Shown here: positions 1 through 64,000 of the stretch, piece by piece
Position numbering within the stretch: position 1 is the first letter of the stretch
Layout: each line of letters starts with the position of its first letter
NCBI RefSeq assembly: GCF_026672375.1
Contig: NZ_JAPPRA010000001.1
Span: 2,790,001 to 2,854,000 of the forward strand
Origin: Caulobacter sp. SL161
GTDB lineage: Bacteria; Pseudomonadota; Alphaproteobacteria; Caulobacterales; Caulobacteraceae
Direction: 5' to 3'
Length of the DNA stretch: 64,000 nt
The notes under the pieces: generated by a model
Database searches by the model: none
Told to the model about the DNA's origin: nothing
What the model saw: only the letters and a program-made list of their open reading frames with translations
Program-made: the position numbers and the translations under genes

Positions 1-3
1 GGC

Positions 4-1062
4 TCACAAGCCCGAAGGCTGACCTTGCGACAAGCTGCGTTTGGCCGCCCTGGGCGGATCCAACGCTGTCATCGCCGCGAGACTGGAGGGAATGGCCGGA
101 ACACCCGACGGCGGCCAGGCCCCCGGCGCGTCACGCAGGAACGCCTCGGCGTCCCGCCAGACCGCTTCGGCCTGCAGATCGACGAGCAGAAGGTGATAGC
201 CCTTGGGATAGTAGGCCGTAAGCGCGCCGGACTTGAGGCGGCTCACCGCTTCGACCGTCGGCGCGCGGGGAATGACGTGGTCGTTGGCGCCATAGAACCA
301 GGCGACCGGGGTCGATATCGCGCCCGGCGACCTCCAGGCGCGCTCCATGAGTCCGACCAGGCCATAGAGGGTGTCGGAGCGCGCGCCCCAGATCATCAGT
401 GGATCACGACCCATGCGGCGCAGTTCGTCGATGTTGTCGGAAGGCATGACGTTGCGCACCAGCCACTCGGGAGGCTTGACCACCCAGTCGCCCTTCGCAT
501 GGGCGGTGATCCACAGGCTGAGCTTGTTGGGCAACGGCTGGTTCGACCAACCCCAGACCGCCGGCGCGAACAGCATCAGTTTGTCGACGCGGGGCGGGTC
601 GGGCGTGGCCATGGCGCTGATCGCCAGACCGCCGCCCATGCTGATTCCGGCCAGGGCGATCTTGGCGCGCGGATGGCGCTCGCGCACGGCCTCGACCAGC
701 AGGCGGGCATCCTCGATGACAAGCTCCGGCTGCGCCCAGACGCCGCGCTCGGGCGAGCGACCGAACCCGCGCACATCCAGCGCGTAGGTGGCGATCCCCC
801 TGCCCGCCCACCAGGCGGCGGCCAGGTGATAGGCGTTGGCGTAGTCGTTCATGCCGTGCAGGCCGACCACGACCCAGTCAGGCTCGCCGGCGGGCAGCCA
901 GCGCATCAGACCAAGGTGCGCGCCATCAAAACTGATGAAAGCCTCATCCGTCAGGCGCGGCCCCCGAAAGCCCAGCGCCGCCAGTTCCGGCCGCTGGCGC
1001 AGCGGCGCGCACGCCGACAGCGCGGCGGCGCAGGCTGACAAGATCAGGGCGCGGCGATTCAT
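4..1062 (-). CDS. alpha/beta hydrolase lipoprotein (monoacylglycerol lipase-like)
   Basis: This 352-residue protein belongs to the serine-hydrolase S33/monoacylglycerol-lipase type of alpha/beta hydrolase. The N-terminus has a lipoprotein signal with lipobox LSAC and acceptor Cys18, so it should be membrane-anchored in the periplasm or outer membrane. The nucleophile elbow GISMGG puts the catalytic Ser at about 141. YGANDH near 265 and GYH near 293 supply the likely Asp and His, and the oxyanion region is LHGMND at 68-73. Its start codon overlaps the stop of the upstream glycosylase-like gene by 4 bp, so the two are probably co-translated. The substrate is unknown, but medium-chain acylglycerols or esters are plausible. 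The stop codon lies only 3 bases inside the window edge, so the gene is complete. Confidence 0.85.
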   Translation of the reverse strand: MNRRALILSACAAALSACAPLRQRPELAALGFRGPRLTDEAFISFDGAHLGLMRWLPAGEPDWVVVGLHGMNDYANAYHLAAAWWAGRGIATYALDVRGFGRSPERGVWAQPELVIEDARLLVEAVRERHPRAKIALAGISMGGGLAISAMATPDPPRVDKLMLFAPAVWGWSNQPLPNKLSLWITAHAKGDWVVKPPEWLVRNVMPSDNIDELRRMGRDPLMIWGARSDTLYGLVGLMERAWRSPGAISTPVAWFYGANDHVIPRAPTVEAVSRLKSGALTAYYPKGYHLLLVDLQAEAVWRDAEAFLRDAPGAWPPSGVPAIPSSLAAMTALDPPRAAKRSLSQGQPSGL

Positions 1063-1643
1063 GACCGTAGAATGTCTGCGACACGCCGGCGAAGATAAGG
1101 CGTGACCTCAGCCTCGAACCACGGATTGCGCTTGAGCCAGGCGGTGTTGCGCCAGGACGGATGCGGCAGCGGCAGAACGTTCGGTCCGAGTTCCCGCCAG
1201 CGTTCGATGGTCTCGGTCATGGTCTTGCCCGTTCGACCGCCCAGCGCCCACTCCTGCGCGTAGCGGCCGACCAGCAGGGTCAGTTCGACATTGGGCAAGG
1301 CCGCCAGCAACTGCGATCGCCACAGCTTCGCGCAGCGCGGCGGTGGCGGATAGTCCCCGCCCTTGGGATTGGTCCCCGGAAAACAGAAGGCCATGGCCGC
1401 CACGCCGATCTCGGATCGGCCATAGAAAGTCTCACGGTCGATCCCCATCCACTGCCGCAGACGGACGCCCGAGGGGTCGTTGAAGGGCAGGCCCGTCTCA
1501 TGGACGATCCGGCCCGGGGCCTGGCCAGCGATCAGCAGTCGCGTCGCCGTGCTGACGCGCGTGACCGGCCGCGGCGTGTGCGGCAGGTACGGCGCGCAGG
1601 CCCGGCAGGCCGAGATTTCGGAGAGAAGGGTCTCGAGGGGCAT
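1059..1643 (-). CDS. uracil-DNA glycosylase family protein (Fe-S type)
   Basis: A 194-residue protein of the uracil-DNA glycosylase superfamily. Motif 1 is GQAPG near residue 39 and motif 2 is LPHPSWRN near 160. Four cysteines sit where the 4Fe-4S ligands of family 4/5 enzymes are found: the CRAC pair near residues 13-16, then FCFPG and the RC of PPPRC around 90-110. The expected role is to excise uracil or a related damaged base from DNA. In motif 1 Pro follows the Ala, and no catalytic Asp is obvious there, so substrate specificity is uncertain. It overlaps the downstream hydrolase by 4 bp. The family assignment is firm; activity on uracil is inferred. Confidence 0.8.
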   Translation of the reverse strand: MPLETLLSEISACRACAPYLPHTPRPVTRVSTATRLLIAGQAPGRIVHETGLPFNDPSGVRLRQWMGIDRETFYGRSEIGVAAMAFCFPGTNPKGGDYPPPPRCAKLWRSQLLAALPNVELTLLVGRYAQEWALGGRTGKTMTETIERWRELGPNVLPLPHPSWRNTAWLKRNPWFEAEVTPYLRRRVADILRS

Positions 1644-1686
1644 GGACGGGATTTAGGCGATCCCGTCCACCGCCCCAAGGGCGGCT

Positions 1687-2319
1687 CTACGCCCCCAGCA
1701 TCCGACGTTCGCGCTTGATGAGGCCCTCGAACGACGGCCGGGCCAGGATGGCGTCGGCATAGGCTTTGGACTTGGGCCACTTGGCGAAATCGAAACCGGC
1801 GTGTTCCAGGTTCACGAACGGACTGGCCACGGCGATGTCGGCCAGGGTGAAACGATCCTCGACGAGGAAGCCGCTGGCCGGGATTGTGCGCTCCAGATAG
1901 TCGAGCACCGGCGGCATCGCGACGTTGATCCCCTTGTCGATCGCCGCCTGATCGGGCTCTGCGCCCATGAAACGCGGCCCCACCACGCGGTTGAAGAAGA
2001 TCGGGCCCGCAGCGCCCACAAAGATCGAGTCGGCGTACTCCTCGTACCAGACGGTCCGCGCGCGCGCCTTGGGCTCGGTCGGGATCAGGTTGGGCTCGGG
2101 ATGGGCCGCGTCGAGATAGGTGATGATCGCCGAGGAGTCGGAGATCTTGAAGTCGCCGTCCTGGAAGCCCGGGATCTTGCCGAACGGACTGCACGCGTCG
2201 AAGTCAGGATCGGGCTGGCCCAGCCGGACCACCTTGTTGTCGTACGCCAGACCCTTTTCGGTGGCGAACACCATGGCCTTGCGGACGAACGGCGAAAGCG
2301 ACGAGCCGTAAATGAGCAT
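1687..2319 (-). CDS. glutathione S-transferase family protein
   Basis: A 210-residue soluble GST. The thioredoxin-like N-terminal domain starts with IYGSSLSPFVRK, with a Ser in the catalytic region. It continues through FGKIPGF (cis-Pro loop) to the SDSSAI glutathione gamma-Glu motif at about 60-65. The alpha-helical C-terminal domain includes DIAVASPF. The start is supported by GGGAGA upstream. That Shine-Dalgarno lies inside a 10-bp perfect inverted repeat, listed separately. The physiological electrophile substrate cannot be told from sequence. Confidence 0.88.
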   Translation of the reverse strand: MLIYGSSLSPFVRKAMVFATEKGLAYDNKVVRLGQPDPDFDACSPFGKIPGFQDGDFKISDSSAIITYLDAAHPEPNLIPTEPKARARTVWYEEYADSIFVGAAGPIFFNRVVGPRFMGAEPDQAAIDKGINVAMPPVLDYLERTIPASGFLVEDRFTLADIAVASPFVNLEHAGFDFAKWPKSKAYADAILARPSFEGLIKRERRMLGA

Positions 2320-2321
2320 CG

Positions 2322-2347
2322 ATGGTCTCCCTAGTTTGGGAGACCAT
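2322..2347 (-). promoter_or_regulatory. perfect inverted repeat over the GST ribosome-binding site
   Basis: Ten-base arms ATGGTCTCCC and GGGAGACCAT are separated by 6 bases. On the minus strand the downstream arm contains the Shine-Dalgarno GGGAGA of the GST gene and ends 2-3 bases before its ATG. It could be an operator dyad or an mRNA hairpin hiding the ribosome-binding site. The dyad is read directly; its function is inferred. Confidence 0.6.
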
Positions 2348-2392
2348 AGGCCACGGACTCAGTTTCGTTTCAAGACGAACTCGCGGCGGCGA

Positions 2393-2692
2393 CTATTCTT
2401 CTTCGCCGGCCGCTTCCTCGAAGCTGGTCGGATCGCCTTCCAGGCGCAGGCGGATGCGATAGACGCCGCGGAACTTCTCAGGATTGACGGGCTTGTTGTG
2501 GCGCAGGATCACCACCTTGCCTTCACGGGCAAGTTCGATGGCGTTGGTGCGCACATGGCCCAGCTGCTGCTGCCAGCGCTCGGGCTGGATCGCCTTGGCG
2601 ACGTTCATAGGGTCGATCGACTTGCCTTCGGGCAAGGCCGCCAGTTGGGACAGGATGGTGTCTTGGATCGGGGTGGTCATACGCCTCGCCAT
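2393..2692 (-). CDS. DUF3253 family protein
   Basis: A small 99-residue soluble protein matching the DUF3253 family. It has a predicted helix-rich fold with the run PMNVAKAIQPERWQ, an RTNAIELAREGKVVILRHNK segment typical of winged-helix-like members, and an acidic C-terminal tail (EEAAGEEE). A start at the second Met (MTTPIQD, residue 5) is equally plausible. Such proteins are often annotated as hypothetical and may bind DNA. No partner is evident nearby. Confidence 0.75.
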   Translation of the reverse strand: MARRMTTPIQDTILSQLAALPEGKSIDPMNVAKAIQPERWQQQLGHVRTNAIELAREGKVVILRHNKPVNPEKFRGVYRIRLRLEGDPTSFEEAAGEEE

Positions 2693-2782
2693 GCCACGGA
2701 TCGCATCCGAACGCGAGGCGCGGCTTGCGCGCGCGCGACGACCGCTCTAACTGAACCCTGATAAGTTTCGGAGGGGGACGGC

Positions 2783-3235
2783 ATGGACGGCGGGGCCGAG
2801 AATTCCAGCAGCTCGCGACTGGTCGAGACCGGTGAGTGGGCCGGTTGGCGCACCTGGCAGGGTATGGACCCGTTCGAGGACCAGTCCGGCCCCTTCTATT
2901 TCCGCGAGGATGAAACCGGCCGGGTCACCTGCGCCTTCCGCGCCGAGCCCAAGCACATGAACGGCGGCGGCTTCATGCACGGCGGCTGCATGATGACCTT
3001 CGCCGACTTCTGCCTCTTCGCGATTGCCTGGCGCGACCTTGCCGGGAGCCACGCCGTCACCGTCAGCCTGAACGGCGAGTTCGTCGGCCCCGCCCGTCCC
3101 GGCGACTTGGTCACCGCCACCGGCGAGGTTGTCCGCGCGGGTGGTTCGTTGCTGTTCGTACGCGGCCTGATCTCGACCGGCTCCAGCCCGATGCTGAACT
3201 TCTCGGGCGTGATCAAGAAGATCCGAAACCGTTGA
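2783..3235 (+). CDS. PaaI-family hotdog thioesterase
   Basis: A 150-residue single hotdog domain. The family motif around the helix is visible as MNGGGFMHGGCMMTFADFCLF, with the HGG element at about residues 70-72. The SLNGEFVGPARPGDLVTATGEV strand region follows, as in PaaI/YigI acyl-CoA thioesterases. A GGAGGGGGAC stretch upstream serves as the ribosome-binding site. It probably hydrolyses aromatic or medium-chain acyl-CoA esters. It stands alone on the plus strand. Confidence 0.85.
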   Translation: MDGGAENSSSSRLVETGEWAGWRTWQGMDPFEDQSGPFYFREDETGRVTCAFRAEPKHMNGGGFMHGGCMMTFADFCLFAIAWRDLAGSHAVTVSLNGEFVGPARPGDLVTATGEVVRAGGSLLFVRGLISTGSSPMLNFSGVIKKIRNR

Positions 3236-3247
3236 GGGACCGAAAAC

Positions 3248-3333
3248 CTTGTCCTTCGACAAGCTCAGGATGAGGTTTTCTAGTGAACCGGCGTCAAAAG
3301 TCGTCCTCACCCTGAGCCTGTCGAAGGGCGAGG
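3248..3333. repeat. inverted pair of dispersed palindromic repeats
   Basis: Left copy CCTTCGACAAGCTCAGGATG (about 3252-3271) and right inverted copy CACCCTGAGCCTGTCGAAGG (about 3308-3327) face each other after the thioesterase gene. This sequence type is widespread between genes in Caulobacter and sphingomonads. The pair can fold into a long hairpin between two convergent genes. Confidence 0.7.
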
Positions 3334-3352
3334 ACGGCTCCGCCGATCCGAT

Positions 3353-3976
3353 CTAGGCCGTCATGCCTGCCGCCGCCGCCGGACGCGCCAGCATGGCGTC
3401 CAGCCAGCGGTTGACGTGGACCCGTTCAGCGTCCGGCCGCCACTTGATCATCCGACCAAAATCCAGGCTGGTGACCGCGATGACGTCGACGATCGTGATG
3501 CGGTCCGTCGCGATGAACGGGCTTTCGGCCAGGCGGTCATCGAGCACCTTCAGGCTCCTTCTGACGCTCTCGAGATTGTAGGCGGCCACTTCGGGGACCT
3601 GCTGCTCCAGCGCGGCCATGCCGGGGTGGCTGTGCCGAACGCCCTGCATGATCGGCGTGGCGACCATCATCTCGGTGCGCCGCAGCCACATCTCGATGAT
3701 CGCTGTCTCCTTGGGGTCGCGCCCGAACATGTTCGGCTCGGGATAGACGCTTTCCAGATAGCGACAGATGGCGACCGACTCGGTGATCACCGTCCCATCG
3801 TCCAGCTCCAGGGCGGGCACGTGGGCCAGACCGGCCTTGCCACGATACTGCGGCGACCTGTGCTCGCCGCCCATGATCGACAGCGTGACGATCTCGACGT
3901 CGGCGATCCCCTTCTCGGCCATGAACCACCGCACGCGGCGAGGATTGGGGGCCCGCAGGCAATCGTAGAGTTTCAA
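3353..3976 (-). CDS. glutathione S-transferase family protein (TTG start)
   Basis: A 207-residue GST. The N-terminal domain begins KLYDCLRAPNPRRVRWFMAEKG, has AHVPALELDDG (cis-Pro loop) and TESVAICRYLE (glutathione-binding Ser). The helical C-terminal domain carries ITIVDVIAVTSLDF. The frame stays open far upstream, but homology starts at LKLYDC, so I chose the TTG at 3974-3976. It has GGAGGA six bases upstream. That ribosome-binding site is part of the terminator hairpin of the upstream nupC gene, an unusual arrangement. The substrate is unknown. Confidence 0.85.
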   Translation of the reverse strand: MKLYDCLRAPNPRRVRWFMAEKGIADVEIVTLSIMGGEHRSPQYRGKAGLAHVPALELDDGTVITESVAICRYLESVYPEPNMFGRDPKETAIIEMWLRRTEMMVATPIMQGVRHSHPGMAALEQQVPEVAAYNLESVRRSLKVLDDRLAESPFIATDRITIVDVIAVTSLDFGRMIKWRPDAERVHVNRWLDAMLARPAAAAGMTA

Positions 3977-4008
3977 AAGAAATCCTCCCGGCTTTTGACC
4001 GGGAGGAT
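3977..4008 (-). terminator. rho-independent terminator of nupC overlapping the next gene's RBS
   Basis: On the minus strand a 10-bp perfect stem (ATCCTCCCGG/CCGGGAGGAT, loop of 7) is followed by TTTCTTTT. It lies about 30 bases after the nupC stop. The 3-prime arm includes GGAGGA and the T-tract contains the TTG start of the downstream GST. Confidence 0.75.
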
Positions 4009-4038
4009 GCTTGGTTTTCGCGACGGAAGGAAAGCGGC

Positions 4039-5319
4039 TTAGAGCCCAAACAGGCTTCGCGGCATCAGGCCGACCAGCGAGGCGGTCAGGCAGGTGGCCA
4101 GAAAGCCGGCCATCATCGCCTTCCAGACGAGGCCCAGCACTTCCTGCCGGCGTTGGGGCACCAGGACCGAGAAGCCGGCGACGTTCATGCCGACCGAGCC
4201 GATGTTGGCGAAGCCGCACAGCGCGTAGGTCATGATCATCCGGGTGCGTTCGTCCAGCAGGGCCTCGCCCACCTTGGATAGTTGGATGAAGGCGGTGAAC
4301 TCCGTCAGGATCAGCTTCACGCCCAAGAGGCCGCCGGCCGTCCCCGCCTCGTGCCATGGAATGCCCATGGACCAGGCCAGCGGCGCGAAGACGACACCCA
4401 GACCGCGCGCGATGCTCAGCGGCTCACCGCCCACCGGCGGGAACGCGCCCAGGATCTTGTCGACCATGGTGGCCAGGGCCACGAAGACGATCAGGGTGGC
4501 GCCGACGTTCAGAGCGATCTGCAGGCCGTCGGTGGTGCCCTTCATGACCGCGTCGATCGAGCTGCCATAGGTCTTATCCTCGGTCGCGAGATCCAGGTCG
4601 GCGCCCTTCTCCATCGGGTCGGACGGCACGATGATGCGGGCCAGCAGCACGCCGGCCGGCGCCGAGATGATCGAGGCCGTCAGCACGTGGGCGGCGGCGT
4701 TGGGCAGCACGTCGGCCAGGATGGTGGCGTAGGCGACCATGGTCGAGCCGGAGACGCAGGCCATGCCGACCGCGATCAGCATGAAGAGCTCCGAGCGCGA
4801 CAGCTTGTCGAGATACGCGCGAATGAAGATCGGGCCTTCGACCTGTCCCATGAAGATGGTCGCGGCGGTGGCCAGGGCCGGCGGGCCGCGCAGGCCCAGC
4901 GTCTTCTGGAACACGAAGCCGAAGCCCTGGGCTAGCCACTTGAGGATCTTCCAATGCCAGAGCAGCGCCGACAGGGCGCAGACCACCAGGATCACCGGCA
5001 GCACGCGGAAGGCGAAGATGAAGCCCGCGCCCGGATTGCTCACCGGATAGGGTTGGTCGCCACCGGCCAGGAAGCCGAACACGAAGGCGGTGCCCGCCTG
5101 GGTCGAAGCGCTGAGGCCTTCGACGGCGCCGTTGACGCCGCGCAGCATCTGCTGGGCTTGCGGCAACCCGAACAGCACCAGCACCAGCACCACCTGAATG
5201 ACCACGGCGCCGATGGCCAGGCCCCATGGGAACCGCTTGCGGTTCTCGGAAACGAGCCAGCAGAGGCCCAGGGTGAGCGCCAGACCCGCCAGGGCCTGAA
5301 CGTTCTCGGGACGGAACAT
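4039..5319 (-). CDS. nupC: NupC-family concentrative nucleoside transporter
   Basis: A 426-residue inner-membrane protein of the CNT family, which imports nucleosides with protons or sodium. It has about ten hydrophobic segments and the CNT hallmarks: GFVFQKTLGLRGPPALATAATIF, FMGQVEGPIFIRAYL (QxEGP), SELFMLIAVGMACVSGSTM, and GFANIGSVGMNVAG near the C-terminus. I set the start at the Met of MFRPENVQALAG, because the 16 residues upstream in the same frame are not family-like. No metabolic partner is adjacent. A terminator follows. Confidence 0.88.
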   Translation of the reverse strand: MFRPENVQALAGLALTLGLCWLVSENRKRFPWGLAIGAVVIQVVLVLVLFGLPQAQQMLRGVNGAVEGLSASTQAGTAFVFGFLAGGDQPYPVSNPGAGFIFAFRVLPVILVVCALSALLWHWKILKWLAQGFGFVFQKTLGLRGPPALATAATIFMGQVEGPIFIRAYLDKLSRSELFMLIAVGMACVSGSTMVAYATILADVLPNAAAHVLTASIISAPAGVLLARIIVPSDPMEKGADLDLATEDKTYGSSIDAVMKGTTDGLQIALNVGATLIVFVALATMVDKILGAFPPVGGEPLSIARGLGVVFAPLAWSMGIPWHEAGTAGGLLGVKLILTEFTAFIQLSKVGEALLDERTRMIMTYALCGFANIGSVGMNVAGFSVLVPQRRQEVLGLVWKAMMAGFLATCLTASLVGLMPRSLFGL

Positions 5320-5476
5320 CAAGACGAAGACCTTACAATGAGGCGACGCCCCCACGACGCCGACCAAGGGGGCGAGATTGACACCAACTGCGGCGTCGCA
5401 CGCAAGCGCCTTGCGTAAGGAATGCTTAACCAGACCGCAAGGCGCCTAAGTCATAAGCCTCTTACCATCGTGCGCT

Positions 5477-5509
5477 TGTCATCCCGGAAGCCCCCGCTCC
5501 GGGATGACA
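5477..5509. repeat. palindromic intergenic repeat (TGTCATCCCGG arms)
   Basis: Eleven-base perfect arms TGTCATCCCGG and CCGGGATGACA flank an 11-base C-rich loop just beyond the end of the EF-hand gene. A degenerate relative (GGCATCCCGGAAGCC ... GGATGACA) occurs at about 13285-13323. It belongs to a dispersed repeat family and may also act as an mRNA 3-prime hairpin. Confidence 0.6.
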
Positions 5510-5520
5510 CAGGGCCGGCG

Positions 5521-6429
5521 TCAGGCCGTAGCGTCGACGCCCGTACCGGCCGTCGCGGTCGTGGAGGAGGCCGTCAGCGCCGAATCGAGCTGGGCCAGCA
5601 GCTTCTGCATCAGATCGGCCGCCGCGCTGGAGCCCGAGATCAGGCTGGCCAGGGTGACGGTCGTGTCCGTGGAGGCTGTTGTTTTCTGACCTTCCTCGAG
5701 CAGGGCGTAGAATTCTCCCCCGCTCAGCGCACCGTCACCGTCCTGATCGGCCGTTCCGATCAGATCGGAAGCCGCGCCGCTCGCCTCGGCGGCGCCGTCG
5801 GCGGCGGCCAGTTCTTCGGCGGAAACAACACCGTCCTGATTGGTGTCCAGGCTCTCGAACACGCCGCTTGAGCTGCTGGAGCCGCTGGCGCTGCTTGCGC
5901 CGCCGCTCGGCGGCGGACCGGGCGGCGGACCGCGCATGGCCTGCGCCGACGACGAAGTGCCGGCGGCGGCGTTGGAGATGGCGGTCGAGATCTCCGCCGT
6001 CGACAGGCCGCCATCGCCATCCGTATCGAGCGCCGACAGGATATCGGCGGCCATCTTGCCGCTGGCGTCCGCAGGCGCGTCGGAGGGCGCATTGGCGGAC
6101 AGCGCCGAGGAAAGCTCTTCCGCCGACAGCAGACCATCGCCATCGGCGTCCCCGGCCTCCATCACCGAGGCGGCGACATCGTCGACCGACTGGGTCGAAA
6201 GCAGCGCCGACAACGTATCAGTTCCGAAACGTCCGGCCGGCGGCTCGCCGCCTCGCATCGGCGGCGGGCCGCGTCGTTCGCCCTGCCCCTGCACATTCTG
6301 CCCAACCGACTGGAACTCACTGAGCGACAGTTGCCCATCGCCGTCGGCGTCAGCCGTCTTGAACATCGCCTCCTGTAACTGCTGCAACCGCGCCGGTTGC
6401 GTGGAAAACCCCAGACTTGTGATGGTCAT
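5521..6429 (-). CDS. EF-hand calcium-binding protein with five EF-hand loops
   Basis: A 302-residue protein with no signal peptide or membrane segment. Five 12-residue EF-hand loops are readable: DADGDGQLSLSE (27-38), DADGDGLLSAEE, DTDGDGGLSTAE, DTNQDGVVSAEE and DQDGDGALSGGE. Each has Asp at positions 1, 3 and 5 (Asn at 3 in the fourth) and Glu at 12, so Ca2+ binding is likely. The linkers are low-complexity, one Pro/Gly/Arg-rich (residues 45-65) and one Ser/Gly-rich. The C-terminus is Ala/Ser/Thr-rich. It is isolated, divergent from the ABC operon. Calcium buffering, signalling or non-classical secretion are possible, and none is shown by context. Confidence 0.85.
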   Translation of the reverse strand: MTITSLGFSTQPARLQQLQEAMFKTADADGDGQLSLSEFQSVGQNVQGQGERRGPPPMRGGEPPAGRFGTDTLSALLSTQSVDDVAASVMEAGDADGDGLLSAEELSSALSANAPSDAPADASGKMAADILSALDTDGDGGLSTAEISTAISNAAAGTSSSAQAMRGPPPGPPPSGGASSASGSSSSSGVFESLDTNQDGVVSAEELAAADGAAEASGAASDLIGTADQDGDGALSGGEFYALLEEGQKTTASTDTTVTLASLISGSSAAADLMQKLLAQLDSALTASSTTATAGTGVDATA

Positions 6430-6764
6430 ATCGCTCGCTCTCTCTTGAGGCCCCGGTGTGCGGGGCGCGCGCCGACCGTTCGACGCCTGCGATGCAACGC
6501 GAGAAACATGCCTAAAATCAGCATGTTGCAGAAATGAAACGTGCCCTTATCCCGGCAAGGTCAATGCATCGCTGAAGCGCCCATGACCGGCCTTGATGGC
6601 GGCGCGGCGACCGCTCGTCCTGCAATCGCGCTCAAAGCGGCGCGCGACAGCCCCCGGCGGCAACGATTTCACCCCAGAAATGCGCCTTACCCCGATTTAA
6701 CTTGGCCACTCGTCGATCGGCGTTCATTGCTGCAACCGTCGATTGGGGGAGCGCGAGTCCGCAA
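6430..6764. other. 335-bp divergent intergenic region
   Basis: This region separates the minus-strand EF-hand gene from the plus-strand ABC permease and must hold both promoters. A short dyad GCATGTT/AACATGC-like motif lies near 6510-6535 in a locally AT-richer patch. No coding potential, RNA gene or repeat family copy was recognised. Confidence 0.4.
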
Positions 6765-7967
6765 ATGTCGTTGGCCTTGGCCACACTTCTATACGAGTGG
6801 CGTCGTTACATGGCGGCCGTCGTCGCCCTGGCCTTTTCGGGCCTTCTGGTGCTGGCGCAGGTCGGCATGTTCGTCGGCATCGGCAAGGGCTTCACCGCCC
6901 AGATCGACCGCGCGCGCGCCGATATCATGGTCCTGGGCCCGGGCGCCAAGGCGCTGTTCGGCGGCCCGTCCGGCCTGCCGCGCCGGATGATCCCGCTGGT
7001 CTACAGCCACCCTGAAGTCACCCAGGTCGCGCCGCTGGACGGCTCTGGCGGCCGCTTCCAGAACATCCTGTCGCCTGAGCAGCAGGCCAAGGAAGAGGCG
7101 CGCGCCAAGCGGGCCGGCAAGGGCGAGAAAGGCGGCGGCGGCACGGCTCGCAAGACCGAGTTCGTCAATGTCACCGTCGTCGATGCGATCCCTGGCTATG
7201 TCACGGTGCCCACCGACTATACGCAGTCGATGATCGAAGCCCTGCGCCGCCCCTATGCCGTCGCGGTCGACGAGACGGCGCTGAAGCGACTGGGCGTCAA
7301 GAAGGGCGACAAGGCCCTCTACAACGGCAAGACGATCCATATCGCCGTGGTCACGCGCGGCTACCCGAACATCATCCAGCCCACCCTGGTGATGTCGCGC
7401 GACACCCTGCGGATGCTGGGCGAGGCCGACACCGGCCAGCGCGTCGGCCCGCTGATGGTCGAGATCAAGGACCCCGCCCGCGCCGAAATCGTCGCCGCGC
7501 AGCTGAACAAGAAGGCTGACGGCAAGTTCCGCGCCTGGACCCGACAGGAACTGGCCGACGCCAATTCCAACGCCATGCTGGAAGACCAGATCATCGGCAT
7601 CATGCTGGGCTTCTCGGCGTTCCTGGGCCTGCTGATCGGCGTGGCCATCACCTGGCAGACCCTGCGCGGCGCGATCATGGCCAACATCAAGGAGTTCGCC
7701 AGCTTGCGCGCCCTGGGCGTGTCGATGGGCGACCTGCGCAACATCGTGATGGAGCTTTCGTTCTGGGTCGGCATCGTCGGCGTCTTCGCCGCAGGCCTGC
7801 TGACCTGGGGTGTCTCGCTGCTGGCGACCATGGGCGGCGTGCCGATGTACTTCCCGCCGGTCCTGGTCGCCATCGTCGCAGGCTTCCTGGTCGCCATCGC
7901 CATGCTGTCGGGCTTCCTGTCGCTCGGCGTCCTCAAGAACAGCCAACCCGCGGACCTGCTGCGATGA
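6765..7967 (+). CDS. ABC transporter permease, MacB/FtsX type
   Basis: A 400-residue inner-membrane protein with the FtsX/MacB architecture. TM1 is at about 14-35, followed by a large periplasmic domain of roughly 230 residues, then three C-terminal TM segments (FSAFLGLLIGVAITWQTL, SFWVGIVGVFAAGLL, PPVLVAIVAGFLVAIAML). I chose the ATG of MSLALATLLYEWRR because an upstream ATG (6702) adds a non-family peptide. The stop overlaps the ATPase start by 4 bp. It forms an export system with the two following genes, resembling DevC of DevBCA glycolipid exporters. Confidence 0.85.
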   Translation: MSLALATLLYEWRRYMAAVVALAFSGLLVLAQVGMFVGIGKGFTAQIDRARADIMVLGPGAKALFGGPSGLPRRMIPLVYSHPEVTQVAPLDGSGGRFQNILSPEQQAKEEARAKRAGKGEKGGGGTARKTEFVNVTVVDAIPGYVTVPTDYTQSMIEALRRPYAVAVDETALKRLGVKKGDKALYNGKTIHIAVVTRGYPNIIQPTLVMSRDTLRMLGEADTGQRVGPLMVEIKDPARAEIVAAQLNKKADGKFRAWTRQELADANSNAMLEDQIIGIMLGFSAFLGLLIGVAITWQTLRGAIMANIKEFASLRALGVSMGDLRNIVMELSFWVGIVGVFAAGLLTWGVSLLATMGGVPMYFPPVLVAIVAGFLVAIAMLSGFLSLGVLKNSQPADLLR

Positions 7968-8713
7968 CCCGTGACAACGCGCACAAGCGTGGCGAAACCG
8001 CCCTGGAAGCCCGTGGCCTGGTCAAGCGCTTCAAGACCGGCCGCAGCTATATCGAAGTGCTCAAGGGCATCGACTTCGACGCCAAGCACGGCGACGTGAC
8101 CATGGTCATGGGCCCCTCGGGCTCGGGCAAATCGACCCTGGTGGCCGCCCTGTCGGGCCTTCTGAAGCCCGACGAGGGCAAGGTGTCGGCCCTGGAAGCC
8201 AAGGACCTGTGGGCCCTTCCCACCGGCAAGATCGACAAGTTCCGCCTGGATCACTGCGGCTTCATCTTCCAGGGCTTCAACCTGTTCCCGGCCCTCACCG
8301 CCAAGCAGCAGGTGATGACGGCGCTGAAGTACCAGGGCGCCAGCCCCGGCGAGCAGGCGCGCCGGGCCCAGGCGGCGCTGGAGTCGGTGGGCCTTGGCCC
8401 GCGCGTCAACCAGCGCCCGTCTGAACTGTCGGGCGGTGAAAAGCAGCGCGTGGCCATCGCCCGGGCCCTGGCCAAGAACCCGAACCTGATCTTCGCCGAC
8501 GAACCGACCTCGGCGCTCGACGGCGAGAACGGCCAGATCGTCATCCGCCTGCTGCGCGAGGCCGCGTCCGTGCGGGGCGCGGCGGTGATCTGCGTGACCC
8601 ACGACCCGCGGCTCGAGGCCTATGCCGACCGCGTCATCCACATTGAAGACGGCCGGATCCTGGACGACGTGCGTAGAACGCCCGACGCCAATCCCGCGCC
8701 GCTCAGCCACTGA
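7964..8713 (+). CDS. ABC transporter ATP-binding protein (LolD/MacB/DevA type)
   Basis: A 249-residue ATPase subunit. Walker A is GPSGSGKST (about residues 47-55), the Q-loop is FIFQGFN, the signature LSGGEKQRVAIARAL, Walker B LIFADEPTSALD, and the H-loop VTHD. Sequence and gene order (permease, ATPase, adaptor) place it with mechanotransmission-type ABC systems rather than importers. It is translationally coupled to the permease (ATGA), and the adaptor follows 20 bases later. Substrate unknown. Confidence 0.92.
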   Translation: MTRDNAHKRGETALEARGLVKRFKTGRSYIEVLKGIDFDAKHGDVTMVMGPSGSGKSTLVAALSGLLKPDEGKVSALEAKDLWALPTGKIDKFRLDHCGFIFQGFNLFPALTAKQQVMTALKYQGASPGEQARRAQAALESVGLGPRVNQRPSELSGGEKQRVAIARALAKNPNLIFADEPTSALDGENGQIVIRLLREAASVRGAAVICVTHDPRLEAYADRVIHIEDGRILDDVRRTPDANPAPLSH

Positions 8714-8733
8714 TTTTCTGGGGGAATTTCGAC

Positions 8734-9738
8734 ATGCCCGGCTTCCTGCGCCGACCCGCCTTCTACATCGTCCTGGTCGTCGTGCTGCTGCTCGGCGGCG
8801 GCTTCTTCTACGCCAAGGGCCAACAGGCCGAGAAAAAGAAGAAGCTTGAGGCCGCCGCCGCTCAAGAAGAGCCCTCCCCCTACGCGGCCATCGCTCAGGG
8901 CAAGGCCGACGTCGAGGGCGGCGTGATCCAGGTGGCCGCGCGCCGCCAAGGCATCATCCGCGAGGTGTTCGTCCAGGAGGGCGACATCGTCAAAGCCGGC
9001 CAGCCCCTGGCCAAGCAGGAAGACGACGATGCGCGCCTGGCGGCTCAGACCGCTGCGGCGAACCTGGCCTCGGCCAAGGCCCAGCTGACGCTGAATCAAG
9101 TGCAGTTGCGCACCGCCCAACGCGAATTCAACCGCCTGCAGGGCCTGGCCGCCTCGAACTATGTGGCCGCTCAGCGGCTGGACGCCGCGCGTGACCAGAT
9201 CGCCCAGGCGCAGGCCAATATCGGCACCCAGCAGGCCCTGATCGGCGTCGCCTCGGCCCAGCTGGCCCAGGCCCGTTTCAACGAAGAGTTGACGGTGATC
9301 CGCGCACCGGCCGACGGCCGGATCGCCCGCCGCCAGGCCAATCCGGGCTCCGGCGCCTCGACCCTGAACGTCACCGCCATGTTCGACCTCGAGCCCAACA
9401 CCCAGCGCATCGCCCGCGCCGAGATCGTCGAGGCCGACATTCCGAACGTGACCATCGGCCAGGAAGTCGAGATCCAGCCGGAAGGCGATCCGGACAAGAC
9501 CTATGTCGGCAAGGTCCTGCGCCGCGCCGCCGTCTTCGGCGCCCGCAAGCTGGCCTCGGACGATCCCAGCCAGCGCAGCGACGAGCGCGTCGTCGAAGTG
9601 GTGGTCAGCGCCGACGGCGCCCCGCTGCTGGTCGGCCAGCGCGTGCTGGTCAAGTTCATGAAGCCGGGCCAGAAGGCCGGCGTGAAGCGGGACAAGCCGA
9701 CGGCGCCGGTGGCCGGCGGGGTCACGAAGAAGGGCTAA
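8734..9738 (+). CDS. HlyD/MFP periplasmic adaptor (DevB-like)
   Basis: A 334-residue membrane-fusion protein. It has an N-terminal signal anchor at about 8-27 (YIVLVVVLLLGGGFFYA) and a first lipoyl half (GGVIQVAARRQGIIREVFVQEGDIVKAGQPL). A helical hairpin rich in Ala/Gln follows (about 100-180), then the second lipoyl half (IRAPADGRIARRQANPGS) and a beta-barrel region. It would bridge the ABC permease to an outer-membrane channel encoded elsewhere. It is last in the operon, with a strong terminator about 30 bases downstream. Confidence 0.9.
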   Translation: MPGFLRRPAFYIVLVVVLLLGGGFFYAKGQQAEKKKKLEAAAAQEEPSPYAAIAQGKADVEGGVIQVAARRQGIIREVFVQEGDIVKAGQPLAKQEDDDARLAAQTAAANLASAKAQLTLNQVQLRTAQREFNRLQGLAASNYVAAQRLDAARDQIAQAQANIGTQQALIGVASAQLAQARFNEELTVIRAPADGRIARRQANPGSGASTLNVTAMFDLEPNTQRIARAEIVEADIPNVTIGQEVEIQPEGDPDKTYVGKVLRRAAVFGARKLASDDPSQRSDERVVEVVVSADGAPLLVGQRVLVKFMKPGQKAGVKRDKPTAPVAGGVTKKG

Positions 9739-9767
9739 GCCTCGCGCTCAGCCCCCACCGCCTTGGA

Positions 9768-9800
9768 ACGCCGCGCGGCCCCCGCGCGGCGTTTTTGTTT
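9768..9800 (+). terminator. rho-independent terminator of the ABC operon
   Basis: A 10-bp GC-rich stem (ACGCCGCGCG/CGCGCGGCGT) with a 5-base loop is followed by TTTTGTTTT, 30 bases after the adaptor stop codon. Confidence 0.9.
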
Positions 9801-9865
9801 TGAGGCTGAGGGGGCTAGTTTCTGATGAGAAGCTTGCGACGGCCCACGACCCTGGACGGACCGAT

Positions 9866-9979
9866 CCTCCCCCGCAATGCGGGGGAGGTGGCCCAGAGGG
9901 CCGGAGGGGGCTAACGCGGGGCTCGCCCAGCTTGCCCCCTCAGTCGCTCCGCGACAGCTCCCCCGCATCGCGGGGGAGC
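9866..9979. repeat. composite palindromic intergenic repeat element
   Basis: Two G/C-rich hairpins, CCTCCCCCGC/GCGGGGGAGG at 9866-9888 and GCTCCCCCGC/GCGGGGGAGC at 9957-9979, bracket an inner inverted region (GGAGGGGGC ... GCCCCCTC). The whole unit is a mobile-looking miniature inverted repeat of the type common between Caulobacter genes. It has no coding capacity. Confidence 0.75.
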
Positions 9980-10189
9980 ATCTAACGCTCGCCATCCACC
10001 CTTCTCCGACATCCGCGACGTCCGCTTCGGAACATGCGCTCTGGACACCCCAATTCCCGTCGGCGCACGGGGATTGGGGTCGCCTGCTGCCAACACAATC
10101 AACGCCTTAGCCGGCCAAACAACGGGACGATCCAAAATCGACGCATCGCCCGCAAAACCGCCCGCACAATGCGCCCACCTCATCGCGAG

Positions 10190-10495
10190 GAAAGGGCGCG
10201 TGGCCAGCGACCATTTGCGGCGGCGGGGGGCGGTCGAGCGGGGACAGGTTCGAGGGGGTTACTCGGACGGTCCGGGGACCTGATGCTGGTCAGGCCCGCC
10301 CGCCGTCGGCGTGGTCGAGGGAAAGGGTTCGTCCCTCTTCGATCACCGGGCGCAGCCGGAAACGGAGGCGCCCGGGTCCCGACAAGGCCTGAACAGGGCC
10401 ACCTTCCCGGGACGCTGGCGGATAACGGCTGCGCGGAGCGTCGGGCTTCGTCGAAACGGTATTTATCAATCAACTCCGGACGGATGTCCGGCGCT
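10190..10495 (+). other. gene-free region with several strong hairpins, candidate structured RNA
   Basis: No credible protein is encoded here, but consecutive stable hairpins can be read on the plus strand. One is GAGGGA/TCCCTC at about 10316-10336. Another is CCGGGCGC/GCGCCCGG with an inner CCG-GAAA-CGG tetraloop and flanking AG/AG at 10345-10374. A third is GACGCT/AGCGTC at 10410-10441, and the last is CCGGAC/GTCCGG at 10475-10490. It matches no riboswitch, RNase P, SRP or tRNA signature that I could recognise. GC content alone could create some of these stems. Confidence 0.35.
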
Positions 10496-10555
10496 CCGCG
10501 TCCCTTTCCATCCCTTCAGCGGGAAACCGCGTGAGGCCGCGAAGCTGTGCGCCAA

Positions 10556-10682
10556 CCTTCTTCCCCCTCCGGGGGAGGAGCGCCGAAGGCGCGGAGGGGG
10601 CAAGTCAGGAAAGGGCCCGCCGACGCTGCAGGCCCCCACCTGACCGCTTCGCGGTCGTCCGCCCCCGGAGGGGGCAGAAGAA
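10556..10682. repeat. palindromic intergenic repeat element
   Basis: The outer arms CTTCTTCCCCCTCCGGGGG and CCCCCGGAGGGGGCAGAAG face each other over about 127 bases. Inner hairpins such as GCGCCGAAGGCGC and CCGCTTCGCGG lie between them. It is similar in design to the element at 9866-9979 and sits about 100 bases before the SDR gene. Confidence 0.75.
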
Positions 10683-10787
10683 ACAACGCAGCGGCGAGGA
10701 TCATGACAAAGCCCCTCCCCTTGACCTCCCCTCTCCCGCGCCGCACAAACGCGCCAAACCAAACACACGTTTGAGGGAGACTTCGGC

Positions 10788-11693
10788 ATGGCGGACATCC
10801 GCTTCGACGGCAAGGTGGCGATCGTGACGGGCGCCGGCGGCGGGCTTGGCCGACAGCACGCTCTGGAGCTGGCGCGTCGCGGCGCCAAGGTCGTGGTCAA
10901 CGACCTGGGCGGCAGCGTCGACGGCTCGGGCGGCGGCTCCGAAGCCGCTCAAAAGGTCGTCGAGGAGATCAAGGCCTTCGGCGGCGAAGCCATCGCCAAC
11001 GGCTCATCGGTCACCGACGACGCGGGCGTGGCCCACATGGTCAAGCAGGCCATGGACACCTGGGGCCGCATCGACATCCTGATCGCCAACGCCGGCATCC
11101 TGCGCGACCGCACCCTGACCAAGATGGAGCTGGCCGACTTCGAGGCGGTCATGCAGGTCCACGTCTTTGGCACCTTCAAGCCGATCAAGGCCGTCTGGGA
11201 CATCATGAAGGCCCAGAACTACGGCCGCATCGTCGTGACGACCTCGTCGTCGGGCATGTACGGCAACTTCGGCCAGAGCAACTACGGCGCGGCCAAGATG
11301 GCGGTGCTGGGCCTGATGAACACCCTCAAGCTCGAGGGCGCCAAGAACGACGTGAAGATCAACGCCATCAGCCCGGTGGCGGCCACCCGCATGACCGAAG
11401 GCCTGATGCCGCCCGAAGTTCTGGCCAAGCTGGCGCCGGAGTATGTGACGCCGGGCGTCGTCTATCTCTGCTCGGACGAAGCCCCGACCGGCGCGATCCT
11501 GACCGCCGGCGCCGGCGCCTTCGCCCTGTCGCGGATCTACGAGACCGAGGGCGTCTATCTGGGCGAAGGCGGCCTGTCGGCCGAGGAAGTCCGTGACAGC
11601 TGGGGTCAGATCACCGCCGAGGATGGCCAGAAGGCCTATTTCAACGGCGGCGAACAAGGCCAGAAATTCTTCCGCAAGATGGCCGGCGGCTGA
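10788..11693 (+). CDS. SDR-family oxidoreductase (3-hydroxyacyl-CoA dehydrogenase/HSD17B4-like)
   Basis: A 301-residue short-chain dehydrogenase. The NAD(P) motif TGAGGGLG lies at about 15-22, NAG near 98-100, and the active-site Ser-Tyr-Lys is formed by TSSSGMYG and NYGAAK. A long C-terminal extension (about 230-301) resembles the dehydrogenase domain of multifunctional beta-oxidation proteins such as HSD17B4. The likely reaction is oxidation of a 3-hydroxyacyl-CoA or hydroxysteroid. GAGGGAGACTT upstream is the ribosome-binding site. A FadL-type porin follows, which fits lipid or hydrophobic compound use. Confidence 0.88.
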   Translation: MADIRFDGKVAIVTGAGGGLGRQHALELARRGAKVVVNDLGGSVDGSGGGSEAAQKVVEEIKAFGGEAIANGSSVTDDAGVAHMVKQAMDTWGRIDILIANAGILRDRTLTKMELADFEAVMQVHVFGTFKPIKAVWDIMKAQNYGRIVVTTSSSGMYGNFGQSNYGAAKMAVLGLMNTLKLEGAKNDVKINAISPVAATRMTEGLMPPEVLAKLAPEYVTPGVVYLCSDEAPTGAILTAGAGAFALSRIYETEGVYLGEGGLSAEEVRDSWGQITAEDGQKAYFNGGEQGQKFFRKMAGG

Positions 11694-11760
11694 CGCGCCA
11701 GCAATAAAACAAGGATCGAAAAGCAACGTTCGATCAATATTCGACAGAACAGTGATTAAT

Positions 11761-11789
11761 GCGGGGGCTTTCAGCCCCCGCTTCTTTTA
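11761..11789 (+). terminator. rho-independent terminator after the SDR gene
   Basis: Stem GCGGGGGCT/AGCCCCCGC with a 3-base loop, followed by TTCTTTT, about 65 bases after the SDR stop. Confidence 0.88.
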
Positions 11790-11923
11790 CATGACTGATA
11801 AAATTCACCACCAACATCAATAATATCAACGCTATTTGACTGAATGGGTTACAGGCGGCGCTCCTCGAGCGCCAACCGGCGCCCGGCGGACCTCCTCCTC
11901 CCCAAGAAGGTCGCAAGTCAAAG

Positions 11924-13213
11924 ATGTCTCTTACGCGTACCCGCCTCGCCGTCGGCGTGGCTTTCGTGGCGCTCGTCGCCGCCTCCCAGGCCTCCGCTTC
12001 GGCCTTCTATCTGCAGGAACAATCGGTTCGCGGCACGGGCCGCGCCTATTCGGGCGAAGTCGCCGACAAGGGCGTCGGCAGCCTGTGGTGGAACCCGGCG
12101 TCGATCGCCGGCATCGCCCGCAGCGAAGCCTATATCGGCGCGAACATGATCCTGGTGAACGCAAAGACCACGAACAGCGGCTCGACGATCACGCGCCCTG
12201 TGCCCGTGACGACGACCGTCGGCGGGACCGACACCGCCCTCGATCCGATCAATGACGGCCTGGTCCCCAACCTGGGCGGCGCCTGGAAGATCAACGACAA
12301 GCTCTCGCTGGGCCTGTCGGTCGCCGCGCCGTACAACTTCACCACCGAGTATCAGGCCGATAGCTGGAGCCGCTACGACGCCCTGAAATCGCAACTGCGC
12401 ACGGTGAATGTCGACGGCGTGGTCGCCTATCGCATCAACGAGATGCTGGACCTGGGCTTTGGCGTCACGGCGATGTACGCCGACGCCGAACTGACCAACG
12501 CTCTGCCCAACATCTCGCCGCTGCAAGCCGATGGCCTGCAATCGCTGAAGGGCGACGGCTGGGCCTATGGCTACACGGTCGGCGCTCAGTTCCACCCGTC
12601 CCAGAGCCTGACGATCGGCGCCAGCTACCGCAGCAAGATCGACCACAAGCTGGACGGCGCGGTGAAGGTCTCGGGCCTGCTGGCCCCGATCCCGACCGCC
12701 AGCAACTTCGCTGTCGACGGTCAGGCCAAAATCACCCTGCCCTGGATGCTCAACCTGGGCGCCCGCTGGGCCGTCAACGATCACTGGACCCTGAACGGCT
12801 CGGTCAGCCGCGTGGGCTGGAGCGAGTTCGACGCCATCCGCGTCACCTACACGGGGGGGTCCTCGATCAGCGCCCAGGACTACAAGAACGTCACCACCTA
12901 CGCGGCCGGCGTCGACTATCAGGCCTCGCCCCGCCTGACCCTGCGGGCCGGAGTCCAGTACGATCCGACGCCGACCCCCGAAGTCGGCCGCACGGCGCGC
13001 GTTCCGGACGGCGATCGCATGATGTACGCCACCGGTGCGACCTGGGCCGCGACCGAAAACCTCAAGCTCGACGCCGCGCTCAGCTACATTGCGTTTGAAA
13101 AGAGCCAGATCAATCGCACCGATGTGACCGCAACGAGCTCGACCGTCCGCCTGCGCGGCGAGGTCGAGGGCTCGGCCGTCGTGCTCTCGACGGGCGCGCG
13201 CTTCAGCTTCTAA
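11924..13213 (+). CDS. OmpP1/FadL-family outer membrane transporter
   Basis: A 429-residue outer-membrane beta-barrel. The Sec signal peptide is at about 1-26 (cleavage after ASASA). The mature N-terminus has the FadL hatch signature: YLQEQSVRGTGRAYSG, then GSLWWNPASIAGI (the NPA motif). Alternating amphipathic strands follow and the protein ends with Phe (ARFSF). It would carry long-chain fatty acids or other hydrophobics across the outer membrane. The terminator between it and the SDR gene means it has its own promoter. Confidence 0.9.
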   Translation: MSLTRTRLAVGVAFVALVAASQASASAFYLQEQSVRGTGRAYSGEVADKGVGSLWWNPASIAGIARSEAYIGANMILVNAKTTNSGSTITRPVPVTTTVGGTDTALDPINDGLVPNLGGAWKINDKLSLGLSVAAPYNFTTEYQADSWSRYDALKSQLRTVNVDGVVAYRINEMLDLGFGVTAMYADAELTNALPNISPLQADGLQSLKGDGWAYGYTVGAQFHPSQSLTIGASYRSKIDHKLDGAVKVSGLLAPIPTASNFAVDGQAKITLPWMLNLGARWAVNDHWTLNGSVSRVGWSEFDAIRVTYTGGSSISAQDYKNVTTYAAGVDYQASPRLTLRAGVQYDPTPTPEVGRTARVPDGDRMMYATGATWAATENLKLDAALSYIAFEKSQINRTDVTATSSTVRLRGEVEGSAVVLSTGARFSF

Positions 13214-13237
13214 GGTTCACGAACCGCTGAAACTGGA

Positions 13238-13268
13238 AAGGCCGCTCGGGTGACCGAGCGGCCTCTTT
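13238..13268 (+). terminator. rho-independent terminator after the FadL-type gene
   Basis: An 11-bp stem AGGCCGCTCGG/CCGAGCGGCCT with loop GTGA is followed by CTTTC, 25 bases after the stop. Confidence 0.85.
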
Positions 13269-13326
13269 CATGCGCAAAGCTCTGGCATCCCGGAAGCCTC
13301 GCGGAGGCTGCCCAGGATGACACAAG

Positions 13327-14430
13327 CTATTGGCTCTTCACCACGTCCCAAAGCACCTGGGCGGCGCCGACGAAGACCTGCGCCGCCTGCCCGCTAGGCT
13401 CGCCGATCACCGCCGGCACGCCCTGGTCGCCACCGAGACGAACCGCGATCTCGATGGGCACGCGGCCCAGCAGCGGAACGTTCAGCCGCGCCGCCTCGGC
13501 CACGCCGCCGCCCTCGCCGAAGATCGGGATCGGCGCGCCGGTCGAGGGATCGGCGAAGAAGGCCATGTTCTCGATCAGGCCCAGGATCGGCGTCGCGGTC
13601 TTCTCGAACATCGAGGCCGCCCGGCGTGCGTCGATCAGGGCGATCTCCTGCGGCGTGGTCACCAGCACCGCGCCGTCGATACGGAGCTTCTGAACCAGGG
13701 TCAGCTGAACGTCGCCCGTACCGGGCGGCAGGTCGACGACCAGCACGTCCAGCGGCTGCGCCTCAGACCCCCAGGCCACGTCGTGGATCATCTGACGAAC
13801 GGCCGACGAGGCCATCGGCCCACGCCAGATCATCGCCTTGCCCTCGTCGACGATGAAGCCGATCGACATCAGCTTGACGCCATGGGCGACCAGGGGCTGC
13901 AGCTTCTCGTCCTCGAACAGCGGGTCGCCGTCGACGCCCATCATCTTGGGGGCCGAGGGGCCGTAGATGTCGGCGTCCAGCAGGCCCACCCGCAGGCCCA
14001 TCTTGGCGAGGGCCACGGCGAGATTGGTCGAGACGGTCGACTTGCCCACCCCGCCCTTGCCGGAGGCCACGGCGATCACGTGGCGTACGTGCTTGGGTTT
14101 CTCCGCCTCGGGCGGCGGCGCCATGCGGGCCTGCGGATCCTCGGTGATCTTAGCGCCCTTGCGCACCCGGGTCGCGCCCTCGGCGGCCTGAGCGGTCAGC
14201 ACCACCTGGGCCTGCTCGACGCCCGGCAGAGCGGCCAGGGCTTTTTCAGCGGCTTCGCGCACCGGGGCGTAGGACGCCACGACGCTGGCGGGGACCTCCA
14301 GCATGAAGCCGGCGCGGCCGTTACGGACGACGAGGCCCTGCACCAGACCCGCCGTCACCAGCCCCTGCCCGCTGGCCGGGTCGGCGATACGGTCCAGCGC
14401 CGCGCGGGCGTCATCGAGGGTTGCGGTCAC
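13327..14430 (-). CDS. mrp: Mrp/ApbC-type Fe-S cluster carrier ATPase
   Basis: A 367-residue P-loop NTPase of the Mrp/NBP35 family. The N-terminal MIP18-like domain (about 1-100) has TAGLVQGLVV and the following strands. A short Pro/Glu linker leads to the ATPase domain. That domain has the deviant Walker A SGKGGVGKST (about 128-137), GLLDADIYGPSAP, and DLPPGTGDVQL. The CxxC pair of many Mrp proteins is not obvious in the C-terminal part (IENMAFFADPS), where others have MSYF-C-xx-C, so direct cluster binding may differ. The role is delivering Fe-S clusters to apoproteins. Confidence 0.88.
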   Translation of the reverse strand: MTATLDDARAALDRIADPASGQGLVTAGLVQGLVVRNGRAGFMLEVPASVVASYAPVREAAEKALAALPGVEQAQVVLTAQAAEGATRVRKGAKITEDPQARMAPPPEAEKPKHVRHVIAVASGKGGVGKSTVSTNLAVALAKMGLRVGLLDADIYGPSAPKMMGVDGDPLFEDEKLQPLVAHGVKLMSIGFIVDEGKAMIWRGPMASSAVRQMIHDVAWGSEAQPLDVLVVDLPPGTGDVQLTLVQKLRIDGAVLVTTPQEIALIDARRAASMFEKTATPILGLIENMAFFADPSTGAPIPIFGEGGGVAEAARLNVPLLGRVPIEIAVRLGGDQGVPAVIGEPSGQAAQVFVGAAQVLWDVVKSQ

Positions 14431-14516
14431 GGGCGAGGCCTCCTGTTCGGGGGCCTCATATCCGCGCGAGCGGCAGGCATTTCAAGTGCGTCGAGGCGCG
14501 CGGCCCGCCTATCGGG

Positions 14517-15182
14517 TCAAGCCGACGCCTTAAGCAGGTCCAGCACGTGATGCAGGCTGTCGGCGATATGGACGCACTTGTCGTGCATCTCCTCGTTCGG
14601 ATCGAGGATGTCGGGCACCATCACCGTCATCATGCCGGCCGCATGGGCGGCGCGAACGCCAGGATGCGAGTCCTCAAGCGCTAGGCAGGCGGCTGGATCG
14701 ACGCCGATGCGACGGGCCGCCTCCAGGTACGGGTCGGGATGCGGCTTGTGGCGGACCACATCGTGGTGCGCGACCACCGCATGGAAGCGCGGCAACAGGT
14801 CAAAGCGGCCCAGATAGCGCTCCACCGCCGGCTTGCCGTTTGAGGTCGCGATGCCGCGCGGCAGCCCCAGGTCGTCGAGGAAGTCGAGAATCTCTATGAC
14901 GCCGGCCTTCAGCCGTGTCTCGGCCTCCAGCAGGTCCTCGACATCGGCCCAGACCCGCTCGAAATAGCTTTGAACCGGGAAGGTCTCGCCGAACAGCTCG
15001 CGCAGCATGACCCCGCATTCCGGCGTCGTCTTGCCCACCATCGCCGCGTAGATCTCGCCGGTGAAACCGATCCCGAACACTTGGCCCGCTTCGATCATGG
15101 CCGCGCGATAGACGATCTCGGTGTCCAGCAGCAGGCCGTCCATGTCGAAGACCACGCCCTCGACGCGGCGGGGAAAACTCAC
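14517..15182 (-). CDS. HAD-superfamily phosphatase (beta-phosphoglucomutase-like)
   Basis: A 221-residue HAD subfamily IA hydrolase. Motif I is DMDGLLLDTE (nucleophile Asp13), motif II ATSNGKPAV, motif III KPHPDPY and motif IV ALEDSHPG. A helical cap lies between motifs I and II. It starts at a GTG whose first bases overlap the serB stop (GTGA), so it is coupled to serB. It may dephosphorylate a sugar or nucleotide monophosphate; the exact substrate is unknown. Confidence 0.87.
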   Translation of the reverse strand: MSFPRRVEGVVFDMDGLLLDTEIVYRAAMIEAGQVFGIGFTGEIYAAMVGKTTPECGVMLRELFGETFPVQSYFERVWADVEDLLEAETRLKAGVIEILDFLDDLGLPRGIATSNGKPAVERYLGRFDLLPRFHAVVAHHDVVRHKPHPDPYLEAARRIGVDPAACLALEDSHPGVRAAHAAGMMTVMVPDILDPNEEMHDKCVHIADSLHHVLDLLKASA

Positions 15183-16057
15183 GCGTGGAACTCCTCGGCC
15201 TTGTAGCCCTGGAAGTAGAGCAAGGTGGTCAGGTCGGTGTGGTCGACCTTGGCGTCGGCCTGCGCCGCCACGATCGGCTTGGCTCGGTAAGCGACGCCCA
15301 GACCCGCCGCCTCGATCATCGCCAGGTCGTTGGCGCCGTCGCCGACCGCCAGAGCGTCGGCGGGCGTCAGGCCAAGGGCTGCAGTCTCTTCGCGCAGCGC
15401 GGCCAGCTTGGCTTCCTTGCCCAGGATCGGATCGCCAACGGCGCCGGTCAGGACGCCGTCCAGTTCGATCAGGGTGTTGGCGCGGTTCAGGTGGAAGCCC
15501 GCCGCTTGGGCGACACGGCTGGTGAAGAAAGTGAACCCGCCCGAGACCAGCGCGCAGCGGGCGCCGTGCCTGGCCATGGTCCGGACCAGCGTCTCGGCGC
15601 CGGGATTGAGCTTCACGCGCTCATCGTAGCAGGCCTGCAGCGCGGCGACGCCCAGCCCCTTCAGCATGCCGACACGCTCGCGAAGGGCGCCTTCGAAGGC
15701 CAGTTCGCCGCGCATGGCGCGCTCGGTGATCTCCGAGACCTGCGCCTTGACGCCTGCGAAGTCGGCCAGTTCGTCCAGGCACTCGACGTTGATGATCGTA
15801 GAGTCCATGTCCGCGATCAGCAGGCCCTTGCGGCGGTTCGCCGTCGGCTGGATAGCGAAGTCCACGGCCAGATCCGCCAAGGCCGTCTTGACGGGCTCCA
15901 CATCGCCGCCGTCGATAAAGAAGTCTACGGCCAGCGGCCCCAGGCCTTCGCGGCGGCTGGACAGGGCCGCTTCGACGCGCGAAACGGCTTGTGCGTAAGC
16001 GTCGGGGTTGCCCCCCACGACGGTGAGGACGGTCGGAATGGTGGAGAGCTCGGACAT
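15179..16057 (-). CDS. serB: phosphoserine phosphatase SerB
   Basis: A 292-residue enzyme for the last step of serine synthesis. The N-terminal ACT-like region is at about 1-75. The catalytic HAD domain starts with [17 protein letters not shown] (nucleophile DMDST). It continues with LVSGGFTFF (motif II), KLAALREE (motif III Lys) and [12 protein letters not shown] (motif IV). The start ATG is at 16055-16057. Residues further upstream would run into miaA. The 5-prime ends of serB and the divergent miaA overlap by about 20 bp. It is coupled to the HAD gene downstream. Confidence 0.93.
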
Positions 16058-16928
16058 CGCGTCCCGCATCTGGCTGATCGCGGGCCCGACCGCAAGCGGC
16101 AAGTCCGCCTACGCCCTGGATTTGGCCGAGCGGATCGGCGGCGAGATCGTCAACGCCGACTCGATGCAGATCTATGCGGGCCTCCGCGTCCTCACGGCCG
16201 GTCCCTCGCCAGAGGAAACCGTGCGAGCGCCGCATCACCTGTTTCAGGTCGTGGACCCGGCCATCGGCTGGTCGGTCGGACGCTGGCTGGAGGCGGCGAC
16301 CCAGGCGCTCGCCGAGATCCGGGCTCGGGGAAAGCCGGCGATCGTGGTCGGCGGCACCGGGCTCTATTTCCGCGCCCTGACCCACGGCCTCGCCGACGTG
16401 CCGCCGGTGCCCGAAACCCAGCGCGAGATCTCCAGCCTGCTCTATGCAGCGCGGGGCGAAACCGAATTCCGAGACATCCTGAAGCCGCTCGACCCCGAGG
16501 CCGAGGCGCGGATCGAGACCGGCGACCGCCAGCGCCTGGTCCGGGCCCACGCCGTCGCCATCGCCACCGGCAAGTCGCTCACCGCCTGGCAGACCGACAC
16601 CAAGCCCGCCCTCGCCCCTGGCTCCTGGAAGGGCCTTGTCCTGGACCCGCCTAGGGCCGAGCTCTACGCGCGCTGTGACGCCCGTCTGGCGGTCATGGTC
16701 GAACAAGGCGCCCTGGACGAGGTTCGCGCGGTGGAAACTCGAGGCATGGACCCGGCCCTCCCCGCCCTGAAAGCCGTCGGCTACCGCGAGTTCGCGGCCC
16801 ATCTTCGGGGTGAGACCTCGCTGGACCAGGCCCTGGACGCCGCGCGCCAGGAAACACGACGCTACGCCAAGCGCCAGTTGACCTGGTTCCGCAATCAAAC
16901 GCCCGACTGGGAAAGGATCGTCCCGTGA
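16038..16928 (+). CDS. miaA: tRNA dimethylallyltransferase MiaA
   Basis: A 296-residue enzyme that transfers dimethylallyl to A37 of UNN-decoding tRNAs. The P-loop is [15 protein letters not shown] (about 16-30). [11 protein letters not shown] is the conserved DSxQ motif, followed by [17 protein letters not shown], and [16 protein letters not shown] near the C-terminus. I set the start at ATG 16038; the GTG at 16041 is an alternative. Ten codons further upstream would enlarge the overlap with serB. The stop overlaps the following CinA-like gene by 4 bp. Confidence 0.93.
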
Positions 16929-17395
16929 CCCTGATCGAAGAGATCGCCGCGTTGCTGAAGGCGCGGGGCGAAACCATCGCCGTGTCCGAATCCTCCACCG
17001 GCGGATTGATCTCGGCCGCCCTGCTCAGCGTCGGCGGCGCTTCGGCGTACTATCGCGGCGGCGCGATCGTCTACACGCCCAAGGCGCGCGCCGCGCTGAT
17101 GGGGGTGACCAAGGACGAGATGGGCGAGATGCGCTCGGCCAGCGAGCCCTACGCCCGGTTCATGGCGCGCACCGTGCGCGAGCGCATGGCCTCCACCTGG
17201 GGCTTGGCCGAGACCGGCGCGACCGGCCCGTCCGGCAACGCCTATGGCGACGCCGCTGGCCATTGCTGCCTCGCCTTATCCGGTCCCGTGGATATGAGCC
17301 TGGTGATCGAGACGGGTCACGGTGATCGCGCCGCCAATATGGCGGCCTTCCGCGACGCGGCGCTGAAGCTCCTGCTCGAAGCGTTGAAGTCCTAG
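16925..17395 (+). CDS. CinA C-terminal-type amidohydrolase (NMN deamidase-like)
   Basis: A 156-residue stand-alone CinA C-terminal domain, the family with nicotinamide mononucleotide deamidase activity (PncC). The signature [28 protein letters not shown] covers about residues 19-46, and [11 protein letters not shown] follows near 100. It starts with GTG overlapping the miaA stop. The full-length CinA N-terminal MoCF-like domain is absent. It is likely cytosolic and involved in pyridine nucleotide salvage. Confidence 0.87.
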
Positions 17396-17544
17396 CTTCG
17401 CGAGCCTCCCCTCCCGATCAACGTTTCGCACCGATCAGAGGAGGTTCCAGCGAGAAAAATCGCCGCGCCAGGCACCGTCGCGCCGCCGCATTTCGCGACG
17501 ACCGCACTGGCGGGTGAAACCTGCCCTTCGGACGGGCTGATCCT

Positions 17545-17581
17545 GGCAAGGTCACACCGCCAGAAAAGGCACAACCTTGCC
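17545..17581 (+). promoter_or_regulatory. inverted repeat and -35-like element upstream of the ilv leader
   Basis: Eight-base arms GGCAAGGT (17545-17552) and ACCTTGCC (17574-17581) lie just upstream of TTGACGC at 17594-17600, a good match to the Caulobacter housekeeping -35. The -10 is weak (GCATGTCA at about 17611). The dyad could be an operator for an amino-acid-responsive regulator. This is inferred from position. Confidence 0.4.
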
Positions 17582-17649
17582 GCAAAGAGCGCCTTGACGC
17601 CCCATCTTACGCATGTCATGACCCTTTCCGTAGCTTTGGAGCAAGACTC

Positions 17650-17697
17650 GTGCGCAAAACCATGATCGTACTTATGGAGCGGCCGTTCGCGGGGTGA
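17650..17697 (+). CDS. ilv leader peptide
   Basis: A 15-codon ORF starting GTG reads MRKTMIVLMERPFAG, preceded by GGAG about 9 bases upstream. An internal ATG (17662) would give MIVLMERPFAG. The Ile-Val-Leu triplet (ATC GTA CTT) is what an attenuator controlled by branched-chain aminoacyl-tRNA needs. The ORF ends 34 bases before a terminator hairpin that precedes ilvB. Confidence 0.72.
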   Translation: MRKTMIVLMERPFAG

Positions 17698-17760
17698 CCT
17701 CGAAGTCACGTCGTAGCTCGGTCGCGCGCGCAAAGGTCCTTCGGGACCTTTTTTCTTTTC
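17694..17760 (+). terminator. ilvBN attenuator (pause hairpin and terminator)
   Basis: A first stem GTGAC/GTCAC (17694-17709) begins at the leader stop codon. The terminator AAAGGTCC-TTCG-GGACCTTT (17732-17751) is followed by TTTCTTTT. GACCT in the first stem (17696-17700) can instead pair with AGGTC of the terminator arm (17734-17738), giving a possible antiterminator. Attenuation of ilvBN has, to my recollection, been reported for C. crescentus. Confidence 0.78.
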
Positions 17761-17801
17761 CAGCCCCTTCTTCCGCCTAATCCCTCCACCCGGATCGTCC
17801 C

Positions 17802-19607
17802 ATGACCGCCCACCAGACCATCGAGAGCCAAGCTCCGACCGACACCGCCGATCGCGCCATGACCGGCGCCGAGATCGTGGTTCGCGGTCTCGTGGACCAA
17901 GGAGTCGAGGTGCTGTTCGGCTATCCGGGCGGCGCGGTCCTGCCGATCTATGACGCGCTGTTCCACGAGCCGCGCCTGCAGCACATTCTGGTCCGCCACG
18001 AGCAGGGCGCGGCGCACGCGGCCGAGGGCTATGCGCGCTCGTCGGGCAAGCCAGGCGTGGTCCTGGTCACCTCGGGCCCCGGCGCGACCAACGCCATCAC
18101 CGGCATTATGGACGCCCTGATGGACTCGATCCCGATGGTCGTCATCACCGGCCAGGTTCCGACGCACCTGATCGGCACCGACGCCTTCCAGGAAGCCGAT
18201 ACGGTCGGCATGACCCGCTCGTGCACCAAGCACAACTATCTGGTCAAAGACGTCCGCGACCTTCCGCAGATCATCCACGAGGCGTTCAAGATCGCCACCA
18301 CCGGCCGTCCGGGGCCTGTGCTGATCGACATCCCCAAGGACGTCCAGTTCGCCAAGGGCGAGTACTTCGGTCCCGGCGAGGTCGCCTCGACCCACGCCTA
18401 TGCGCCGCGCACCAAGGGCGACGCGGGCCGGATCGCCGAGGCGGCCAGGATGATCGCCCAGGCGCGTCGGCCGATCTTCTACACCGGCGGCGGCGTCATC
18501 AATGCCGGTCCCAAGGCCAGCGCGGCCCTGCGCGAGTTCGCCGCCCTCACCGGCGCGCCGGTCACCTCTACGCTGATGGGCCTGGGCGCCTTCCCGGCGG
18601 CGGATCCGGCGTGGCTGGGCATGCTGGGCATGCACGGCACGTTCGAGGCCAACAACGCGATGCACGACTGCGACGTGATGATCTGCGTCGGGGCGCGGTT
18701 CGACGACCGGGTCACCGGGCGCCTCGACGCCTTCTCGCCGGGCAGCAAGAAGATCCACATCGATATCGACCCTTCGTCGATCAACAAGAACGTCCGCGTC
18801 GATCTGCCCATCGTCGGCGACGCCGGCTCGGTCCTGGAAGACCTGATCGCCGCCTGGAAGGCCGCGAACCTGCAGCCCAACAAGACCGCCCTGACGGACT
18901 GGTGGGCGCAGATCGACCAATGGCGCGCTCGCCAGTGCCTAGCCTACAAGCGCTCGGATTCGGTCATCAAGCCGCAGTACGCCATCGAGCGCCTGTACGA
19001 ACTGACCAAGGACAAGGACGTCTACATCACCACCGAAGTCGGCCAGCACCAGATGTGGGCCGCGCAGTTCTTCCGCTTCGAACAGCCGAACCGCTGGATG
19101 ACCTCCGGCGGTCTCGGCACCATGGGCTATGGCCTGCCCGCAGCCCTGGGCGTGCAACTGGCGCATCCGAACAGCCTGGTCGTCGACATCGCCGGCGAGG
19201 CTTCGATCCAGATGTGCATCCAGGAGCTGTCGACGGCGATCCAGTTCGATCTGCCGGTCAAGATCTTCATCCTGAACAACGAGTGGATGGGCATGGTGCG
19301 CCAATGGCAGCAGCTGCTACACGGCGAGCGCTACAGCCACTCCTACTCCGACAGCCTGCCCGACTTCGTGAAACTGGCCGAGGCCTATGGCGCGGTCGGC
19401 ATCCGCTGCGACAACCCCGCAGAGCTGGACGGCAAGATCCTGGAGATGATCAACAGCGACAAGCCGGTGATCTTCGACTGCCGCGTCGAGAAGCACGAGA
19501 ACTGCCTGCCGATGATCCCGTCGGGCAAGGCGCACAACGAAATGATCATGGGCGAGGTCGAGGATATCGGCAACGTCATCGGCGAGGACGGCGCGGGACT
19601 GGTCTAA
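17802..19607 (+). CDS. ilvB: acetolactate synthase, large (catalytic) subunit
   Basis: A 601-residue ThDP enzyme that condenses pyruvate to acetolactate, or with 2-oxobutyrate to acetohydroxybutyrate. It has the catalytic Glu in VRHEQGAAHAAEGYAR (N-terminal PYR domain), GPGATNAITG, the FAD-binding middle domain (CVGARFDDRVTGRL), and the C-terminal PP domain with GLGTMGYGLPAA. The metal-binding motif reads AGEAS ... NNEW, so the usual Asp of GD(G/A)S is Glu. A 20-residue N-terminal lead precedes the conserved part. It is controlled by the upstream attenuator and paired with ilvN 42 bases downstream. Confidence 0.96.
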   Translation: MTAHQTIESQAPTDTADRAMTGAEIVVRGLVDQGVEVLFGYPGGAVLPIYDALFHEPRLQHILVRHEQGAAHAAEGYARSSGKPGVVLVTSGPGATNAITGIMDALMDSIPMVVITGQVPTHLIGTDAFQEADTVGMTRSCTKHNYLVKDVRDLPQIIHEAFKIATTGRPGPVLIDIPKDVQFAKGEYFGPGEVASTHAYAPRTKGDAGRIAEAARMIAQARRPIFYTGGGVINAGPKASAALREFAALTGAPVTSTLMGLGAFPAADPAWLGMLGMHGTFEANNAMHDCDVMICVGARFDDRVTGRLDAFSPGSKKIHIDIDPSSINKNVRVDLPIVGDAGSVLEDLIAAWKAANLQPNKTALTDWWAQIDQWRARQCLAYKRSDSVIKPQYAIERLYELTKDKDVYITTEVGQHQMWAAQFFRFEQPNRWMTSGGLGTMGYGLPAALGVQLAHPNSLVVDIAGEASIQMCIQELSTAIQFDLPVKIFILNNEWMGMVRQWQQLLHGERYSHSYSDSLPDFVKLAEAYGAVGIRCDNPAELDGKILEMINSDKPVIFDCRVEKHENCLPMIPSGKAHNEMIMGEVEDIGNVIGEDGAGLV

Positions 19608-19649
19608 GCCCCCTCGCCCTTCCGCAACCCTTTGGCTTAGAAGCGATCC

Positions 19650-20207
19650 ATGACCGCCAACGTCCAACCCGCCCCCGCCTCGGCCTACGACCTTAGCCCC
19701 AAGGACCAGGCCGAACAGTCCGCCACCTTCGCCCTCCTCGTCGACAACGAGCCCGGCGTGCTGCACCGCGTGGTCGGACTGTTCGCCGCGCGGGGGTACA
19801 ACATCGAAAGCCTCACCGTCGCCGAGACGGACCGCAAGGCGCACACCAGCCGTATCACCGTGGTCACCCGCGGCACCCGCCATGTGCTGGACCAGATCGA
19901 GGCCCAGCTGAACAAGGTGGTGAACGTGCGCCGCGTTCACGACGTCACCCGCGACCCCAACGGGGTCGAGCGTGAGCTGGCCCTGGTGAAAGTGCGCGGC
20001 TCGGGCGTCGATCGCGTCGAGGCCCTGCGCATCGCCGAAATCTTCCGCGCCAAGCCGGTCGACACCACGCTGGAGAGCTTTGTGTTCGAGATCTCGGGCG
20101 CCCCGTCCAAGATCGACAAGTTCCTCGATCTGATGCGCCCGCTGGGCCTGGTGGAGCTGTCTCGCACCGGCGTCCTGTCCATCGAGCGCGGCTTCGAAGG
20201 CATGTAG
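19650..20207 (+). CDS. ilvN: acetolactate synthase, small regulatory subunit
   Basis: A 185-residue regulatory partner of IlvB. The N-terminal ACT domain (about 25-100) shows LVDNEPGVLHRVVGLFAARGYNIESL, the site where valine feedback is sensed in the family. The C-terminal domain follows (ALRIAEIFRAKPVD ... FEISGAPSKIDKFLDLM). The roughly 20 N-terminal residues before the ACT domain are less conserved. It is the last gene of the ilv operon. Confidence 0.95.
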   Translation: MTANVQPAPASAYDLSPKDQAEQSATFALLVDNEPGVLHRVVGLFAARGYNIESLTVAETDRKAHTSRITVVTRGTRHVLDQIEAQLNKVVNVRRVHDVTRDPNGVERELALVKVRGSGVDRVEALRIAEIFRAKPVDTTLESFVFEISGAPSKIDKFLDLMRPLGLVELSRTGVLSIERGFEGM

Positions 20208-20246
20208 CCGAGGGCGGCTGGGGAGAAACCGCCCCGCGCCCTTCCC

Positions 20247-20271
20247 TTGGCGGGATGGAGTCCCTATATTC
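20247..20271 (+). promoter_or_regulatory. probable sigma-73 promoter of ssrA
   Basis: TTGGCGG (20247-20253) and CCTATATTC (20263-20271) have the spacing of the Caulobacter housekeeping promoter (TTGACGS, 10-14 bases, GCTANAWC). They lie just ahead of the tmRNA acceptor segment. Confidence 0.6.
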
Positions 20272-20275
20272 ACTG

Positions 20276-20564
20276 GGTCCGGCTTCGGCCGAACTATGGG
20301 GATAAACGCGCACGTAATAAGCGGACTGGACCCGGGTGCGATTCCCGGCGGCTCCACCAAATCTCTCCCAAGTTATCATGGGACTGCATGGGGCCGATCA
20401 GCATCGACAGACGTGTAAAGGTGTATGCTTTCTCTCGGCTTGGCCCACCGTTTCGGGCCTTTATCTAAATGCGAACGATAACTTCGCTGAAGAGTTCGCC
20501 GTCGCTGCGTAATGCGGTGCAGGTGAATTCGCCTCTTAAGTCCTAGGGGTTCAGATCCCTAGGC
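20276..20564 (+). ncRNA. ssrA: transfer-messenger RNA, circularly permuted two-piece form
   Basis: The acceptor segment comes first. Its T arm CCGGG-TGCGATT-CCCGG (20332-20348) is followed by acceptor strand GGCTCC (20350-20355), discriminator A and encoded CCA ending at 20359. The coding segment starts at 20390 with GGGGCC, which pairs with that acceptor strand (one G-U pair). The roughly 30 bases between would be removed. The tag reading frame is GCG AAC GAT ... GCG TAA. The 5-prime end of the acceptor piece and the 3-prime end of the coding piece are approximate. The last hairpin, CCTAGGG/CCCTAGG (20542-20563), may mark the 3-prime end. The product rescues stalled ribosomes. Confidence 0.96.
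20471..20512 (+). other. tmRNA tag-peptide reading frame
   Basis: It encodes ANDNFAEEFAVAA then TAA. With the tRNA-borne Ala the full tag is the published Caulobacter AANDNFAEEFAVAA. The terminal AVAA is the ClpX-type recognition end, and the N-terminal AANDNFAEE part is the SspB-binding region. Confidence 0.97.
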
Positions 20565-20574
20565 GGGGCCCGGA

Positions 20575-20787
20575 GGGAGCCTGCCAACAGAATCCCTCCA
20601 CCTTCTCCCGACATTGCCGAGGCTCCCTCCTCTTGCTTCTTGAGGACATGGGGGAGCCTGCCAACAGAATCCCTCCACCTTCTCCCGACATTGCCGAGGC
20701 TCCCTCCTCTTGCTTCTTGAGGACATGGGGGAGCCTGCCAACAGAATCCCTCCACCTTGCCCTTCCCCGACATCGCTGAGGAATCCC
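20575..20787. repeat. 77-bp tandem repeat, about 2.7 copies
   Basis: Copies begin at 20575, 20652 and 20729. The first two are near-identical over 77 bp and the third diverges after about 45 bases. Each unit carries GGGAGCC near its start and GGCTCCC about 40 bases later, so hairpins can form within or between units. It lies between ssrA and sspB with no coding role evident. Confidence 0.9.
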
Positions 20788-20864
20788 GCGACGCCTGCTT
20801 TGCGCGTGGCGCGTGACGCGCTAGGCTTGGAATCTCGTTTTCAGTTCGAAGTTTCACGCCGAGC

Positions 20865-21353
20865 ATGTCCCAGACCGAACCGCCCGAAGACCTCATGCAA
20901 TACGAGGCCATGGCCCAGGACGCCCTTCGCGGCGTGGTCAAGGCGGCCCTGAAAAAGGCCGCCGCGCCGGGCGGCCTGCCCGAACCTCACCACCTCTACA
21001 TCACCTTCAAGACGAAGGCGGCGGGCGTGTCGGGTCCGCAGGATCTGCTGTCGAAATATCCGGACGAGATGACGATCGTCCTGCAGCATCAGTACTGGGA
21101 CCTGGCGCCCGGCGAGACCTTCTTCTCGGTCACCCTGAAGTTCGGCGGCCAGCCCAAGCGCCTTTCGGTGCCCTACGCGGCGCTCACGCGCTTCTATGAT
21201 CCGTCGGTTCAGTTCGCCCTGCAGTTCTCGGCGCCGGAAATCATCGAGGACGAGCCCGAGCCGGATCCGGAGCCCGAAGAGAAGGCGACCACCGGCGCGT
21301 CAGGCGACGAAGGCCCAAAGATCGTCTCCCTGGACCAGTTCCGCAAGAAATGA
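20865..21353 (+). CDS. sspB: SspB-type ClpXP adaptor for ssrA-tagged proteins
   Basis: A 162-residue alphaproteobacterial SspB (SspB-alpha type). The substrate-binding domain (about 10-130) contains HHLYITFKTKAAGVSGPQDLLSKYPDEMTIVLQHQYWDL, followed by a flexible acidic linker rich in Glu/Pro. A short C-terminal motif KIVSLDQFRKK matches the ClpX-binding (XB) tail of SspB proteins. It tethers ssrA-tagged proteins to ClpXP. Its position 300 bp after ssrA makes a rescue-and-degradation module. The stop overlaps the next thioesterase gene by 4 bp. Confidence 0.92.
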   Translation: MSQTEPPEDLMQYEAMAQDALRGVVKAALKKAAAPGGLPEPHHLYITFKTKAAGVSGPQDLLSKYPDEMTIVLQHQYWDLAPGETFFSVTLKFGGQPKRLSVPYAALTRFYDPSVQFALQFSAPEIIEDEPEPDPEPEEKATTGASGDEGPKIVSLDQFRKK

Positions 21354-21823
21354 GCGACATCGCCTCGGACGCGCCGGAAACCTTGACGGACGAGGCGATC
21401 CTCGCCCGCTTCCGCGCGTCCAAGCGACAGCCGACAGGCTCCCAGACCCTGGGCTTTGAACTGCTGGCGGTCCGGCAGGCCGATCGCGAGGTTGAAGTCG
21501 GCTTCACCGCGCGCGCTGATCTACTCTGCAACCCCATGGGCCAGATCCAGGGCGGCTATGTCTGCGCCATGCTGGATGAGTGCATGTCGGTCGCGGGCAT
21601 GATCACGTCCGGCATGACCCACGTGGTTCCGACCCTGGAGATGAAGACCAGCTTCCTGCGGCCCGCCATGCCGGGAAGCCTGCGCGGGATCGGCCGCGTG
21701 GTGAAGTGGGGGCGCACGATCTGCTTCATGGAGGGCGAGCTCTACGACGCCGAAGGTCGGCTTCTGGCCAAGTCCACCGGCACGGCGATTCCCACCCCCT
21801 TCGCCAACTTCAAGAAGACGTAG
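21350..21823 (+). CDS. PaaI-family thioesterase
   Basis: A 157-residue hotdog-fold acyl-CoA thioesterase. The motif NPMGQIQGGYVCAMLDECMS replaces the common HGG with QGG. Next comes VPTLEMKTSFLRPAMPGSLRGIGRVVKWGRTICFMEGELYD, the second half of the fold. It overlaps sspB by 4 bp, so it is co-translated with it, although no functional link to proteolysis is evident. Substrate unknown. Confidence 0.85.
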   Translation: MSDIASDAPETLTDEAILARFRASKRQPTGSQTLGFELLAVRQADREVEVGFTARADLLCNPMGQIQGGYVCAMLDECMSVAGMITSGMTHVVPTLEMKTSFLRPAMPGSLRGIGRVVKWGRTICFMEGELYDAEGRLLAKSTGTAIPTPFANFKKT

Positions 21824-21830
21824 GCGGACG

Positions 21831-22604
21831 ATGCGGAGAGCAGCGGCGGTCATCGGACTTCTGGTTTTGCTCTTCTCGCCCGCCACGGCGGCGCTCGCCG
21901 GCGGGCCGTTCTCAAACTGGAACGCGGTCGTCATCGCGGGCGACTTTCAGGCGCATTCGGGCGGCCACACCGAAGCCTTTGACAATGCTCGCCGAGACGT
22001 CACCAAGGCCCTGGTCGGCATGGGCTTTGAGACCTCTGGGATCCAGCAGTTCTCCGTCCGTCCCGAACGCTACCCGTCGGACGCGCCAAGCCGCTCGGAA
22101 GCCCGGACGATCTATGAGGCGCTTCGAACCAGGGGCGAGACCGCCAAGGCGGGCTGCCTCTTCTACATCAGCACCCACGGCAGCCCCGAAGGGGTGATTC
22201 TCGGCAAGCAGTTGCTCCGCCCCCACCTGCTGGCGGCGATGCTGAATGACGCCTGTCCCGCGCGGCCCAGCGTGGTGGTGATCTCCGCCTGTTTTTCAGG
22301 CGTCTTCATCCCGCCGTTGCAAAGACCTGACCGACTGATCCTGACGGCGGCACGGCCCGATCGCGCCTCGTTCGGCTGTGGCGAGAGCGACAAGTATCCG
22401 TTCTTCGACGACTGCTTTCTGTCGGCCGCGCCCCACGCCCGCGACTTCGCCAACCTGGGCGCGGGTATACAGGCCTGCGTCGCGCGCAAGGAAAAGGAGA
22501 CCGGCGCCGAACCGGCTTCCGAACCTCAGATCTGGGTTGGTCCTGCGCTGCGCCCCATGCTTCCGCTGTACGCCTTCAACCGAACGCCGACAAAGGCGCC
22601 GTAA
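21831..22604 (+). CDS. C13-family (legumain/caspase-like) cysteine peptidase, secreted
   Basis: A 257-residue protein with a signal peptide at about 1-24 (FSPATAALA). The catalytic dyad of clan CD is visible: His in CLFYISTHGSPEG (about 121) and Cys in VVVISACFSGVF (about 163). The flanking hydrophobic strands match peptidase family C13. It probably acts in the periplasm or is anchored there. It lies 8 bases after the thioesterase and so may share its transcript. Cleavage specificity cannot be inferred. Confidence 0.85.
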   Translation: MRRAAAVIGLLVLLFSPATAALAGGPFSNWNAVVIAGDFQAHSGGHTEAFDNARRDVTKALVGMGFETSGIQQFSVRPERYPSDAPSRSEARTIYEALRTRGETAKAGCLFYISTHGSPEGVILGKQLLRPHLLAAMLNDACPARPSVVVISACFSGVFIPPLQRPDRLILTAARPDRASFGCGESDKYPFFDDCFLSAAPHARDFANLGAGIQACVARKEKETGAEPASEPQIWVGPALRPMLPLYAFNRTPTKAP

Positions 22605-22683
22605 GCCCGCGATCGCGGTTTGACCCCAGCGAGGAGCGCGCTACACAAACCCTAGAAGTTTCCGCTTCACCCAGGGGACATCT

Positions 22684-24822
22684 TTGACGTCGCGCGCTTC
22701 GCTCGCGGCCGCCTTTTCGGCGGCCATGCTCGCCCTATGCTCGGCTTTCGGACCGGAGGCGCGAGCACAGGATGCCTCTTCGGGCGCACCACCGTCCGCC
22801 GCTGCGCCTCCGGAAACGACTGTCCGTCCGTACACCAGCCTGCGCCAGCGGCGTGCGCGCGCCCAACGTCCCGCAGCGCTCACACCGACAGCGTCGAGGC
22901 CGGCGGCTGTCGCGGCCGCGACGCCGGCGCCCGTGTCTCCGCCCGCACCCGGCGTCACACCGCTGCCACGCCCCGACCTGGAGGCCTTCGTGGACGGGGT
23001 GGTGCAGCGCGCCATGACCCGAGACCATATCGCCGGCGTAACCCTGTCAGTCGTCCAGAACGGCCAGGTCGTGCTCAAGAAGGGCTACGGCTTCTCCAAC
23101 CTGGGGCAACGCAAACGGGTCGATCCCGACAAGACCCTGTTCCGGGTGGCTTCGATCTCGAAGACCTTCACCTGGATCACCTTGATGAACGAGATCGAGG
23201 CCGGACGCATGCGCCTCGACGGTCCCGTCAATCTGTATCTGCCCGAACCGCTGCAAGTGAAGGATCAGGGCAAGAAGACCCAAATCCGCCTGCGCGACCT
23301 GATGACTCACACCTCCGGCTTTGAGGATCGCGCCCTTGGGCAGCTCTTCGAGCGCGATCCCAACCGCGTCCGTCCCCTCTATGACTATCTTCGCCAGGAA
23401 AGGCCGCGTCGTGTCCGCGAGCCGGGCCTGCTGCCCACCTATTCCAACTACGGCGCCGCCCTGGCGGGAGCGGCCGTCTCCAACGTGACCGGCAAGCCAT
23501 TCGAGCAACTGGTCAGCGAGGAAATCATCATCCCCGCGGGCCTGACCCGCACCACGTTCCGGGAAGCGCGTCCCTGGCGCGACGACTTGCCCGCACCGAT
23601 GGCGGAAACCCTGGCCGCCGATCTCTCGGACGCCTTTTCCTGGACCGCGATGGGCTGGAAAACCCAGCCGCGCGAATTTATGGGTCAGGTCGCCCCGGCC
23701 GCCTCGGCCTCCAGCACGGCCAGCGACATGGCGCGCTACATGACGCTGCTGCTGAACGGCGGGACGATCGACGGCAAAACCATCTTCTCGCCCCGGACCG
23801 CGCAAGCGTTCCGTTCGCCCATGTATCGGCCCGCGTCGGACGCGGCAGGCTGGAACGCCGGCTTTCAGGACGTCCCTCTGCCGGGCGGACGCCGGGGCTT
23901 TGGACACCAGGGCGCCACCCTGTACTTCCATTCCAACCTGGTGATCGTTCCCGACCTGAACCTAGGGATCTTCGTGTCGGTCAACACCGATAGCGGGGCT
24001 AACCTGCCCGCGACACTGCCGGCGACCATCGTGGAACACTTCTACGCCCCGGCGCAGGCCCTGCCGACCGCCAGTTCCCTGACCTACGAACAGGCCAGAC
24101 TCTATGAAGGCGACTACCTGACCACGCGGCGGGCCTATGGCGGACTGGAAGGCTTCACCAACCGGCTGATCGGTCGCGCCCAGGTGCGCGCCACGCCGGA
24201 GGGCCGCCTTTCCGTCACCGACGGTGGCGTCACCACGCTGTTCAACGGCACGGCACGCCCTGGCGTGTTCAAGGCTGTGGAAGGGCCGTTGACGCTCGTT
24301 TTCGACAGCAATGGTGATCGACCGTCCCGCTTCTATGCCGCGCGAGGCTTTTCCACCTTCGAGCGGATTGGGTTCCTGCACTCAGCCGCCTTGCTGTCCT
24401 GGACGGTCACCATCGCGGGACTGGCCTGCGTGATCACGATCCTGGGCGCGATGTTCCGGAACCGCCGCGAGGCGCGACAGACGCCCGTCCAGGCCCGGGC
24501 GGGTCAGATGCAAGTGATGCAGGCCGTGCTCTGGCTGATTTCAGGCGGCTGCATGGCGGTGTTCACGGCCAAGGCGACGGACCAGACCACAGTGTTCTTC
24601 GGCTGGCCTAGCGGCTGGCTGCTCAGCGGTTCGGCCTGCGCGCTCGTCGCTGCGGCGCTCGGCGTCCTGACCCTGGGCCTATTGCCGATGGTGTGGCGCG
24701 GCGGCCGTCGCGTGGACAGCTGGAGCGATGGCCGCAAGGTCGCCTTCACCTTCACCGCTCTGTTGCTGGCGTTCCTGAGCGTGCTTCTGGCCCTGTGGGG
24801 TTACCTGCTGCCCTGGAGCTGA
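22684..24822 (+). CDS. class C beta-lactamase-type serine hydrolase with C-terminal membrane domain
   Basis: A 712-residue protein. The TTG start is supported by AGGGGA upstream and by an immediate signal peptide (ASLAAAFSAAMLALCSAFGPEARAQ). The beta-lactamase fold (about 95-450) has SxxK in VASISKTF, YxN in TYSNYGA, and an HxG triad in GHQGAT. A middle beta-rich domain follows (about 460-560). The C-terminal part has four TM segments (about 565-590, 610-630, 640-670, 690-710). This layout resembles penicillin-binding-like D-aminopeptidases or esterases of the Pab87/FmtA type. Peptidoglycan or D-peptide hydrolysis is possible; true beta-lactam resistance is unproven. Confidence 0.85.
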   Translation: MTSRASLAAAFSAAMLALCSAFGPEARAQDASSGAPPSAAAPPETTVRPYTSLRQRRARAQRPAALTPTASRPAAVAAATPAPVSPPAPGVTPLPRPDLEAFVDGVVQRAMTRDHIAGVTLSVVQNGQVVLKKGYGFSNLGQRKRVDPDKTLFRVASISKTFTWITLMNEIEAGRMRLDGPVNLYLPEPLQVKDQGKKTQIRLRDLMTHTSGFEDRALGQLFERDPNRVRPLYDYLRQERPRRVREPGLLPTYSNYGAALAGAAVSNVTGKPFEQLVSEEIIIPAGLTRTTFREARPWRDDLPAPMAETLAADLSDAFSWTAMGWKTQPREFMGQVAPAASASSTASDMARYMTLLLNGGTIDGKTIFSPRTAQAFRSPMYRPASDAAGWNAGFQDVPLPGGRRGFGHQGATLYFHSNLVIVPDLNLGIFVSVNTDSGANLPATLPATIVEHFYAPAQALPTASSLTYEQARLYEGDYLTTRRAYGGLEGFTNRLIGRAQVRATPEGRLSVTDGGVTTLFNGTARPGVFKAVEGPLTLVFDSNGDRPSRFYAARGFSTFERIGFLHSAALLSWTVTIAGLACVITILGAMFRNRREARQTPVQARAGQMQVMQAVLWLISGGCMAVFTAKATDQTTVFFGWPSGWLLSGSACALVAAALGVLTLGLLPMVWRGGRRVDSWSDGRKVAFTFTALLLAFLSVLLALWGYLLPWS

Positions 24823-24902
24823 TCGCCGCCAGTGTCTCCTTCCCTTTCCCCGGCGCCGACTTTGCAGATCAGCGTTCGGGGAGACGATAAAGGAGACGCG
24901 AC

Positions 24903-25289
24903 GTGTCAAAACTGGACGGTCTGGCGTTTGGGGGAGCAGGGCTCGCGGCGTGGTCGGCGGCCACCCTGTTTTACGCAGCTTTCGGCGGGGGCGTTCTCGA
25001 AAGCACCTTCTGGTTCTACGCACTGAACGCGTTCGCGGCCGCAGCGGCCGTTACGTTCGCCTTCCAGGCGGTGGCGCGGCTGACGCATACGCCGCGCCGC
25101 CGCCGCTTGTTTCCGATGCTGATGTTCTCGACGCCCGGCCTGGTGGCCGGCGCACTGGTCGTCTCGCGCTACGCCGAGGTGATGCCGACGACCGATCCGG
25201 TCAGTGTCGGCCGTTACGGCGCCTTCCTGGTGGTGCTCTATGTGGCCGTGGCCGCGTCAATCTTCGAGCGTGCGCCGCATAAGGCTTGA
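24903..25289 (+). CDS. DUF5367-type small membrane protein
   Basis: A 128-residue protein with four predicted membrane helices (about 8-30, 36-58, 68-88, 100-122). A GTG start is preceded by AAAGGAG. It fits the DUF5367 family of unknown function. Its 3-prime end overlaps the convergent RusA-like gene by about 33 bp. There is no evidence for a specific role. Confidence 0.75.
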   Translation: MSKLDGLAFGGAGLAAWSAATLFYAAFGGGVLESTFWFYALNAFAAAAAVTFAFQAVARLTHTPRRRRLFPMLMFSTPGLVAGALVVSRYAEVMPTTDPVSVGRYGAFLVVLYVAVAASIFERAPHKA

Positions 25290-25658
25290 GTTCAGCTTCC
25301 GCACCTGAATGACGATCCGCTCGCGTTCGCCCGGCCGTCGCTCGACCAGCAACCGCGCGACCTGGGCGTCGTCGTGGAAGGCGTAGCCTTTGATGGCGTC
25401 CAACAAGGCCTTCGCCAGATTGTCGAGGTCCATCCACGGTGGCTCGCCAACATACTCCATGCCGATCTCGACGCTGAACTCGCCCCAGGCCGGCCGCGAG
25501 CCGCGCCACGACTTGCGGAAGAACTCGTAGATCAGCGGCTTGTAGTACTTGCCCTGGGTGGTGAGGCCATCGACCACGAGGGTTAGCTCGCCCCCCGCCT
25601 CACGGGCGCGGACCTTGCCGTGGTGGATCCAGTCGGATCCGTCGAGAAACTGACTCAC
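25257..25658 (-). CDS. RusA-like Holliday junction resolvase family protein
   Basis: A 133-residue protein whose core reads MDLDNLAKALLDAIKGYAFHDDAQVARLLVERR. That is the RusA signature: D-x-D-N at about 78-81, KAxxDA, then the DD pair of HDDAQV. These acidic residues bind Mg2+ in RusA, which cleaves four-way DNA junctions. RusA proteins are usually phage-borne, but no other phage genes are present here. It overlaps the DUF1697 gene by 4 bp and so is translationally coupled to it. Confidence 0.8.
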   Translation of the reverse strand: MSQFLDGSDWIHHGKVRAREAGGELTLVVDGLTTQGKYYKPLIYEFFRKSWRGSRPAWGEFSVEIGMEYVGEPPWMDLDNLAKALLDAIKGYAFHDDAQVARLLVERRPGERERIVIQVRKLNSSLMRRTLED

Positions 25659-26194
25659 GCGTCCATCATCCTGGCCAAAGCCGTCAAGGTATTCCAGTTG
25701 CGCGTCGTCCCGACGGGTGAACGCTTAGTTTTCTTCCAATCGCGATCCAGCACCGAGTCGGCGATGCTGATCGGGAAGTCGATATAGAGCTCGCGTCCGC
25801 CGACCGCGAACCACTCGAGGCCAGTGATCGCGTCGCGCAGGATCGTCTCGTCGTCGGCTGGCAGCGACGCCTTCAGAAAGTTGACGATGACGTGGCTGGG
25901 ATGGTCCCGCGCTTCCGCCTTGAACGGATTTTCGCCGATGATCGACCGCAGGTCAGGGGGTGAACGGACCATGAAATCGGTGCGAAGGCCCATGCGCTTT
26001 TCCAGCCCATCCTCAAGCGCTGCTTCCAGCGCCTCCCCGCCCGCGTGGTCGCCCCAAAGCAGAAGGTTGCCGCTGGCCAGGTAGGTCTTGGCGTGGTCAA
26101 AGCCCAGGTCATCGGCGATCCCGAGCAAGCCCTCCTTCAGCACCTTGCGCTTGCCGGTGTTGATCGAGTGCGGGAGGGCGACGAAGGCGGTCAT
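25655..26194 (-). CDS. DUF1697 domain protein
   Basis: A 179-residue protein of the DUF1697 family. Typical elements are FVALPHSINTGKRKVLKEGLLGIADDLGFDHAKTYLASGNLLL near the N-terminus, RTDFMVRSPPDLRSIIGENPF in the middle and TTRNWNTLTALARM at the C-terminus. The more usual family start is AL(L)RGINVGG; here it reads ALPHSINTGK, so the first conserved loop is diverged. Function unknown. It is the first gene of a two-gene unit with the RusA-like protein. Confidence 0.83.
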   Translation of the reverse strand: MTAFVALPHSINTGKRKVLKEGLLGIADDLGFDHAKTYLASGNLLLWGDHAGGEALEAALEDGLEKRMGLRTDFMVRSPPDLRSIIGENPFKAEARDHPSHVIVNFLKASLPADDETILRDAITGLEWFAVGGRELYIDFPISIADSVLDRDWKKTKRSPVGTTRNWNTLTALARMMDA

Positions 26195-26278
26195 GGCGTC
26201 TCCTGACGGACGAAACCTTCTTTTTTCCTATCCAACCATCGCCAGCTACGCGAGGCGATTTGCCGAGCCACTCAACCA

Positions 26279-27145
26279 ATGGATATTGGTGAAGCTGGGC
26301 GACAGTCGGGGGACGTTGATCGAATGGAAGGCCTGTCTCAAACACTTATGTCCGCTTTGAAGTGGGTCACGGCGGTCTTCCTTCAAGGTGGAACCGTCAG
26401 CGACTGGATTCAGGCCTTCGCAGCGCTGATCGCACTGCCGGTAACCTGGGTCGTCGCGACCTGGACAAGCCACCTTGCGGCTAAGGACTCCGCAAAACGC
26501 GAGGTGGCCGCCCGCCGTGAGGACGAAATGGCCGAGGTCCGCCGTCAGGAGCAGATGGCCGCCGACCAGCTCTTCGAGCGCCATTGCAATCTAGCGACCC
26601 AGATCCTGTTCTGCGCCTTGCGAACCAAGTGGGCGGGCCTCCACCTGTGCCGGATGAGTGACGACAAGGCGGAAACACAGGGCTTCCCGTCATTCACTAT
26701 ACTGATCGAACAGACCGGACATTATCTCGACAGCATCAGGCATCTAAACCTGCACGACGCGCGGGTCCGTAGAGACCGCCAGCCCATCACCTCGCCCATC
26801 GACGACGTCCTCGTCATCCTCCTCGCCTTCCGCGCCAACATCGTCCACATTCATCGCGAAGCTTGGAGCGACGGTTTCGACCCCTTGGCGCGAGGGAAGA
26901 TACTGCGGACCGTGGGCGAATGGGCCCTGGCCACCTCGAAAGAAATCAATGACCACCTCGTCGTCTTGGTGCGGTTAATGGGCCCTGACGTAGTTGCCTG
27001 GATCGCCACCCATCGTGAAAACCTCGAGGAGGCCTTCAAGGAGGACGTTCTGCCCGATCCGCCCGCTGCCCTTCTGACCAGCCTCATGCACGGGGCTCGA
27101 AGCGGCCGTCCGCCCGCACCGTCCGTGGCCACACCGCTACGATAG
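26279..27145 (+). CDS. hypothetical single-span membrane protein
   Basis: Unrecognised. The 288-residue frame has one membrane segment (IQAFAALIALPVTWVVATW, about 44-62). A charged stretch follows (KDSAKREVAARREDEMAEVRRQEQ), suggesting a helix or short coiled coil, then a roughly 200-residue soluble, helix-rich domain. Starts at 26324 or 26348 are also possible, and the true start is uncertain. The local base composition is less GC-rich than its neighbours, which hints at acquisition. No motif identifies a function. Confidence 0.6.
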   Translation: MDIGEAGRQSGDVDRMEGLSQTLMSALKWVTAVFLQGGTVSDWIQAFAALIALPVTWVVATWTSHLAAKDSAKREVAARREDEMAEVRRQEQMAADQLFERHCNLATQILFCALRTKWAGLHLCRMSDDKAETQGFPSFTILIEQTGHYLDSIRHLNLHDARVRRDRQPITSPIDDVLVILLAFRANIVHIHREAWSDGFDPLARGKILRTVGEWALATSKEINDHLVVLVRLMGPDVVAWIATHRENLEEAFKEDVLPDPPAALLTSLMHGARSGRPPAPSVATPLR

Positions 27146-27217
27146 GCCCCCGCCGCCGTTGCGAACCGCGCCCTCAAGGTCTAGACCGCGCTCGACCGTT
27201 TTTGGGAGACACGCCGC

Positions 27218-28609
27218 ATGACCGCCACGCGTATCGAGACCGACACCTTTGGCCCGATCGAAGTCGCCGCCGACCGCTACTGGGGCGCGCAGGCCCAGCG
27301 CAGCCTGGGCAACTTCAAGATCGGCTGGGAAAAGCAGCCCCTGCCCGTCGTCCGCGCCCTGGGCGTCGTCAAGCGCGCCGCCGCCGAGGCCAACCTGGCC
27401 CTGGGCAAGCTGGACCCGAAGATCGCCGAGACGATCATCGCCGCCGCCAATGAAGTGATCGAAGGCAAGCTGAACGACCACTTCCCGCTGGTCGTCTGGC
27501 AGACCGGCTCGGGCACCCAGTCGAACATGAACGCCAACGAGGTGATCTCGAACCGCGCCATCGAGATGCTGGGCGGCGAGATGGGCAGCAAGAAGCCCGT
27601 CCACCCGAACGACCACGTCAATATGAGCCAGTCGTCGAACGACACCTTCCCGACGGCCATGCACATCGCCTGCGCCGAGCAGGTGGTCCACGACCTGATC
27701 CCGGCCCTCAAACACCTCCACAAGGCCCTGGCCGCCAAGGCCGCCGAGTGGAAGGACATCATCAAGATCGGCCGCACCCACACCCAGGACGCCACCCCGC
27801 TTACGCTGGGGCAGGAGTTCGGCGGCTACGCCCAGCAGATCGAGAACGGCATCGCCCGGATCGAGAGCACCCTGCCGATGCTGATGCAGCTGGCCCAGGG
27901 CGGCACCGCCGTCGGCACCGGCCTGAACGCGCCTGTGGGCTTTGCCGAGCTGGTGGCCGAGAAGATCGCCGGCATCACCGGCCTTGGCTTCACCACCGCC
28001 CCGAACAAGTTCGAGGCCCTGGCCGCCCACGACGCCATGGTCTTCACGCACGGCGCCATCAACACGGTGGCCGCCTCGCTGTTCAAGATCGCCAACGACA
28101 TCCGCTTCCTGGGCTCGGGTCCGCGCGCGGGCCTTGGCGAACTGGCCCTGCCGGAGAATGAGCCGGGCTCGTCGATCATGCCGGGCAAGGTCAACCCGAC
28201 CCAGTCCGAAGCCCTGACCCAGGTCTGCGCCCAAGTGTTCGGCAACCACTCGACCCTGACCTTCGCCGGCAGCCAGGGCCACTTCGAGCTGAACGTCTTC
28301 AACCCGGTGATGGCCTACAACTTCCTGCAGTCGGTGCGCCTGGTCGCCGACGCGGCGATCAGCTTCACCGACAACTGCGTGGTCGGCATCGAGCCGCGCG
28401 TCGACAACATCAAGAAGGGCGTCGAGAACAGCCTGATGCTGGTCACGGCCCTGAACGGCAAGCTGGGCTACGACGCCTGCGCCAAGATCGCCAAGACCGC
28501 GCACAAGAACGGCACCACCCTGCGCGAAGAGGCCGTCGGTGGCGGCTATCTGACGAACGAAGAGTTCGACCAGTACGTCCGCCCGGAAAACATGATCTCG
28601 CCGGGCTGA
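27218..28609 (+). CDS. fumC: class II fumarate hydratase
   Basis: A 463-residue TCA-cycle enzyme that interconverts fumarate and malate without Fe-S clusters. The start is preceded by TTTTTGGGAGACAC. Key sites are [14 protein letters not shown] (about 95-108), [39 protein letters not shown] (catalytic His), and the family signature [13 protein letters not shown] (about 317-329). Length matches FumC. It is followed within 8 bases by a small acetyltransferase gene. Confidence 0.96.
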
Positions 28610-28616
28610 TCCTGAA

Positions 28617-29051
28617 ATGCTCCAGCTCGTCCGCATTTTCGACGAGCTGCCTGAAGGCTTTGGCGATCTGGTCGCCGAAGCCTCCGACGAAGGCGTGCGC
28701 AATATGGCCCTGCTGGCGGAAAGCTGGCGGGGCGGCCCACAGTTTCAGGAGGATGGCGAGGCCCTGCTCGCCGCCTTCCTGGCGGGAGAGTTGGCGGGGA
28801 TCGGCGCCATGACGCCTGAACCCGCCGCCCGTGAGCCCGCGCGGCGTCTACGCCGCTTCTACGTCCGTCCTGACATGCGGCGACGCGGGGTCGCCACCGC
28901 CCTCGCCTCGGCCCTGATCCACGAAGGCTTCGACAGCGTCAGGCTTCTGACCGTCAACGCCCGCGCCTCGGACGACGCCGCGCCGTTCTGGGAGGCGCAG
29001 GGGTTTGTACCTGACACGACTGGCCCGTGGACACACGCTCTCAGGCGCTGA
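28617..29051 (+). CDS. GNAT-family N-acetyltransferase
   Basis: A 144-residue single GNAT domain. The acetyl-CoA pyrophosphate loop is RRFYVRPDMRRRGVATALASALI (about 79-102, RRxGVA type). The C-terminal strand/helix NARASDDAAPFWEAQGFV is typical. It is close downstream of fumC and may share its transcript. Its substrate, an amine or protein N-terminus, is unknown. Confidence 0.85.
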   Translation: MLQLVRIFDELPEGFGDLVAEASDEGVRNMALLAESWRGGPQFQEDGEALLAAFLAGELAGIGAMTPEPAAREPARRLRRFYVRPDMRRRGVATALASALIHEGFDSVRLLTVNARASDDAAPFWEAQGFVPDTTGPWTHALRR

Positions 29052-29066
29052 CAGGCCGCCTGCGTC

Positions 29067-29465
29067 CTATCGCTTGACCACCGCGACGCCGATCGGGGCC
29101 AGGGCGATGCGGGCCAGCTGCAGGTCCTTGATGGCGAAGGGGATACCGATGATGGTAATCGCCTCGGCGACCGCGATCAGCAGGTGGCTCAGGGCCAGCC
29201 ACCAGCCGGCCAGCAGGAACCAGATCACGTTCAGCAGGGTCCCGATCGGGCCAGTACCGATGTCTTGCTGACCCGTCACGATCTCGCGGCTGACGATCTC
29301 CTTGCCGAACGGCCAGAAGGCGAAGCCGGCGATGCGCCAGGCCGCGCCAGTATAGGGCAGGCCAACGATCGTGATCGCCAGGATGAGGCCGGCCAGCAGC
29401 CAGCCGAGGCCGGTGATGAAGCCGCCAAAGAAGAACCAGAGAACGTTCAGGATGAAGCGGATCAT
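29067..29465 (-). CDS. YccF-family inner membrane protein
   Basis: A 132-residue protein with a duplicated YccF module. Each half has an LNVLWFFFGGFITGLGWLLAGLILAITIVGLP-like segment (about 5-37 and 77-110), giving four hydrophobic segments. Conserved elements include NVIWFLLAGWWLALSHLL and GIPFA. YccF proteins are poorly characterised inner-membrane proteins. It is monocistronic. Confidence 0.87.
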   Translation of the reverse strand: MIRFILNVLWFFFGGFITGLGWLLAGLILAITIVGLPYTGAAWRIAGFAFWPFGKEIVSREIVTGQQDIGTGPIGTLLNVIWFLLAGWWLALSHLLIAVAEAITIIGIPFAIKDLQLARIALAPIGVAVVKR

Positions 29466-29553
29466 GTGCTGCCCCAGGAATAAGCCCTAGAGGTGGCTCC
29501 GCAAGGCGTCGCTGTGAAGGGGATTCGACGCGGATTACGCCGAATTCACCGCC

Positions 29554-30144
29554 CTACTTCAGAAGCTGCCAGCGGCGCGCCCAGCGGCTCCGGCCCACCG
29601 GCGCCAGCGCCAGCAGGTAGATCCCGGCATAGATGATCGACCCAGCGATGATCAGCGCCCACGACCAAGGACCCGGCATCTGCAGGGTCGGCGCGGTCGT
29701 CACCCAGTCATGACGCGGCGAGTTGAGCTCAAGCCACAAGCCGCCCACCCAGAGCACGGAAAACAGCGTCACTACGGGGTAGCGCAGCGCCGGGTGGCGC
29801 TGGATCAGCAACCAGGTCTGGAGCAAGGCGACGGCGACAAAGGCGGCGAAGCCGGCGAGCCAGGGCTGCCAGGGTCCGCTCAGGAAGCGCGCGACCCGCA
29901 GGCCCGCCCAGCCTGGGCCCCACAGCACCGGGCCAAGCAGCAGCAGCCCGCACAGCGTAACCAACAGAACACCCAGCCCCCCGCCGATCACCTTGCCCGC
30001 CGCCTCGCCCGCCTGATGCGGACGGATGTTGGGGTCGCCGGCGGGATTCTCGGGCGAGGTTGCGATCACGGTTTGCAGGCGCGGCAGCTTCTCGCCCGGC
30101 TTCAGCGGCGGAAGTCCACCCATGATGGACTTACCACTGGCCAT
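29554..30144 (-). CDS. hypothetical multi-pass membrane protein
   Basis: Not recognised as a named family. The 196-residue protein has a polar, Pro-rich N-terminus (about 1-50). Four hydrophobic segments follow: GGGLGVLLVTLCGLLLLGPVL, WLAGFAAFVAVALLQTWLL, TLFSVLWVGGLWLEL and WSWALIIAGSIIYAGIYLLAL. It ends with a basic tail. A start at MGGLPPLKPG (residue 8) is possible. It directly follows the polyprenyl synthase gene on the same strand, so it may be co-transcribed. Confidence 0.65.
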   Translation of the reverse strand: MASGKSIMGGLPPLKPGEKLPRLQTVIATSPENPAGDPNIRPHQAGEAAGKVIGGGLGVLLVTLCGLLLLGPVLWGPGWAGLRVARFLSGPWQPWLAGFAAFVAVALLQTWLLIQRHPALRYPVVTLFSVLWVGGLWLELNSPRHDWVTTAPTLQMPGPWSWALIIAGSIIYAGIYLLALAPVGRSRWARRWQLLK

Positions 30145-31161
30145 CTAGGCGCGGCGGCTGACTGCGAAGTCGGCCAGCTCCTCGAGCGCCTCACGCCAGT
30201 CGTTGGCCGGGAACATCGCCAGCGCGGCCTTGGCCTTGTCGGCATAGTCAGCGGCCAGATCCAGCGTCGCGTCCAGCGCGCCCGAGCCGATGATCAGTTC
30301 GCGAGCACGACGGAAATCGGCCTCGGTCTGCTCACGCCGACCGATGGCGCGCTCCCAGAACTCGGCTTCGCGGGGGCCCGAGCGGGCGATCGCCAGCAGC
30401 AGCGGCAGCGTGGCCTTGCCTTCCCGGAAGTCGTCGCCGGCGTTCTTGCCTAGGGTTTCGGTCGCGCCGCCGTAGTCCAGAGCGTCATCGGCCAGCTGGA
30501 ACGCCAGACCCAGATTCAGGCCGTAGTCACGCAGGGCCTCGGACTTTGCCACATCGACACCGGCCGAAACCGCCCCGGCTTCCGAAGCGGCGGCGAACAG
30601 CTCGGCGGTCTTGGCCTGGATGATCTCCAGATAGACCGCCTGCGACAGGTTCAGGTCGTGGCTGCGCATCAACTGCAGCACCTCGCCCTCGGCGATGACG
30701 CGGCTGGCGCGGGCGAGGATCTCCAGCGCCTTCATCGAGTTGGTCTCGACCATCAACTCGAAGGCGCGGGCGAACAGGAAGTCGCCGACCAGCACGCTTT
30801 GCGCACCGCCCCAGATCAGGTGCGCGGCGACCTTGCCCCGGCGCAGCTGGCTGCCGTCGACGACGTCGTCATGCAGCAGGGTGGCGGTGTGAATGAACTC
30901 GACGGCGGCGGCCAGCTTCTGGAAGTGGTCGTTGTCGGCGCCGGCCAGACGCGCGGCGGCCACGGTCATCAGCGGACGCAGACGCTTGCCGCCCGCAGCG
31001 ATCAGATGCTCGGCCAGGGCGGGGATGATCGCCACATCGCTCTGCATGCGATCAGTGATCAAGCGGTTGACGCCCGCCATGTCGGCCTCGGCGAGGCGCA
31101 CGAGACGATCCACCGATCCCGACTTCCGGGGCAGGGTCGCTGCGGCTACGTCCAAAACCAT
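30145..31161 (-). CDS. long-chain polyprenyl diphosphate synthase
   Basis: A 338-residue trans-prenyltransferase, probably making the side chain of ubiquinone. The start ATG at 31159-31161 has AAGGAG just upstream; the longer open frame is not family-like. The first Asp-rich motif is LLHDDVVDGSQLRRG (about 93-107), the second is LADDALDYGG. GGKRLRPLM near 52-60 binds the allylic or IPP diphosphate. The residues before the first motif (IHTATLL) fit chain lengths of eight to ten isoprenes. Confidence 0.92.
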   Translation of the reverse strand: MVLDVAAATLPRKSGSVDRLVRLAEADMAGVNRLITDRMQSDVAIIPALAEHLIAAGGKRLRPLMTVAAARLAGADNDHFQKLAAAVEFIHTATLLHDDVVDGSQLRRGKVAAHLIWGGAQSVLVGDFLFARAFELMVETNSMKALEILARASRVIAEGEVLQLMRSHDLNLSQAVYLEIIQAKTAELFAAASEAGAVSAGVDVAKSEALRDYGLNLGLAFQLADDALDYGGATETLGKNAGDDFREGKATLPLLLAIARSGPREAEFWERAIGRREQTEADFRRARELIIGSGALDATLDLAADYADKAKAALAMFPANDWREALEELADFAVSRRA

Positions 31162-31253
31162 GGTCTCCTTAAAGCGGCCCCCCACGAACCATTGCGAGGG
31201 ACAATGGTGGCGGGATAGGTCAGGGTCAAGGCGAGCACAAGGCCTCACTAGCA

Positions 31254-31997
31254 TTGAACGACTTAGGTGTGACCGAGGATAGGGTTCTGGGCGGCCGCGT
31301 AAGGCTGCGTCAAGCGCCGGACGGATACCGGCCGGGCATGGACGCAGCCCTGCTGGCGGCGACGTGCGACGCTCTGCCCGGCCAAAGGGTTCTGGAGCCG
31401 GGCTGCGGGGTCGGCGGCGCCTTGCTGGCGGCGGCGACTCGCCGTCCCGAGGCGATCTTCCAGGGCGTCGAACGGGATGAGACCGCCGCGACCCTCGCGG
31501 CCGAGAACGTGACCCTGAACGGATTGGCGTCGCGAGTCGCCGTCGCGAAGGGCGATGTCGGAGCTGGCTTTCGCGCGCTCGGCCTGCCCGTCTTCGACGC
31601 CGTGATGGCCAATCCGCCCTATTTCGATGACCCGAGCACGCTGCGCGCGCCCTCGCCCGCCAAGAGCGCCGCCTGGATGGCGGATGGTGGTCTGGCGGCA
31701 TGGACCGCGTTCTGCCTCAAGGGCGTGCGTGAAGGGGGGACCATCACGCTGATCCATCGCGCCGACCGATTGGCCGACATCCTCTCCCTCCTCGCGCCCA
31801 AGGCCGGCTCTTTTCGGATTCGGCCCGTCGCGCCCTTCGCGGACACGGCGGCCAAACGGGTGATCGTGCGCGCGATCAAGACCGGCAAGGCGCCTTTGGT
31901 CCTGTTGCCGCCGCTGGTCATGCATGATCGCGACGGAGGAAAGCACTCGGCTCACGCGGAAGCCATTCTGCGCGGCGAGGCCGACCTGGCCTGGTAG
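31254..31997 (+). CDS. TrmN6-like SAM-dependent methyltransferase
   Basis: A 247-residue methyltransferase of the tRNA1(Val) A37-N6 type (YfiC/TrmN6). The SAM motif I is VLEPGCGVGGALLAA and the adenine-N6 catalytic motif is NPPYFDD, with LRQAPDGYRPGMDAALLAA ahead of motif I as in this family. The start is unclear: TTG at 31254, or GTG at 31269. It is divergent from the polyprenyl synthase, sharing a roughly 90-bp promoter region. Confidence 0.83.
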   Translation: MNDLGVTEDRVLGGRVRLRQAPDGYRPGMDAALLAATCDALPGQRVLEPGCGVGGALLAAATRRPEAIFQGVERDETAATLAAENVTLNGLASRVAVAKGDVGAGFRALGLPVFDAVMANPPYFDDPSTLRAPSPAKSAAWMADGGLAAWTAFCLKGVREGGTITLIHRADRLADILSLLAPKAGSFRIRPVAPFADTAAKRVIVRAIKTGKAPLVLLPPLVMHDRDGGKHSAHAEAILRGEADLAW

Positions 31998-32010
31998 GCG
32001 CCCCTGACGA

Positions 32011-32388
32011 TCAGGGACGCGGCTGAGGCGGCGGGATCGTCGCCCCGCTGTCCTGAGTCTGGATCGACTTAAGATAAGCCACGATGGCGCTGACATCAGC
32101 CGGCGGAAAGGTCCATTCCGGCATCGGACCATGGCCGACGGTCAAGCCCTCGGCGAGCCCTTCGGCAAGCGCCTCGACGTCGTAGCGCTGGTGCAGTTGG
32201 CGGAACCGAGGGGCTGTGGGGTTAGGACTATCGCCACTGACCTCCACTGCGTGACAGGCCGAACAGCTTCGCGTGACGATCGCCTTGCCTCTCGCAATCG
32301 GGTCCTGATCCTGCGCCGCTTGGCTCGTCGTCGCGAAAGCCATGACGGCGCCGAGCACCACGACGCTCCAGCGAATCTCAGTACGCAT
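32011..32388 (-). CDS. class I cytochrome c
   Basis: A 125-residue periplasmic cytochrome c. The signal peptide spans about 1-24 (VVVLGAVMAFATTSQA). The haem site is SCSACHAVE (CxxCH), and the distal Met ligand is probably that of GHGPMPEWTF. I chose the second Met (MRTEIRW) because AAGGGG lies just upstream. A Pro-rich C-terminus follows. It is monocistronic and would act in electron transfer. Confidence 0.87.
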   Translation of the reverse strand: MRTEIRWSVVVLGAVMAFATTSQAAQDQDPIARGKAIVTRSCSACHAVEVSGDSPNPTAPRFRQLHQRYDVEALAEGLAEGLTVGHGPMPEWTFPPADVSAIVAYLKSIQTQDSGATIPPPQPRP

Positions 32389-32465
32389 CGGCCACCCCTT
32401 CAAGCTGGATCGACAACATGCGGCCGGCCAGCCCGTCCACCTTGACGCAGATCAAGCCAGGCGCG

Positions 32466-33026
32466 CTATTCCGCGTAGAGGGCCAGCGCCTCCAGGCATA
32501 GCTCGAGACCGGTAAGGTCCCGCAGCGGGTCATCGGTGACGATCACGAACAGCCGCCGCGCCTCGCCCCACAGCATCACGGTCTCGGGCAGGCCATGGTC
32601 CTCGATCGTGCAGCCGTCAGGGTCCCGCCAGACGCGATTTTCGTCGAGGATCGCCCCTAGGTCCGCGTCGACCCGCGCGACATACTCGGCGCGCAGTTCA
32701 GTGGTCACGTTCATGTAGGCGAAGGTCGGCTTGCCCAGCCCCGCCAGGACCCCGGCTTCGAACACGGTCGCGGTGTCGGCCGTAGGACCCCGGAATGGGG
32801 TGAGATTGATGACGCCCGCGTCGGCTTGGCGCAATTGCGCCATGCGCGCGGCGTAGAATTGTCTAGCCTCCAGTTCATCGCCCGCGTCGCCCACCGGCAT
32901 GCGGGCGGGGACCAGGGCCTCGAGCCCGGCCTCCAGGCACAGCGCCCGCTGGCGCGAGGCCTGGATGTCGAAATCGGGGAGCCAGGCCTCGGGGCCGGCC
33001 AGCCATAGGGAACGAACAGGTTTCAT
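32466..33026 (-). CDS. nucleoside 2-deoxyribosyltransferase family protein
   Basis: A 186-residue protein of the nucleoside deoxyribosyltransferase/RCL fold. It begins KPVRSLWLAGPEAWLPD. The FRGPTADTATVFEAG stretch (about 100-114) contains the catalytic Glu region, and FAYMNVT is the typical central strand. The open frame continues upstream without homology, so I start at ATG 33024-33026. It probably exchanges or hydrolyses N-glycosidic bonds of deoxynucleosides or nucleotides. Confidence 0.83.
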   Translation of the reverse strand: MKPVRSLWLAGPEAWLPDFDIQASRQRALCLEAGLEALVPARMPVGDAGDELEARQFYAARMAQLRQADAGVINLTPFRGPTADTATVFEAGVLAGLGKPTFAYMNVTTELRAEYVARVDADLGAILDENRVWRDPDGCTIEDHGLPETVMLWGEARRLFVIVTDDPLRDLTGLELCLEALALYAE

Positions 33027-33094
33027 GGGCCTTAGGTCTGGTCGCGAGGGGCGGGAGTCAATGCTGGGCCTGAAAGTAGGCCGTCGGAGATCGC

Positions 33095-33892
33095 ATGCGG
33101 ACGATCGCGCGTAGAACCTTGCTGACCGCCGGCCTGGGGCTGACCGCCCTCCCCGCCGGGGCCGCACCCGCTGCGCCCTGGATCGCCTATGAGCGCCGCC
33201 TGCGCGCGCTGTTGGCCGATCCGCCCGATGGCGACTTCGACCCGGCGTTCGAAGAAACCCTGCTGGACCTCAACAACCTCTATCGCCGCCGCCAGGGGCC
33301 CGCAGCGCTGGCCTGGGACGAGGGCCTGCGCCTGGCCGCCCGGGCGCACGCCGCCGACATCGCGGTGACCGGCGTCTTCGAGCACCTCACCCGCGAAGGC
33401 TTCTCCCCTGCGGGCCGCGTGGGTCTGTTCGCGCGTGATCTGGTCGGCGCGCCCGGCGAGAACATCGCCATGCGCCGCAACGCCGCCAGCGCCGTCACCT
33501 ACGACCAGATCATGAACCAGTGGAAGACCAGCCCCGGCCATCGCGCCAATCTCCTGGCGCCGGGCTTCACCCATGTCGGCTACGGGGTCTTTCGCCAGGG
33601 TCCGCGTGTCATCGCCGTCGGCGCCTACGCCGAGGTCAGCGCTCGTCTGGCCGGTCCCGCGCCGCTGCGCGTACGATCAACCGACGAGATCGCCCGCGCC
33701 CTGTCCTACGCGACGCCGACGATCCGCCAGTTCTCGATCTCAGAACCCGGCGGTGAAGTGCTGACCGCGACCTATCTTGAGGATCGCGCGGCGTCGACAC
33801 TGAGCGCGGGCGCCTGGCAGCTGCGCCCGCACCTGTCGACAGGCGAGCGCCGCTACCAGGTGGCCTGGGGTCCGGTGTTCGTGCTGGGCTAG
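33095..33892 (+). CDS. CAP-domain (SCP/PR-1) exported protein
   Basis: A 265-residue protein. The N-terminus MRTIARRTLLTAGLGLTALPAGAAPA looks like a Tat-type signal (RRTLL). The CAP domain (about 50-185) shows LNNLYRRRQGPAALAWDEGLRLAARAHAADI, the GENIA motif, and the SPGHRANLLAPGFTHVGYGV signature. About 80 further residues form an extra beta-rich C-terminal part. Bacterial CAP proteins are secreted and of mostly unknown function. Confidence 0.85.
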   Translation: MRTIARRTLLTAGLGLTALPAGAAPAAPWIAYERRLRALLADPPDGDFDPAFEETLLDLNNLYRRRQGPAALAWDEGLRLAARAHAADIAVTGVFEHLTREGFSPAGRVGLFARDLVGAPGENIAMRRNAASAVTYDQIMNQWKTSPGHRANLLAPGFTHVGYGVFRQGPRVIAVGAYAEVSARLAGPAPLRVRSTDEIARALSYATPTIRQFSISEPGGEVLTATYLEDRAASTLSAGAWQLRPHLSTGERRYQVAWGPVFVLG

Positions 33893-33894
33893 GC

Positions 33895-34473
33895 CTACTG
33901 AGCCACCGCCAAGGCTTCGATGCGGATGTTCACCGCATCACCGATCGCGCCCGCCCCGATGGTGTGGCCGAACGCCTTGCGGCTGATCTGGCCGGTGATG
34001 GTGAAGCCGGCCTGCTTCTTCTGATTGTTGCCGACGCCCATCTTGTTCAGCTTCACGTCCAGAGTGACGGGCTGGGTCACGCCCATCACGGTCATGTCGC
34101 CTGTGACCTTGGCGGTGGTGTCGCCCGTCTTTTCGACCTTGGTCGACTTGAAGGTCATGGTCGGGTTCTTGGCGGCGTTCAGCCAGCGCTCGGCCTTCAG
34201 ATGTTCATCACGCGCGGTGTTGGCGGTCAGAATGCTGCCGACCGCAACGGTCGCCTCGACGCGCGACTTCTCAGGCGCGGCCTCGTCCAGCCAGATCGTC
34301 CCTTCGGATTGGGCGAACAGGCCCAGGATCGAGGTGAAGCCCATACGGTCGATCGAGAAGAAGGTCTCGGTGTGCGACGAGTCCAGCTTGTAGGCGACTT
34401 CTTCGGCGAAGGCCGGGGCGGCGGCGACCGACAGGGCCGCGCCGGCGATCATGGCGGCGAGCAGGCGTTTCAT
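33895..34473 (-). CDS. YceI-family periplasmic protein
   Basis: A 192-residue protein with a signal peptide at about 1-23 (cleavage after APAFA). The mature lipocalin-like YceI domain starts YKLDSSHTETFFSIDRMGFTSILGLFAQSEGTIWLD. It continues with a conserved DEHLKAERWLNAAKNPTMTFKST segment and GDMTVMGVTQPVTLDVKL. YceI proteins bind isoprenoid-like lipids. It faces the CAP gene tail-to-tail with 2 bases between the stops. Confidence 0.9.
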   Translation of the reverse strand: MKRLLAAMIAGAALSVAAAPAFAEEVAYKLDSSHTETFFSIDRMGFTSILGLFAQSEGTIWLDEAAPEKSRVEATVAVGSILTANTARDEHLKAERWLNAAKNPTMTFKSTKVEKTGDTTAKVTGDMTVMGVTQPVTLDVKLNKMGVGNNQKKQAGFTITGQISRKAFGHTIGAGAIGDAVNIRIEALAVAQ

Positions 34474-34552
34474 GGAGCGTCTCCTTCGTCATTCCCAAGC
34501 GGGACCGGAGCGGACATTCCCGTGCGGCGCTGAACCGCGCAACCCACAAACG

Positions 34553-34585
34553 AAAAGCCCCCGGCCTGGGAGGACCGGGGGCTTC
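34553..34585 (-). terminator. rho-independent terminator of ilvC
   Basis: Stem AAGCCCCCGG/CCGGGGGCTT with a 10-base loop, then TTCG on the minus strand, about 28 bases after the ilvC stop. Confidence 0.8.
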
Positions 34586-34611
34586 GTGGGATGAGCTTGG
34601 GAGCTCGGAGC

Positions 34612-35725
<1,114 letters not shown>

Positions 35726-35913
35726 GGCGAAGCCGACAGAACGCCGAAATGCGGGAGCCTTTGCGGATCCTTTTACGTGGTCCGACACAGCTGCGCTATG
35801 CGGCGCCGCACGCCAGATCCTTCGCCAACGCGAAAGTCGCGCCCCTTCGGCGATCAATGAAGAGGGCGGAAGCCTGCGCCTCCGCCCCTCCTTGAGCGAT
35901 CATCGGTGATCCA

Positions 35914-36843
35914 TCACCAGAACAGGTCGTAGTAGACGCTGAGAACCTGACCGCTCCAAACGTCGACCAAGAGGGCGTTGTCGCCGACCCGAATCCACTC
36001 ACAGCCGATCGGCGGTTGCGGCAGGTCGTAACGCCAGTAGTCCAGATAGTACGAGGGCGTGTACCAGCCGTAAGGCAGGTAGTCGCCATACGACCAGACC
36101 CTCACATGCCAGCCGCTGGGATAGCGATAGGCCGGCGCGCGATATCGGTGGATCGACCGGAAGCTGGGGCGATAGTAGCCGCGATCATAATGCTGACGAC
36201 CCCGATCGCGGTCACGATACTGGCCGTAGCCGGGGCGACGGTCGTCACGGTCCCAGCCGCCACGATCCCAGCCGCCGCGGTTGTCCCAACGATTGTTGTC
36301 CCCGCGATTGTTATCGCGGTCTCGGCCGCGATCACGGCCCCGGTCATCGGATCGATCGCCGCGATTGTTGTTGTCACGGTTCCAACCGCTACGGTCGCGG
36401 TTGTTGTCGTCGCCTCGGTTCCAACCGCTGCCGCCACCTTGGGCGGGAGGCGTCTGGGGTTGAGGTTGCGGTTGAGGCTGATCGCCACCGCGGTTCCAGC
36501 CGCTGCCGCCATTCCCGTCGGGCCGACCGCCACGATCGCCACGCTCTGGGCGATCGCCGCGATTCCAGCCGCTGCCGCCTTGCTGCGATTGAGGTTGAGG
36601 CTGGACATGCGGCTGGGGCCGGTCACCGCCGCGGTTCCAGGCGCCCTGGCCGCCGCGATCACCGGGTTCGCCGCCTTGCCTTCCCCCGCGATCGCCGCGA
36701 TCACCTCGGTCGCCGCGCGGGCCACCGTCGCGCTGCTCGCGCTGGGCCTGCTGCTGGGCGACCACCCCTGCGGCGGCGGCGGCCTCCGCAGCCGCGCCTC
36801 CGATCAGCGAGAGCATCATCGCAGTCGTGATCAGACGTTTCAT
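35914..36843 (-). CDS. RcnB-like protein with long Gly/Arg/Asp/Asn-rich region
   Basis: A 309-residue protein. The start at MKRLITTAMMLSL is preceded by GGAGCAGGAA and gives a signal peptide (about 1-20). Residues about 30-210 are low-complexity: RGDRGD tracts, QPQPQ runs and at least four copies of a SGWNRG motif. The last 95 residues match RcnB-family proteins (GYYRPSFRSIHRYRAPAYRYPSGW, DYLPYGWYTPSYYLDY, GDNALLVDVWSGQVL). RcnB of E. coli is a periplasmic nickel/cobalt homeostasis factor. Function here is inferred only from that domain. Confidence 0.8.
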   Translation of the reverse strand: MKRLITTAMMLSLIGGAAAEAAAAAGVVAQQQAQREQRDGGPRGDRGDRGDRGGRQGGEPGDRGGQGAWNRGGDRPQPHVQPQPQSQQGGSGWNRGDRPERGDRGGRPDGNGGSGWNRGGDQPQPQPQPQTPPAQGGGSGWNRGDDNNRDRSGWNRDNNNRGDRSDDRGRDRGRDRDNNRGDNNRWDNRGGWDRGGWDRDDRRPGYGQYRDRDRGRQHYDRGYYRPSFRSIHRYRAPAYRYPSGWHVRVWSYGDYLPYGWYTPSYYLDYWRYDLPQPPIGCEWIRVGDNALLVDVWSGQVLSVYYDLFW

Positions 36844-36938
36844 TTCCTGCTCCGAAGGGCCTTGAAGCGCGGCCCGGGCTTGTCCCTTGATAGCAGTCTC
36901 TGACTCGCCGGATGAACCGAGCTTGAACGGGAGGCTTG

Positions 36939-37499
36939 ATGTCCGCACACCCTAACGATGTCGTCGGCTTCTGGCGCAAGGCCGGTCCGAGGAAGTGGTT
37001 CGCCAAGGACCCGGCCTTCGACGCCGCGATCGCCCTGAAGTTCGAGCAGACCCACTACCGCGCCTCGATGCGCAAATACGACGCTTGGAATCAGACGCCC
37101 GAAGGCGCCCTAGCCTTGCAGATCCTGCTCGATCAGTTCCCGCGCAACCTGTACCGGGGCACGCCCCACGCCTTCGCCACCGACCCGCTGGCGCGAATGT
37201 TCGCCCGCGAGGCCATCGCCGCCGGCCACGACCAGGACCACGCCATACCGCTAGAGCTTCGGCGGTTCTTCTATCTGCCCTTCGAGCACTCGGAGTCGCT
37301 GGTCGACCAGGAGTTCAGCGTCCAGCTGTTCGCGACGCTGCAGGCCGACACCGGCGACGAAGAGTCGATGAAGTACGCCCTGATCCATCGTGACGTCATC
37401 GCGCGCTTTGGCCGTTTCCCTCATCGTAATCCTGGCCTGGGCCGAGAGACCACAGAGGCCGAACAGGAGTTCCTCGATGAGGGCGGCTTCGCGGGGTGA
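36939..37499 (+). CDS. DUF924 family protein
   Basis: A 186-residue soluble helical protein of the DUF924 family (TPR-like fold). Hallmarks are [21 protein letters not shown] at the N-terminus, [28 protein letters not shown] (about 56-83), and [17 protein letters not shown], then [15 protein letters not shown] lies upstream of the ATG. It is divergent from the RcnB-like gene. Function unknown. Confidence 0.88.
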
Positions 37500-37593
37500 G
37501 TCGGCGCCTCCTGCTGGAAAAGTCCGCCGGGACTGTGGACGAGCCAAGGCGCCGCAGTGTTCAACACGACGATTCGCGGCCAAAGTAACCGCC

Positions 37594-38433
37594 ATGAGCA
37601 CCGCTGTCCTCGACGCCCCAAAAGCCGCCGCCGACCATCCCGAGCGGCAGTACCTGAACCTGCTGGCCGACATCCTGGAGAGCGGCGTCCAGCGCGGCGA
37701 CCGTACGGGCACGGGGACACTGGGCGTGTTCGGCCGCCAGATCCGTTTTGACCTGGCCAAGGGCTTTCCGGTCCTGACCACCAAGAAGCTGCACCTGCGC
37801 TCGATCATCATCGAGCTGCTGTGGTTCCTGAAGGGCGACACCAACATCGCCTATCTCAAGGACAACGGCGTGCGCATCTGGGACGAGTGGGCCGACGAGA
37901 ACGGCGATCTGGGTCCCGTCTACGGCAAGCAGTGGCGGTCGTGGGCCACGCCCGACGGCCGGGTGATCGACCAGATCTCGGCCCTGGTCGAGAACCTGAA
38001 GACCAACCCCAACAGCCGCCGCCACATCGTCACCGCCTGGAACCCGGCCGATGTCGATGACATGGCCCTGCCGCCCTGCCACTGTCTGTTCCAGTTCTTC
38101 GTCGCGGATGGAAAGCTGTCCTGCCAGCTCTACCAGCGCAGCGCCGACGTGTTCCTGGGCGTGCCGTTCAACATCGCCAGCTACGCGCTCCTGACCATGA
38201 TGGTCGCCAAGGTCGTCGGCCTTCAGCCCGGCGAGTTCGTCCACACCTTCGGCGACGCTCACCTCTACCTGAACCACCTCGACCAAGCCCGCGAGCAATT
38301 GACCCGCGAGCCCTTCGACTTCGCCACGATGAAGATCGCCGACAAGCGCGACCTCTTCGGGTTCGAATATGAGGACTTCACGCTGGAGGGCTACCAGGCT
38401 CACCCGCACATCAAGGCCGAGGTCTCGGTCTAG
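37594..38433 (+). CDS. thyA: thymidylate synthase
   Basis: A 279-residue ThyA that methylates dUMP to dTMP with methylenetetrahydrofolate. It shows [45 protein letters not shown], the catalytic Cys in [13 protein letters not shown], and [19 protein letters not shown] took the ATG of MSTAVLDAP, because the frame upstream has no homology. It shares folate metabolism with folA, 1.1 kb downstream. It meets the quinone oxidoreductase gene tail-to-tail with a 4-bp overlap. Confidence 0.96.
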
Positions 38434-39455
38434 GGTTTCAACACAATCTTCCCCGCCAGCTTCGCCGATTGCAGCAGGGCCTGGGCCTCGCCGGCCTCGC
38501 TGAGCGGCAGGACCTTGGCGATCTTGGGCTGGATCGCGCCCTCAGCGATCAACAACAACACCCGGGCGAGATCCTGGCGATAGGGCTCCGGCCGCGCGTC
38601 GCGCCAGGAGGTGACGTTGTAGCCCACGACACCTCGGCTCCTTCTGAACAGAGACAGCGCCGACAGCCGATCCGCCGCCAGCATCTTGATCATGGCGCCA
38701 AGGCGCGCCTTGCCGCCCTTGGTCGCGTCGTAGCCGCCGTACAGGACCGCCGTGCCGCCGTCGCGCAGAGCAGCCATCGAGGCGGCCTTGAGGTGCGGGC
38801 CGCCCACATGGTCGAACGCCGCGACCACGCCGCCGCCGGAGATCGCCAGCGCCCGCTCGGCGACGGCTTCGGCGCGGTAGTCGATATGGATCCCGCCCTT
38901 GGCCTCGACCTCGGCCTTCTTGCCCGCCGAGGCCGTGCCGATAGCCCGTACACCCGACAGGCGGGCAAGCTCCAGGAGCAGGCCGCCGACGCCGCCGGCC
39001 GCGCCGTGGACCAGAACCCACTCGCCGGGCGTGGCCGGAGCGACCCGGTGGAACATCTGCCAAGCCGTCAGCCCGTTCAGCACGCCCGCGACCAAGGCCT
39101 CGGCCGGCGCGCCCTCGGGCGCGGCCACCAGGTAGCGGGCTTCGATATTGCGGCGCGAGGCGTAGGAGCCCGTCACCGTCAACGCAGCGACGCGCTGGCC
39201 GACCGTGAAGCCTTGGACATCGGGACCCAGGGCTTCTATCCGGCCCACGAAATCATAACCGGGCGTGACCGGGGCCTTCACGCCCGGATAGAGACCCGTG
39301 CGCATCACGATGTCGGCGAAGGCCACGCCCGCAGCTTCGATCGCCACCCGCGCTTCGCCGGGACCGGGCGGCGGCAGGGCGATCTCGCGGCCCTTCAGCA
39401 CCTCGACGCCGCCCGTCCGGGCCATGTGCATCTCGAACGCCGTCACCGACATCAC
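38430..39455 (-). CDS. zinc-free MDR oxidoreductase (NADPH:quinone reductase-like)
   Basis: A 341-residue medium-chain dehydrogenase/reductase. The GroES-like domain spans about 1-130 (GIDFVGR-like motif [14 protein letters not shown]). The Rossmann domain shows [22 protein letters not shown]. Cys ligands of the structural zinc lobe are absent, so it belongs to the quinone reductase/synaptic vesicle VAT-1-like branch. It lies between thyA and folA on the opposite strand. Substrate unknown. Confidence 0.88.
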
Positions 39456-39554
39456 GCGCCTCCCCGATCCTTGTTATTCGGCTTACAGAGTTATCAACGT
39501 TCAGGTTTGGATCAAGGCATGGCGTACAGCGCCGACGCTCGCTAATCAGGGGGC

Positions 39555-40070
39555 ATGAGCATGCCCACCCTCGCTATTGTCGTCGCCCGCGCCGCCAATG
39601 GGGTGATCGGTCGCGACGGCGACCTGCCCTGGCGCCTGAAATCGGACCTGGCCCTGTTCAAGGCCAACACCCTGTTCAAGCCCATCATCATGGGCCGCAA
39701 GACCTGGGACAGCCTGCCGCGAAAGCCCCTGCCCGGTCGGACCAACATCGTCTTGTCCCGCGACCAGAGCTTCGAGCCCGAGGGCGCGGTGGCCTGCGAG
39801 ACCTGGATGGAGGCGTTTGAGATCGCGCGCGAACAGGCCGCCGATGACGGCGCCGACGAGGTCTGCGTGATCGGCGGCAACGCCTTGTTCGAACTGGCCC
39901 TGCCCAAGGCCAAGCGCCTCTATCTCACCGAGGTGGCCGCCGAGGTCGAGGGAGACGTTCGCTTCCCCGCGTTTGACGAGAGCCTCTGGACCGAAGTCCG
40001 GCGCGAGGGGCACGCCGCCGGCGAAGGCGATGACCACGCCTTCGTCTTTCGCATTCTAGAGCGACGCTAA
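39555..40070 (+). CDS. folA: dihydrofolate reductase
   Basis: A 171-residue DHFR that regenerates tetrahydrofolate after ThyA. It has IVVARAANGVIGRDGDLPWRLKSDLALFK (catalytic Asp about 32), PIIMGRKTWDSLP (NADPH binding), GRTNIVLSRD, and the CVIGGNALFELALPKAKRLYLTEV strand-loop. ATG 39555 or the second Met two codons later may be used. Confidence 0.95.
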   Translation: MSMPTLAIVVARAANGVIGRDGDLPWRLKSDLALFKANTLFKPIIMGRKTWDSLPRKPLPGRTNIVLSRDQSFEPEGAVACETWMEAFEIAREQAADDGADEVCVIGGNALFELALPKAKRLYLTEVAAEVEGDVRFPAFDESLWTEVRREGHAAGEGDDHAFVFRILERR

Positions 40071-40161
40071 ATCCATCACCTGAGGACAAATTCGCGCCGG
40101 GGGTTTTGACGCGCGCAGAGGCGCAAGGCACTTAGGGCGCGCGTGGAGTGGGGCGGGATCG

Positions 40162-41301
40162 ATGGTGGACTTAGACGCAGCGGGCGGAGCGGTGAGCGGC
40201 GGATTGGTCGCCGGCGCCTTGGAGAAGCCCGAGGGCAAGGCGGGCGCGGCCCACGACGGAACTTGCTCGGACTGCGGCCATGCGGTCAGCGGCAACTTTT
40301 GCGCCAATTGCGGTCAACCGACCCATGTCCATCGCACCCTTCTCCATCTGGGCGAGGAGTTGCTGCACGGGGTCATGCACTTCGACGGCCGGGTCTGGCG
40401 CACGGTGCCGTTGCTGGTGACCAACCCGGGCCGACTGACCCGTGAATGGGTCGCGGGTAAGCGCGCACGCTATGTGTCGCCCCTGGGCCTGTTCCTGTTC
40501 ACGATCTTCCTGATGTTCTTCGTGTTGAGCTTCGGCGGCGGGTACAAGGCGCCGAACGGCGGCGCGCTGTCGCCCTCGCTGACGACCGCCGAAGACGTCG
40601 TCGCCAAGACCCGCCAGCAGGTGGCCGAAGCGCGCGCCGAACTCGACGCCACCGAAGCGGCGAGCAAGGGCGATCCTGCGGCCCGGGCAGGCCTGACCGA
40701 GGCGCGGCAAAGGCTGGAGATCACGAGCGATGGTCTCAAGCAGGCGCAGGCCAAGCTCGACGAGTTGAAGTCGACCAAGGCTTCGACGCGCCCGGACGGC
40801 CTGCAGCCCGGCAGCTGGCAGGCCCAGCTTCGCGACGCCACGACCAGCGGCAAGATCAAGTCCACAACGGGTGGCGAGTTCAGTCAGACTGTTCTCAAGA
40901 AGCTCGCAAACCCAGATCTGGCGCTCTACAAGCTGCAGCAGACGACGTACAAGTTTTCGTTCCTGCTGGTGCCGCTGTCGATCCCGTTCGTGGCCCTGCT
41001 GTTCCTGTGGAAACGCGGCTTCACGCTCTATGACCACGGGGTCTTCGTTCTCTATTCCTTGACCTTCATGGCGATGCTGAGCATGGCGCTCGGCTTGTTG
41101 GGCAAAGTGTCGTGGCTGAGCGGCCCGGTGGCGCTGGCCGCAGTATTCGCCCCACCCGCCCACATGTTCGCCCAACTCAAGGGCGCCTACGGCCTGTCGG
41201 TGTTTTCGGCGCTTTGGCGCACCGTGCTGCTGTTGTTGTTCTGCCTGATCGTCCTGAGCCTGTTCCTCGTCGCGATCATCTATCTGGGCCTGGGTCACTG
41301 A
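40162..41301 (+). CDS. DUF3667 membrane protein with zinc ribbon
   Basis: A 379-residue protein. A zinc-ribbon of two CxxC pairs (CSDCGHAVSGNFCANCG, about 32-48) precedes the DUF3667 core HVHRTLLHLGEELLHGVMHFDGRVWRTVPLLVTNPGRLTREWVAGKRARYV. A first TM follows (LFLFTIFLMFFVLSF), then a roughly 100-residue Ala/Glu/Lys-rich coiled-coil-like loop (about 135-230), then four TM segments. Function unknown for the family. Confidence 0.87.
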   Translation: MVDLDAAGGAVSGGLVAGALEKPEGKAGAAHDGTCSDCGHAVSGNFCANCGQPTHVHRTLLHLGEELLHGVMHFDGRVWRTVPLLVTNPGRLTREWVAGKRARYVSPLGLFLFTIFLMFFVLSFGGGYKAPNGGALSPSLTTAEDVVAKTRQQVAEARAELDATEAASKGDPAARAGLTEARQRLEITSDGLKQAQAKLDELKSTKASTRPDGLQPGSWQAQLRDATTSGKIKSTTGGEFSQTVLKKLANPDLALYKLQQTTYKFSFLLVPLSIPFVALLFLWKRGFTLYDHGVFVLYSLTFMAMLSMALGLLGKVSWLSGPVALAAVFAPPAHMFAQLKGAYGLSVFSALWRTVLLLLFCLIVLSLFLVAIIYLGLGH

Positions 41302-41383
41302 CACTTCGGCCCTGGCCGAGGTCAAACAAGCGTTTATAGTTTCTCCGCGCCGCCCGTCAGAGGCGGCCGAGGGAGACACGCGC

Positions 41384-42295
41384 ATGGACATCCAACTGGT
41401 CGCCGACGGCCTGCAATTCCCCGAAGGCCCGATCGCCATGGCCGACGGGTCGGTGATCCTCACCGAAATCCAGGGACAGCGCCTGACCCGTGTCTGGCCG
41501 GACGGCCGTAAGGAGACCGTGGCCGAGACCGGCGGGGGTCCCAACGGCGCAGCGATCGGCCCGGACGGCGCGATCTATGTCACCAACAACGGCGGCAGCT
41601 TCCAGTTCTTCGAGGCCAATGGCCTGAACATTCCCGGTCCCACGCCCCCCACCCACACGGGCGGCGCCATTCAGCGCGTGGACCTGAAAACGGGCGCGAT
41701 CACGACCCTCTACACCGAATGCGACGGCAAGCCGCTGGTCGGACCTAATGACCTGGTTTTCGACAAGCAGGGCGGTTTCTGGTTCACCGACCATGGCTGT
41801 TCGACGCCGGACGGCCGCAGGTATGGCGCCCTGTACTACGCCCTGCCCGACGGCTCGAAGATCACCCGCTGGCGCGACCACTTCGTCTCGCCCAACGGCG
41901 TGGGCCTCTCGCCCGACGAGAAGACCGTCTACATGGCCGACACCATGCTGGGGCGGCTGTGGTCCTTCGACATCGCCTCGCCAGGCGTACTGGCGGACGC
42001 CGTCCCGCTGCTGCCGGGCAACGTGGTCTGCAACCTGCCGGGCTATCAGTTGCTGGACAGCCTGGCGGTCGAGGCGGACGGCAAGGTCTGCGTGGCGACG
42101 ATCATCAATGGCGGGATCACCGCCTTCGCCCCGGACGGCTCGACCGAGCACTACGCCTTCCCGGACGTGATCGTGACCAACATCTGCTTCGGCGGCGCCG
42201 ACATGCGCGATGCCTGGATCACCGCGTCGGGCACCGGCAAGTTGTACAAGGCGCGCTGGCCCCGCCCAGGCCTGAAGCTGAACTTCAACGGCTGA
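41384..42295 (+). CDS. SMP-30/gluconolactonase-family protein
   Basis: A 303-residue six-bladed beta-propeller. Conserved metal-site regions are FPEGPIAMADGSVILTE (Glu about 14), VGPNDLVFDKQGGFWFTDHG (Asn/Asp), and SPNGVGLSPDEKTVYMADT (Asn and Asp). The family hydrolyses lactones of sugars or other organics. GAGGGAGAC lies upstream as the ribosome-binding site. No sugar catabolic gene is adjacent, so the substrate is open. Confidence 0.88.
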   Translation: MDIQLVADGLQFPEGPIAMADGSVILTEIQGQRLTRVWPDGRKETVAETGGGPNGAAIGPDGAIYVTNNGGSFQFFEANGLNIPGPTPPTHTGGAIQRVDLKTGAITTLYTECDGKPLVGPNDLVFDKQGGFWFTDHGCSTPDGRRYGALYYALPDGSKITRWRDHFVSPNGVGLSPDEKTVYMADTMLGRLWSFDIASPGVLADAVPLLPGNVVCNLPGYQLLDSLAVEADGKVCVATIINGGITAFAPDGSTEHYAFPDVIVTNICFGGADMRDAWITASGTGKLYKARWPRPGLKLNFNG

Positions 42296-42359
42296 TGGAG
42301 CTTGGGTCGGCGCGGTAAGAGACGGGGCTGCCCGCGAGGACAGCCCCGCCACATAGGCG

Positions 42360-43451
42360 CTAGTAAAGCGTCCCGAGCGCGGCGCGCTCGAACGCCTTCA
42401 GCTCGTCCGAGCGGCCTTCGCGGATCTTGGTGACCCACTCCGGATCCTGCAGCAGGGCGCGGCCGACGCCGACCATGTCGTACTCGCCGCGTTCAAGCCC
42501 GCCGATCACGTTGTCGATCGAGGTCGGCTGGCTGCCTTCCCCGCCGAACGCGGCGATGAATTCGCCCGACAGGCCGACCGAGCCAACGGTGATGGTCGGC
42601 GCGCCGGTCAGCTTCTTGGTCCAGCCGGCGAAGTTCAGGTCGCTGCCCTCGAACTCCGGCTCCCAGAAGCGGCGCTGGCTGCAGTGGAAGATATCGGCGC
42701 CGGCGTCGGCCAGCGGCTGCAGCCAGGCTTCCATCTCCTTCGGCGTCTCGGCCAGACGGGCGGTGTATTCCTGCTGCTTCCACTGCGACAGGCGGATGAT
42801 GACCGGATAGTCCGGCCCGACCGCCGCGCGCACGGCCTTGAGGATTTCGGCGGCGAAACGGCCCCGTTCCCCGATCGTCGGACCGCCCCAGGCGTCGGTG
42901 CGGACGTTCGTGCCCGACCAGAAGAACTGATCGATCAGATAGCCGTGGGCGCCATGCAGTTCGACGGTGTCAAAGCCCAGACGCTTGGCGTCGGCCGCGG
43001 CGGTGGCGAAGGCCTGGATGGTGTCGGCGATCTCGGCGTCGGTCATCGGCTCGGTGAAGGGGTTGCCGCCGGCCTTGGACAGGCCCGAGGGGCTGTCGAC
43101 CTTGCCCAGCACGTCCTTACCCTTGGCGGCGCCCACGTGCCAAAGCTGCGGCGCAATCTTGCCGCCGGCGGCGTGAACCTCGTCGACCACCTTCTTCCAG
43201 GCCGCCAGCTCCTTCTCGCCGTGGAAGCGCGGCACATTGGCGTCGTTCAGCGAGGCGGGACGCGCGACGCCCGTGCCTTCGGTGACGATCAGGCCGACCT
43301 GGTTCTCGGCGCGGCGACGGTAGTAGGCGGCGACCTCATCGGTCGGCACGCCGCCCGGCGAGAAGGATCGCGTCATCGGCGCCATCACCACCCGGTTGGG
43401 CAGTTTCAGCGACTTGAACTCGAAGGGCTGGAAGAGGGCGTCGAGCGACAT
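42360..43451 (-). CDS. Old Yellow Enzyme-family alkene reductase
   Basis: A 363-residue FMN-dependent TIM-barrel enzyme that reduces activated C=C bonds with NAD(P)H. It shows LPNRVVMAPMTRSFSPGG at the N-terminus and LWHVGAAKG. The active-site segment VELHGAHGYLIDQFFWSGTNVRTDAWGG follows, then a C-terminal YDMVGVGRALLQDPEW phosphate-binding loop. In the segment HGAHGYL the His/His pair that binds the substrate oxygen is present. I start at MSLDALF, which has GGAG upstream. Confidence 0.92.
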   Translation of the reverse strand: MSLDALFQPFEFKSLKLPNRVVMAPMTRSFSPGGVPTDEVAAYYRRRAENQVGLIVTEGTGVARPASLNDANVPRFHGEKELAAWKKVVDEVHAAGGKIAPQLWHVGAAKGKDVLGKVDSPSGLSKAGGNPFTEPMTDAEIADTIQAFATAAADAKRLGFDTVELHGAHGYLIDQFFWSGTNVRTDAWGGPTIGERGRFAAEILKAVRAAVGPDYPVIIRLSQWKQQEYTARLAETPKEMEAWLQPLADAGADIFHCSQRRFWEPEFEGSDLNFAGWTKKLTGAPTITVGSVGLSGEFIAAFGGEGSQPTSIDNVIGGLERGEYDMVGVGRALLQDPEWVTKIREGRSDELKAFERAALGTLY

Positions 43452-43611
43452 GAGGGCTCCAGGGGAGAGAAAACTGCGATCAAAATTCAAACACGCGTTC
43501 GATACCTAAGCCAAGGCAGAAAAACTGCAACGGCTACGGTTCCGAGAGCGAAGGCTTGCGCCGACGCGATAGCGACGCGACAAACGCGGCGCTCAGATGG
43601 AAGGGCGGATC

Positions 43612-44037
43612 ATGGGCGGCAAGCCGGCGAACTGGTGGATCATGCTGGCGGCGGGAATTTTCGCCGCCGTATTCCTGCTGAAGGACTTCATGGACCACGG
43701 CCACGCGATCCTGGCGCACGCAGGTTACAAGGGGCTGCTGACCTCCCCGACCATTCACCACAAGATTGGTGAGGCCTTGATCGGCGTGATCCTGTTCATG
43801 ACCGCCCTGATGCGATCGATCTGGACGCCGGAACGCCTGATCGCCAACCTCAAGACCTCATATCCCCTGATGCTGGTCGGCGCGGCGTTGAACGCCCTGG
43901 CGTGGTTCGGCAGCGGTCTGCCGGCCACCGACTTCAACAAGGTCTGGTTTGCGTTGTTAGTGGTCGTCGGCGTGGGCGCGCCGCCCCTGCTGATCCGCTG
44001 GCTCGGCAAGTCCAAAGGGGCTCAGGCGCAAGCCTGA
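43612..44037 (+). CDS. hypothetical four-helix membrane protein
   Basis: A 141-residue protein, not recognised as a named family. Hydrophobic segments are at about 6-23 (WIMLAAGIFAAVFLLK), 55-70 (EALIGVILFMTALM), 83-102 (YPLMLVGAALNALAWFG) and 108-126 (VWFALLVVVGVGAPPLLI). The second in-frame ATG is preferred because of GGAAGGG upstream. It is divergent from the OYE gene. Role unknown. Confidence 0.65.
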   Translation: MGGKPANWWIMLAAGIFAAVFLLKDFMDHGHAILAHAGYKGLLTSPTIHHKIGEALIGVILFMTALMRSIWTPERLIANLKTSYPLMLVGAALNALAWFGSGLPATDFNKVWFALLVVVGVGAPPLLIRWLGKSKGAQAQA

Positions 44038-44051
44038 GCCCCTCACGGGCC

Positions 44052-45263
44052 CTAAAGACCCAAAACCATCTTGGCCATGATGTTGCGCTGGATCTCATTG
44101 GAACCGGCGTAGATCGAGGCCTTGCGATAGTTGAAATAGGCCGGCGCGGCGGGACCGGCATAGTCGGGACCCGCGCGGCCATCGTTGGCCGGCGACCAGG
44201 TGTCACGCACGAACGGCGCGGCGTAGTTGCCCACCGCCTCGAGCGTCAGTTCGGTGATCGCCTGCTGATGCTCCGAGCCGACGCATTTCAGCATCGACGA
44301 GGCCGGGCCGATGTTCTTGCCCGCGCCGCGCCCGGAGAAGATCCGCAGTTCGGAGGCGTTGAGCGCCTCGACCTGGATCTCGAGGTTGGCGATCTTGCTG
44401 CGGAAATCCGGATCGTCGATCAGGCGTCCGCCATCGTCGGCCCGCTCCAGCGCGGCGATACGCTTGACCTTCTTGAGCATGTTCATCAGGCCGGGCGCAT
44501 AGGCGTTGCCGCGCTCGAACTCGAGCAGGTACTTGGCGTAGGTCCAGCCCTTGTTCTCTTCGCCGATGCGATTGGCGACCGGCACCCGGACATTGTCGAA
44601 GAAGACCTGATTGATCTCCTGTTCGTCGTCCGGCGGGCCGTCCAGGGTCGGCAGCGGCTTGATCTGGATACCCGGCGTGTCCATCCGCAGCAGCAGGAAC
44701 GAGATGCCTTCTTGCGGCTTGCCCTCGGTCGAGGTGCGCACCAGGCAGAACATCCAGTCGGCCCATTGGGCGTGGGTGGTCCAGATCTTCGAGCCGTTGA
44801 GCACGTAGTCGTCGCCGTCGCGCACCGCCCGCATCTGCAGACTGGCCAGATCCGAGCCCGAGCCCGGCTCCGAATAGCCTTGGCACCACCAGATGTCGGA
44901 GTTGAGGATCGGCGGCAGGTGCTGGGCCTTCTGCGCGTCCGAACCGAACGCCATGATCACCGGAGCGACCATCTTCAGGCCCATCGGCGATGAGGTCGGC
45001 ACGCCGGCCAGGCTCATCTCCATGTTGAAGATGTAGCGCTGCGAGGGCGTGAAGCCCGCACCGCCCAGCTCAACGGGCCAGTCCGGCGCCGCCCAGCCGC
45101 GCTCAGCCAGCTTCTTTTGCCACTTCACCTGGCCGGCCTTGTCCAGATAGCCGTTCTTGGACTGGCTCATCTGGCGGCGCAGATCATCGTCATAGGCGGT
45201 GGCGATCCAGTCGCGCACCTCTTGCTGGAAGGCCAGGTCCTCGGCCGAGAACGCCAGATCCAT
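44052..45263 (-). CDS. acyl-CoA dehydrogenase
   Basis: A 403-residue FAD flavoprotein with the standard N-terminal helical, middle beta and C-terminal helical domains. It shows WWCQGYSEPGSGSDLASLQMRAVRDGDDYVLNGSKIWTTHAQWADW (flavin and substrate region, about 120-165) and SEHQQAITELTLEAVG. At its C-terminus YAGSNEIQRNIMAKMVLGL occupies the usual FAD-binding motif. It probably acts on long, branched or steroid-derived acyl-CoAs. The monooxygenase-like gene upstream is 6 bases away, so they form an operon. Confidence 0.93.
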   Translation of the reverse strand: MDLAFSAEDLAFQQEVRDWIATAYDDDLRRQMSQSKNGYLDKAGQVKWQKKLAERGWAAPDWPVELGGAGFTPSQRYIFNMEMSLAGVPTSSPMGLKMVAPVIMAFGSDAQKAQHLPPILNSDIWWCQGYSEPGSGSDLASLQMRAVRDGDDYVLNGSKIWTTHAQWADWMFCLVRTSTEGKPQEGISFLLLRMDTPGIQIKPLPTLDGPPDDEQEINQVFFDNVRVPVANRIGEENKGWTYAKYLLEFERGNAYAPGLMNMLKKVKRIAALERADDGGRLIDDPDFRSKIANLEIQVEALNASELRIFSGRGAGKNIGPASSMLKCVGSEHQQAITELTLEAVGNYAAPFVRDTWSPANDGRAGPDYAGPAAPAYFNYRKASIYAGSNEIQRNIMAKMVLGL

Positions 45264-45269
45264 CGCGCC

Positions 45270-45560
45270 CTACTCCACTGCGTCGAGATATTCGATGACG
45301 GGCGCGCCCGCCATGGTCGGGCCCATTGCCGCGCCGGCCGCCTTGAAATAGTCGGTGCCGCCGTGGTGCTTCAGCGCATCCATCGAGGCGTAGAGCTCCA
45401 GCACCTTGTAGACGCCCTCTTCGGTCTTGGAGCGCGTGAGTTGATAGACAAGGCAGCCCGGCTCGTTGGCCTTCACCTTGGCGGCGAGATCCAGGAACAC
45501 CTTCTCGAACTCCGCCGCCTTGGCCGGCTGCACCTTCAAGGTCGCGACAACGCCGATCAT
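45270..45560 (-). CDS. ABM-domain protein (putative quinol monooxygenase)
   Basis: A 96-residue dimeric alpha+beta barrel (antibiotic biosynthesis monooxygenase domain). It shows VVATLKVQPAKAAEFEKVFLDLAAKVKANEPGCLVYQL and YKVLELYASMDALKHHGGTDYFKAAG, the standard YgiN-type layout. Such proteins oxidise quinols or polyketides without cofactors, or degrade haem. It leads an operon with the acyl-CoA dehydrogenase. Confidence 0.83.
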   Translation of the reverse strand: MIGVVATLKVQPAKAAEFEKVFLDLAAKVKANEPGCLVYQLTRSKTEEGVYKVLELYASMDALKHHGGTDYFKAAGAAMGPTMAGAPVIEYLDAVE

Positions 45561-45681
45561 GTTTTCCTCCCAACAATTGTTTGAATTGCAGGATGCGGGA
45601 GCGCGCGACGCGGAGCAAGGGCGACGTGGGGTAAGTTGGTGGATCTCGATCCTGCAGCGGACCTATCAGGCCGAAGACGCC

Positions 45682-45954
45682 TTAAGAGCGCTCGTTCCAG
45701 CCATAAGCCACCCAGGAGTGGCCGCCGACATTGCGCGCTTCGATCAGGCCATCGTCCGCCGGGGTCTTGGCGACCTTGCGTCCGCGGAATGCGAAAGCGG
45801 CGAGGCCGAAAAGCGCGCTGCCGATGAAACCGACCACAACCACGGTGGCCGCGAAGATGACCGCCAACACCGCACCCACGACCACCGCGACGGACGTCGC
45901 CAAGGCGCCGGCCAGCCAGGCCAGGTTCCGCAGGGGCGAAGCGACGGTGCTCAT
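45682..45954 (-). CDS. small hypothetical membrane protein
   Basis: A 90-residue protein with two adjoining hydrophobic helices (about 10-30 and 32-55; VVVGAVLAVIFAATVVVVGFIG) and a soluble C-terminal tail ending GGHSWVAYGWNERS. Start options are Met1, 3 or 11 of a 100-residue frame. I chose the third, because AAAGGACC sits 7 bases ahead. No family recognised. Confidence 0.6.
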   Translation of the reverse strand: MSTVASPLRNLAWLAGALATSVAVVVGAVLAVIFAATVVVVGFIGSALFGLAAFAFRGRKVAKTPADDGLIEARNVGGHSWVAYGWNERS

Positions 45955-46082
45955 CGTGGTCCTTTCGTCGGCGCTCATAGTCAATCAGGTTGGTTCACAA
46001 GCGCTGAACGTCAACTGAACACCCCCACGCAACAGATGAAAAGCCCTTTTCCATCGCGCGCGGGCGGGACCGATTGTCTCGC

Positions 46083-46778
46083 CTACCCTGCGGCGGCTAG
46101 CCCGAGTTCTCGCCGTTCACGCATAACCGTCGAGAAGGCGGCGTTGATCGAAGCGGCCTTGGCCTCGGCGACCTCAATGAACTCGGCGGGCAGCCCCCGC
46201 GCCCGCGCGCGGTCTGGGTGCGCGCTGGACAGGGCCGCTTTCCAGGCCGAGCGCACGGTGGCGTCATCAGCATCCGGCGGCACCTCCAGGATGGCGTACG
46301 GATCGTTGGCGTCGACGCCCAGATGAGTGGCGCGCAGCCGTCGGAACGCCAGGGGCGACATCCCGAAGAGATTCGACACACGCTCCAGGTAGTCGAGCTC
46401 ATCCTGCGACACCATGCCGTCGGACTTGGCGATGTGGAACAGACCGTCGACGACGTCTTCCAGCAGTTGGGGACAGCTCGAATAGCGCTTGGCCAACCGC
46501 TTGGCGTAGCTTTCGAAGCCATGCGTCGTCTGGCGAGCTAGGTCGTACAAGCGATGGATGTTGGGCTCGGAGGCCGGATCGGGCTGGAATACCTCGGTAA
46601 AGGCCGCGAACTCGCCACCGTCGGCGCGACCGTCGACCTTGGCCAGTTTGGCTCCCAGCGCCGTCACCGCCGTTGAGAACGCAGGGTCCTCGCCGGGCAG
46701 ACCGCCCGGACATTCGGTGCAGTCGGCCAGGTCCAGGCGCCGGGCGGCGATGCTCGCGATGTTGCGCCAGAAGGACAT
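46083..46778 (-). CDS. DjlA-like TerB/J-domain co-chaperone
   Basis: A 231-residue protein. The central helical TerB-like domain (about 40-150) is followed by a C-terminal J domain (about 165-231). DPYAILEVPPDADDATVRSAWKAALSSAHPDRA contains the essential HPD tripeptide, so DnaK stimulation is likely. Unlike E. coli DjlA there is no clear N-terminal membrane anchor. A Cys pair (DCTEC) is at about 17-21. The start at MSFWRN has GAGGCGAC upstream; the longer frame is not supported. Confidence 0.87.
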   Translation of the reverse strand: MSFWRNIASIAARRLDLADCTECPGGLPGEDPAFSTAVTALGAKLAKVDGRADGGEFAAFTEVFQPDPASEPNIHRLYDLARQTTHGFESYAKRLAKRYSSCPQLLEDVVDGLFHIAKSDGMVSQDELDYLERVSNLFGMSPLAFRRLRATHLGVDANDPYAILEVPPDADDATVRSAWKAALSSAHPDRARARGLPAEFIEVAEAKAASINAAFSTVMRERRELGLAAAG

Positions 46779-47052
46779 GGGTCGCCTCGAAACCAGCAAC
46801 GGACAGGAGAGATACGCACGACGAAGCGACCGGATCACCTCATTCCGCGCTTCTAGCACAATGAGAATGATCGTTCACATGACTTTAGTGCAATGCGGCG
46901 AGAGCCCGTACCAATACCGCCAAGGAGCCGAACGCTCTTCGAGTGGCTATGGCTCCGCTTGGCGGCCGATACGGCGCCGCCACGCAACGGTCCCAATCCG
47001 GATCGAAATGCTCTAGTGACGACACCTGACAACAAAAAAGGACCTCCGCCGC

Positions 47053-47846
47053 ATGGCGAACGCCCTCCTCCTCGCCCTGGCCTTGCTGGCCCAAGACGGC
47101 CAAGCGAGTACCCAAAGCCCCAACGCGCCGCCGTCGGACGAGTATGGTTATGTCGCATGGTGCTACGGCGCCCTTGGTGGCTACGCCTCGCTGTACGATC
47201 AGGTGATGCCCGAGGTGACCCGGATCGAGAAGGCGTTTCCGGGCCCGGACGGCGTCGAGGCGTCGCTGAAGACCTATCCCGAGCTTCGCGCCCAGGCCCA
47301 GAAGGACATGAAGGCCTTCGCCTCGGCGATCACGGCGGCCGAGAAAGCGAGCCCCCGCCCGATCTCGGAGTACGGCGGGGCTCAGGTCAAGCGCGGGGCC
47401 GCGATCTGGCAGGGCGCCGGGTCAATCGACAAGGCGCGTCTGGCCCAGATGTGGATGAGCTGGAGCCCGCCTGGCGACTGCGAGAAGCGGGCCAAGGCGC
47501 TGGAGATGAAGTCCTCGATCCTGGGACGAGCCCTGAACTACAATGCGGTCTCGGCGACGAGCCAGGCGCCGGTGACCGCGCAGTCCGCACCCGAGCAAAG
47601 CCCAGCGCCAGCGCCGGCGCCCAAGGCGCCCCCGTCGCGGCGGCGGCGTCGACCAAGGCTGTCAGCAAGGCCGCGCCGGCCAAGCCCGCTCCGGCGCCTC
47701 CCAAGCCGAAGGCTCCCGCAGCCAAGCCGGCGCCCGTCGCCGCCAAGGAGATCATCATCGATCCGGCCAACCCCGCGCCCTGCGCCGGCAGCCTGATCCC
47801 CGCCAAGCGCGGCGGCAAGGACGTCTTGATCTGCAAGGCGGACTAA
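47053..47846 (+). pseudogene. exported Ala/Pro-rich protein gene with an apparent frameshift
   Basis: The N-terminal part reads in one frame from ATG 47053 (signal-like MANALLLALALLAQ, then a soluble domain with WCYGALGGYASLYDQVMPEV and GDCEKRAKALEMKSSILGRA). Around 47620-47645 the sensible sequence switches to the frame one base back. It continues as Ala/Pro/Lys-rich APVAAAASTKAVSKAAP and ends with EIIIDPANPAPCAGSLIPAKRGGK, stopping at 47844-47846. If unshifted, the frame degenerates into Arg/Pro-rich sequence. A 5-C run (GCGCCCCCGTCG) is the likely indel site. Function unknown. Confidence 0.72.
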
Positions 47847-47858
47847 AGCCGCCTCTCT

Positions 47859-49307
47859 TCAGGGGGAGGACGGCAAGGTCCCGGTCTGCGCCAAGGCCCT
47901 GAACCAGCCGTAGGACGCCTTCGGGATCCTACGGCCGCTGGCGGCTTCCATCGTCGTGATCCCGAACTTCGAGGTGTAGCCTAGGTCCCACTCGAAGTTG
48001 TCGATCAAGGTCCACTCGAAATATCCCCTGACGTCGCAACCCGCCTCGCGGGCCGCCAGCACCGCCTCAAGATGGCGGCGCAAGTACTTGATGCGGAAGG
48101 TGTCATCCAAGATCGCTGGACCGCTGCTGAACGGGTCGGAGCATCCGTTCTCGGTCACCAGCATCTTGGGCGCGCCGTACTCGCGACGTACACGATCCAG
48201 AACCTCGAACAGGCCGGACGGATCGATATGTCGGCCGAACGCGTCCTGCTCGGCGCTATTGGGCGCGGCGGCGGCGGCGATCTTGCTGGGCGCCGACAGA
48301 TCCAACCGCACATAGGCCGGCGCGTAGTAGTTCACTCCCAGGAAATCGACGGGCTGACGCGTGGTCTTCAAGTCGCCGTCGCGAACCACGCCCTTGAGCG
48401 GCTCCTCCATCGCCTTGGGGTAGGTTCCCTTGAACAGCGGGTCGAGCCAGGCGAGGTTCCAGATCTCGTCCAGACCATCCGAAGCCAGCCGGTTCCACAA
48501 TGCCAATGGCCCACCCGCCGGCCGGCATGGCTGAAGCGCCATCGTGGTGCCTACCGAAAGGTCGCTCCGCGCCGCGCGCAGAGCCTGCATCGCCAGCCCC
48601 TGGCCCAGGTTCATATGGTGCGTGACGGGACCCAGTAGCGCAGCGTCCTTGAGCCCCGGCGCATGATCGCCCAGCACGTGGCCGAACACGGTATGGACCG
48701 CCGCCTCATTGAGAATGATGTAGTTCTTCAGCCGGTCGCCCAGCCGCTCGACCACGGCGCGCGCATAGTCCGCCAGACGCTGGGCCGTGTCGCGGTTCGC
48801 CCAGCCGCCCTTGTCCTGCAGGCCTTGCGGCAGGTCCCAATGAAAAAGGGTTGCGTAGGGCGTGATCCCTTTGGCCAGCAGCGCGTCGACCAGCCGCGAA
48901 TAGTGATCGAGGCCTGCGGCGTTCACCGCGCCCGCCCCGGTCGGCAGAATCCGCGACCAGCTCATCGAGAACCGATAAGCGCTCAGGCTGGCGCCGGCGA
49001 TCAGGTCGACATCGTCCTGGTAGCGCCGATAGCTGTCTGTGGCGTCCACCGCCGTGTCGCCGTTCTTGATGGCGCCCGGCGCCCGCTCAAACACATCCCA
49101 GATGCTGGGCCCGCGCCCGTCGGCGGTCTGCGAACCCTCGGTCTGGAAGGCCGCCGTGGCGACGCCCCAGATGAAGTCCTTGGGGAACTGTCGGCTCTTG
49201 GGCGTGAGGTCCGTCCCTTGACGAGGAGTGCAAGCTGAAAGCCCAGCCGCCGCCCCTCCAAGCGCCAGCGCGCCCAAGGCGCGACGGCTCAGGCCCGAAT
49301 CCGTCAT
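47859..49307 (-). CDS. glycoside hydrolase family 1 beta-glucosidase, exported
   Basis: A 482-residue GH1 TIM barrel. The N-terminus has a Tat-like motif (LSRRALGALAL) leading to lipobox-like GLSAC, so it is probably exported and perhaps lipid-anchored. FPKDFIWGVATAAFQTEGS opens the catalytic domain. The acid/base Glu is in YIILNEAAVH (the usual NEP is NEA) and the nucleophile Glu in LVTENGCSD. YFEWTLIDNFEWDLGYTSKFG is the C-terminal aglycone region. The start has GGGAGGGG upstream. It probably releases glucose from cellobiose or aryl-glucosides. Confidence 0.91.
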   Translation of the reverse strand: MTDSGLSRRALGALALGGAAAGLSACTPRQGTDLTPKSRQFPKDFIWGVATAAFQTEGSQTADGRGPSIWDVFERAPGAIKNGDTAVDATDSYRRYQDDVDLIAGASLSAYRFSMSWSRILPTGAGAVNAAGLDHYSRLVDALLAKGITPYATLFHWDLPQGLQDKGGWANRDTAQRLADYARAVVERLGDRLKNYIILNEAAVHTVFGHVLGDHAPGLKDAALLGPVTHHMNLGQGLAMQALRAARSDLSVGTTMALQPCRPAGGPLALWNRLASDGLDEIWNLAWLDPLFKGTYPKAMEEPLKGVVRDGDLKTTRQPVDFLGVNYYAPAYVRLDLSAPSKIAAAAAPNSAEQDAFGRHIDPSGLFEVLDRVRREYGAPKMLVTENGCSDPFSSGPAILDDTFRIKYLRRHLEAVLAAREAGCDVRGYFEWTLIDNFEWDLGYTSKFGITTMEAASGRRIPKASYGWFRALAQTGTLPSSP

Positions 49308-49454
49308 GGTCCCCTCCCCACTCAGCTTCGAGGACAGCATGCGGATCAATGCGGCGTTTGACCAGCGTCCGCATTAGAGCCTGTCGGGTTTGGACTGAAC
49401 CATCCCATCCCGATTAAAAACTCTCAAAATCATATGCTTATAAGCCACTTCGGC

Positions 49455-49478
49455 GCTTTGGATGTCTCCATCCAAAGC
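49455..49478. other. perfect hairpin between the GGDEF-EAL and GH1 genes
   Basis: Arms GCTTTGGATG and CATCCAAAGC with a four-base loop (GAGA on the minus strand, a GNRA tetraloop). It is about 30 bases after the GGDEF-EAL stop and has no T-tract, so it is not a standard terminator. It could stabilise the mRNA end. Confidence 0.5.
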
Positions 49479-49508
49479 TCGAGGGCCAGGGCGGCGGTAT
49501 CGCCGAAC

Positions 49509-51704
49509 CTAGAGAACCCTCGACATCGACCGCGCTTCGGCGATCGCCTCGGCCGGCGCAGGGCGGCCCAGCAGATAGCCCTGGAACTCCGAGCAACCCA
49601 GCTTGACCAGGGCCTCGAACTGCCCCTTCGTCTCCACGCCCTCGGCCGTCGTCTTCAGCCCTAGCGATCTGGCCAGGCTGATGATGGCGCTGGCCACCGC
49701 CATGGACTCGCCGTTCCTCGGCAGATTCGAGACGAACGAGCGGTCGATCTTCAGCTTGTCGATCGGATGGCGGCGCAGATAGGCAAGGCTGGCGTAGCCG
49801 GTGCCAAAGTCGTCCAGAGCCAGGCGAAACCCCATCCGCTTCAGCCGGCGCAGCGCCTCGTGCACCCCGTCGCTGTCCTTGAGCAGCGCCGTCTCGGTGA
49901 TCTCCAGCATAAAGGCGTCGGCGCGAGCGCCCGTTTCGATCAAGGTCGCTTCGATCTCATCGACGAAGTTCGGATTGGACAGCTGGATCGCCGAGACATT
50001 GACCGAGACCTCCAGATCGGACCAGCGCAGGCTGTCGTAGCAGGCGCGACGGAACACCGCCGCGCCGAGCTGACAGATCAGACCGCACGACTCGGCAAGC
50101 GGGATGAAGATCGCCGGCGAAATCTCGCCCCGCTCAGCATGGTTCCAGCGCGCCAGAGCCTCGACGCCGATGATCGCGCCCTTGGCGTCGGTCAGCGGTT
50201 GATAGGCGACCGTCAGCGCCTCCTGTTCCAGCGCCGTGCGCAGGTCGCGCTCCAGCCCCTTTCGCAGGCGCAGGGCGGCGTCCATCTCGGGCTCGAAGAA
50301 GGCGAAGCGACCACGGCCGGCCTCCTTGGCGCGATAGAGGGCAACATCCGCCTGACGGAGCAGTTCGGCCTGACCTTGCTCCTCATTGGCGACCACCGCG
50401 ACTCCGACGGAACACGACAGTTCCGCGCGCCCGATCGATAGGTCCACGTCGCCCGAGAGACCGTCGACGACCCTTTGCGCCAGGGCGGCGGCGCCGGCGG
50501 GATCGGTGTCAGGCTGGATGATCGCGAATTCATCGCCTCCCAGGCGGCAGATCGTGTCGGTCTCGCGGCAGATCGTCTTCAGGCGGCGCGCCACCTCGCG
50601 GATCAGCTGGTCGCCCGCGTCGTGCCCATAGCTGTCATTGACCTCCTTGAAGCGATCGAGATCGATACACAGCACCCCCAGATGGCCACCCTTGCGGCGC
50701 AGCAGGGCGTGGGCGTGCACCAGCCGGTCTGTAAAGAGTGTGCGGTTGGCCAGTCCCGTCAGTGGGTCATGCAACGCCAGATGCTTGGCCTCGGCTTCGG
50801 AGAGCAGCAGCTTCTTGGCGGCCCGGCGCGTCACGCGGAACAGTAGGAACGAACCGAGCGCGGCGGCCAGAACAGCCCCACCCAGGATAGGCCAAGCGGA
50901 TCTCAGCAGATCTTCGCCAGGCCGGCGCGGCGTCCAGCGCATCACGATGCGGCGATCGTCATTGGACTTGCCGATCACGCGTTGAGCCAGATCCGTGTCC
51001 AACTGGCTCGGGTCCACCACCCGGATATGAGCGTCGTGAAGCAGGAACCGATCCGAGAAGGCCTGCACGACACTGTCGGCGACCGCGACGCCCGACACGA
51101 GCAGCGGCGCTGTCGCCCCCTTCGTCTTGGCCTTGAAGTCGGGTCGCACCAGCGACACCGTAGCCAGGATGGGCCGGCCATCCACCACGATCACCCGACT
51201 GCGGTGAACCGCCCTTTCACGCGCGACCGCAGCGGGGTCAGCTTCGACGGCGCGAACCTTGGCGACCAGGTCCTTCAGGTGTTCGTGATAGCGGGCGTAA
51301 CGACCGACGGCGATGTCCTTGCCTGCGATACGGCCGTAGATCGGTCTGTTCTGGGCGTCGAGCACAAAGACCAGATCGTTACCGAGCACGTCCCCCACCG
51401 AGGCGCCGATGTTCTGGGTGGCCCAGGCAGGATCGAACCGGTTGTCGAGCTTGATGACCGCCTCGTCCCAGATCACGTACGGGTTGAGGGCGGTCTGGAC
51501 CTCCTTGCCCCGCTGGCGCAAGCCATTGCCGACCAGCGTCTGCTCGTACTCGCGCTCGCGAACGTCCGCATGGCGGGCCGCGACCGTCAACGTGAAACCG
51601 GCGAGCAAGATCATACCCGCCGCCATGCCGGCGATCAGGACAAAGATCTTCAGCTCGATGTTTCTGCGGTCCATCGCTTTTCCCCGAGGAGCCGCATCGT
51701 TCAT
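49509..51704 (-). CDS. CHASE4-GGDEF-EAL cyclic-di-GMP enzyme
   Basis: A 731-residue inner-membrane signalling protein. TM1 is at about 17-42, a CHASE4-type periplasmic sensor at about 45-265 and TM2 at about 270-292. The GGDEF domain is near 310-470, with an intact RLGGDEFAII site. The EAL domain is near 490-730, with EALARW, NVSAIQLS, EITETALL, DDFGTGYASL and KIDRSFV. Both active sites look complete, so it could make and break cyclic-di-GMP, with direction set by the sensor. It may control motility or holdfast. Start alternatives are Met1 or Met11. Confidence 0.93.
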   Translation of the reverse strand: MNDAAPRGKAMDRRNIELKIFVLIAGMAAGMILLAGFTLTVAARHADVREREYEQTLVGNGLRQRGKEVQTALNPYVIWDEAVIKLDNRFDPAWATQNIGASVGDVLGNDLVFVLDAQNRPIYGRIAGKDIAVGRYARYHEHLKDLVAKVRAVEADPAAVARERAVHRSRVIVVDGRPILATVSLVRPDFKAKTKGATAPLLVSGVAVADSVVQAFSDRFLLHDAHIRVVDPSQLDTDLAQRVIGKSNDDRRIVMRWTPRRPGEDLLRSAWPILGGAVLAAALGSFLLFRVTRRAAKKLLLSEAEAKHLALHDPLTGLANRTLFTDRLVHAHALLRRKGGHLGVLCIDLDRFKEVNDSYGHDAGDQLIREVARRLKTICRETDTICRLGGDEFAIIQPDTDPAGAAALAQRVVDGLSGDVDLSIGRAELSCSVGVAVVANEEQGQAELLRQADVALYRAKEAGRGRFAFFEPEMDAALRLRKGLERDLRTALEQEALTVAYQPLTDAKGAIIGVEALARWNHAERGEISPAIFIPLAESCGLICQLGAAVFRRACYDSLRWSDLEVSVNVSAIQLSNPNFVDEIEATLIETGARADAFMLEITETALLKDSDGVHEALRRLKRMGFRLALDDFGTGYASLAYLRRHPIDKLKIDRSFVSNLPRNGESMAVASAIISLARSLGLKTTAEGVETKGQFEALVKLGCSEFQGYLLGRPAPAEAIAEARSMSRVL

Positions 51705-51786
51705 GCCAACGGTTGCCGAAACCCTTACCGCCCCGCCGCGCGGGACATTTTATCGCACGCGGTTACGCAGAACGGGTTCTAGGTGA

Positions 51787-54474
<2,688 letters not shown>

Positions 54475-54495
54475 GATCGGTCGAAGTCCAGATAG

Positions 54496-54630
54496 CTCTT
54501 TCCCCTCCCCTTGATGGGGAGGGGTTGGGGTGGGGTGACGCGGCGGTCGGCCACGACCACCGCGTTCTATTCTGAAGCGCTGTCACCCCATCCCCTGCCC
54601 TTCCCCATCAAAGGGGAAGGGAGGAGAGAG
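54496..54630. repeat. inverted repeat element between the metH halves
   Basis: Arms of about 40 bases (TTTCCCCTCCCC ... GGGTGGGGTGAC and GTCACCCCATCCC ... GGGGAAGGGAGG) face each other across a short centre. Each arm also folds on itself. It fills nearly the whole 168-bp gap between the two metH genes, is unlike coding sequence, and resembles other Caulobacter intergenic repeats. Confidence 0.8.
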
Positions 54631-54642
54631 GCCGCGAGAACT

Positions 54643-55719
54643 CTAAGCCAACTCGAACGGTTCGAGCCCCGCCAAGCGCATCGCCTTGGGGCGCTCGGGG
54701 ATCTGGCGGGGCTTCACGCCGCGCACCTCGTCCGCCACGTGGCGGATGTGGTCTGGCGTCGTGCCGCAGCAGCCGCCCAGGATGTTCACAAGCCCGTCCT
54801 TGGCCCACTCGTGCAGAGCGTGGCCGGTCTGGTGCGGCTCCTCGTCATACTGGCCCATGGCGTTGGGCAGGCCGGCATTCGGGTAAGCCGCGACAAGGGT
54901 GTCGGCGATGCGGGCCATCTCGGCGATGTGGGGGCGCATCAAATCCGCGCCCAGAGCGCAGTTGAAGCCCACCGCGAACGGCTTGGCGTGCTTGACGCTG
55001 TTCCAGAAGGCCTCGGCCGTCTGGCCAGACAAGGTGCGGCCCGAGCGGTCGGTGATGGTGCCGCTAATCCAGATCGGCAGCTCTTCATGGCCCTCGTCGC
55101 GCCAGTCCAGGATCGCCTTGATCGCGGCCTTGCAGTTCAGGGTGTCGGTGATCGTCTCGATCAGGAACAGATCGACCCCGCCCTGATACAGCGCGTCCAC
55201 CTGCTGGCGATAGGCAGCGTAGACCTGGTCGAAGGTGACTTTGCGCGCGCCCGGATCGTTCACGTCCGACGACATCGACAGCATGACGTTCAGCGGCCCC
55301 ATCGAGCCGGCGATGAATTTCGGGCGGTCGGGGTTCTGTGCGTTCCAGCGGTCAGCGACCGAGCGGCCGATCTTGGCGCCTTCCAGGTTGATGTCCCAGA
55401 CGTCCTGTTCGCCCAGGTGATAGTCGGCCTGGGCGATGGTCGTGCCCGAGAAGGTGTTGGTCTCGGAGATATCGGCGCCGGCCGAGAAATAGGCGTCATG
55501 CAGTTCGGCCACGAGATCGGGCCGGGTCAGACACAGGATGTCGTTGTTGCCCTTCATCTGGCCGTTGTAGGCGGCGAAGCGCTCGGCGCGATAATCGGCC
55601 TCGGTCAGGCCCTTCTTCTGGAACATCACGCCCCAGGAGCCGTCGAGGATGAGGATACGCTCCTTGGCGGCGGCCTTCAGGGCGGCGACGCGATTGGCGC
55701 GGATGGACAGGTCGGTCAT
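54643..55719 (-). CDS. metH: methionine synthase, homocysteine-binding part
   Basis: A 358-residue homocysteine S-methyltransferase domain, the N-terminal module of a split MetH. It reads ILILDGSWGVMFQKKGL, then the first zinc Cys in VGFNCALGADLMRPH. The last two zinc Cys lie in NILGGCCGTTPDHIRHVADEVRG near the C-terminus. The start ATG (55717-55719) overlaps the metallo-beta-lactamase stop by 4 bp. It works together with the downstream B12 protein. Confidence 0.94.
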   Translation of the reverse strand: MTDLSIRANRVAALKAAAKERILILDGSWGVMFQKKGLTEADYRAERFAAYNGQMKGNNDILCLTRPDLVAELHDAYFSAGADISETNTFSGTTIAQADYHLGEQDVWDINLEGAKIGRSVADRWNAQNPDRPKFIAGSMGPLNVMLSMSSDVNDPGARKVTFDQVYAAYRQQVDALYQGGVDLFLIETITDTLNCKAAIKAILDWRDEGHEELPIWISGTITDRSGRTLSGQTAEAFWNSVKHAKPFAVGFNCALGADLMRPHIAEMARIADTLVAAYPNAGLPNAMGQYDEEPHQTGHALHEWAKDGLVNILGGCCGTTPDHIRHVADEVRGVKPRQIPERPKAMRLAGLEPFELA

Positions 55720-56585
55720 CGGCTGGGCCCCGCCGCCTGCTGGCGCGCGAGCTCCTTGTTGAAGGCGGCTTCGTTGGCGTCGACGAACCGGGCAAGCTCG
55801 GTCGGATCGACGAAGGCGTTGGCGTCGCCACGCAGTTGCTTCTGGCGCTTGGCCAGCAGGTTCCCCTGCTCCTCGTGCGCGGGCAGCATGACGTCGGTCG
55901 GGATGGCGCGCAGCTTGGCGAAGCTGGCGCGATAGTCGGCGACGATGGTCCGGTGGGTTTTGTTGCCGACCAGCACGTTGCCAGCCACGGACAAGGAGCA
56001 TGGGAAGGTCACGTTCAGCGGCCGCCCCTTCTCAACCACCGCCGTCGTCCAGCTGGTGCAGCCGATGGTGTGGCCCGGCGTCAGGTGGGACACCATGGCG
56101 ATCTCGCCCAGCTTCAGCTTGGTCTGGTCGCCGAAGGTCCTATCCGGCTTCACGGCGGGCATCGGCGTGGCGCCATAGATGTTGTCGCCGATGTGGCGGC
56201 CCGCCGCCATGGCCGGCGCGTCGCCGCGCGAAATCCACAGCTTGGCGCCCGTATCGGCCTTCAACTGCGCCAGACCGCCCGCGTGATCGTAGTGGGCGTG
56301 GGTGTTGATCAGGATCTTTACGTCCGCAAGCTGGAAGCCCAGCGCCGTGATGTTGCGCTCGACAAGCTTGCCCGTCTCGGCGTTGGGCCCGCCGTCCAAC
56401 ACCACATGGCCCTCGGACGAGGTGATCAGCCAGGAGGAGATGCCCTCGGTGCCGACGTAGTAGATATTGCCCACAACCCGGTAGGGCTTGGTCGGCTTGG
56501 TCCAGTTGGCCGGCATATCGTCGGCGTGGGCCGCCGAGGCCAGGGCCAAAAGCGACGCAGCGGCGGCCAGGATCAGGCGCTTCAT
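55716..56585 (-). CDS. subclass B3 metallo-beta-lactamase (CAU-1/Mbl1b-like)
   Basis: A 289-residue secreted zinc hydrolase, the same length as the CAU-1 enzyme of Caulobacter as I recall it. Signal peptide about 1-21 (cleavage after AHA). Zinc ligands: H96-A-H98-Y-D100-H101 (HAHYDH), His in TPGHTIG, and His in LPAHEEQ. The B3 hallmark SLSVAGN is present. CAU-1 and Mbl1b are chromosomal beta-lactamases of low to moderate activity. Here the gene is coupled by 4-bp overlaps to metF above and metH below. A native role outside resistance is possible. Confidence 0.93.
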   Translation of the reverse strand: MKRLILAAAASLLALASAAHADDMPANWTKPTKPYRVVGNIYYVGTEGISSWLITSSEGHVVLDGGPNAETGKLVERNITALGFQLADVKILINTHAHYDHAGGLAQLKADTGAKLWISRGDAPAMAAGRHIGDNIYGATPMPAVKPDRTFGDQTKLKLGEIAMVSHLTPGHTIGCTSWTTAVVEKGRPLNVTFPCSLSVAGNVLVGNKTHRTIVADYRASFAKLRAIPTDVMLPAHEEQGNLLAKRQKQLRGDANAFVDPTELARFVDANEAAFNKELARQQAAGPSR

Positions 56586-57526
56586 GCGGCGGCCTCCGAT
56601 GCGGCGGGCGAGACCTCGCGCACGCCCAGCACCCGGCAGATGGCGTAAACAAGATCGGCCCGGTTCAGGGTGTAGAAGTGGAAGTCCTCGAACCCCTGCT
56701 CCTGCAGCTTGGCGCACATTTCGGCGGCGACCGAGCAGGCGATCAGGCGACGGGTCTCGGCGTCGCTCTCCAGACCGTCGAACAGGTTGCCCAGCCAGGC
56801 CGGGATCGCCGTCTGGCAGGCGGCGGCCATCTTCTTCAGACCCACGAAGTTGGTCACCGGCATGATGCCGGGCACGATCGGGATCGTGATGCCAGCCGCT
56901 CGCACCTTGTCGACGTAACGCAGGAACGCATCCAGATCGAAGAAGAACTGGCTGATGCCCAGGGTCGCGCCCGCGTCGACCTTCTGCTTCAGAACGTCGA
57001 TATCGTGTTCCAGCGAGGGGCTCTCGGGGTGCTTCTCGGGATAGACGCCGACCAACACCTCGAACGGCGCGATCGCGCGCACGGCCTTGGTCAGTTCGGT
57101 GGCGTTGGCGTAGCCGTCGGCGCGCGGCACGTAGACCCCGCCGATGCCGCCTTCGCCGGGAGGCGGGTCGCCGCGCAGCGAGACGATGTGACGAACGCCC
57201 GTCTCCCAGTATTCGCGGATGACCTCATCGACCTCTTCGCGGCTGGCGCCGACGCAGGTCAGGTGGGCGGCCGGCTTGAGGCTGGTCTCGTCCAGGATGC
57301 GCTTGACGGTGCGGTGCGTGCGCTCGCGCGTGGAGCCGCCCGCGCCGTAGGTCACCGACACGAACGCCGGATCCAGCGGCGCCAGGCGCGTGATCGCCGC
57401 CCACAGGCTTTCCTCCATCTGCGGGGTCTTGGGCGGGAAAAACTCGAACGACACGCGCGGACGCCCCGTGCGCTCGCCGGCGCGCGCCACGGGGCCAATC
57501 ACCCGGCGGGTGGGTGGAAGGGTCAT
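56582..57526 (-). CDS. metF: methylenetetrahydrofolate reductase
   Basis: A 314-residue FAD-dependent TIM barrel that makes 5-methyl-THF for MetH. It shows RVSFEFFPPKTPQMEE (catalytic Glu), VSVTYGAGGSTRERTHRTVKRI, HIVSLRGDPP, TLGISQFFFDLDAFLRYVD and PGIMPVTNFVGLKKMA. Length is normal for the bacterial enzyme. It overlaps the regulator gene upstream and the beta-lactamase downstream by 4 bp each. Confidence 0.95.
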   Translation of the reverse strand: MTLPPTRRVIGPVARAGERTGRPRVSFEFFPPKTPQMEESLWAAITRLAPLDPAFVSVTYGAGGSTRERTHRTVKRILDETSLKPAAHLTCVGASREEVDEVIREYWETGVRHIVSLRGDPPPGEGGIGGVYVPRADGYANATELTKAVRAIAPFEVLVGVYPEKHPESPSLEHDIDVLKQKVDAGATLGISQFFFDLDAFLRYVDKVRAAGITIPIVPGIMPVTNFVGLKKMAAACQTAIPAWLGNLFDGLESDAETRRLIACSVAAEMCAKLQEQGFEDFHFYTLNRADLVYAICRVLGVREVSPAASEAAA

Positions 57527-58500
57527 GCGGCGCTCCTTTCGAGGGATGCCTTGCTGGGACGGCGCGCCGTCCAGATCTTGACGGTCAGCCCCTCGGCCGT
57601 CGCCGGCGGCAGGGCGATATTGCTTTCCAGCGCAAGACCGGCCGTCTGCAGCCAGGCGACGATCTCGGCGTCGTCGAAGCCCAGCCGGCGGTGTTGGTGA
57701 ACCTCGCGCAGGAACTCGTGATCGTGCGGGGCGAAGTCGGCGATCAACAGCAGGCCGCCCGGCGTCACCAGACGCGCGGCCTCAGCCACCGCTGTGGCGG
57801 GATCGGTGAGGTAGTGCAGCACCTGATGCACGGTGACGAGATCGGCGCAGCCGCCCGGCAGGCCGGTGCGGAAGATGTCGCCGTGGCGCAGTTCGCACGC
57901 CACCAGGCCGGCCTTGACCACCTCGTCGCGGGCGATGTTCAGCATCTGTTGTGAGAGGTCCAGACCCAGCGCGTTGGCGGCGCGCTTGCCCAGCAGGGTC
58001 AGCATGCGCCCCGCGCCGGCGCCCAGATCGACCATCTCGTCGAACGGCCCTTCGCCGGTGGCGCGCAGGATCGCCGCCTCGACCTCGGCCTCATCGACAT
58101 ACAGCGAGCGGATCTCGTTCCAGCGCGCGGCGTTGCGGGCGAAATAGGCCTGGGCGTCGGTCGAACGTTCGGCCCGAACCGCGGCCAGCTTGTCGGCGTC
58201 CGCCTGAATCGTCTCGTCGCCTTCGTCGATCAGGTCCAGAGCCTGCTCGACCAGCAGTCGCCCCGGCGACTTGGCGGCCAGGCGATAGAACACCCAGGCG
58301 CCGTCCGGGAACCGCTCGACAAGGCCGGCCTCGGCCAGGAGCTTCAGGTGACGCGAAACGCGCGGCTGGCTCTGATCGAGGATCCGGCACAGCTCCAGCA
58401 CCGACAGCTCCTCGACCGCCAGCAACGCCAAAAGCCGCAGGCGCGTGGATTCGCCAGCGGCGCGCAGCACCTCGACAACCTGTTCGGCGGCAAGCTTCAT
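57523..58500 (-). CDS. ArsR-type regulator fused to a SAM-dependent methyltransferase domain
   Basis: A 325-residue two-domain protein. The ArsR winged helix (about 1-95) shows ESTRLRLLALLAVEELSVLELCRILDQSQPRVSRHLKLLAEAGLVERFPDG. The metal-binding ELCVCDL motif of ArsR is replaced by ELCRIL, so metal sensing is unlikely. The methyltransferase fold (about 150-310) has motif I MVDLGAGAGRML and VHQVLHYLTDP. It heads the metF-bla-metH operon, with a 4-bp overlap to metF. It is probably a SAM/SAH-sensing repressor of methionine genes; the effector is inferred. Confidence 0.87.
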   Translation of the reverse strand: MKLAAEQVVEVLRAAGESTRLRLLALLAVEELSVLELCRILDQSQPRVSRHLKLLAEAGLVERFPDGAWVFYRLAAKSPGRLLVEQALDLIDEGDETIQADADKLAAVRAERSTDAQAYFARNAARWNEIRSLYVDEAEVEAAILRATGEGPFDEMVDLGAGAGRMLTLLGKRAANALGLDLSQQMLNIARDEVVKAGLVACELRHGDIFRTGLPGGCADLVTVHQVLHYLTDPATAVAEAARLVTPGGLLLIADFAPHDHEFLREVHQHRRLGFDDAEIVAWLQTAGLALESNIALPPATAEGLTVKIWTARRPSKASLERSAA

Positions 58501-58502
58501 AG

Positions 58503-58526
58503 GGACATAAAGATATCTTTATGTCC
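58503..58526 (-). promoter_or_regulatory. perfect 24-bp palindromic operator of the met operon
   Basis: Half-sites GGACATAAAGAT and ATCTTTATGTCC form a perfect palindrome two bases upstream of the regulator ATG. It resembles published operators of ArsR-family SAH-responsive regulators (SahR). No Shine-Dalgarno is visible between it and the ATG, so the mRNA may be leaderless with the operator over the promoter. Confidence 0.75.
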
Positions 58527-58543
58527 GATTTGGCAAGAGAAAC

Positions 58544-58921
58544 TTATGCCTCGGAGTCGCCTTTCACGGGCTCCCAAAGCTCAATCTTCACCCCGGCGGG
58601 GTCCATGAGCCAGGCGAACCGGCCCATGCCGTCTTCGTCTTGACGCCCCACGGGCTCGACGCCCTCGGCGGCCGCCCGAGCCAGGACCCCATCCATATCA
58701 TCGACTATGAAATTGATCATGAACGGCGCCGTCGACGGTGCGAAATACTGGGTGTCGGCGGCGAAGGGCGACCAGGTTGTCGAGGTCGATCGGGGATGCT
58801 CGAACATCGCCCCGCCCCAGTCATGGATCTCAAAGTCCAGCACCCGCGCATACCAGTCGCGGACAGCCTTGGGATCCTGCGCCTTGTAGAAGACGCCGCC
58901 CACACCCAGCACCTTGGCCAT
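58544..58921 (-). CDS. VOC-family (glyoxalase/bleomycin resistance-like) protein
   Basis: A 125-residue two-module beta-alpha-beta-beta-beta fold. It shows GVFYKAQDPKAVRDWYARVLDFEIHDWGGAMFE and FAWLMDPAGVKIELWEPV, where the Glu of KIELWEP is a typical metal ligand. It is one base from the HxlR regulator on the same strand, so they share a transcript. The substrate is unknown. Confidence 0.85.
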   Translation of the reverse strand: MAKVLGVGGVFYKAQDPKAVRDWYARVLDFEIHDWGGAMFEHPRSTSTTWSPFAADTQYFAPSTAPFMINFIVDDMDGVLARAAAEGVEPVGRQDEDGMGRFAWLMDPAGVKIELWEPVKGDSEA

Positions 58922-58922
58922 G

Positions 58923-59276
58923 TCACGTCTCCAGCGCGTTCGCCCAATCCTCGGACCACCTTAGCAGAGGCCAAAGCGCGACGATCAAGTCTCCGCCACG
59001 AGGGCTCAGGCGATAGCCGCCCTCGGCCGCGACGATGTCAGCGGCGCGTAGTTCGGCCAGACGGGCGTTCAGGGTGCCAGGCGGCAGCTCGGCCGCCGCC
59101 TGCAGCGCCCGGAAGGTCAGCACCCGCCCCTCGCGAAGCTCCCAGACGATCCGCAAGGCGCCGCGACGCCCCAGCAGGTCGAGAGCGGCCATGATCGGCC
59201 TGCCGGTGTCCGAACCGCGAACCGCACCGCCCGGAAGAGGCGCTTCATTTTTTGTAGCGTCACCGAAATCTTGCAT
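58923..59276 (-). CDS. HxlR-like winged-helix transcriptional regulator
   Basis: A 117-residue single DNA-binding domain. LDLLGRRGALRIVWELREGRVLTFRALQAAAELPPGTLNARLAELRAADIV follows the HxlR pattern, with Gly-Arg-Arg in place of GDRW and no N-terminal Cys of redox sensors. The chosen start sits inside a palindrome between this gene and a divergent CMD-family gene, with no Shine-Dalgarno. That suggests a leaderless mRNA and autoregulation. A later Met (residue 29) would truncate the domain. Confidence 0.75.
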   Translation of the reverse strand: MQDFGDATKNEAPLPGGAVRGSDTGRPIMAALDLLGRRGALRIVWELREGRVLTFRALQAAAELPPGTLNARLAELRAADIVAAEGGYRLSPRGGDLIVALWPLLRWSEDWANALET

Positions 59277-59296
59277 GATACAAATTTTGTAGCATG
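59274..59296. promoter_or_regulatory. palindromic operator between HxlR gene and CMD-family gene
   Basis: A core of TACAAA/TTTGTA around one central T is extended by CATG on both outer ends, with one mismatched position between. It overlaps the HxlR start codon. A half-site TTTTTTGTAGC occurs at about 59249-59258 in the HxlR coding region. Confidence 0.65.
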
Positions 59297-59307
59297 GAGG
59301 ATTTCAG

Positions 59308-59850
59308 ATGTCGCCCAGGATCGATCCGGCACGAGCACCCTACCCGCCCGCTGTCGCCAAGATGCTGGAACGCCTCAAGACGCCGGGCGAGGAACCGCTG
59401 TCTCTGTTCCGCACCCTGGCCCGCGACGAGCGGCTCTTCGCGCGCTTCACCGGCGGCGGCCTGCTGGACCCCGGCCACCTGTCGCTGACGGATCGCGAGA
59501 TCGTCATCCACCGCATTTGCGCTCTCAACGGCTGCGGCTACGAGTGGGGCGTCCACGCGGCGATCTTCGCGCCGGCGGCAGGGCTTGACGTCGAGCGCCT
59601 CGCCGCGACCCTCGCCCCCGGGATCGCCGCCTGCTGGAGCGAGCGCGAGGCCCTCCTGATCGCCTTCTGCGACGCAGTAAACGCCCGCGCCGACATCGAC
59701 GACGCACTCTGGGCGCGCCTTGGCGAGGCCTTCAACGAGGAGGCTCGCATCGAGTTGATGATGCTGGCCGGCTTCTACCGGACCGTCAGCCTGCTGGCGA
59801 ACGGCCTCAGGCTCGAACCCGAGGCTTTCGCCGTTCCGTTTCCGGCCTAA
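59308..59850 (+). CDS. carboxymuconolactone decarboxylase (AhpD-like) family protein
   Basis: A 180-residue all-helical protein of the CMD/AhpD superfamily. Its core HRICALNGCGYEWGVHAAIF (about 70-89) has Cys-Ala-Leu-Asn-Gly-Cys in place of the peroxidatic CxxC of AhpD, then the conserved Glu and His. GGAGG seven bases upstream supports the ATG. It is divergent from the HxlR gene, its probable regulator. A role in peroxide or aromatic compound detoxification is plausible but not proven. Confidence 0.83.
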   Translation: MSPRIDPARAPYPPAVAKMLERLKTPGEEPLSLFRTLARDERLFARFTGGGLLDPGHLSLTDREIVIHRICALNGCGYEWGVHAAIFAPAAGLDVERLAATLAPGIAACWSEREALLIAFCDAVNARADIDDALWARLGEAFNEEARIELMMLAGFYRTVSLLANGLRLEPEAFAVPFPA

Positions 59851-60806
59851 GCCGCCACCGGCGTCGCCAGCGGTTCGCCATGGAAGTACCGGCGCAGGTT
59901 CTCCAGCGTCAGGCTGACCATGGCCGGAAGGCTGTCCAGGGTGGCGCCGGCTGTGTGTGGCGTGAGCACGGTGCGGGGGACATCGGCCCATCGGGCCGCG
60001 GGGGTCGGCTCCTGCTCGAACACATCGAGCGCCGCCATGCCAAGCGTCCCGGCTCGCAAGGCCTCGATCAGCGCGTCCTCGTCGATCAACGATCCGCGTG
60101 CGACATTGACGATCAGCCCCTGAGCGCCAACCGCCTCGATCACCGGCTTGTTGATGAGGTGGCGGTTGGAGTCGTCCGGCCGGGCGCAGACAATCAGGAC
60201 GTCGCTGTCTCGCGCTAGGGCCATCAGGCTGTCAGCGCGCGGATAGTCGGTCTCTTTAGGGCGCGGCGCCCACCAGGCGACCTTCATGTCGAACGCCTTG
60301 AGGCGCGCAGCAACCGCCTCGCCGATGTGGCCCAGACCAACGACCCCGGCCTTGCGACCGCGCAGACCGGGTCGCGGGGCCATGCGCTCGGCGTGCGACC
60401 AGTGACCGCCGCGCAGGCGCTGGTCGCCCTCGACGATGCCGCGCCAGGCCGCCAGAACCAGACCGACAGCGTGGTCGGCGACGTCGGCGGCGTTCAGGCC
60501 GGTGGAGTGGGTCACCGCGATCCCGTGCGCCTTGCACCACGGAACATCGACGCCATCATAGCCGACGCTGACGCAGGCGATCAGCCCCAGCCGCGGCATC
60601 TCGGCCAGCATGTCCCGGCTCAAGGCCATTTCACCCGCATGGACGATGGCCCGGATGCTTTGACCAGGACCTTCCAAGAACGCCATCCGGTCCGGATAGT
60701 CCCACAGCCGATGCACGATATAGGCGCCCTCCAGCAGCGGCTGCAGCGGCATCAGCATTTCGTGCGACAGCAGGACCTGCGGTTTCTCGGCGGCGGTCTG
60801 GGGCAT
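59847..60806 (-). CDS. D-isomer-specific 2-hydroxyacid dehydrogenase (hydroxypyruvate/glyoxylate reductase-like)
   Basis: A 319-residue NAD(P)-dependent dehydrogenase. The Rossmann motif is GVVGLGHIGEAVAARLKAFD (GxGxxG, about 155-160). The catalytic Arg lies in IVNVARGSLIDEDALIEAL, Glu in LDVFEQEP, and His in VLTPHTAGAT. The cofactor loop after beta2 reads WAPRPK, which favours NADPH. It overlaps the CMD-family gene tail-to-tail by 4 bp. Confidence 0.9.
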   Translation of the reverse strand: MPQTAAEKPQVLLSHEMLMPLQPLLEGAYIVHRLWDYPDRMAFLEGPGQSIRAIVHAGEMALSRDMLAEMPRLGLIACVSVGYDGVDVPWCKAHGIAVTHSTGLNAADVADHAVGLVLAAWRGIVEGDQRLRGGHWSHAERMAPRPGLRGRKAGVVGLGHIGEAVAARLKAFDMKVAWWAPRPKETDYPRADSLMALARDSDVLIVCARPDDSNRHLINKPVIEAVGAQGLIVNVARGSLIDEDALIEALRAGTLGMAALDVFEQEPTPAARWADVPRTVLTPHTAGATLDSLPAMVSLTLENLRRYFHGEPLATPVAA

Positions 60807-60890
60807 AGGTGTCCTCCAACGCTGGGCGGTTGGCCCATACGCGTATCACGACGCAGGCTACGCAGGTTGACGCGGGGTTAGAAAACGAAA

Positions 60891-60918
60891 AGGGGCGACG
60901 GTCATCCGTCGCCCCTTC
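60891..60918 (-). terminator. rho-independent terminator of ettA
   Basis: A 12-bp perfect stem (AAGGGGCGACGG/CCGTCGCCCCTT, loop of 4) followed by TTCGTTTTC on the minus strand, about 30 bases after the ettA stop. Confidence 0.88.
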
Positions 60919-60947
60919 GACTTCAGTGCAAGCAACTCCAAGCCCGC

Positions 60948-62615
<1,668 letters not shown>

Positions 62616-62851
62616 GAGGCTCGCGATCTCGCTGGACGATGTTTCGGGGATTGGGCGCTGAAATAGCGGTCAGAAGGCCTTCGCGCAATCGCCACCGGAC
62701 CTACGGCGTGGGATCAAGACCGGGCGCTGTCACCAATCGTTCGCACGAGTGTCGGAAACCCGACACCGAAGCTTCGCCTTGGCGTCGTCATGCGCTGTTA
62801 GCCGAGCCCCCAGCCGACGTGTCTCAACGTCGGGACAAAGGGGATGCCTCC
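62616..62851. other. intergenic region before the TonB-dependent receptor
   Basis: A 236-bp divergent region between ettA and the receptor gene. It contains one hairpin, GTGTCGG/CCCGACAC, at about 62751-62769 with no T-tract. No gene or repeat was recognised. Both promoters must lie here. Confidence 0.45.
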
Positions 62852-64000
62852 ATGAAGAACCATCTGCTGCTGGGCGCTGCCGCGAGCGCGCTCCTGATCG
62901 TCGCCGCGCCGGCCTTCGCTGCGGACACGACCGCCGACGCCGCGCCGATCGCCACCAACGCCGCGCCGGCCGATAACTCGGTCGTCGACGCAGTCGTCAT
63001 TATCGGCCAAGGCCAGAGCCGCCAGGTCCAGACGCTGAACAACGAGGCCATCGGCCTGCAAGCCGCCGGCACCAGCGCCCTGAAGGCGATCGACAAACTG
63101 CCGGGCGTGACCTTCCAATCGGCCGACGCCTTCGGCGCCTACGAGTGGTCGACCCGCATCTCGATCCGCGGCTTCAACCAGAACCAGCTGGGCTTCACCC
63201 TGGACGGCGTGCCGCTGGGCGACATGAGCTATGGCAACCACAATGGCCTGCACATCAGCCGCGCCGTCGCCAGCGAGAACATCGGCCGCGTCGAACTGGC
63301 CCAAGGCGCCGGCGCCCTGGGCGTCGCCTCGACCTCGAACCTGGGCGGCACGCTGCAGTTCTTCTCGCGCGATCCGTCCGAAGCGATGGGCGGCGAGATC
63401 AACGCCACCGCCGGCTCGGACAACATGCACCGCCTGTTCGGTCGCTTTGACACCGGCGCCATCAAGCAGCTCGGTGGCCTGCGCGGCTACGTTTCGGTCG
63501 CCGATCAGAAGAGCGACAAGTGGAAGGGCGGCGGCGAGCAGAAGCAGCGCCAATACGACGCCAAGCTGGTGATGCCGCTGGGCGAGCGCGGTGACCTGAC
63601 CGGCTTCTATCACCGCTCCGAGCGTCGTGAGCAGGACTACCAGGACCTGTCATTCGACATGATCAAGCGCCTGGGCCGCGACTGGGATAACACCCAGCCG
63701 AACTGGGGCCTCGCGGTCGCCGCTGCCCGCGCCTATCAAACGGGAACCGCCCTCCCCGCGCCGTTCGCCACGGTCGACGACGCGTACTATGCGGGCGCTG
63801 GCGTCCGCGATGACGACCTGTACGGCGCCAAGCTGAACCTCGACATCACCGACCGCGTGACGCTGGACGCCACCGCCTACCAGCACAAGAACGAAGGCCA
63901 GGGCCTGTGGTACACGCCGTACCTGGCCAGCCCTGGTTTCGGCACGGCCGGCTCGACCGCCGCCCCGCTGTCGATCCGCACCACCGAGTATGACATCGAT
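62852..64000 (+). CDS. TonB-dependent receptor, 5-prime part (runs off the window)
   Basis: 383 residues are visible and the frame is open at the window end. AAAGGGG lies 9 bases before the ATG. The signal peptide is at about 1-23 (APAFA). A TonB box-like stretch (VDAVVIIGQGQSR) leads to the plug domain: ALKAIDKLPGVTFQSADAFGAYEWSTRISIRGFNQNQLGFTLDGVPLGDMSYG, then RVELAQGAGALGVASTSNLGGTLQFFSRDP. Barrel strands begin after that. This is a Caulobacter-type receptor for uptake of a siderophore, carbohydrate or other nutrient. The ligand is unknown. Confidence 0.92.
   Translation, partial: MKNHLLLGAAASALLIVAAPAFAADTTADAAPIATNAAPADNSVVDAVVIIGQGQSRQVQTLNNEAIGLQAAGTSALKAIDKLPGVTFQSADAFGAYEWSTRISIRGFNQNQLGFTLDGVPLGDMSYGNHNGLHISRAVASENIGRVELAQGAGALGVASTSNLGGTLQFFSRDPSEAMGGEINATAGSDNMHRLFGRFDTGAIKQLGGLRGYVSVADQKSDKWKGGGEQKQRQYDAKLVMPLGERGDLTGFYHRSERREQDYQDLSFDMIKRLGRDWDNTQPNWGLAVAAARAYQTGTALPAPFATVDDAYYAGAGVRDDDLYGAKLNLDITDRVTLDATAYQHKNEGQGLWYTPYLASPGFGTAGSTAAPLSIRTTEYDID

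Follow-up and report, generated by a model that had tools for sequence, protein, structure and literature searches.

A probable ribosome-mediated attenuator upstream of ilvBN in Caulobacter and the conservation of its outer stem

The region upstream of ilvBN in the analysed stretch of Caulobacter DNA (64,000 nucleotides, hereafter the window) is almost certainly a ribosome-mediated transcription attenuator. The initial annotation had proposed an ilvBN attenuator with an Ile-Val-Leu leader peptide, and this identification is supported by our analysis and agrees with the attenuator published for C. crescentus ilvBN. The parts of the element, their conservation, its outer stem and the folding of the ribosome-free leader were established here, and attenuation of ilvBN as such is taken from the literature. 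Judged from the aligned sequences, it is the outer stem, rather than the GACCT:AGGTC switch first proposed, that evolution appears to keep.

Locus and leader peptide

The source genome (4,015,769 bases on two contigs) is of the Caulobacter vibrioides type, and the closest relatives of the ilvB in the window are found on C. vibrioides contigs (96–98% identity). Upstream of ilvB follow, in this order, a promoter-like TTGACG, a GGAG motif, an ORF starting with GTG, a nested hairpin and, 51 nt before ilvB, a TTCG-loop terminator with a T-rich tail; ilvN lies downstream of ilvB (Table 1). The promoter-like region presumably resembles the Caulobacter housekeeping promoter consensus. In relatives, visual comparison shows CTTGAC followed by a G-C-A-T-G-rich block at the corresponding place, and a sigma-70 scan made no call at this region. 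Directly 3' of ilvN, the window contains a permuted alphaproteobacterial tmRNA (20238–20602, + strand) with the tag ANDNFAEEFAVAA; in Caulobacter, tmRNA is known in a two-piece form. In an Rfam scan of the window the tmRNA families alone reached the cut-off, with no leader or riboswitch family (T-box or others) and no family for the ilvBN attenuator element among the hits.

Table 1. Features of the ilvBN leader region, given in positions of the window.
Feature	Position	Strand	Basis
Promoter-like region: TTGACG (17594–17599), then GTCATGAC (17615–17622)	17594–17622	+	Comparison with relatives by eye
Shine-Dalgarno-like GGAG, 8 nt 5' of the leader start codon	17638–17641	+	Sequence; TTTGGAG kept in many relatives
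Putative leader peptide ORF MRKTMIVLMERPFAG, 15 codons; GTG start 17650, TGA stop 17695–17697	17650–17697	+	Start-codon exchange in relatives
Control codons ATC 17665, GTA 17668, CTT 17671 (Ile, Val, Leu)	17665–17673	+	Conservation, codon usage
Outer (protector) stem, 5' arm GCGGCCG, within the leader ORF	17679–17685	+	Alignment, RNAalifold
Inner hairpin GTGAC (17694–17698):GTCAC (17705–17709), holding the stop codon	17694–17709	+	Folding, relatives
Outer (protector) stem, 3' arm CGGTCGC	17719–17725	+	Alignment, RNAalifold
Intrinsic terminator AAAGGTCC-TTCG-GGACCTTT, then T-rich tract	17732–17751	+	Motif scan, homologues
ilvB, acetolactate synthase large subunit	17802–19607	+	NF006581, TIGR00118 above cut-off
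ilvN, acetolactate synthase small subunit	19650–20207	+	NF008864, TIGR00119 above cut-off

The sequence components named in the initial annotation were all recovered as described, and its coordinates are correct. The 15-codon ORF with consecutive ATC, GTA and CTT codons lies where it had been placed, the hairpin at the leader stop codon is present as a GTGAC:GTCAC stem that takes in the TGA, and the TTCG-loop terminator is followed by a T-rich tract. Read from its sequence, the ORF would provide what a class-I attenuator has in this place, a leader ahead of ilvBN whose codons specify the amino acids made by the operon. Among relatives its start codon is exchanged between GTG, ATG and TTG, and the Val-Leu codons and the reading frame are kept directly before ilvB. 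An in-frame ATG at 17662 was considered as the start and rejected, because relatives keep the upstream GTG, ATG or TTG together with its GGAG. The start GTGCGC (17650–17655) can also pair with the spacer GCGCGC (17726–17731) in the window genome and in some relatives, a pairing that could hide the start codon when the ribosome is absent.

The most conserved control codon is GTA, and GTACTT or GTACTC is almost invariant across the Caulobacteraceae-type loci; the Ile codon varies and is replaced in some relatives. In 38 long ORFs of the window with high GC3, GTA accounts for 1.1 and CTT for 5.2 of every 1000 codons, versus 42.8 for the common ATC. According to the model of Elf and Ehrenberg, attenuation is more sensitive with rare regulatory codons (PMC1183508). 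Rarity alone, however, explains the choice of regulatory codons less well than selective charging does.

Hairpins, terminator and the proposed antiterminator

The leader folds with −52.3 kcal/mol, compared with −39.6 ± 3.6 kcal/mol for 200 shuffled sequences (z −3.57). Its outer stem is the hairpin that overlaps the leader ORF and could be blocked by a ribosome, as in class-I attenuators. RNAalifold recovered this stem independently, without its prior specification, and in 42 sequences 96.8% of the cells are paired, with two pairs changed on both sides (e.g., CG to UA). The intrinsic terminator, which stands between the leader ORF and ilvB, has an uninterrupted stem of 6–9 bp in all 23 non-redundant homologues. 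It is convincing because of this conservation and not because of the motif scan, as the motif alone was within chance in a 1-kb scan (one found, 0.6 expected). This per-sequence test was preferred to the terminator pair counts from alignment A2, in which MAFFT had displaced the T-run of some rows and so made the counts unreliable.

The initial annotation had gone further and stated that all parts of a class-I attenuator were present, with GACCT (17696–17700) pairing alternatively with AGGTC (17734–17738). These segments do exist at the sites given and are complementary, but their pairing as a switch is supported neither by folding, nor by shuffling, nor by conservation, and the statement of completeness is likewise unsupported. 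In its classical form, with GACCT:AGGTC acting as antiterminator upon ribosome stalling, the attenuator as first drawn is improbable. In its favor, a bulge extends the duplex to GGG:CUU, and at −8.1 kcal/mol the terminator arm has no better upstream partner in this genome; the complementarity also recurs in close Caulobacter relatives. However, with the ribosome at Ile, Val or Leu and before the terminator 3' arm is made, forcing the pairing yields a fold that is worse than the free one by 11.7, 7.9 and 5.2 kcal/mol, respectively; the duplex energy lies within the shuffled range (z −1.04), and the match of five bases is not kept beyond Caulobacter sensu stricto. Because of this folding cost, the z value and the limited spread, GACCT:AGGTC is unlikely to be the general switch of the family, although it may have some role in this species.

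No dedicated antiterminator emerged from the analysis. In 23 homologues no conserved pairing with the terminator 5' arm exceeded that of shuffled sequences (mean z −0.28 ± 0.24), and upstream pairing of the terminator 3' arm gave no signal (mean z −0.07 ± 0.20, the arm being misassigned in a few homologues). Pairing of the outer 3' arm with the terminator 5' arm (GGTC:GGCC) was rejected as a candidate; it occurs in most Caulobacteraceae, is absent from the loci L013, L050 and L057, and is not clearly above shuffles.

The leader was also folded with and without a ribosome in 23 non-redundant homologues, the measure being the probability that the terminator 5' arm is paired upstream just before the 3' arm is made. 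To represent the ribosome, everything up to 13 nt from the A-site codon was removed from the RNA, and the values are accordingly equilibrium estimates and not kinetics. Without a ribosome the mean was 0.30, versus 0.57 in shuffled sequences (difference −0.28 ± 0.05); natural leaders thus appear to hold the terminator arm free. A ribosome with the Leu codon in its A site masks the outer 5' arm, and in that state the mean rose to 0.58, hardly different from shuffles (+0.055 ± 0.034). For the window sequence, the sequestered fraction was 0.00 without ribosome, 0.57 with the ribosome at Val, 0.17 at Leu and 0.08 at the stop codon. These models are most simply read as follows: the outer stem would protect the terminator, a stalled ribosome would lift this protection, and the opposing pairing would be weak and unconserved. 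Weak antiterminator pairings specific to single lineages are possible. 

The leaders of L016, L018, L021 and L023 bear on the step at which the protector stem forms. They are short (9 or 13 residues) and end with a TAG immediately 5' of the outer stem and only a few codons past the control codons, so that a stalled and a terminating ribosome would occupy nearly identical positions. Such an arrangement is compatible with the protector stem being permitted by ribosome release and not by where the ribosome stands at the stop codon.

The mechanism that we infer from this material, including where the ribosome stands, which antiterminator acts and in which direction each step works, is as follows. 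RNA polymerase would transcribe the leader, which encodes the 15-residue peptide with its Ile-Val-Leu codons. With plentiful charged Ile, Val and Leu tRNAs, the ribosome would complete the peptide and leave; the nested hairpin would then form through its outer arms, the terminator 5' arm would remain free, and the terminator would halt transcription. If these tRNAs ran short, the ribosome would stall on the rare GTA and CTT codons and mask the 5' arm of the hairpin. The downstream RNA, once freed, would bind the terminator 5' arm, weakly and in a lineage-specific way, and the polymerase would continue into ilvB.

Distribution among relatives

The Caulobacteraceae-type ilvB loci examined numbered 55 (L003–L057), and the region of leader, stem and terminator could be extracted from 53 of them in addition to the window. 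The two others are L027, where the element is visible by eye but slightly off the search pattern, and L052, which has only 80 nt of upstream sequence. By DNA similarity, 45 of 61 genomes from the genus carry the element, and a covariance model matched 73 of 119 genomes of the family (13 of 22 genera). In the genome of the window itself the covariance model found a single significant place and no second significant copy. In most ilvB loci of Hyphomonadaceae and Hyphomicrobiales the parts follow one another as in the window but differ in sequence, with leaders such as MRKLILVSGAPSTERI (L063) and MRNILIVCAAPETGRS (L062). A mosaic was observed at L031 (139–247), where the leader MRKLIIVGVRR and the stem resemble those of Bosea (L072, L081) and the sequence from the terminator through to ilvB matches L018; either the leader was recombined or the contig of this MAG is chimeric.

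Alternative readings and relation to known attenuators

A leader of this kind might sense stalling from any cause, such as slow translation or antibiotics, as much as starvation for branched-chain amino acids. Whatever the reason for a stall on the leader, the outer stem would be masked, and a similar attenuator-like leader stands before an efflux gene in another alphaproteobacterium: Atu_C8 (Rfam RF02502) scored 98.8 bits at L117 (1501–1620), directly 5' of a Bcr/CflA-type gene (1655–2869). Yet the control codons of the window leader fit the products of the operon, as is the case in published attenuators (PMC4117421), and we regard the broader sensor as very unlikely. The Atu_C8 consensus itself (AUG AUU AUU CUU GUG GUG, then a long stem and a terminator) has the look of a leader-peptide attenuator, and Atu_C8 could be the terminated product of a leader and not an independent sRNA. 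A scan of 19 more distant ilvB loci did not find it at the cut-off.

Least credible is that the short ORF arose by chance and that the terminator simply ends some upstream unit or belongs to an independent small RNA: the terminator is strong and would yield a short transcript regardless of the ORF, and the element bears a weak full-length likeness to the sRNA Atu_C8, but at 17.3 bits (E 0.42) this is far under the gathering cut-off of 50 bits, for which reason the family was also rejected as a name for the element, and both the start-codon exchange with retained frame and Val-Leu codons and the published attenuation of ilvBN (as related in PMC4117421) speak against it.

The ribosome-mediated attenuator thus preferred has close precedents. 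For C. crescentus, an ilvBN attenuator with tandem Ile and Val leader codons, and with more read-through under limitation of the cognate amino acids, is described by Schrader et al. (2014; PMC4117421) with reference to Tarleton, Malakooti and Ely (1994). It shares with the window the operon, the species group, the Ile and Val leader codons and the Rho-independent terminator, and no difference emerged in a comparison made through that citing description. A leader peptide upstream of alphaproteobacterial ilvB was already known by 2005, as a passage citing Vitreschak et al. (2004) indicates (PMC1273637); those attenuators resemble the present one in phylogenetic range and position, and were likewise found comparatively. 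Control of an ilvBN-type operon by a leader or uORF is also described, in the excerpts consulted, for Corynebacterium ilvBNC (PMC10272879, PMC11857589), which differs in belonging to another phylum and having an independently described leader, the likeness being one of description.

Given the published C. crescentus attenuator and the ilvB leader peptide, the finding is already known, and as a discovery it carries little weight, the Caulobacter ilvBN attenuator having been published since 1994. What is new lies at the level of prediction, namely that the proposed antiterminator fails and that the protector stem is conserved. As a tentative generalization, which we consider unlikely to hold in full, alphaproteobacterial ilvB attenuators might rely on a conserved protector stem, which would leave the terminator free except when masked by a stalled ribosome, and might lack a dedicated antiterminator, such that lost protection alone, together with degenerate weak pairings, would suffice for read-through. 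The comparative additions, the conserved outer stem together with the very rare GTA and the rare CTT codon, offer concrete targets for mutational tests.

Follow-up and report, generated by a model that had tools for sequence, protein, structure and literature searches.

Tandem copies of the tmRNA 3'-terminal hairpin, with a covarying competing strand, downstream of ssrA in Caulobacter and related Alphaproteobacteria

The window analysed here, a stretch of 64,000 nucleotides from Caulobacter sp. SL161, carries on its forward strand the tmRNA gene ssrA, a tandem array of 77-bp repeat units and the gene sspB, and all features described below lie on that strand. The ssrA gene is of the permuted alphaproteobacterial form, the family model RF01849 (alpha_tmRNA) matching positions 20238-20602 with 237.1 bits against a cut-off of 50. 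It encodes an acceptor piece (chain B, 20277-20359), delimited by matches to RF04321 and RF01849, by the encoded CCA end and by a start taken from the length of 83 residues given in the accessible portion of the published model (PMC1168896), and a coding piece (chain A, 213 nt, 20390-20602), identified by RF01849, by ARAGORN, which reads the tag ANDNFAEEFAVAA, and by agreement with the published chain. As far as the accessible text of the C. crescentus model describes it, chain A has 213 residues, with the resume codon GCG at 82-84 and the stop codon at 121-123 (PMC1168896); when 213 nt are laid out from GGGGCC at 20390 they reach 20602, and residues 82-84 and 121-123 are GCG and TAA, as published. 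The ends mapped in S. meliloti, in the available part of that study, define a 214-nt mRNA-like piece and an 82-nt tRNA-like piece (PMC2873474). The downstream neighbour, sspB (20865-21353), encodes 162 aa and matches Pfam SspB (PF04386) with an E-value of 2.1e-40.

Direct repeat comparison of the window showed that unit 1 (20575-20651, also reported by TRF) and unit 2 (20652-20728) are identical at 77 of 77 positions, and that a third copy matches perfectly for its first 30 nt (20729-20758) and less well on to 20781 (87% identity across 20729-20781), which bears out an earlier note on this DNA that had recognized two near-perfect copies and a partial third. Since the array has a TRF score of 368 and the seven other rows reported in the 64-kb window score at most 55, it is not a product of chance. 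The internal inverted repeats described in the same note are also present, with arms longer than it gave: in unit 1, GGAGGGAGCC (20572-20581) and GGCTCCCTCC (20621-20630) are complementary at 10 of 10 positions. Its placement of the array right after ssrA has to be corrected. Because chain A and the RF01849 match both end at 20602, bases 1-28 of the unit (20575-20602) are tmRNA sequence and the array begins within the gene; the 77-bp unit is made of the tmRNA 3' hairpin end and about 49 bp of DNA downstream, and the terminal hairpin of the tmRNA therefore recurs in every unit, a point that the note had missed.

Each unit consists of a 7-nt strand A, the loop GCCTGSCAACAGAA, a 7-nt strand B, a spacer of about 20 nt, a strand C, a T-rich stretch and the A strand of the next unit. 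The C strand comprises GGC and a copy of B, and can pair with A, thereby excluding the A:B hairpin. In shorthand the arrangement is (HP-s-C-D)n-HP, HP standing for the hairpin that ends the coding chain of the two-piece alphaproteobacterial tmRNA on its 3' side. In the window, HP1 (20572-20599; A 20572-20578, loop 20579-20592, B 20593-20599) is the 3' end of the coding chain and part of pk3, which spans residues 177-209 in the accessible portion of the C. crescentus model (PMC1168896), corresponding to 20566-20598 of the window; we read its stem as one pk3 helix, the other being formed, on our modelling, by the loop GCC and an upstream GGGGC. In unit 1 the C strand, GGCTCCCTCC, occupies 20621-20630, can pair with 20572-20581 and is followed by a T-rich stretch (20629-20645), recognized by its enrichment in T, that holds a small dyad CCTC...GAGG, noted by eye. 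The second hairpin copy (20649-20676; A 20649-20655, loop 20656-20669, B 20670-20676) has its C strand at 20698-20707; the third and final copy (20726-20753; A 20726-20732, loop 20733-20746, B 20747-20753) has none behind it and gives way to a diverged spacer (20754-20781), within the region of 87% identity, and then to species-specific flank. As a separate observation made by eye only, the small dyad past C, D, seems to be compensated between many species (CCTC...GAGG, CTTC...GAAG, CTCT...AGAG; L011, L012, L013 and others).

The predicted folding energy of HP1 is -17.4 kcal/mol (z -4.49), and that of copies 2 and 3 is -13.1 (z -1.74). These two copies score 35.9 bits with a hairpin model built here and, with RF00023, yield only fragments of 8.5 bits, far under the cut-off. 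The first 28 nt of the unit are the 3' terminal hairpin of the family described by RF01849 and RF04321 (tmRNA_permuted), from which the arrays differ in that the full-length RF01849 match takes in the gene and HP1 only, leaving outside it from one to five further hairpins and the C strand. Searched against known RNA families, the spacer gave no match, MIMT1_1 and HTH-XRE lying far beneath the cut-off.

The same architecture is found in the single-contig genomes G003, G011 and G012, so an assembly artefact is an unlikely source of the repeat. Draft assemblies do break at the array, as at the contig end inside the array of G059 and the run of N in that of G040.

Among 75 genomes of the genus, ssrA is present in 74, with one, two, three, four, five or six hairpins in 40, 17, 12, 3, 1 and 1 of them, respectively; 34 of the 74 therefore carry two to six copies, in a tally that includes degenerate copies and the N-interrupted G040 and scores the truncated G059 as one. 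Copy number, which the earlier note had suggested might vary between strains, was found to vary between species. A covariance model of the hairpin matched 246 of 249 genomes of the family, 71 of which, in 8 of 21 genera, gave at least two matches, and 215 of 289 genomes of the class, just four of which (our own genome included) gave more than one; these are counts of matches per genome, adjacency having been read directly in the genus set. When named genomes were scanned for two loops 60-90 bp apart, 73 stretches were retrieved: 58 have the ssrA acceptor motif 210-242 nt upstream, 11 more that lack it are ssrA ends by eye (some cut by contig ends), and four (L107, L121, L143, L155) are coding repeats by eye and were removed, as were 20 duplicates of genus genomes. 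Hosts of arrays include Caulobacter, Phenylobacterium, Brevundimonas, Asticcacaulis, Tabrizicola, Rhodobacter and Hyphomicrobiales, and beyond Caulobacteraceae such arrays occur sporadically in Rhodobacterales and Hyphomicrobiales. Of the named genomes in these sets, the one nearest to the window is that of Caulobacter vibrioides DSM 9893 (G069, L135).

A dispersed, REP-like family of repeats is ruled out, there being no second full copy of the unit in its own genome, on a search that the earlier note had proposed, and the loop motif being nearly confined to ssrA. Away from ssrA, the exact loop occurs in the 75 genomes only at G001:C77:115612-115625 and G041:C87:29752-29765, leaving aside a match on G059:C47 that resembles the remaining half of a contig-split array. 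Two variant arrangements were also encountered. Asticcacaulis sp. UBA2476 (L166) has three hairpins spaced 44-45 bp apart, whose arm pairs all differ and among which no C strand is evident, and in two metagenome-assembled genomes of Proteobacteria/Rhizobiales (L105, L174) a palindromic repeat of the type AAAAGTGGG...ACCGGTTTT, which resembles a dispersed Rhizobiales element, lies between two ssrA hairpins.

Pairing within the units was assessed in an alignment of 44 arrays not selected for C, comprising 41 of 42 references (L111 was left out) and three Caulobacter loci. For A and B of the first hairpin, 97.1% of cells are paired, 7 of 7 pairs have changed on both sides, and the covariation value is 0.601, compared with at most 0.174 in slid alignments; for A of the first hairpin and C, 94.6% of cells are paired, 6 of 10 pairs have changed on both sides, and the value is 0.361, compared with at most 0.154. 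Pairing of C with the following A is weaker (79.9% of cells, covariation 0.203, 5 of 10 pairs changed on both sides, which is no more than in shuffles), and in the second hairpin 76.9% of cells are paired, with the inner pairs retained and the outermost one absent from 31 of the 44 arrays. Counts of pair types showed no clear excess over shuffles for either A:B (119/500) or A:C (69/500).

The C strand also fits its own unit. Of 80 first units that precede another hairpin, 66 have a C strand that matches their own A at 9-10 of 10 positions, as against 6 of 1,600 shuffles, and at this level (at least 9 of 10) C occurs behind none of 81 last hairpins and in three of 40 single-hairpin genomes (G026, G028 and the contig-cut G059). 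Being missing after the last hairpin and in 37 of the 40 single-hairpin genomes, C is dispensable. Where the B of a first unit is unlike that of the next (21 units), C scores at least 8 in 18, all of which fit their own A better than the next; among 13 later pairs of units with differing B, the fit to the own A is better in seven, tied in five and worse in one. In L128, L167 and L168, the stretch behind the last hairpin fits the A strand of the first hairpin better than its own. A genus-only RNAalifold consensus of 31 units pairs A with B in the first hairpin and C with the following A, at a covariation term of nearly nil (-0.21), and on this model the next A may also hold C. With the pk3 pseudoknot ignored, A:C and A:B are close in energy, A:C having the lower value in 59 of 66 units (mean difference 2.1 kcal/mol), and the two stand at -21.3 and -21.1 kcal/mol in the window; the stability of the full array does not exceed that of shuffles (z -1.1). 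The possibility that A:C is a basal trait of all alphaproteobacterial ssrA genes was considered and ruled out: of 45 class and order loci, 29 gave the loop (our own genome included; the 16 without it owe this partly to orientation), and the 28 others all have C at 8 or below, at least four of these being apparently wrong loop matches.

Within arrays of the genus, the later hairpins are kept better than the spacers and the C strand is not. Across 24 neighbouring pairs of full units, differences number 0/168 in B, 1/336 in the loop, 8/230 in C and 32/874 in the spacer, B and loop differing less than the spacer (p 0.006 and 0.0005, respectively) and C no less (p 1.0). Across all arrays (45 pairs) the corresponding figures are 14/315, 4/630 (the loop having been partly selected for), 24/400 and 128/1,597, and C is again no better kept than the spacer (p 0.21); in the arrays from the pattern scan the difference between B and spacer is not significant (14/147 against 96/723, p 0.28). 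A filtered version of this comparison, restricted to adjacent units that had the same length and a C score of at least 8 (B 0/175, C 3/250, spacer 27/876), overstated the constraint on C and was discarded. In later copies with a changed B, pairing of B with its own A was not clearly better than cross pairing and so gives no evidence of selection.

The region past C is rich in T. The first 8 nt contain on average 4.2 T, compared with 1.9 expected from the region before C, and at least 4 T in 50 of 66 units, although by eye a clear T tract is mostly lacking in the Rhodobacter and Hyphomicrobiales arrays. The GC-rich stem of such a terminator is represented by the 10 pairs of A:C; the loop, at about 38 nt, is outside the usual 3-8 nt. 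A scan of the array for consensus terminators, which admits loops of 3-8 nt only, found nothing, as did a scan for consensus promoters, and terminator-like sites number one, inside ssrA, against 0.7 expected. The notion that arrays compensate for a weak U tract behind HP1 was ruled out, T past HP1 standing at 2.97 per 10 in array genomes and 3.34 in single-hairpin genomes.

The structure and evolution of the array are well supported, and from them we infer a function. Its role likely lies in the making or ending of tmRNA, and an effect on termination downstream of ssrA is plausible. The account that we place first, while holding it only tentatively, is that of a terminator-like 3'-end element that overlaps the end of the tmRNA and recurs in tandem. 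C is able to draw the A arm and the loop GCC into a helix of 10-11 bp that excludes the pk3 hairpin and, by way of its GGC, the pairing of the loop in pk3; in the precursor RNA this A:C stem and its T-rich tail would work as the terminator-like element, the mature end would arise by trimming back to B or by refolding to A:B, and the extra copies would repeat the stop-and-trim signal, such that the ssrA transcript ends ahead of the next gene. We count in its favor the covariation of A:C and A:B, the fit of C to its own A, the enrichment in T, the A:C energies, the conservation of later hairpins and the likeness of flanks to those behind last hairpins (below). Against it we count that C is dispensable and conserved no better than the spacer, that the loop is about 38 nt and A:B would form first, that the T tract is mostly unclear outside Caulobacteraceae and the tails of HP1 are equal, that later hairpins are weaker by z-score, and that the genus fold pairs C with the following A. 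A further reading, which we consider unlikely, makes C an "anti-pk3" strand that unites both pk3 partners (GGC and B): the tmRNA precursor would be a poised two-state RNA whose switch to mature pk3 sets the amount of tmRNA, and the array would multiply that switch and serve as a reservoir for replacing the 3' hairpin, as the Asticcacaulis genomes L103 and L110 (below) may illustrate.

Known systems offer partial parallels. Like tandem intrinsic terminators, the array repeats a GC-rich stem and T-rich tract downstream of an RNA gene; it differs in that the stem is built with the 5' arm of a domain of the mature RNA and encloses a loop of about 38 nt, the units turn over fast and termination is a predicted property. 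As in attenuators and riboswitch-type alternative helices, strand A has two exclusive partners, B or C, of near-equal energy; here, however, they stand in tandem at the 3' end of a structural RNA, with no known ligand or signal. The flaviviral xrRNAs are tandem exonuclease-resistant RNA elements, and share with the array duplicated 3' structures that are pseudoknot-like, but they act on an exonuclease of opposite polarity, and resistance on the part of the array would be hypothetical.

The close rival of the terminator reading, itself possible and ranked second, is neutral turnover with template switching: slippage or unequal crossing-over would duplicate the selected tmRNA end, new copies arising next to the gene and old ones decaying distally, while template switching between the inverted repeats would copy changes of A and B into C, and the array would have no function of its own. 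Much in the comparison of genomes agrees with such a process. In 29 of 33 arrays the units are closer to other units of the same genome than to those of any other genome, indicating concerted evolution; array and single-hairpin states alternate among close relatives, switching 16 times across a 59-genome tree, as against a mean of 20.0 and a minimum of 13 in shuffles; 40 of 74 genomes manage with a single hairpin; some final copies are degenerate (G074, G008, G037); and C within arrays is conserved no better than the spacer. In G024 (L032) the loop is altered to GCCCGTCAACCGAA in HP1 and three later copies and to GCCCGCCAACCGAA in the fifth, and because the alteration is common to HP1 and later copies, the gene end itself joins in the exchange. 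What neutral turnover does not predict is the enrichment in T past C, and it sits uneasily with the near absence of differences in B and loop within genus arrays (B not being significant in the pattern-scan arrays) and with A:C pairing kept at 94.6% over lineages with different arms.

Close relatives also indicate how units are exchanged. In 11 of 16 close pairs the flank of the single-hairpin genome resembles that behind the last hairpin of the nearest array-bearing partner; five of these 11 also resemble the first spacer (including G026 and G028, which retain C), and five of the 16 pass neither test. The flanks of G020, which has no such unit, and G017, which has one, are almost alike. These patterns fit a process in which recombination between hairpins adds or removes entire units, decay being a second path; units come and go among close relatives, which is what recombination or slippage at the hairpins would be expected to produce. 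In the Asticcacaulis genomes L103 and L110, both metagenome-assembled, two unit types occur in swapped order, the type of hairpin at the tmRNA end differing accordingly, and the gene end appears to have changed places with a downstream copy.

Protection of the 3' end ranks third and is improbable. Extra pk3-like hairpins would act as sacrificial ends that shield the two-piece tmRNA from 3'-5' exonuclease, copy number tuning its half-life. According to the available text of one study (PMC12320835), the tmRNA of C. crescentus is a substrate of RNase R, which may find an entry point in the two-piece form; the better conservation of loop and B than of spacers in genus arrays would suit such a role. 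However, the coding chain has been mapped or modelled, in the accessible parts of two studies, with one hairpin only, at 213-214 nt (PMC2873474, PMC1168896), and the later hairpins, by eye, have no GGGGC ahead of them for pk3 pairing and in 31 of 44 arrays no longer form their outermost pair.

We attach very little probability to the processing of each unit into a small RNA, whether as tandem sRNAs or as a sponge, by way of the conserved loop GCCTGSCAACAGAA. The later copies do retain the loop, but its GCC fits the pk3 pairing of tmRNA, which would explain its conservation, single hairpins suffice in 40 of 74 genomes, and the small-RNA products would be hypothetical.

Slightly less credible still is the earlier note's proposal that the array tunes read-through into sspB, which gains something from the position of sspB, 3' of ssrA and co-oriented with it in 59 of 74 genomes. 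A conserved promoter-like box, GACGCGCTA (20815-20823), precedes sspB outside the array; 48 of 59 genomes of the genus have it, in the form GAC[ACG][CGT]G[CT]TA, 41-53 nt ahead of sspB (0 of 59 when each was shuffled once), and it looks like an sspB promoter element. With and without arrays it is found alike (26 of 29 and 22 of 30 genomes), and five of the 15 genomes without sspB in the stretch fetched have arrays (one of the five on a stretch of only 261 nt), so control of sspB by the array is not supported. In some species only (L010, L012 and L077, from G040, G019 and G015), an intergenic element with arms like CCCTCCCC...GGGGAGGG lies between array and sspB.

Least probable of all is that the hairpins are attachment sites or scars of integrative elements targeting the ssrA 3' end: islands often use ssrA, as the available portions of two reports state (PMC11915505, PMC4131195), and the hairpins might be likened to recombinase sites, yet no Phage_integrase was seen by eye near ssrA among the matches listed for 75 genomes, and the spacers, short, homologous and holding a covarying C, are unlike decayed islands.

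The best reading of the array, from comparison of these sequences, is that of a recombinationally unstable set of tmRNA 3'-end, terminator-like modules. The tmRNA family and tandem terminators are already known; the arrays and the C strand appear to be undescribed, no earlier account of either having come up in the article texts searched. As tmRNA is nearly universal in bacteria, and its two-piece form and cell-cycle control have been worked out in Caulobacter, a fast-changing tandem copy of the tmRNA 3' end with a covarying, competing strand represents a feature outside the gene models. In either case the array marks a spot where assemblies and calls of the tmRNA end can err, and the count of hairpins is a possible strain marker. 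If neutral, it would be a clear case of a gene end trading sequence with its own downstream repeats; if functional, it would constitute a 3'-end switch on a housekeeping RNA and, should the reading of C as an anti-pk3 strand be true, a fast-evolving control of ribosome rescue in bacteria.
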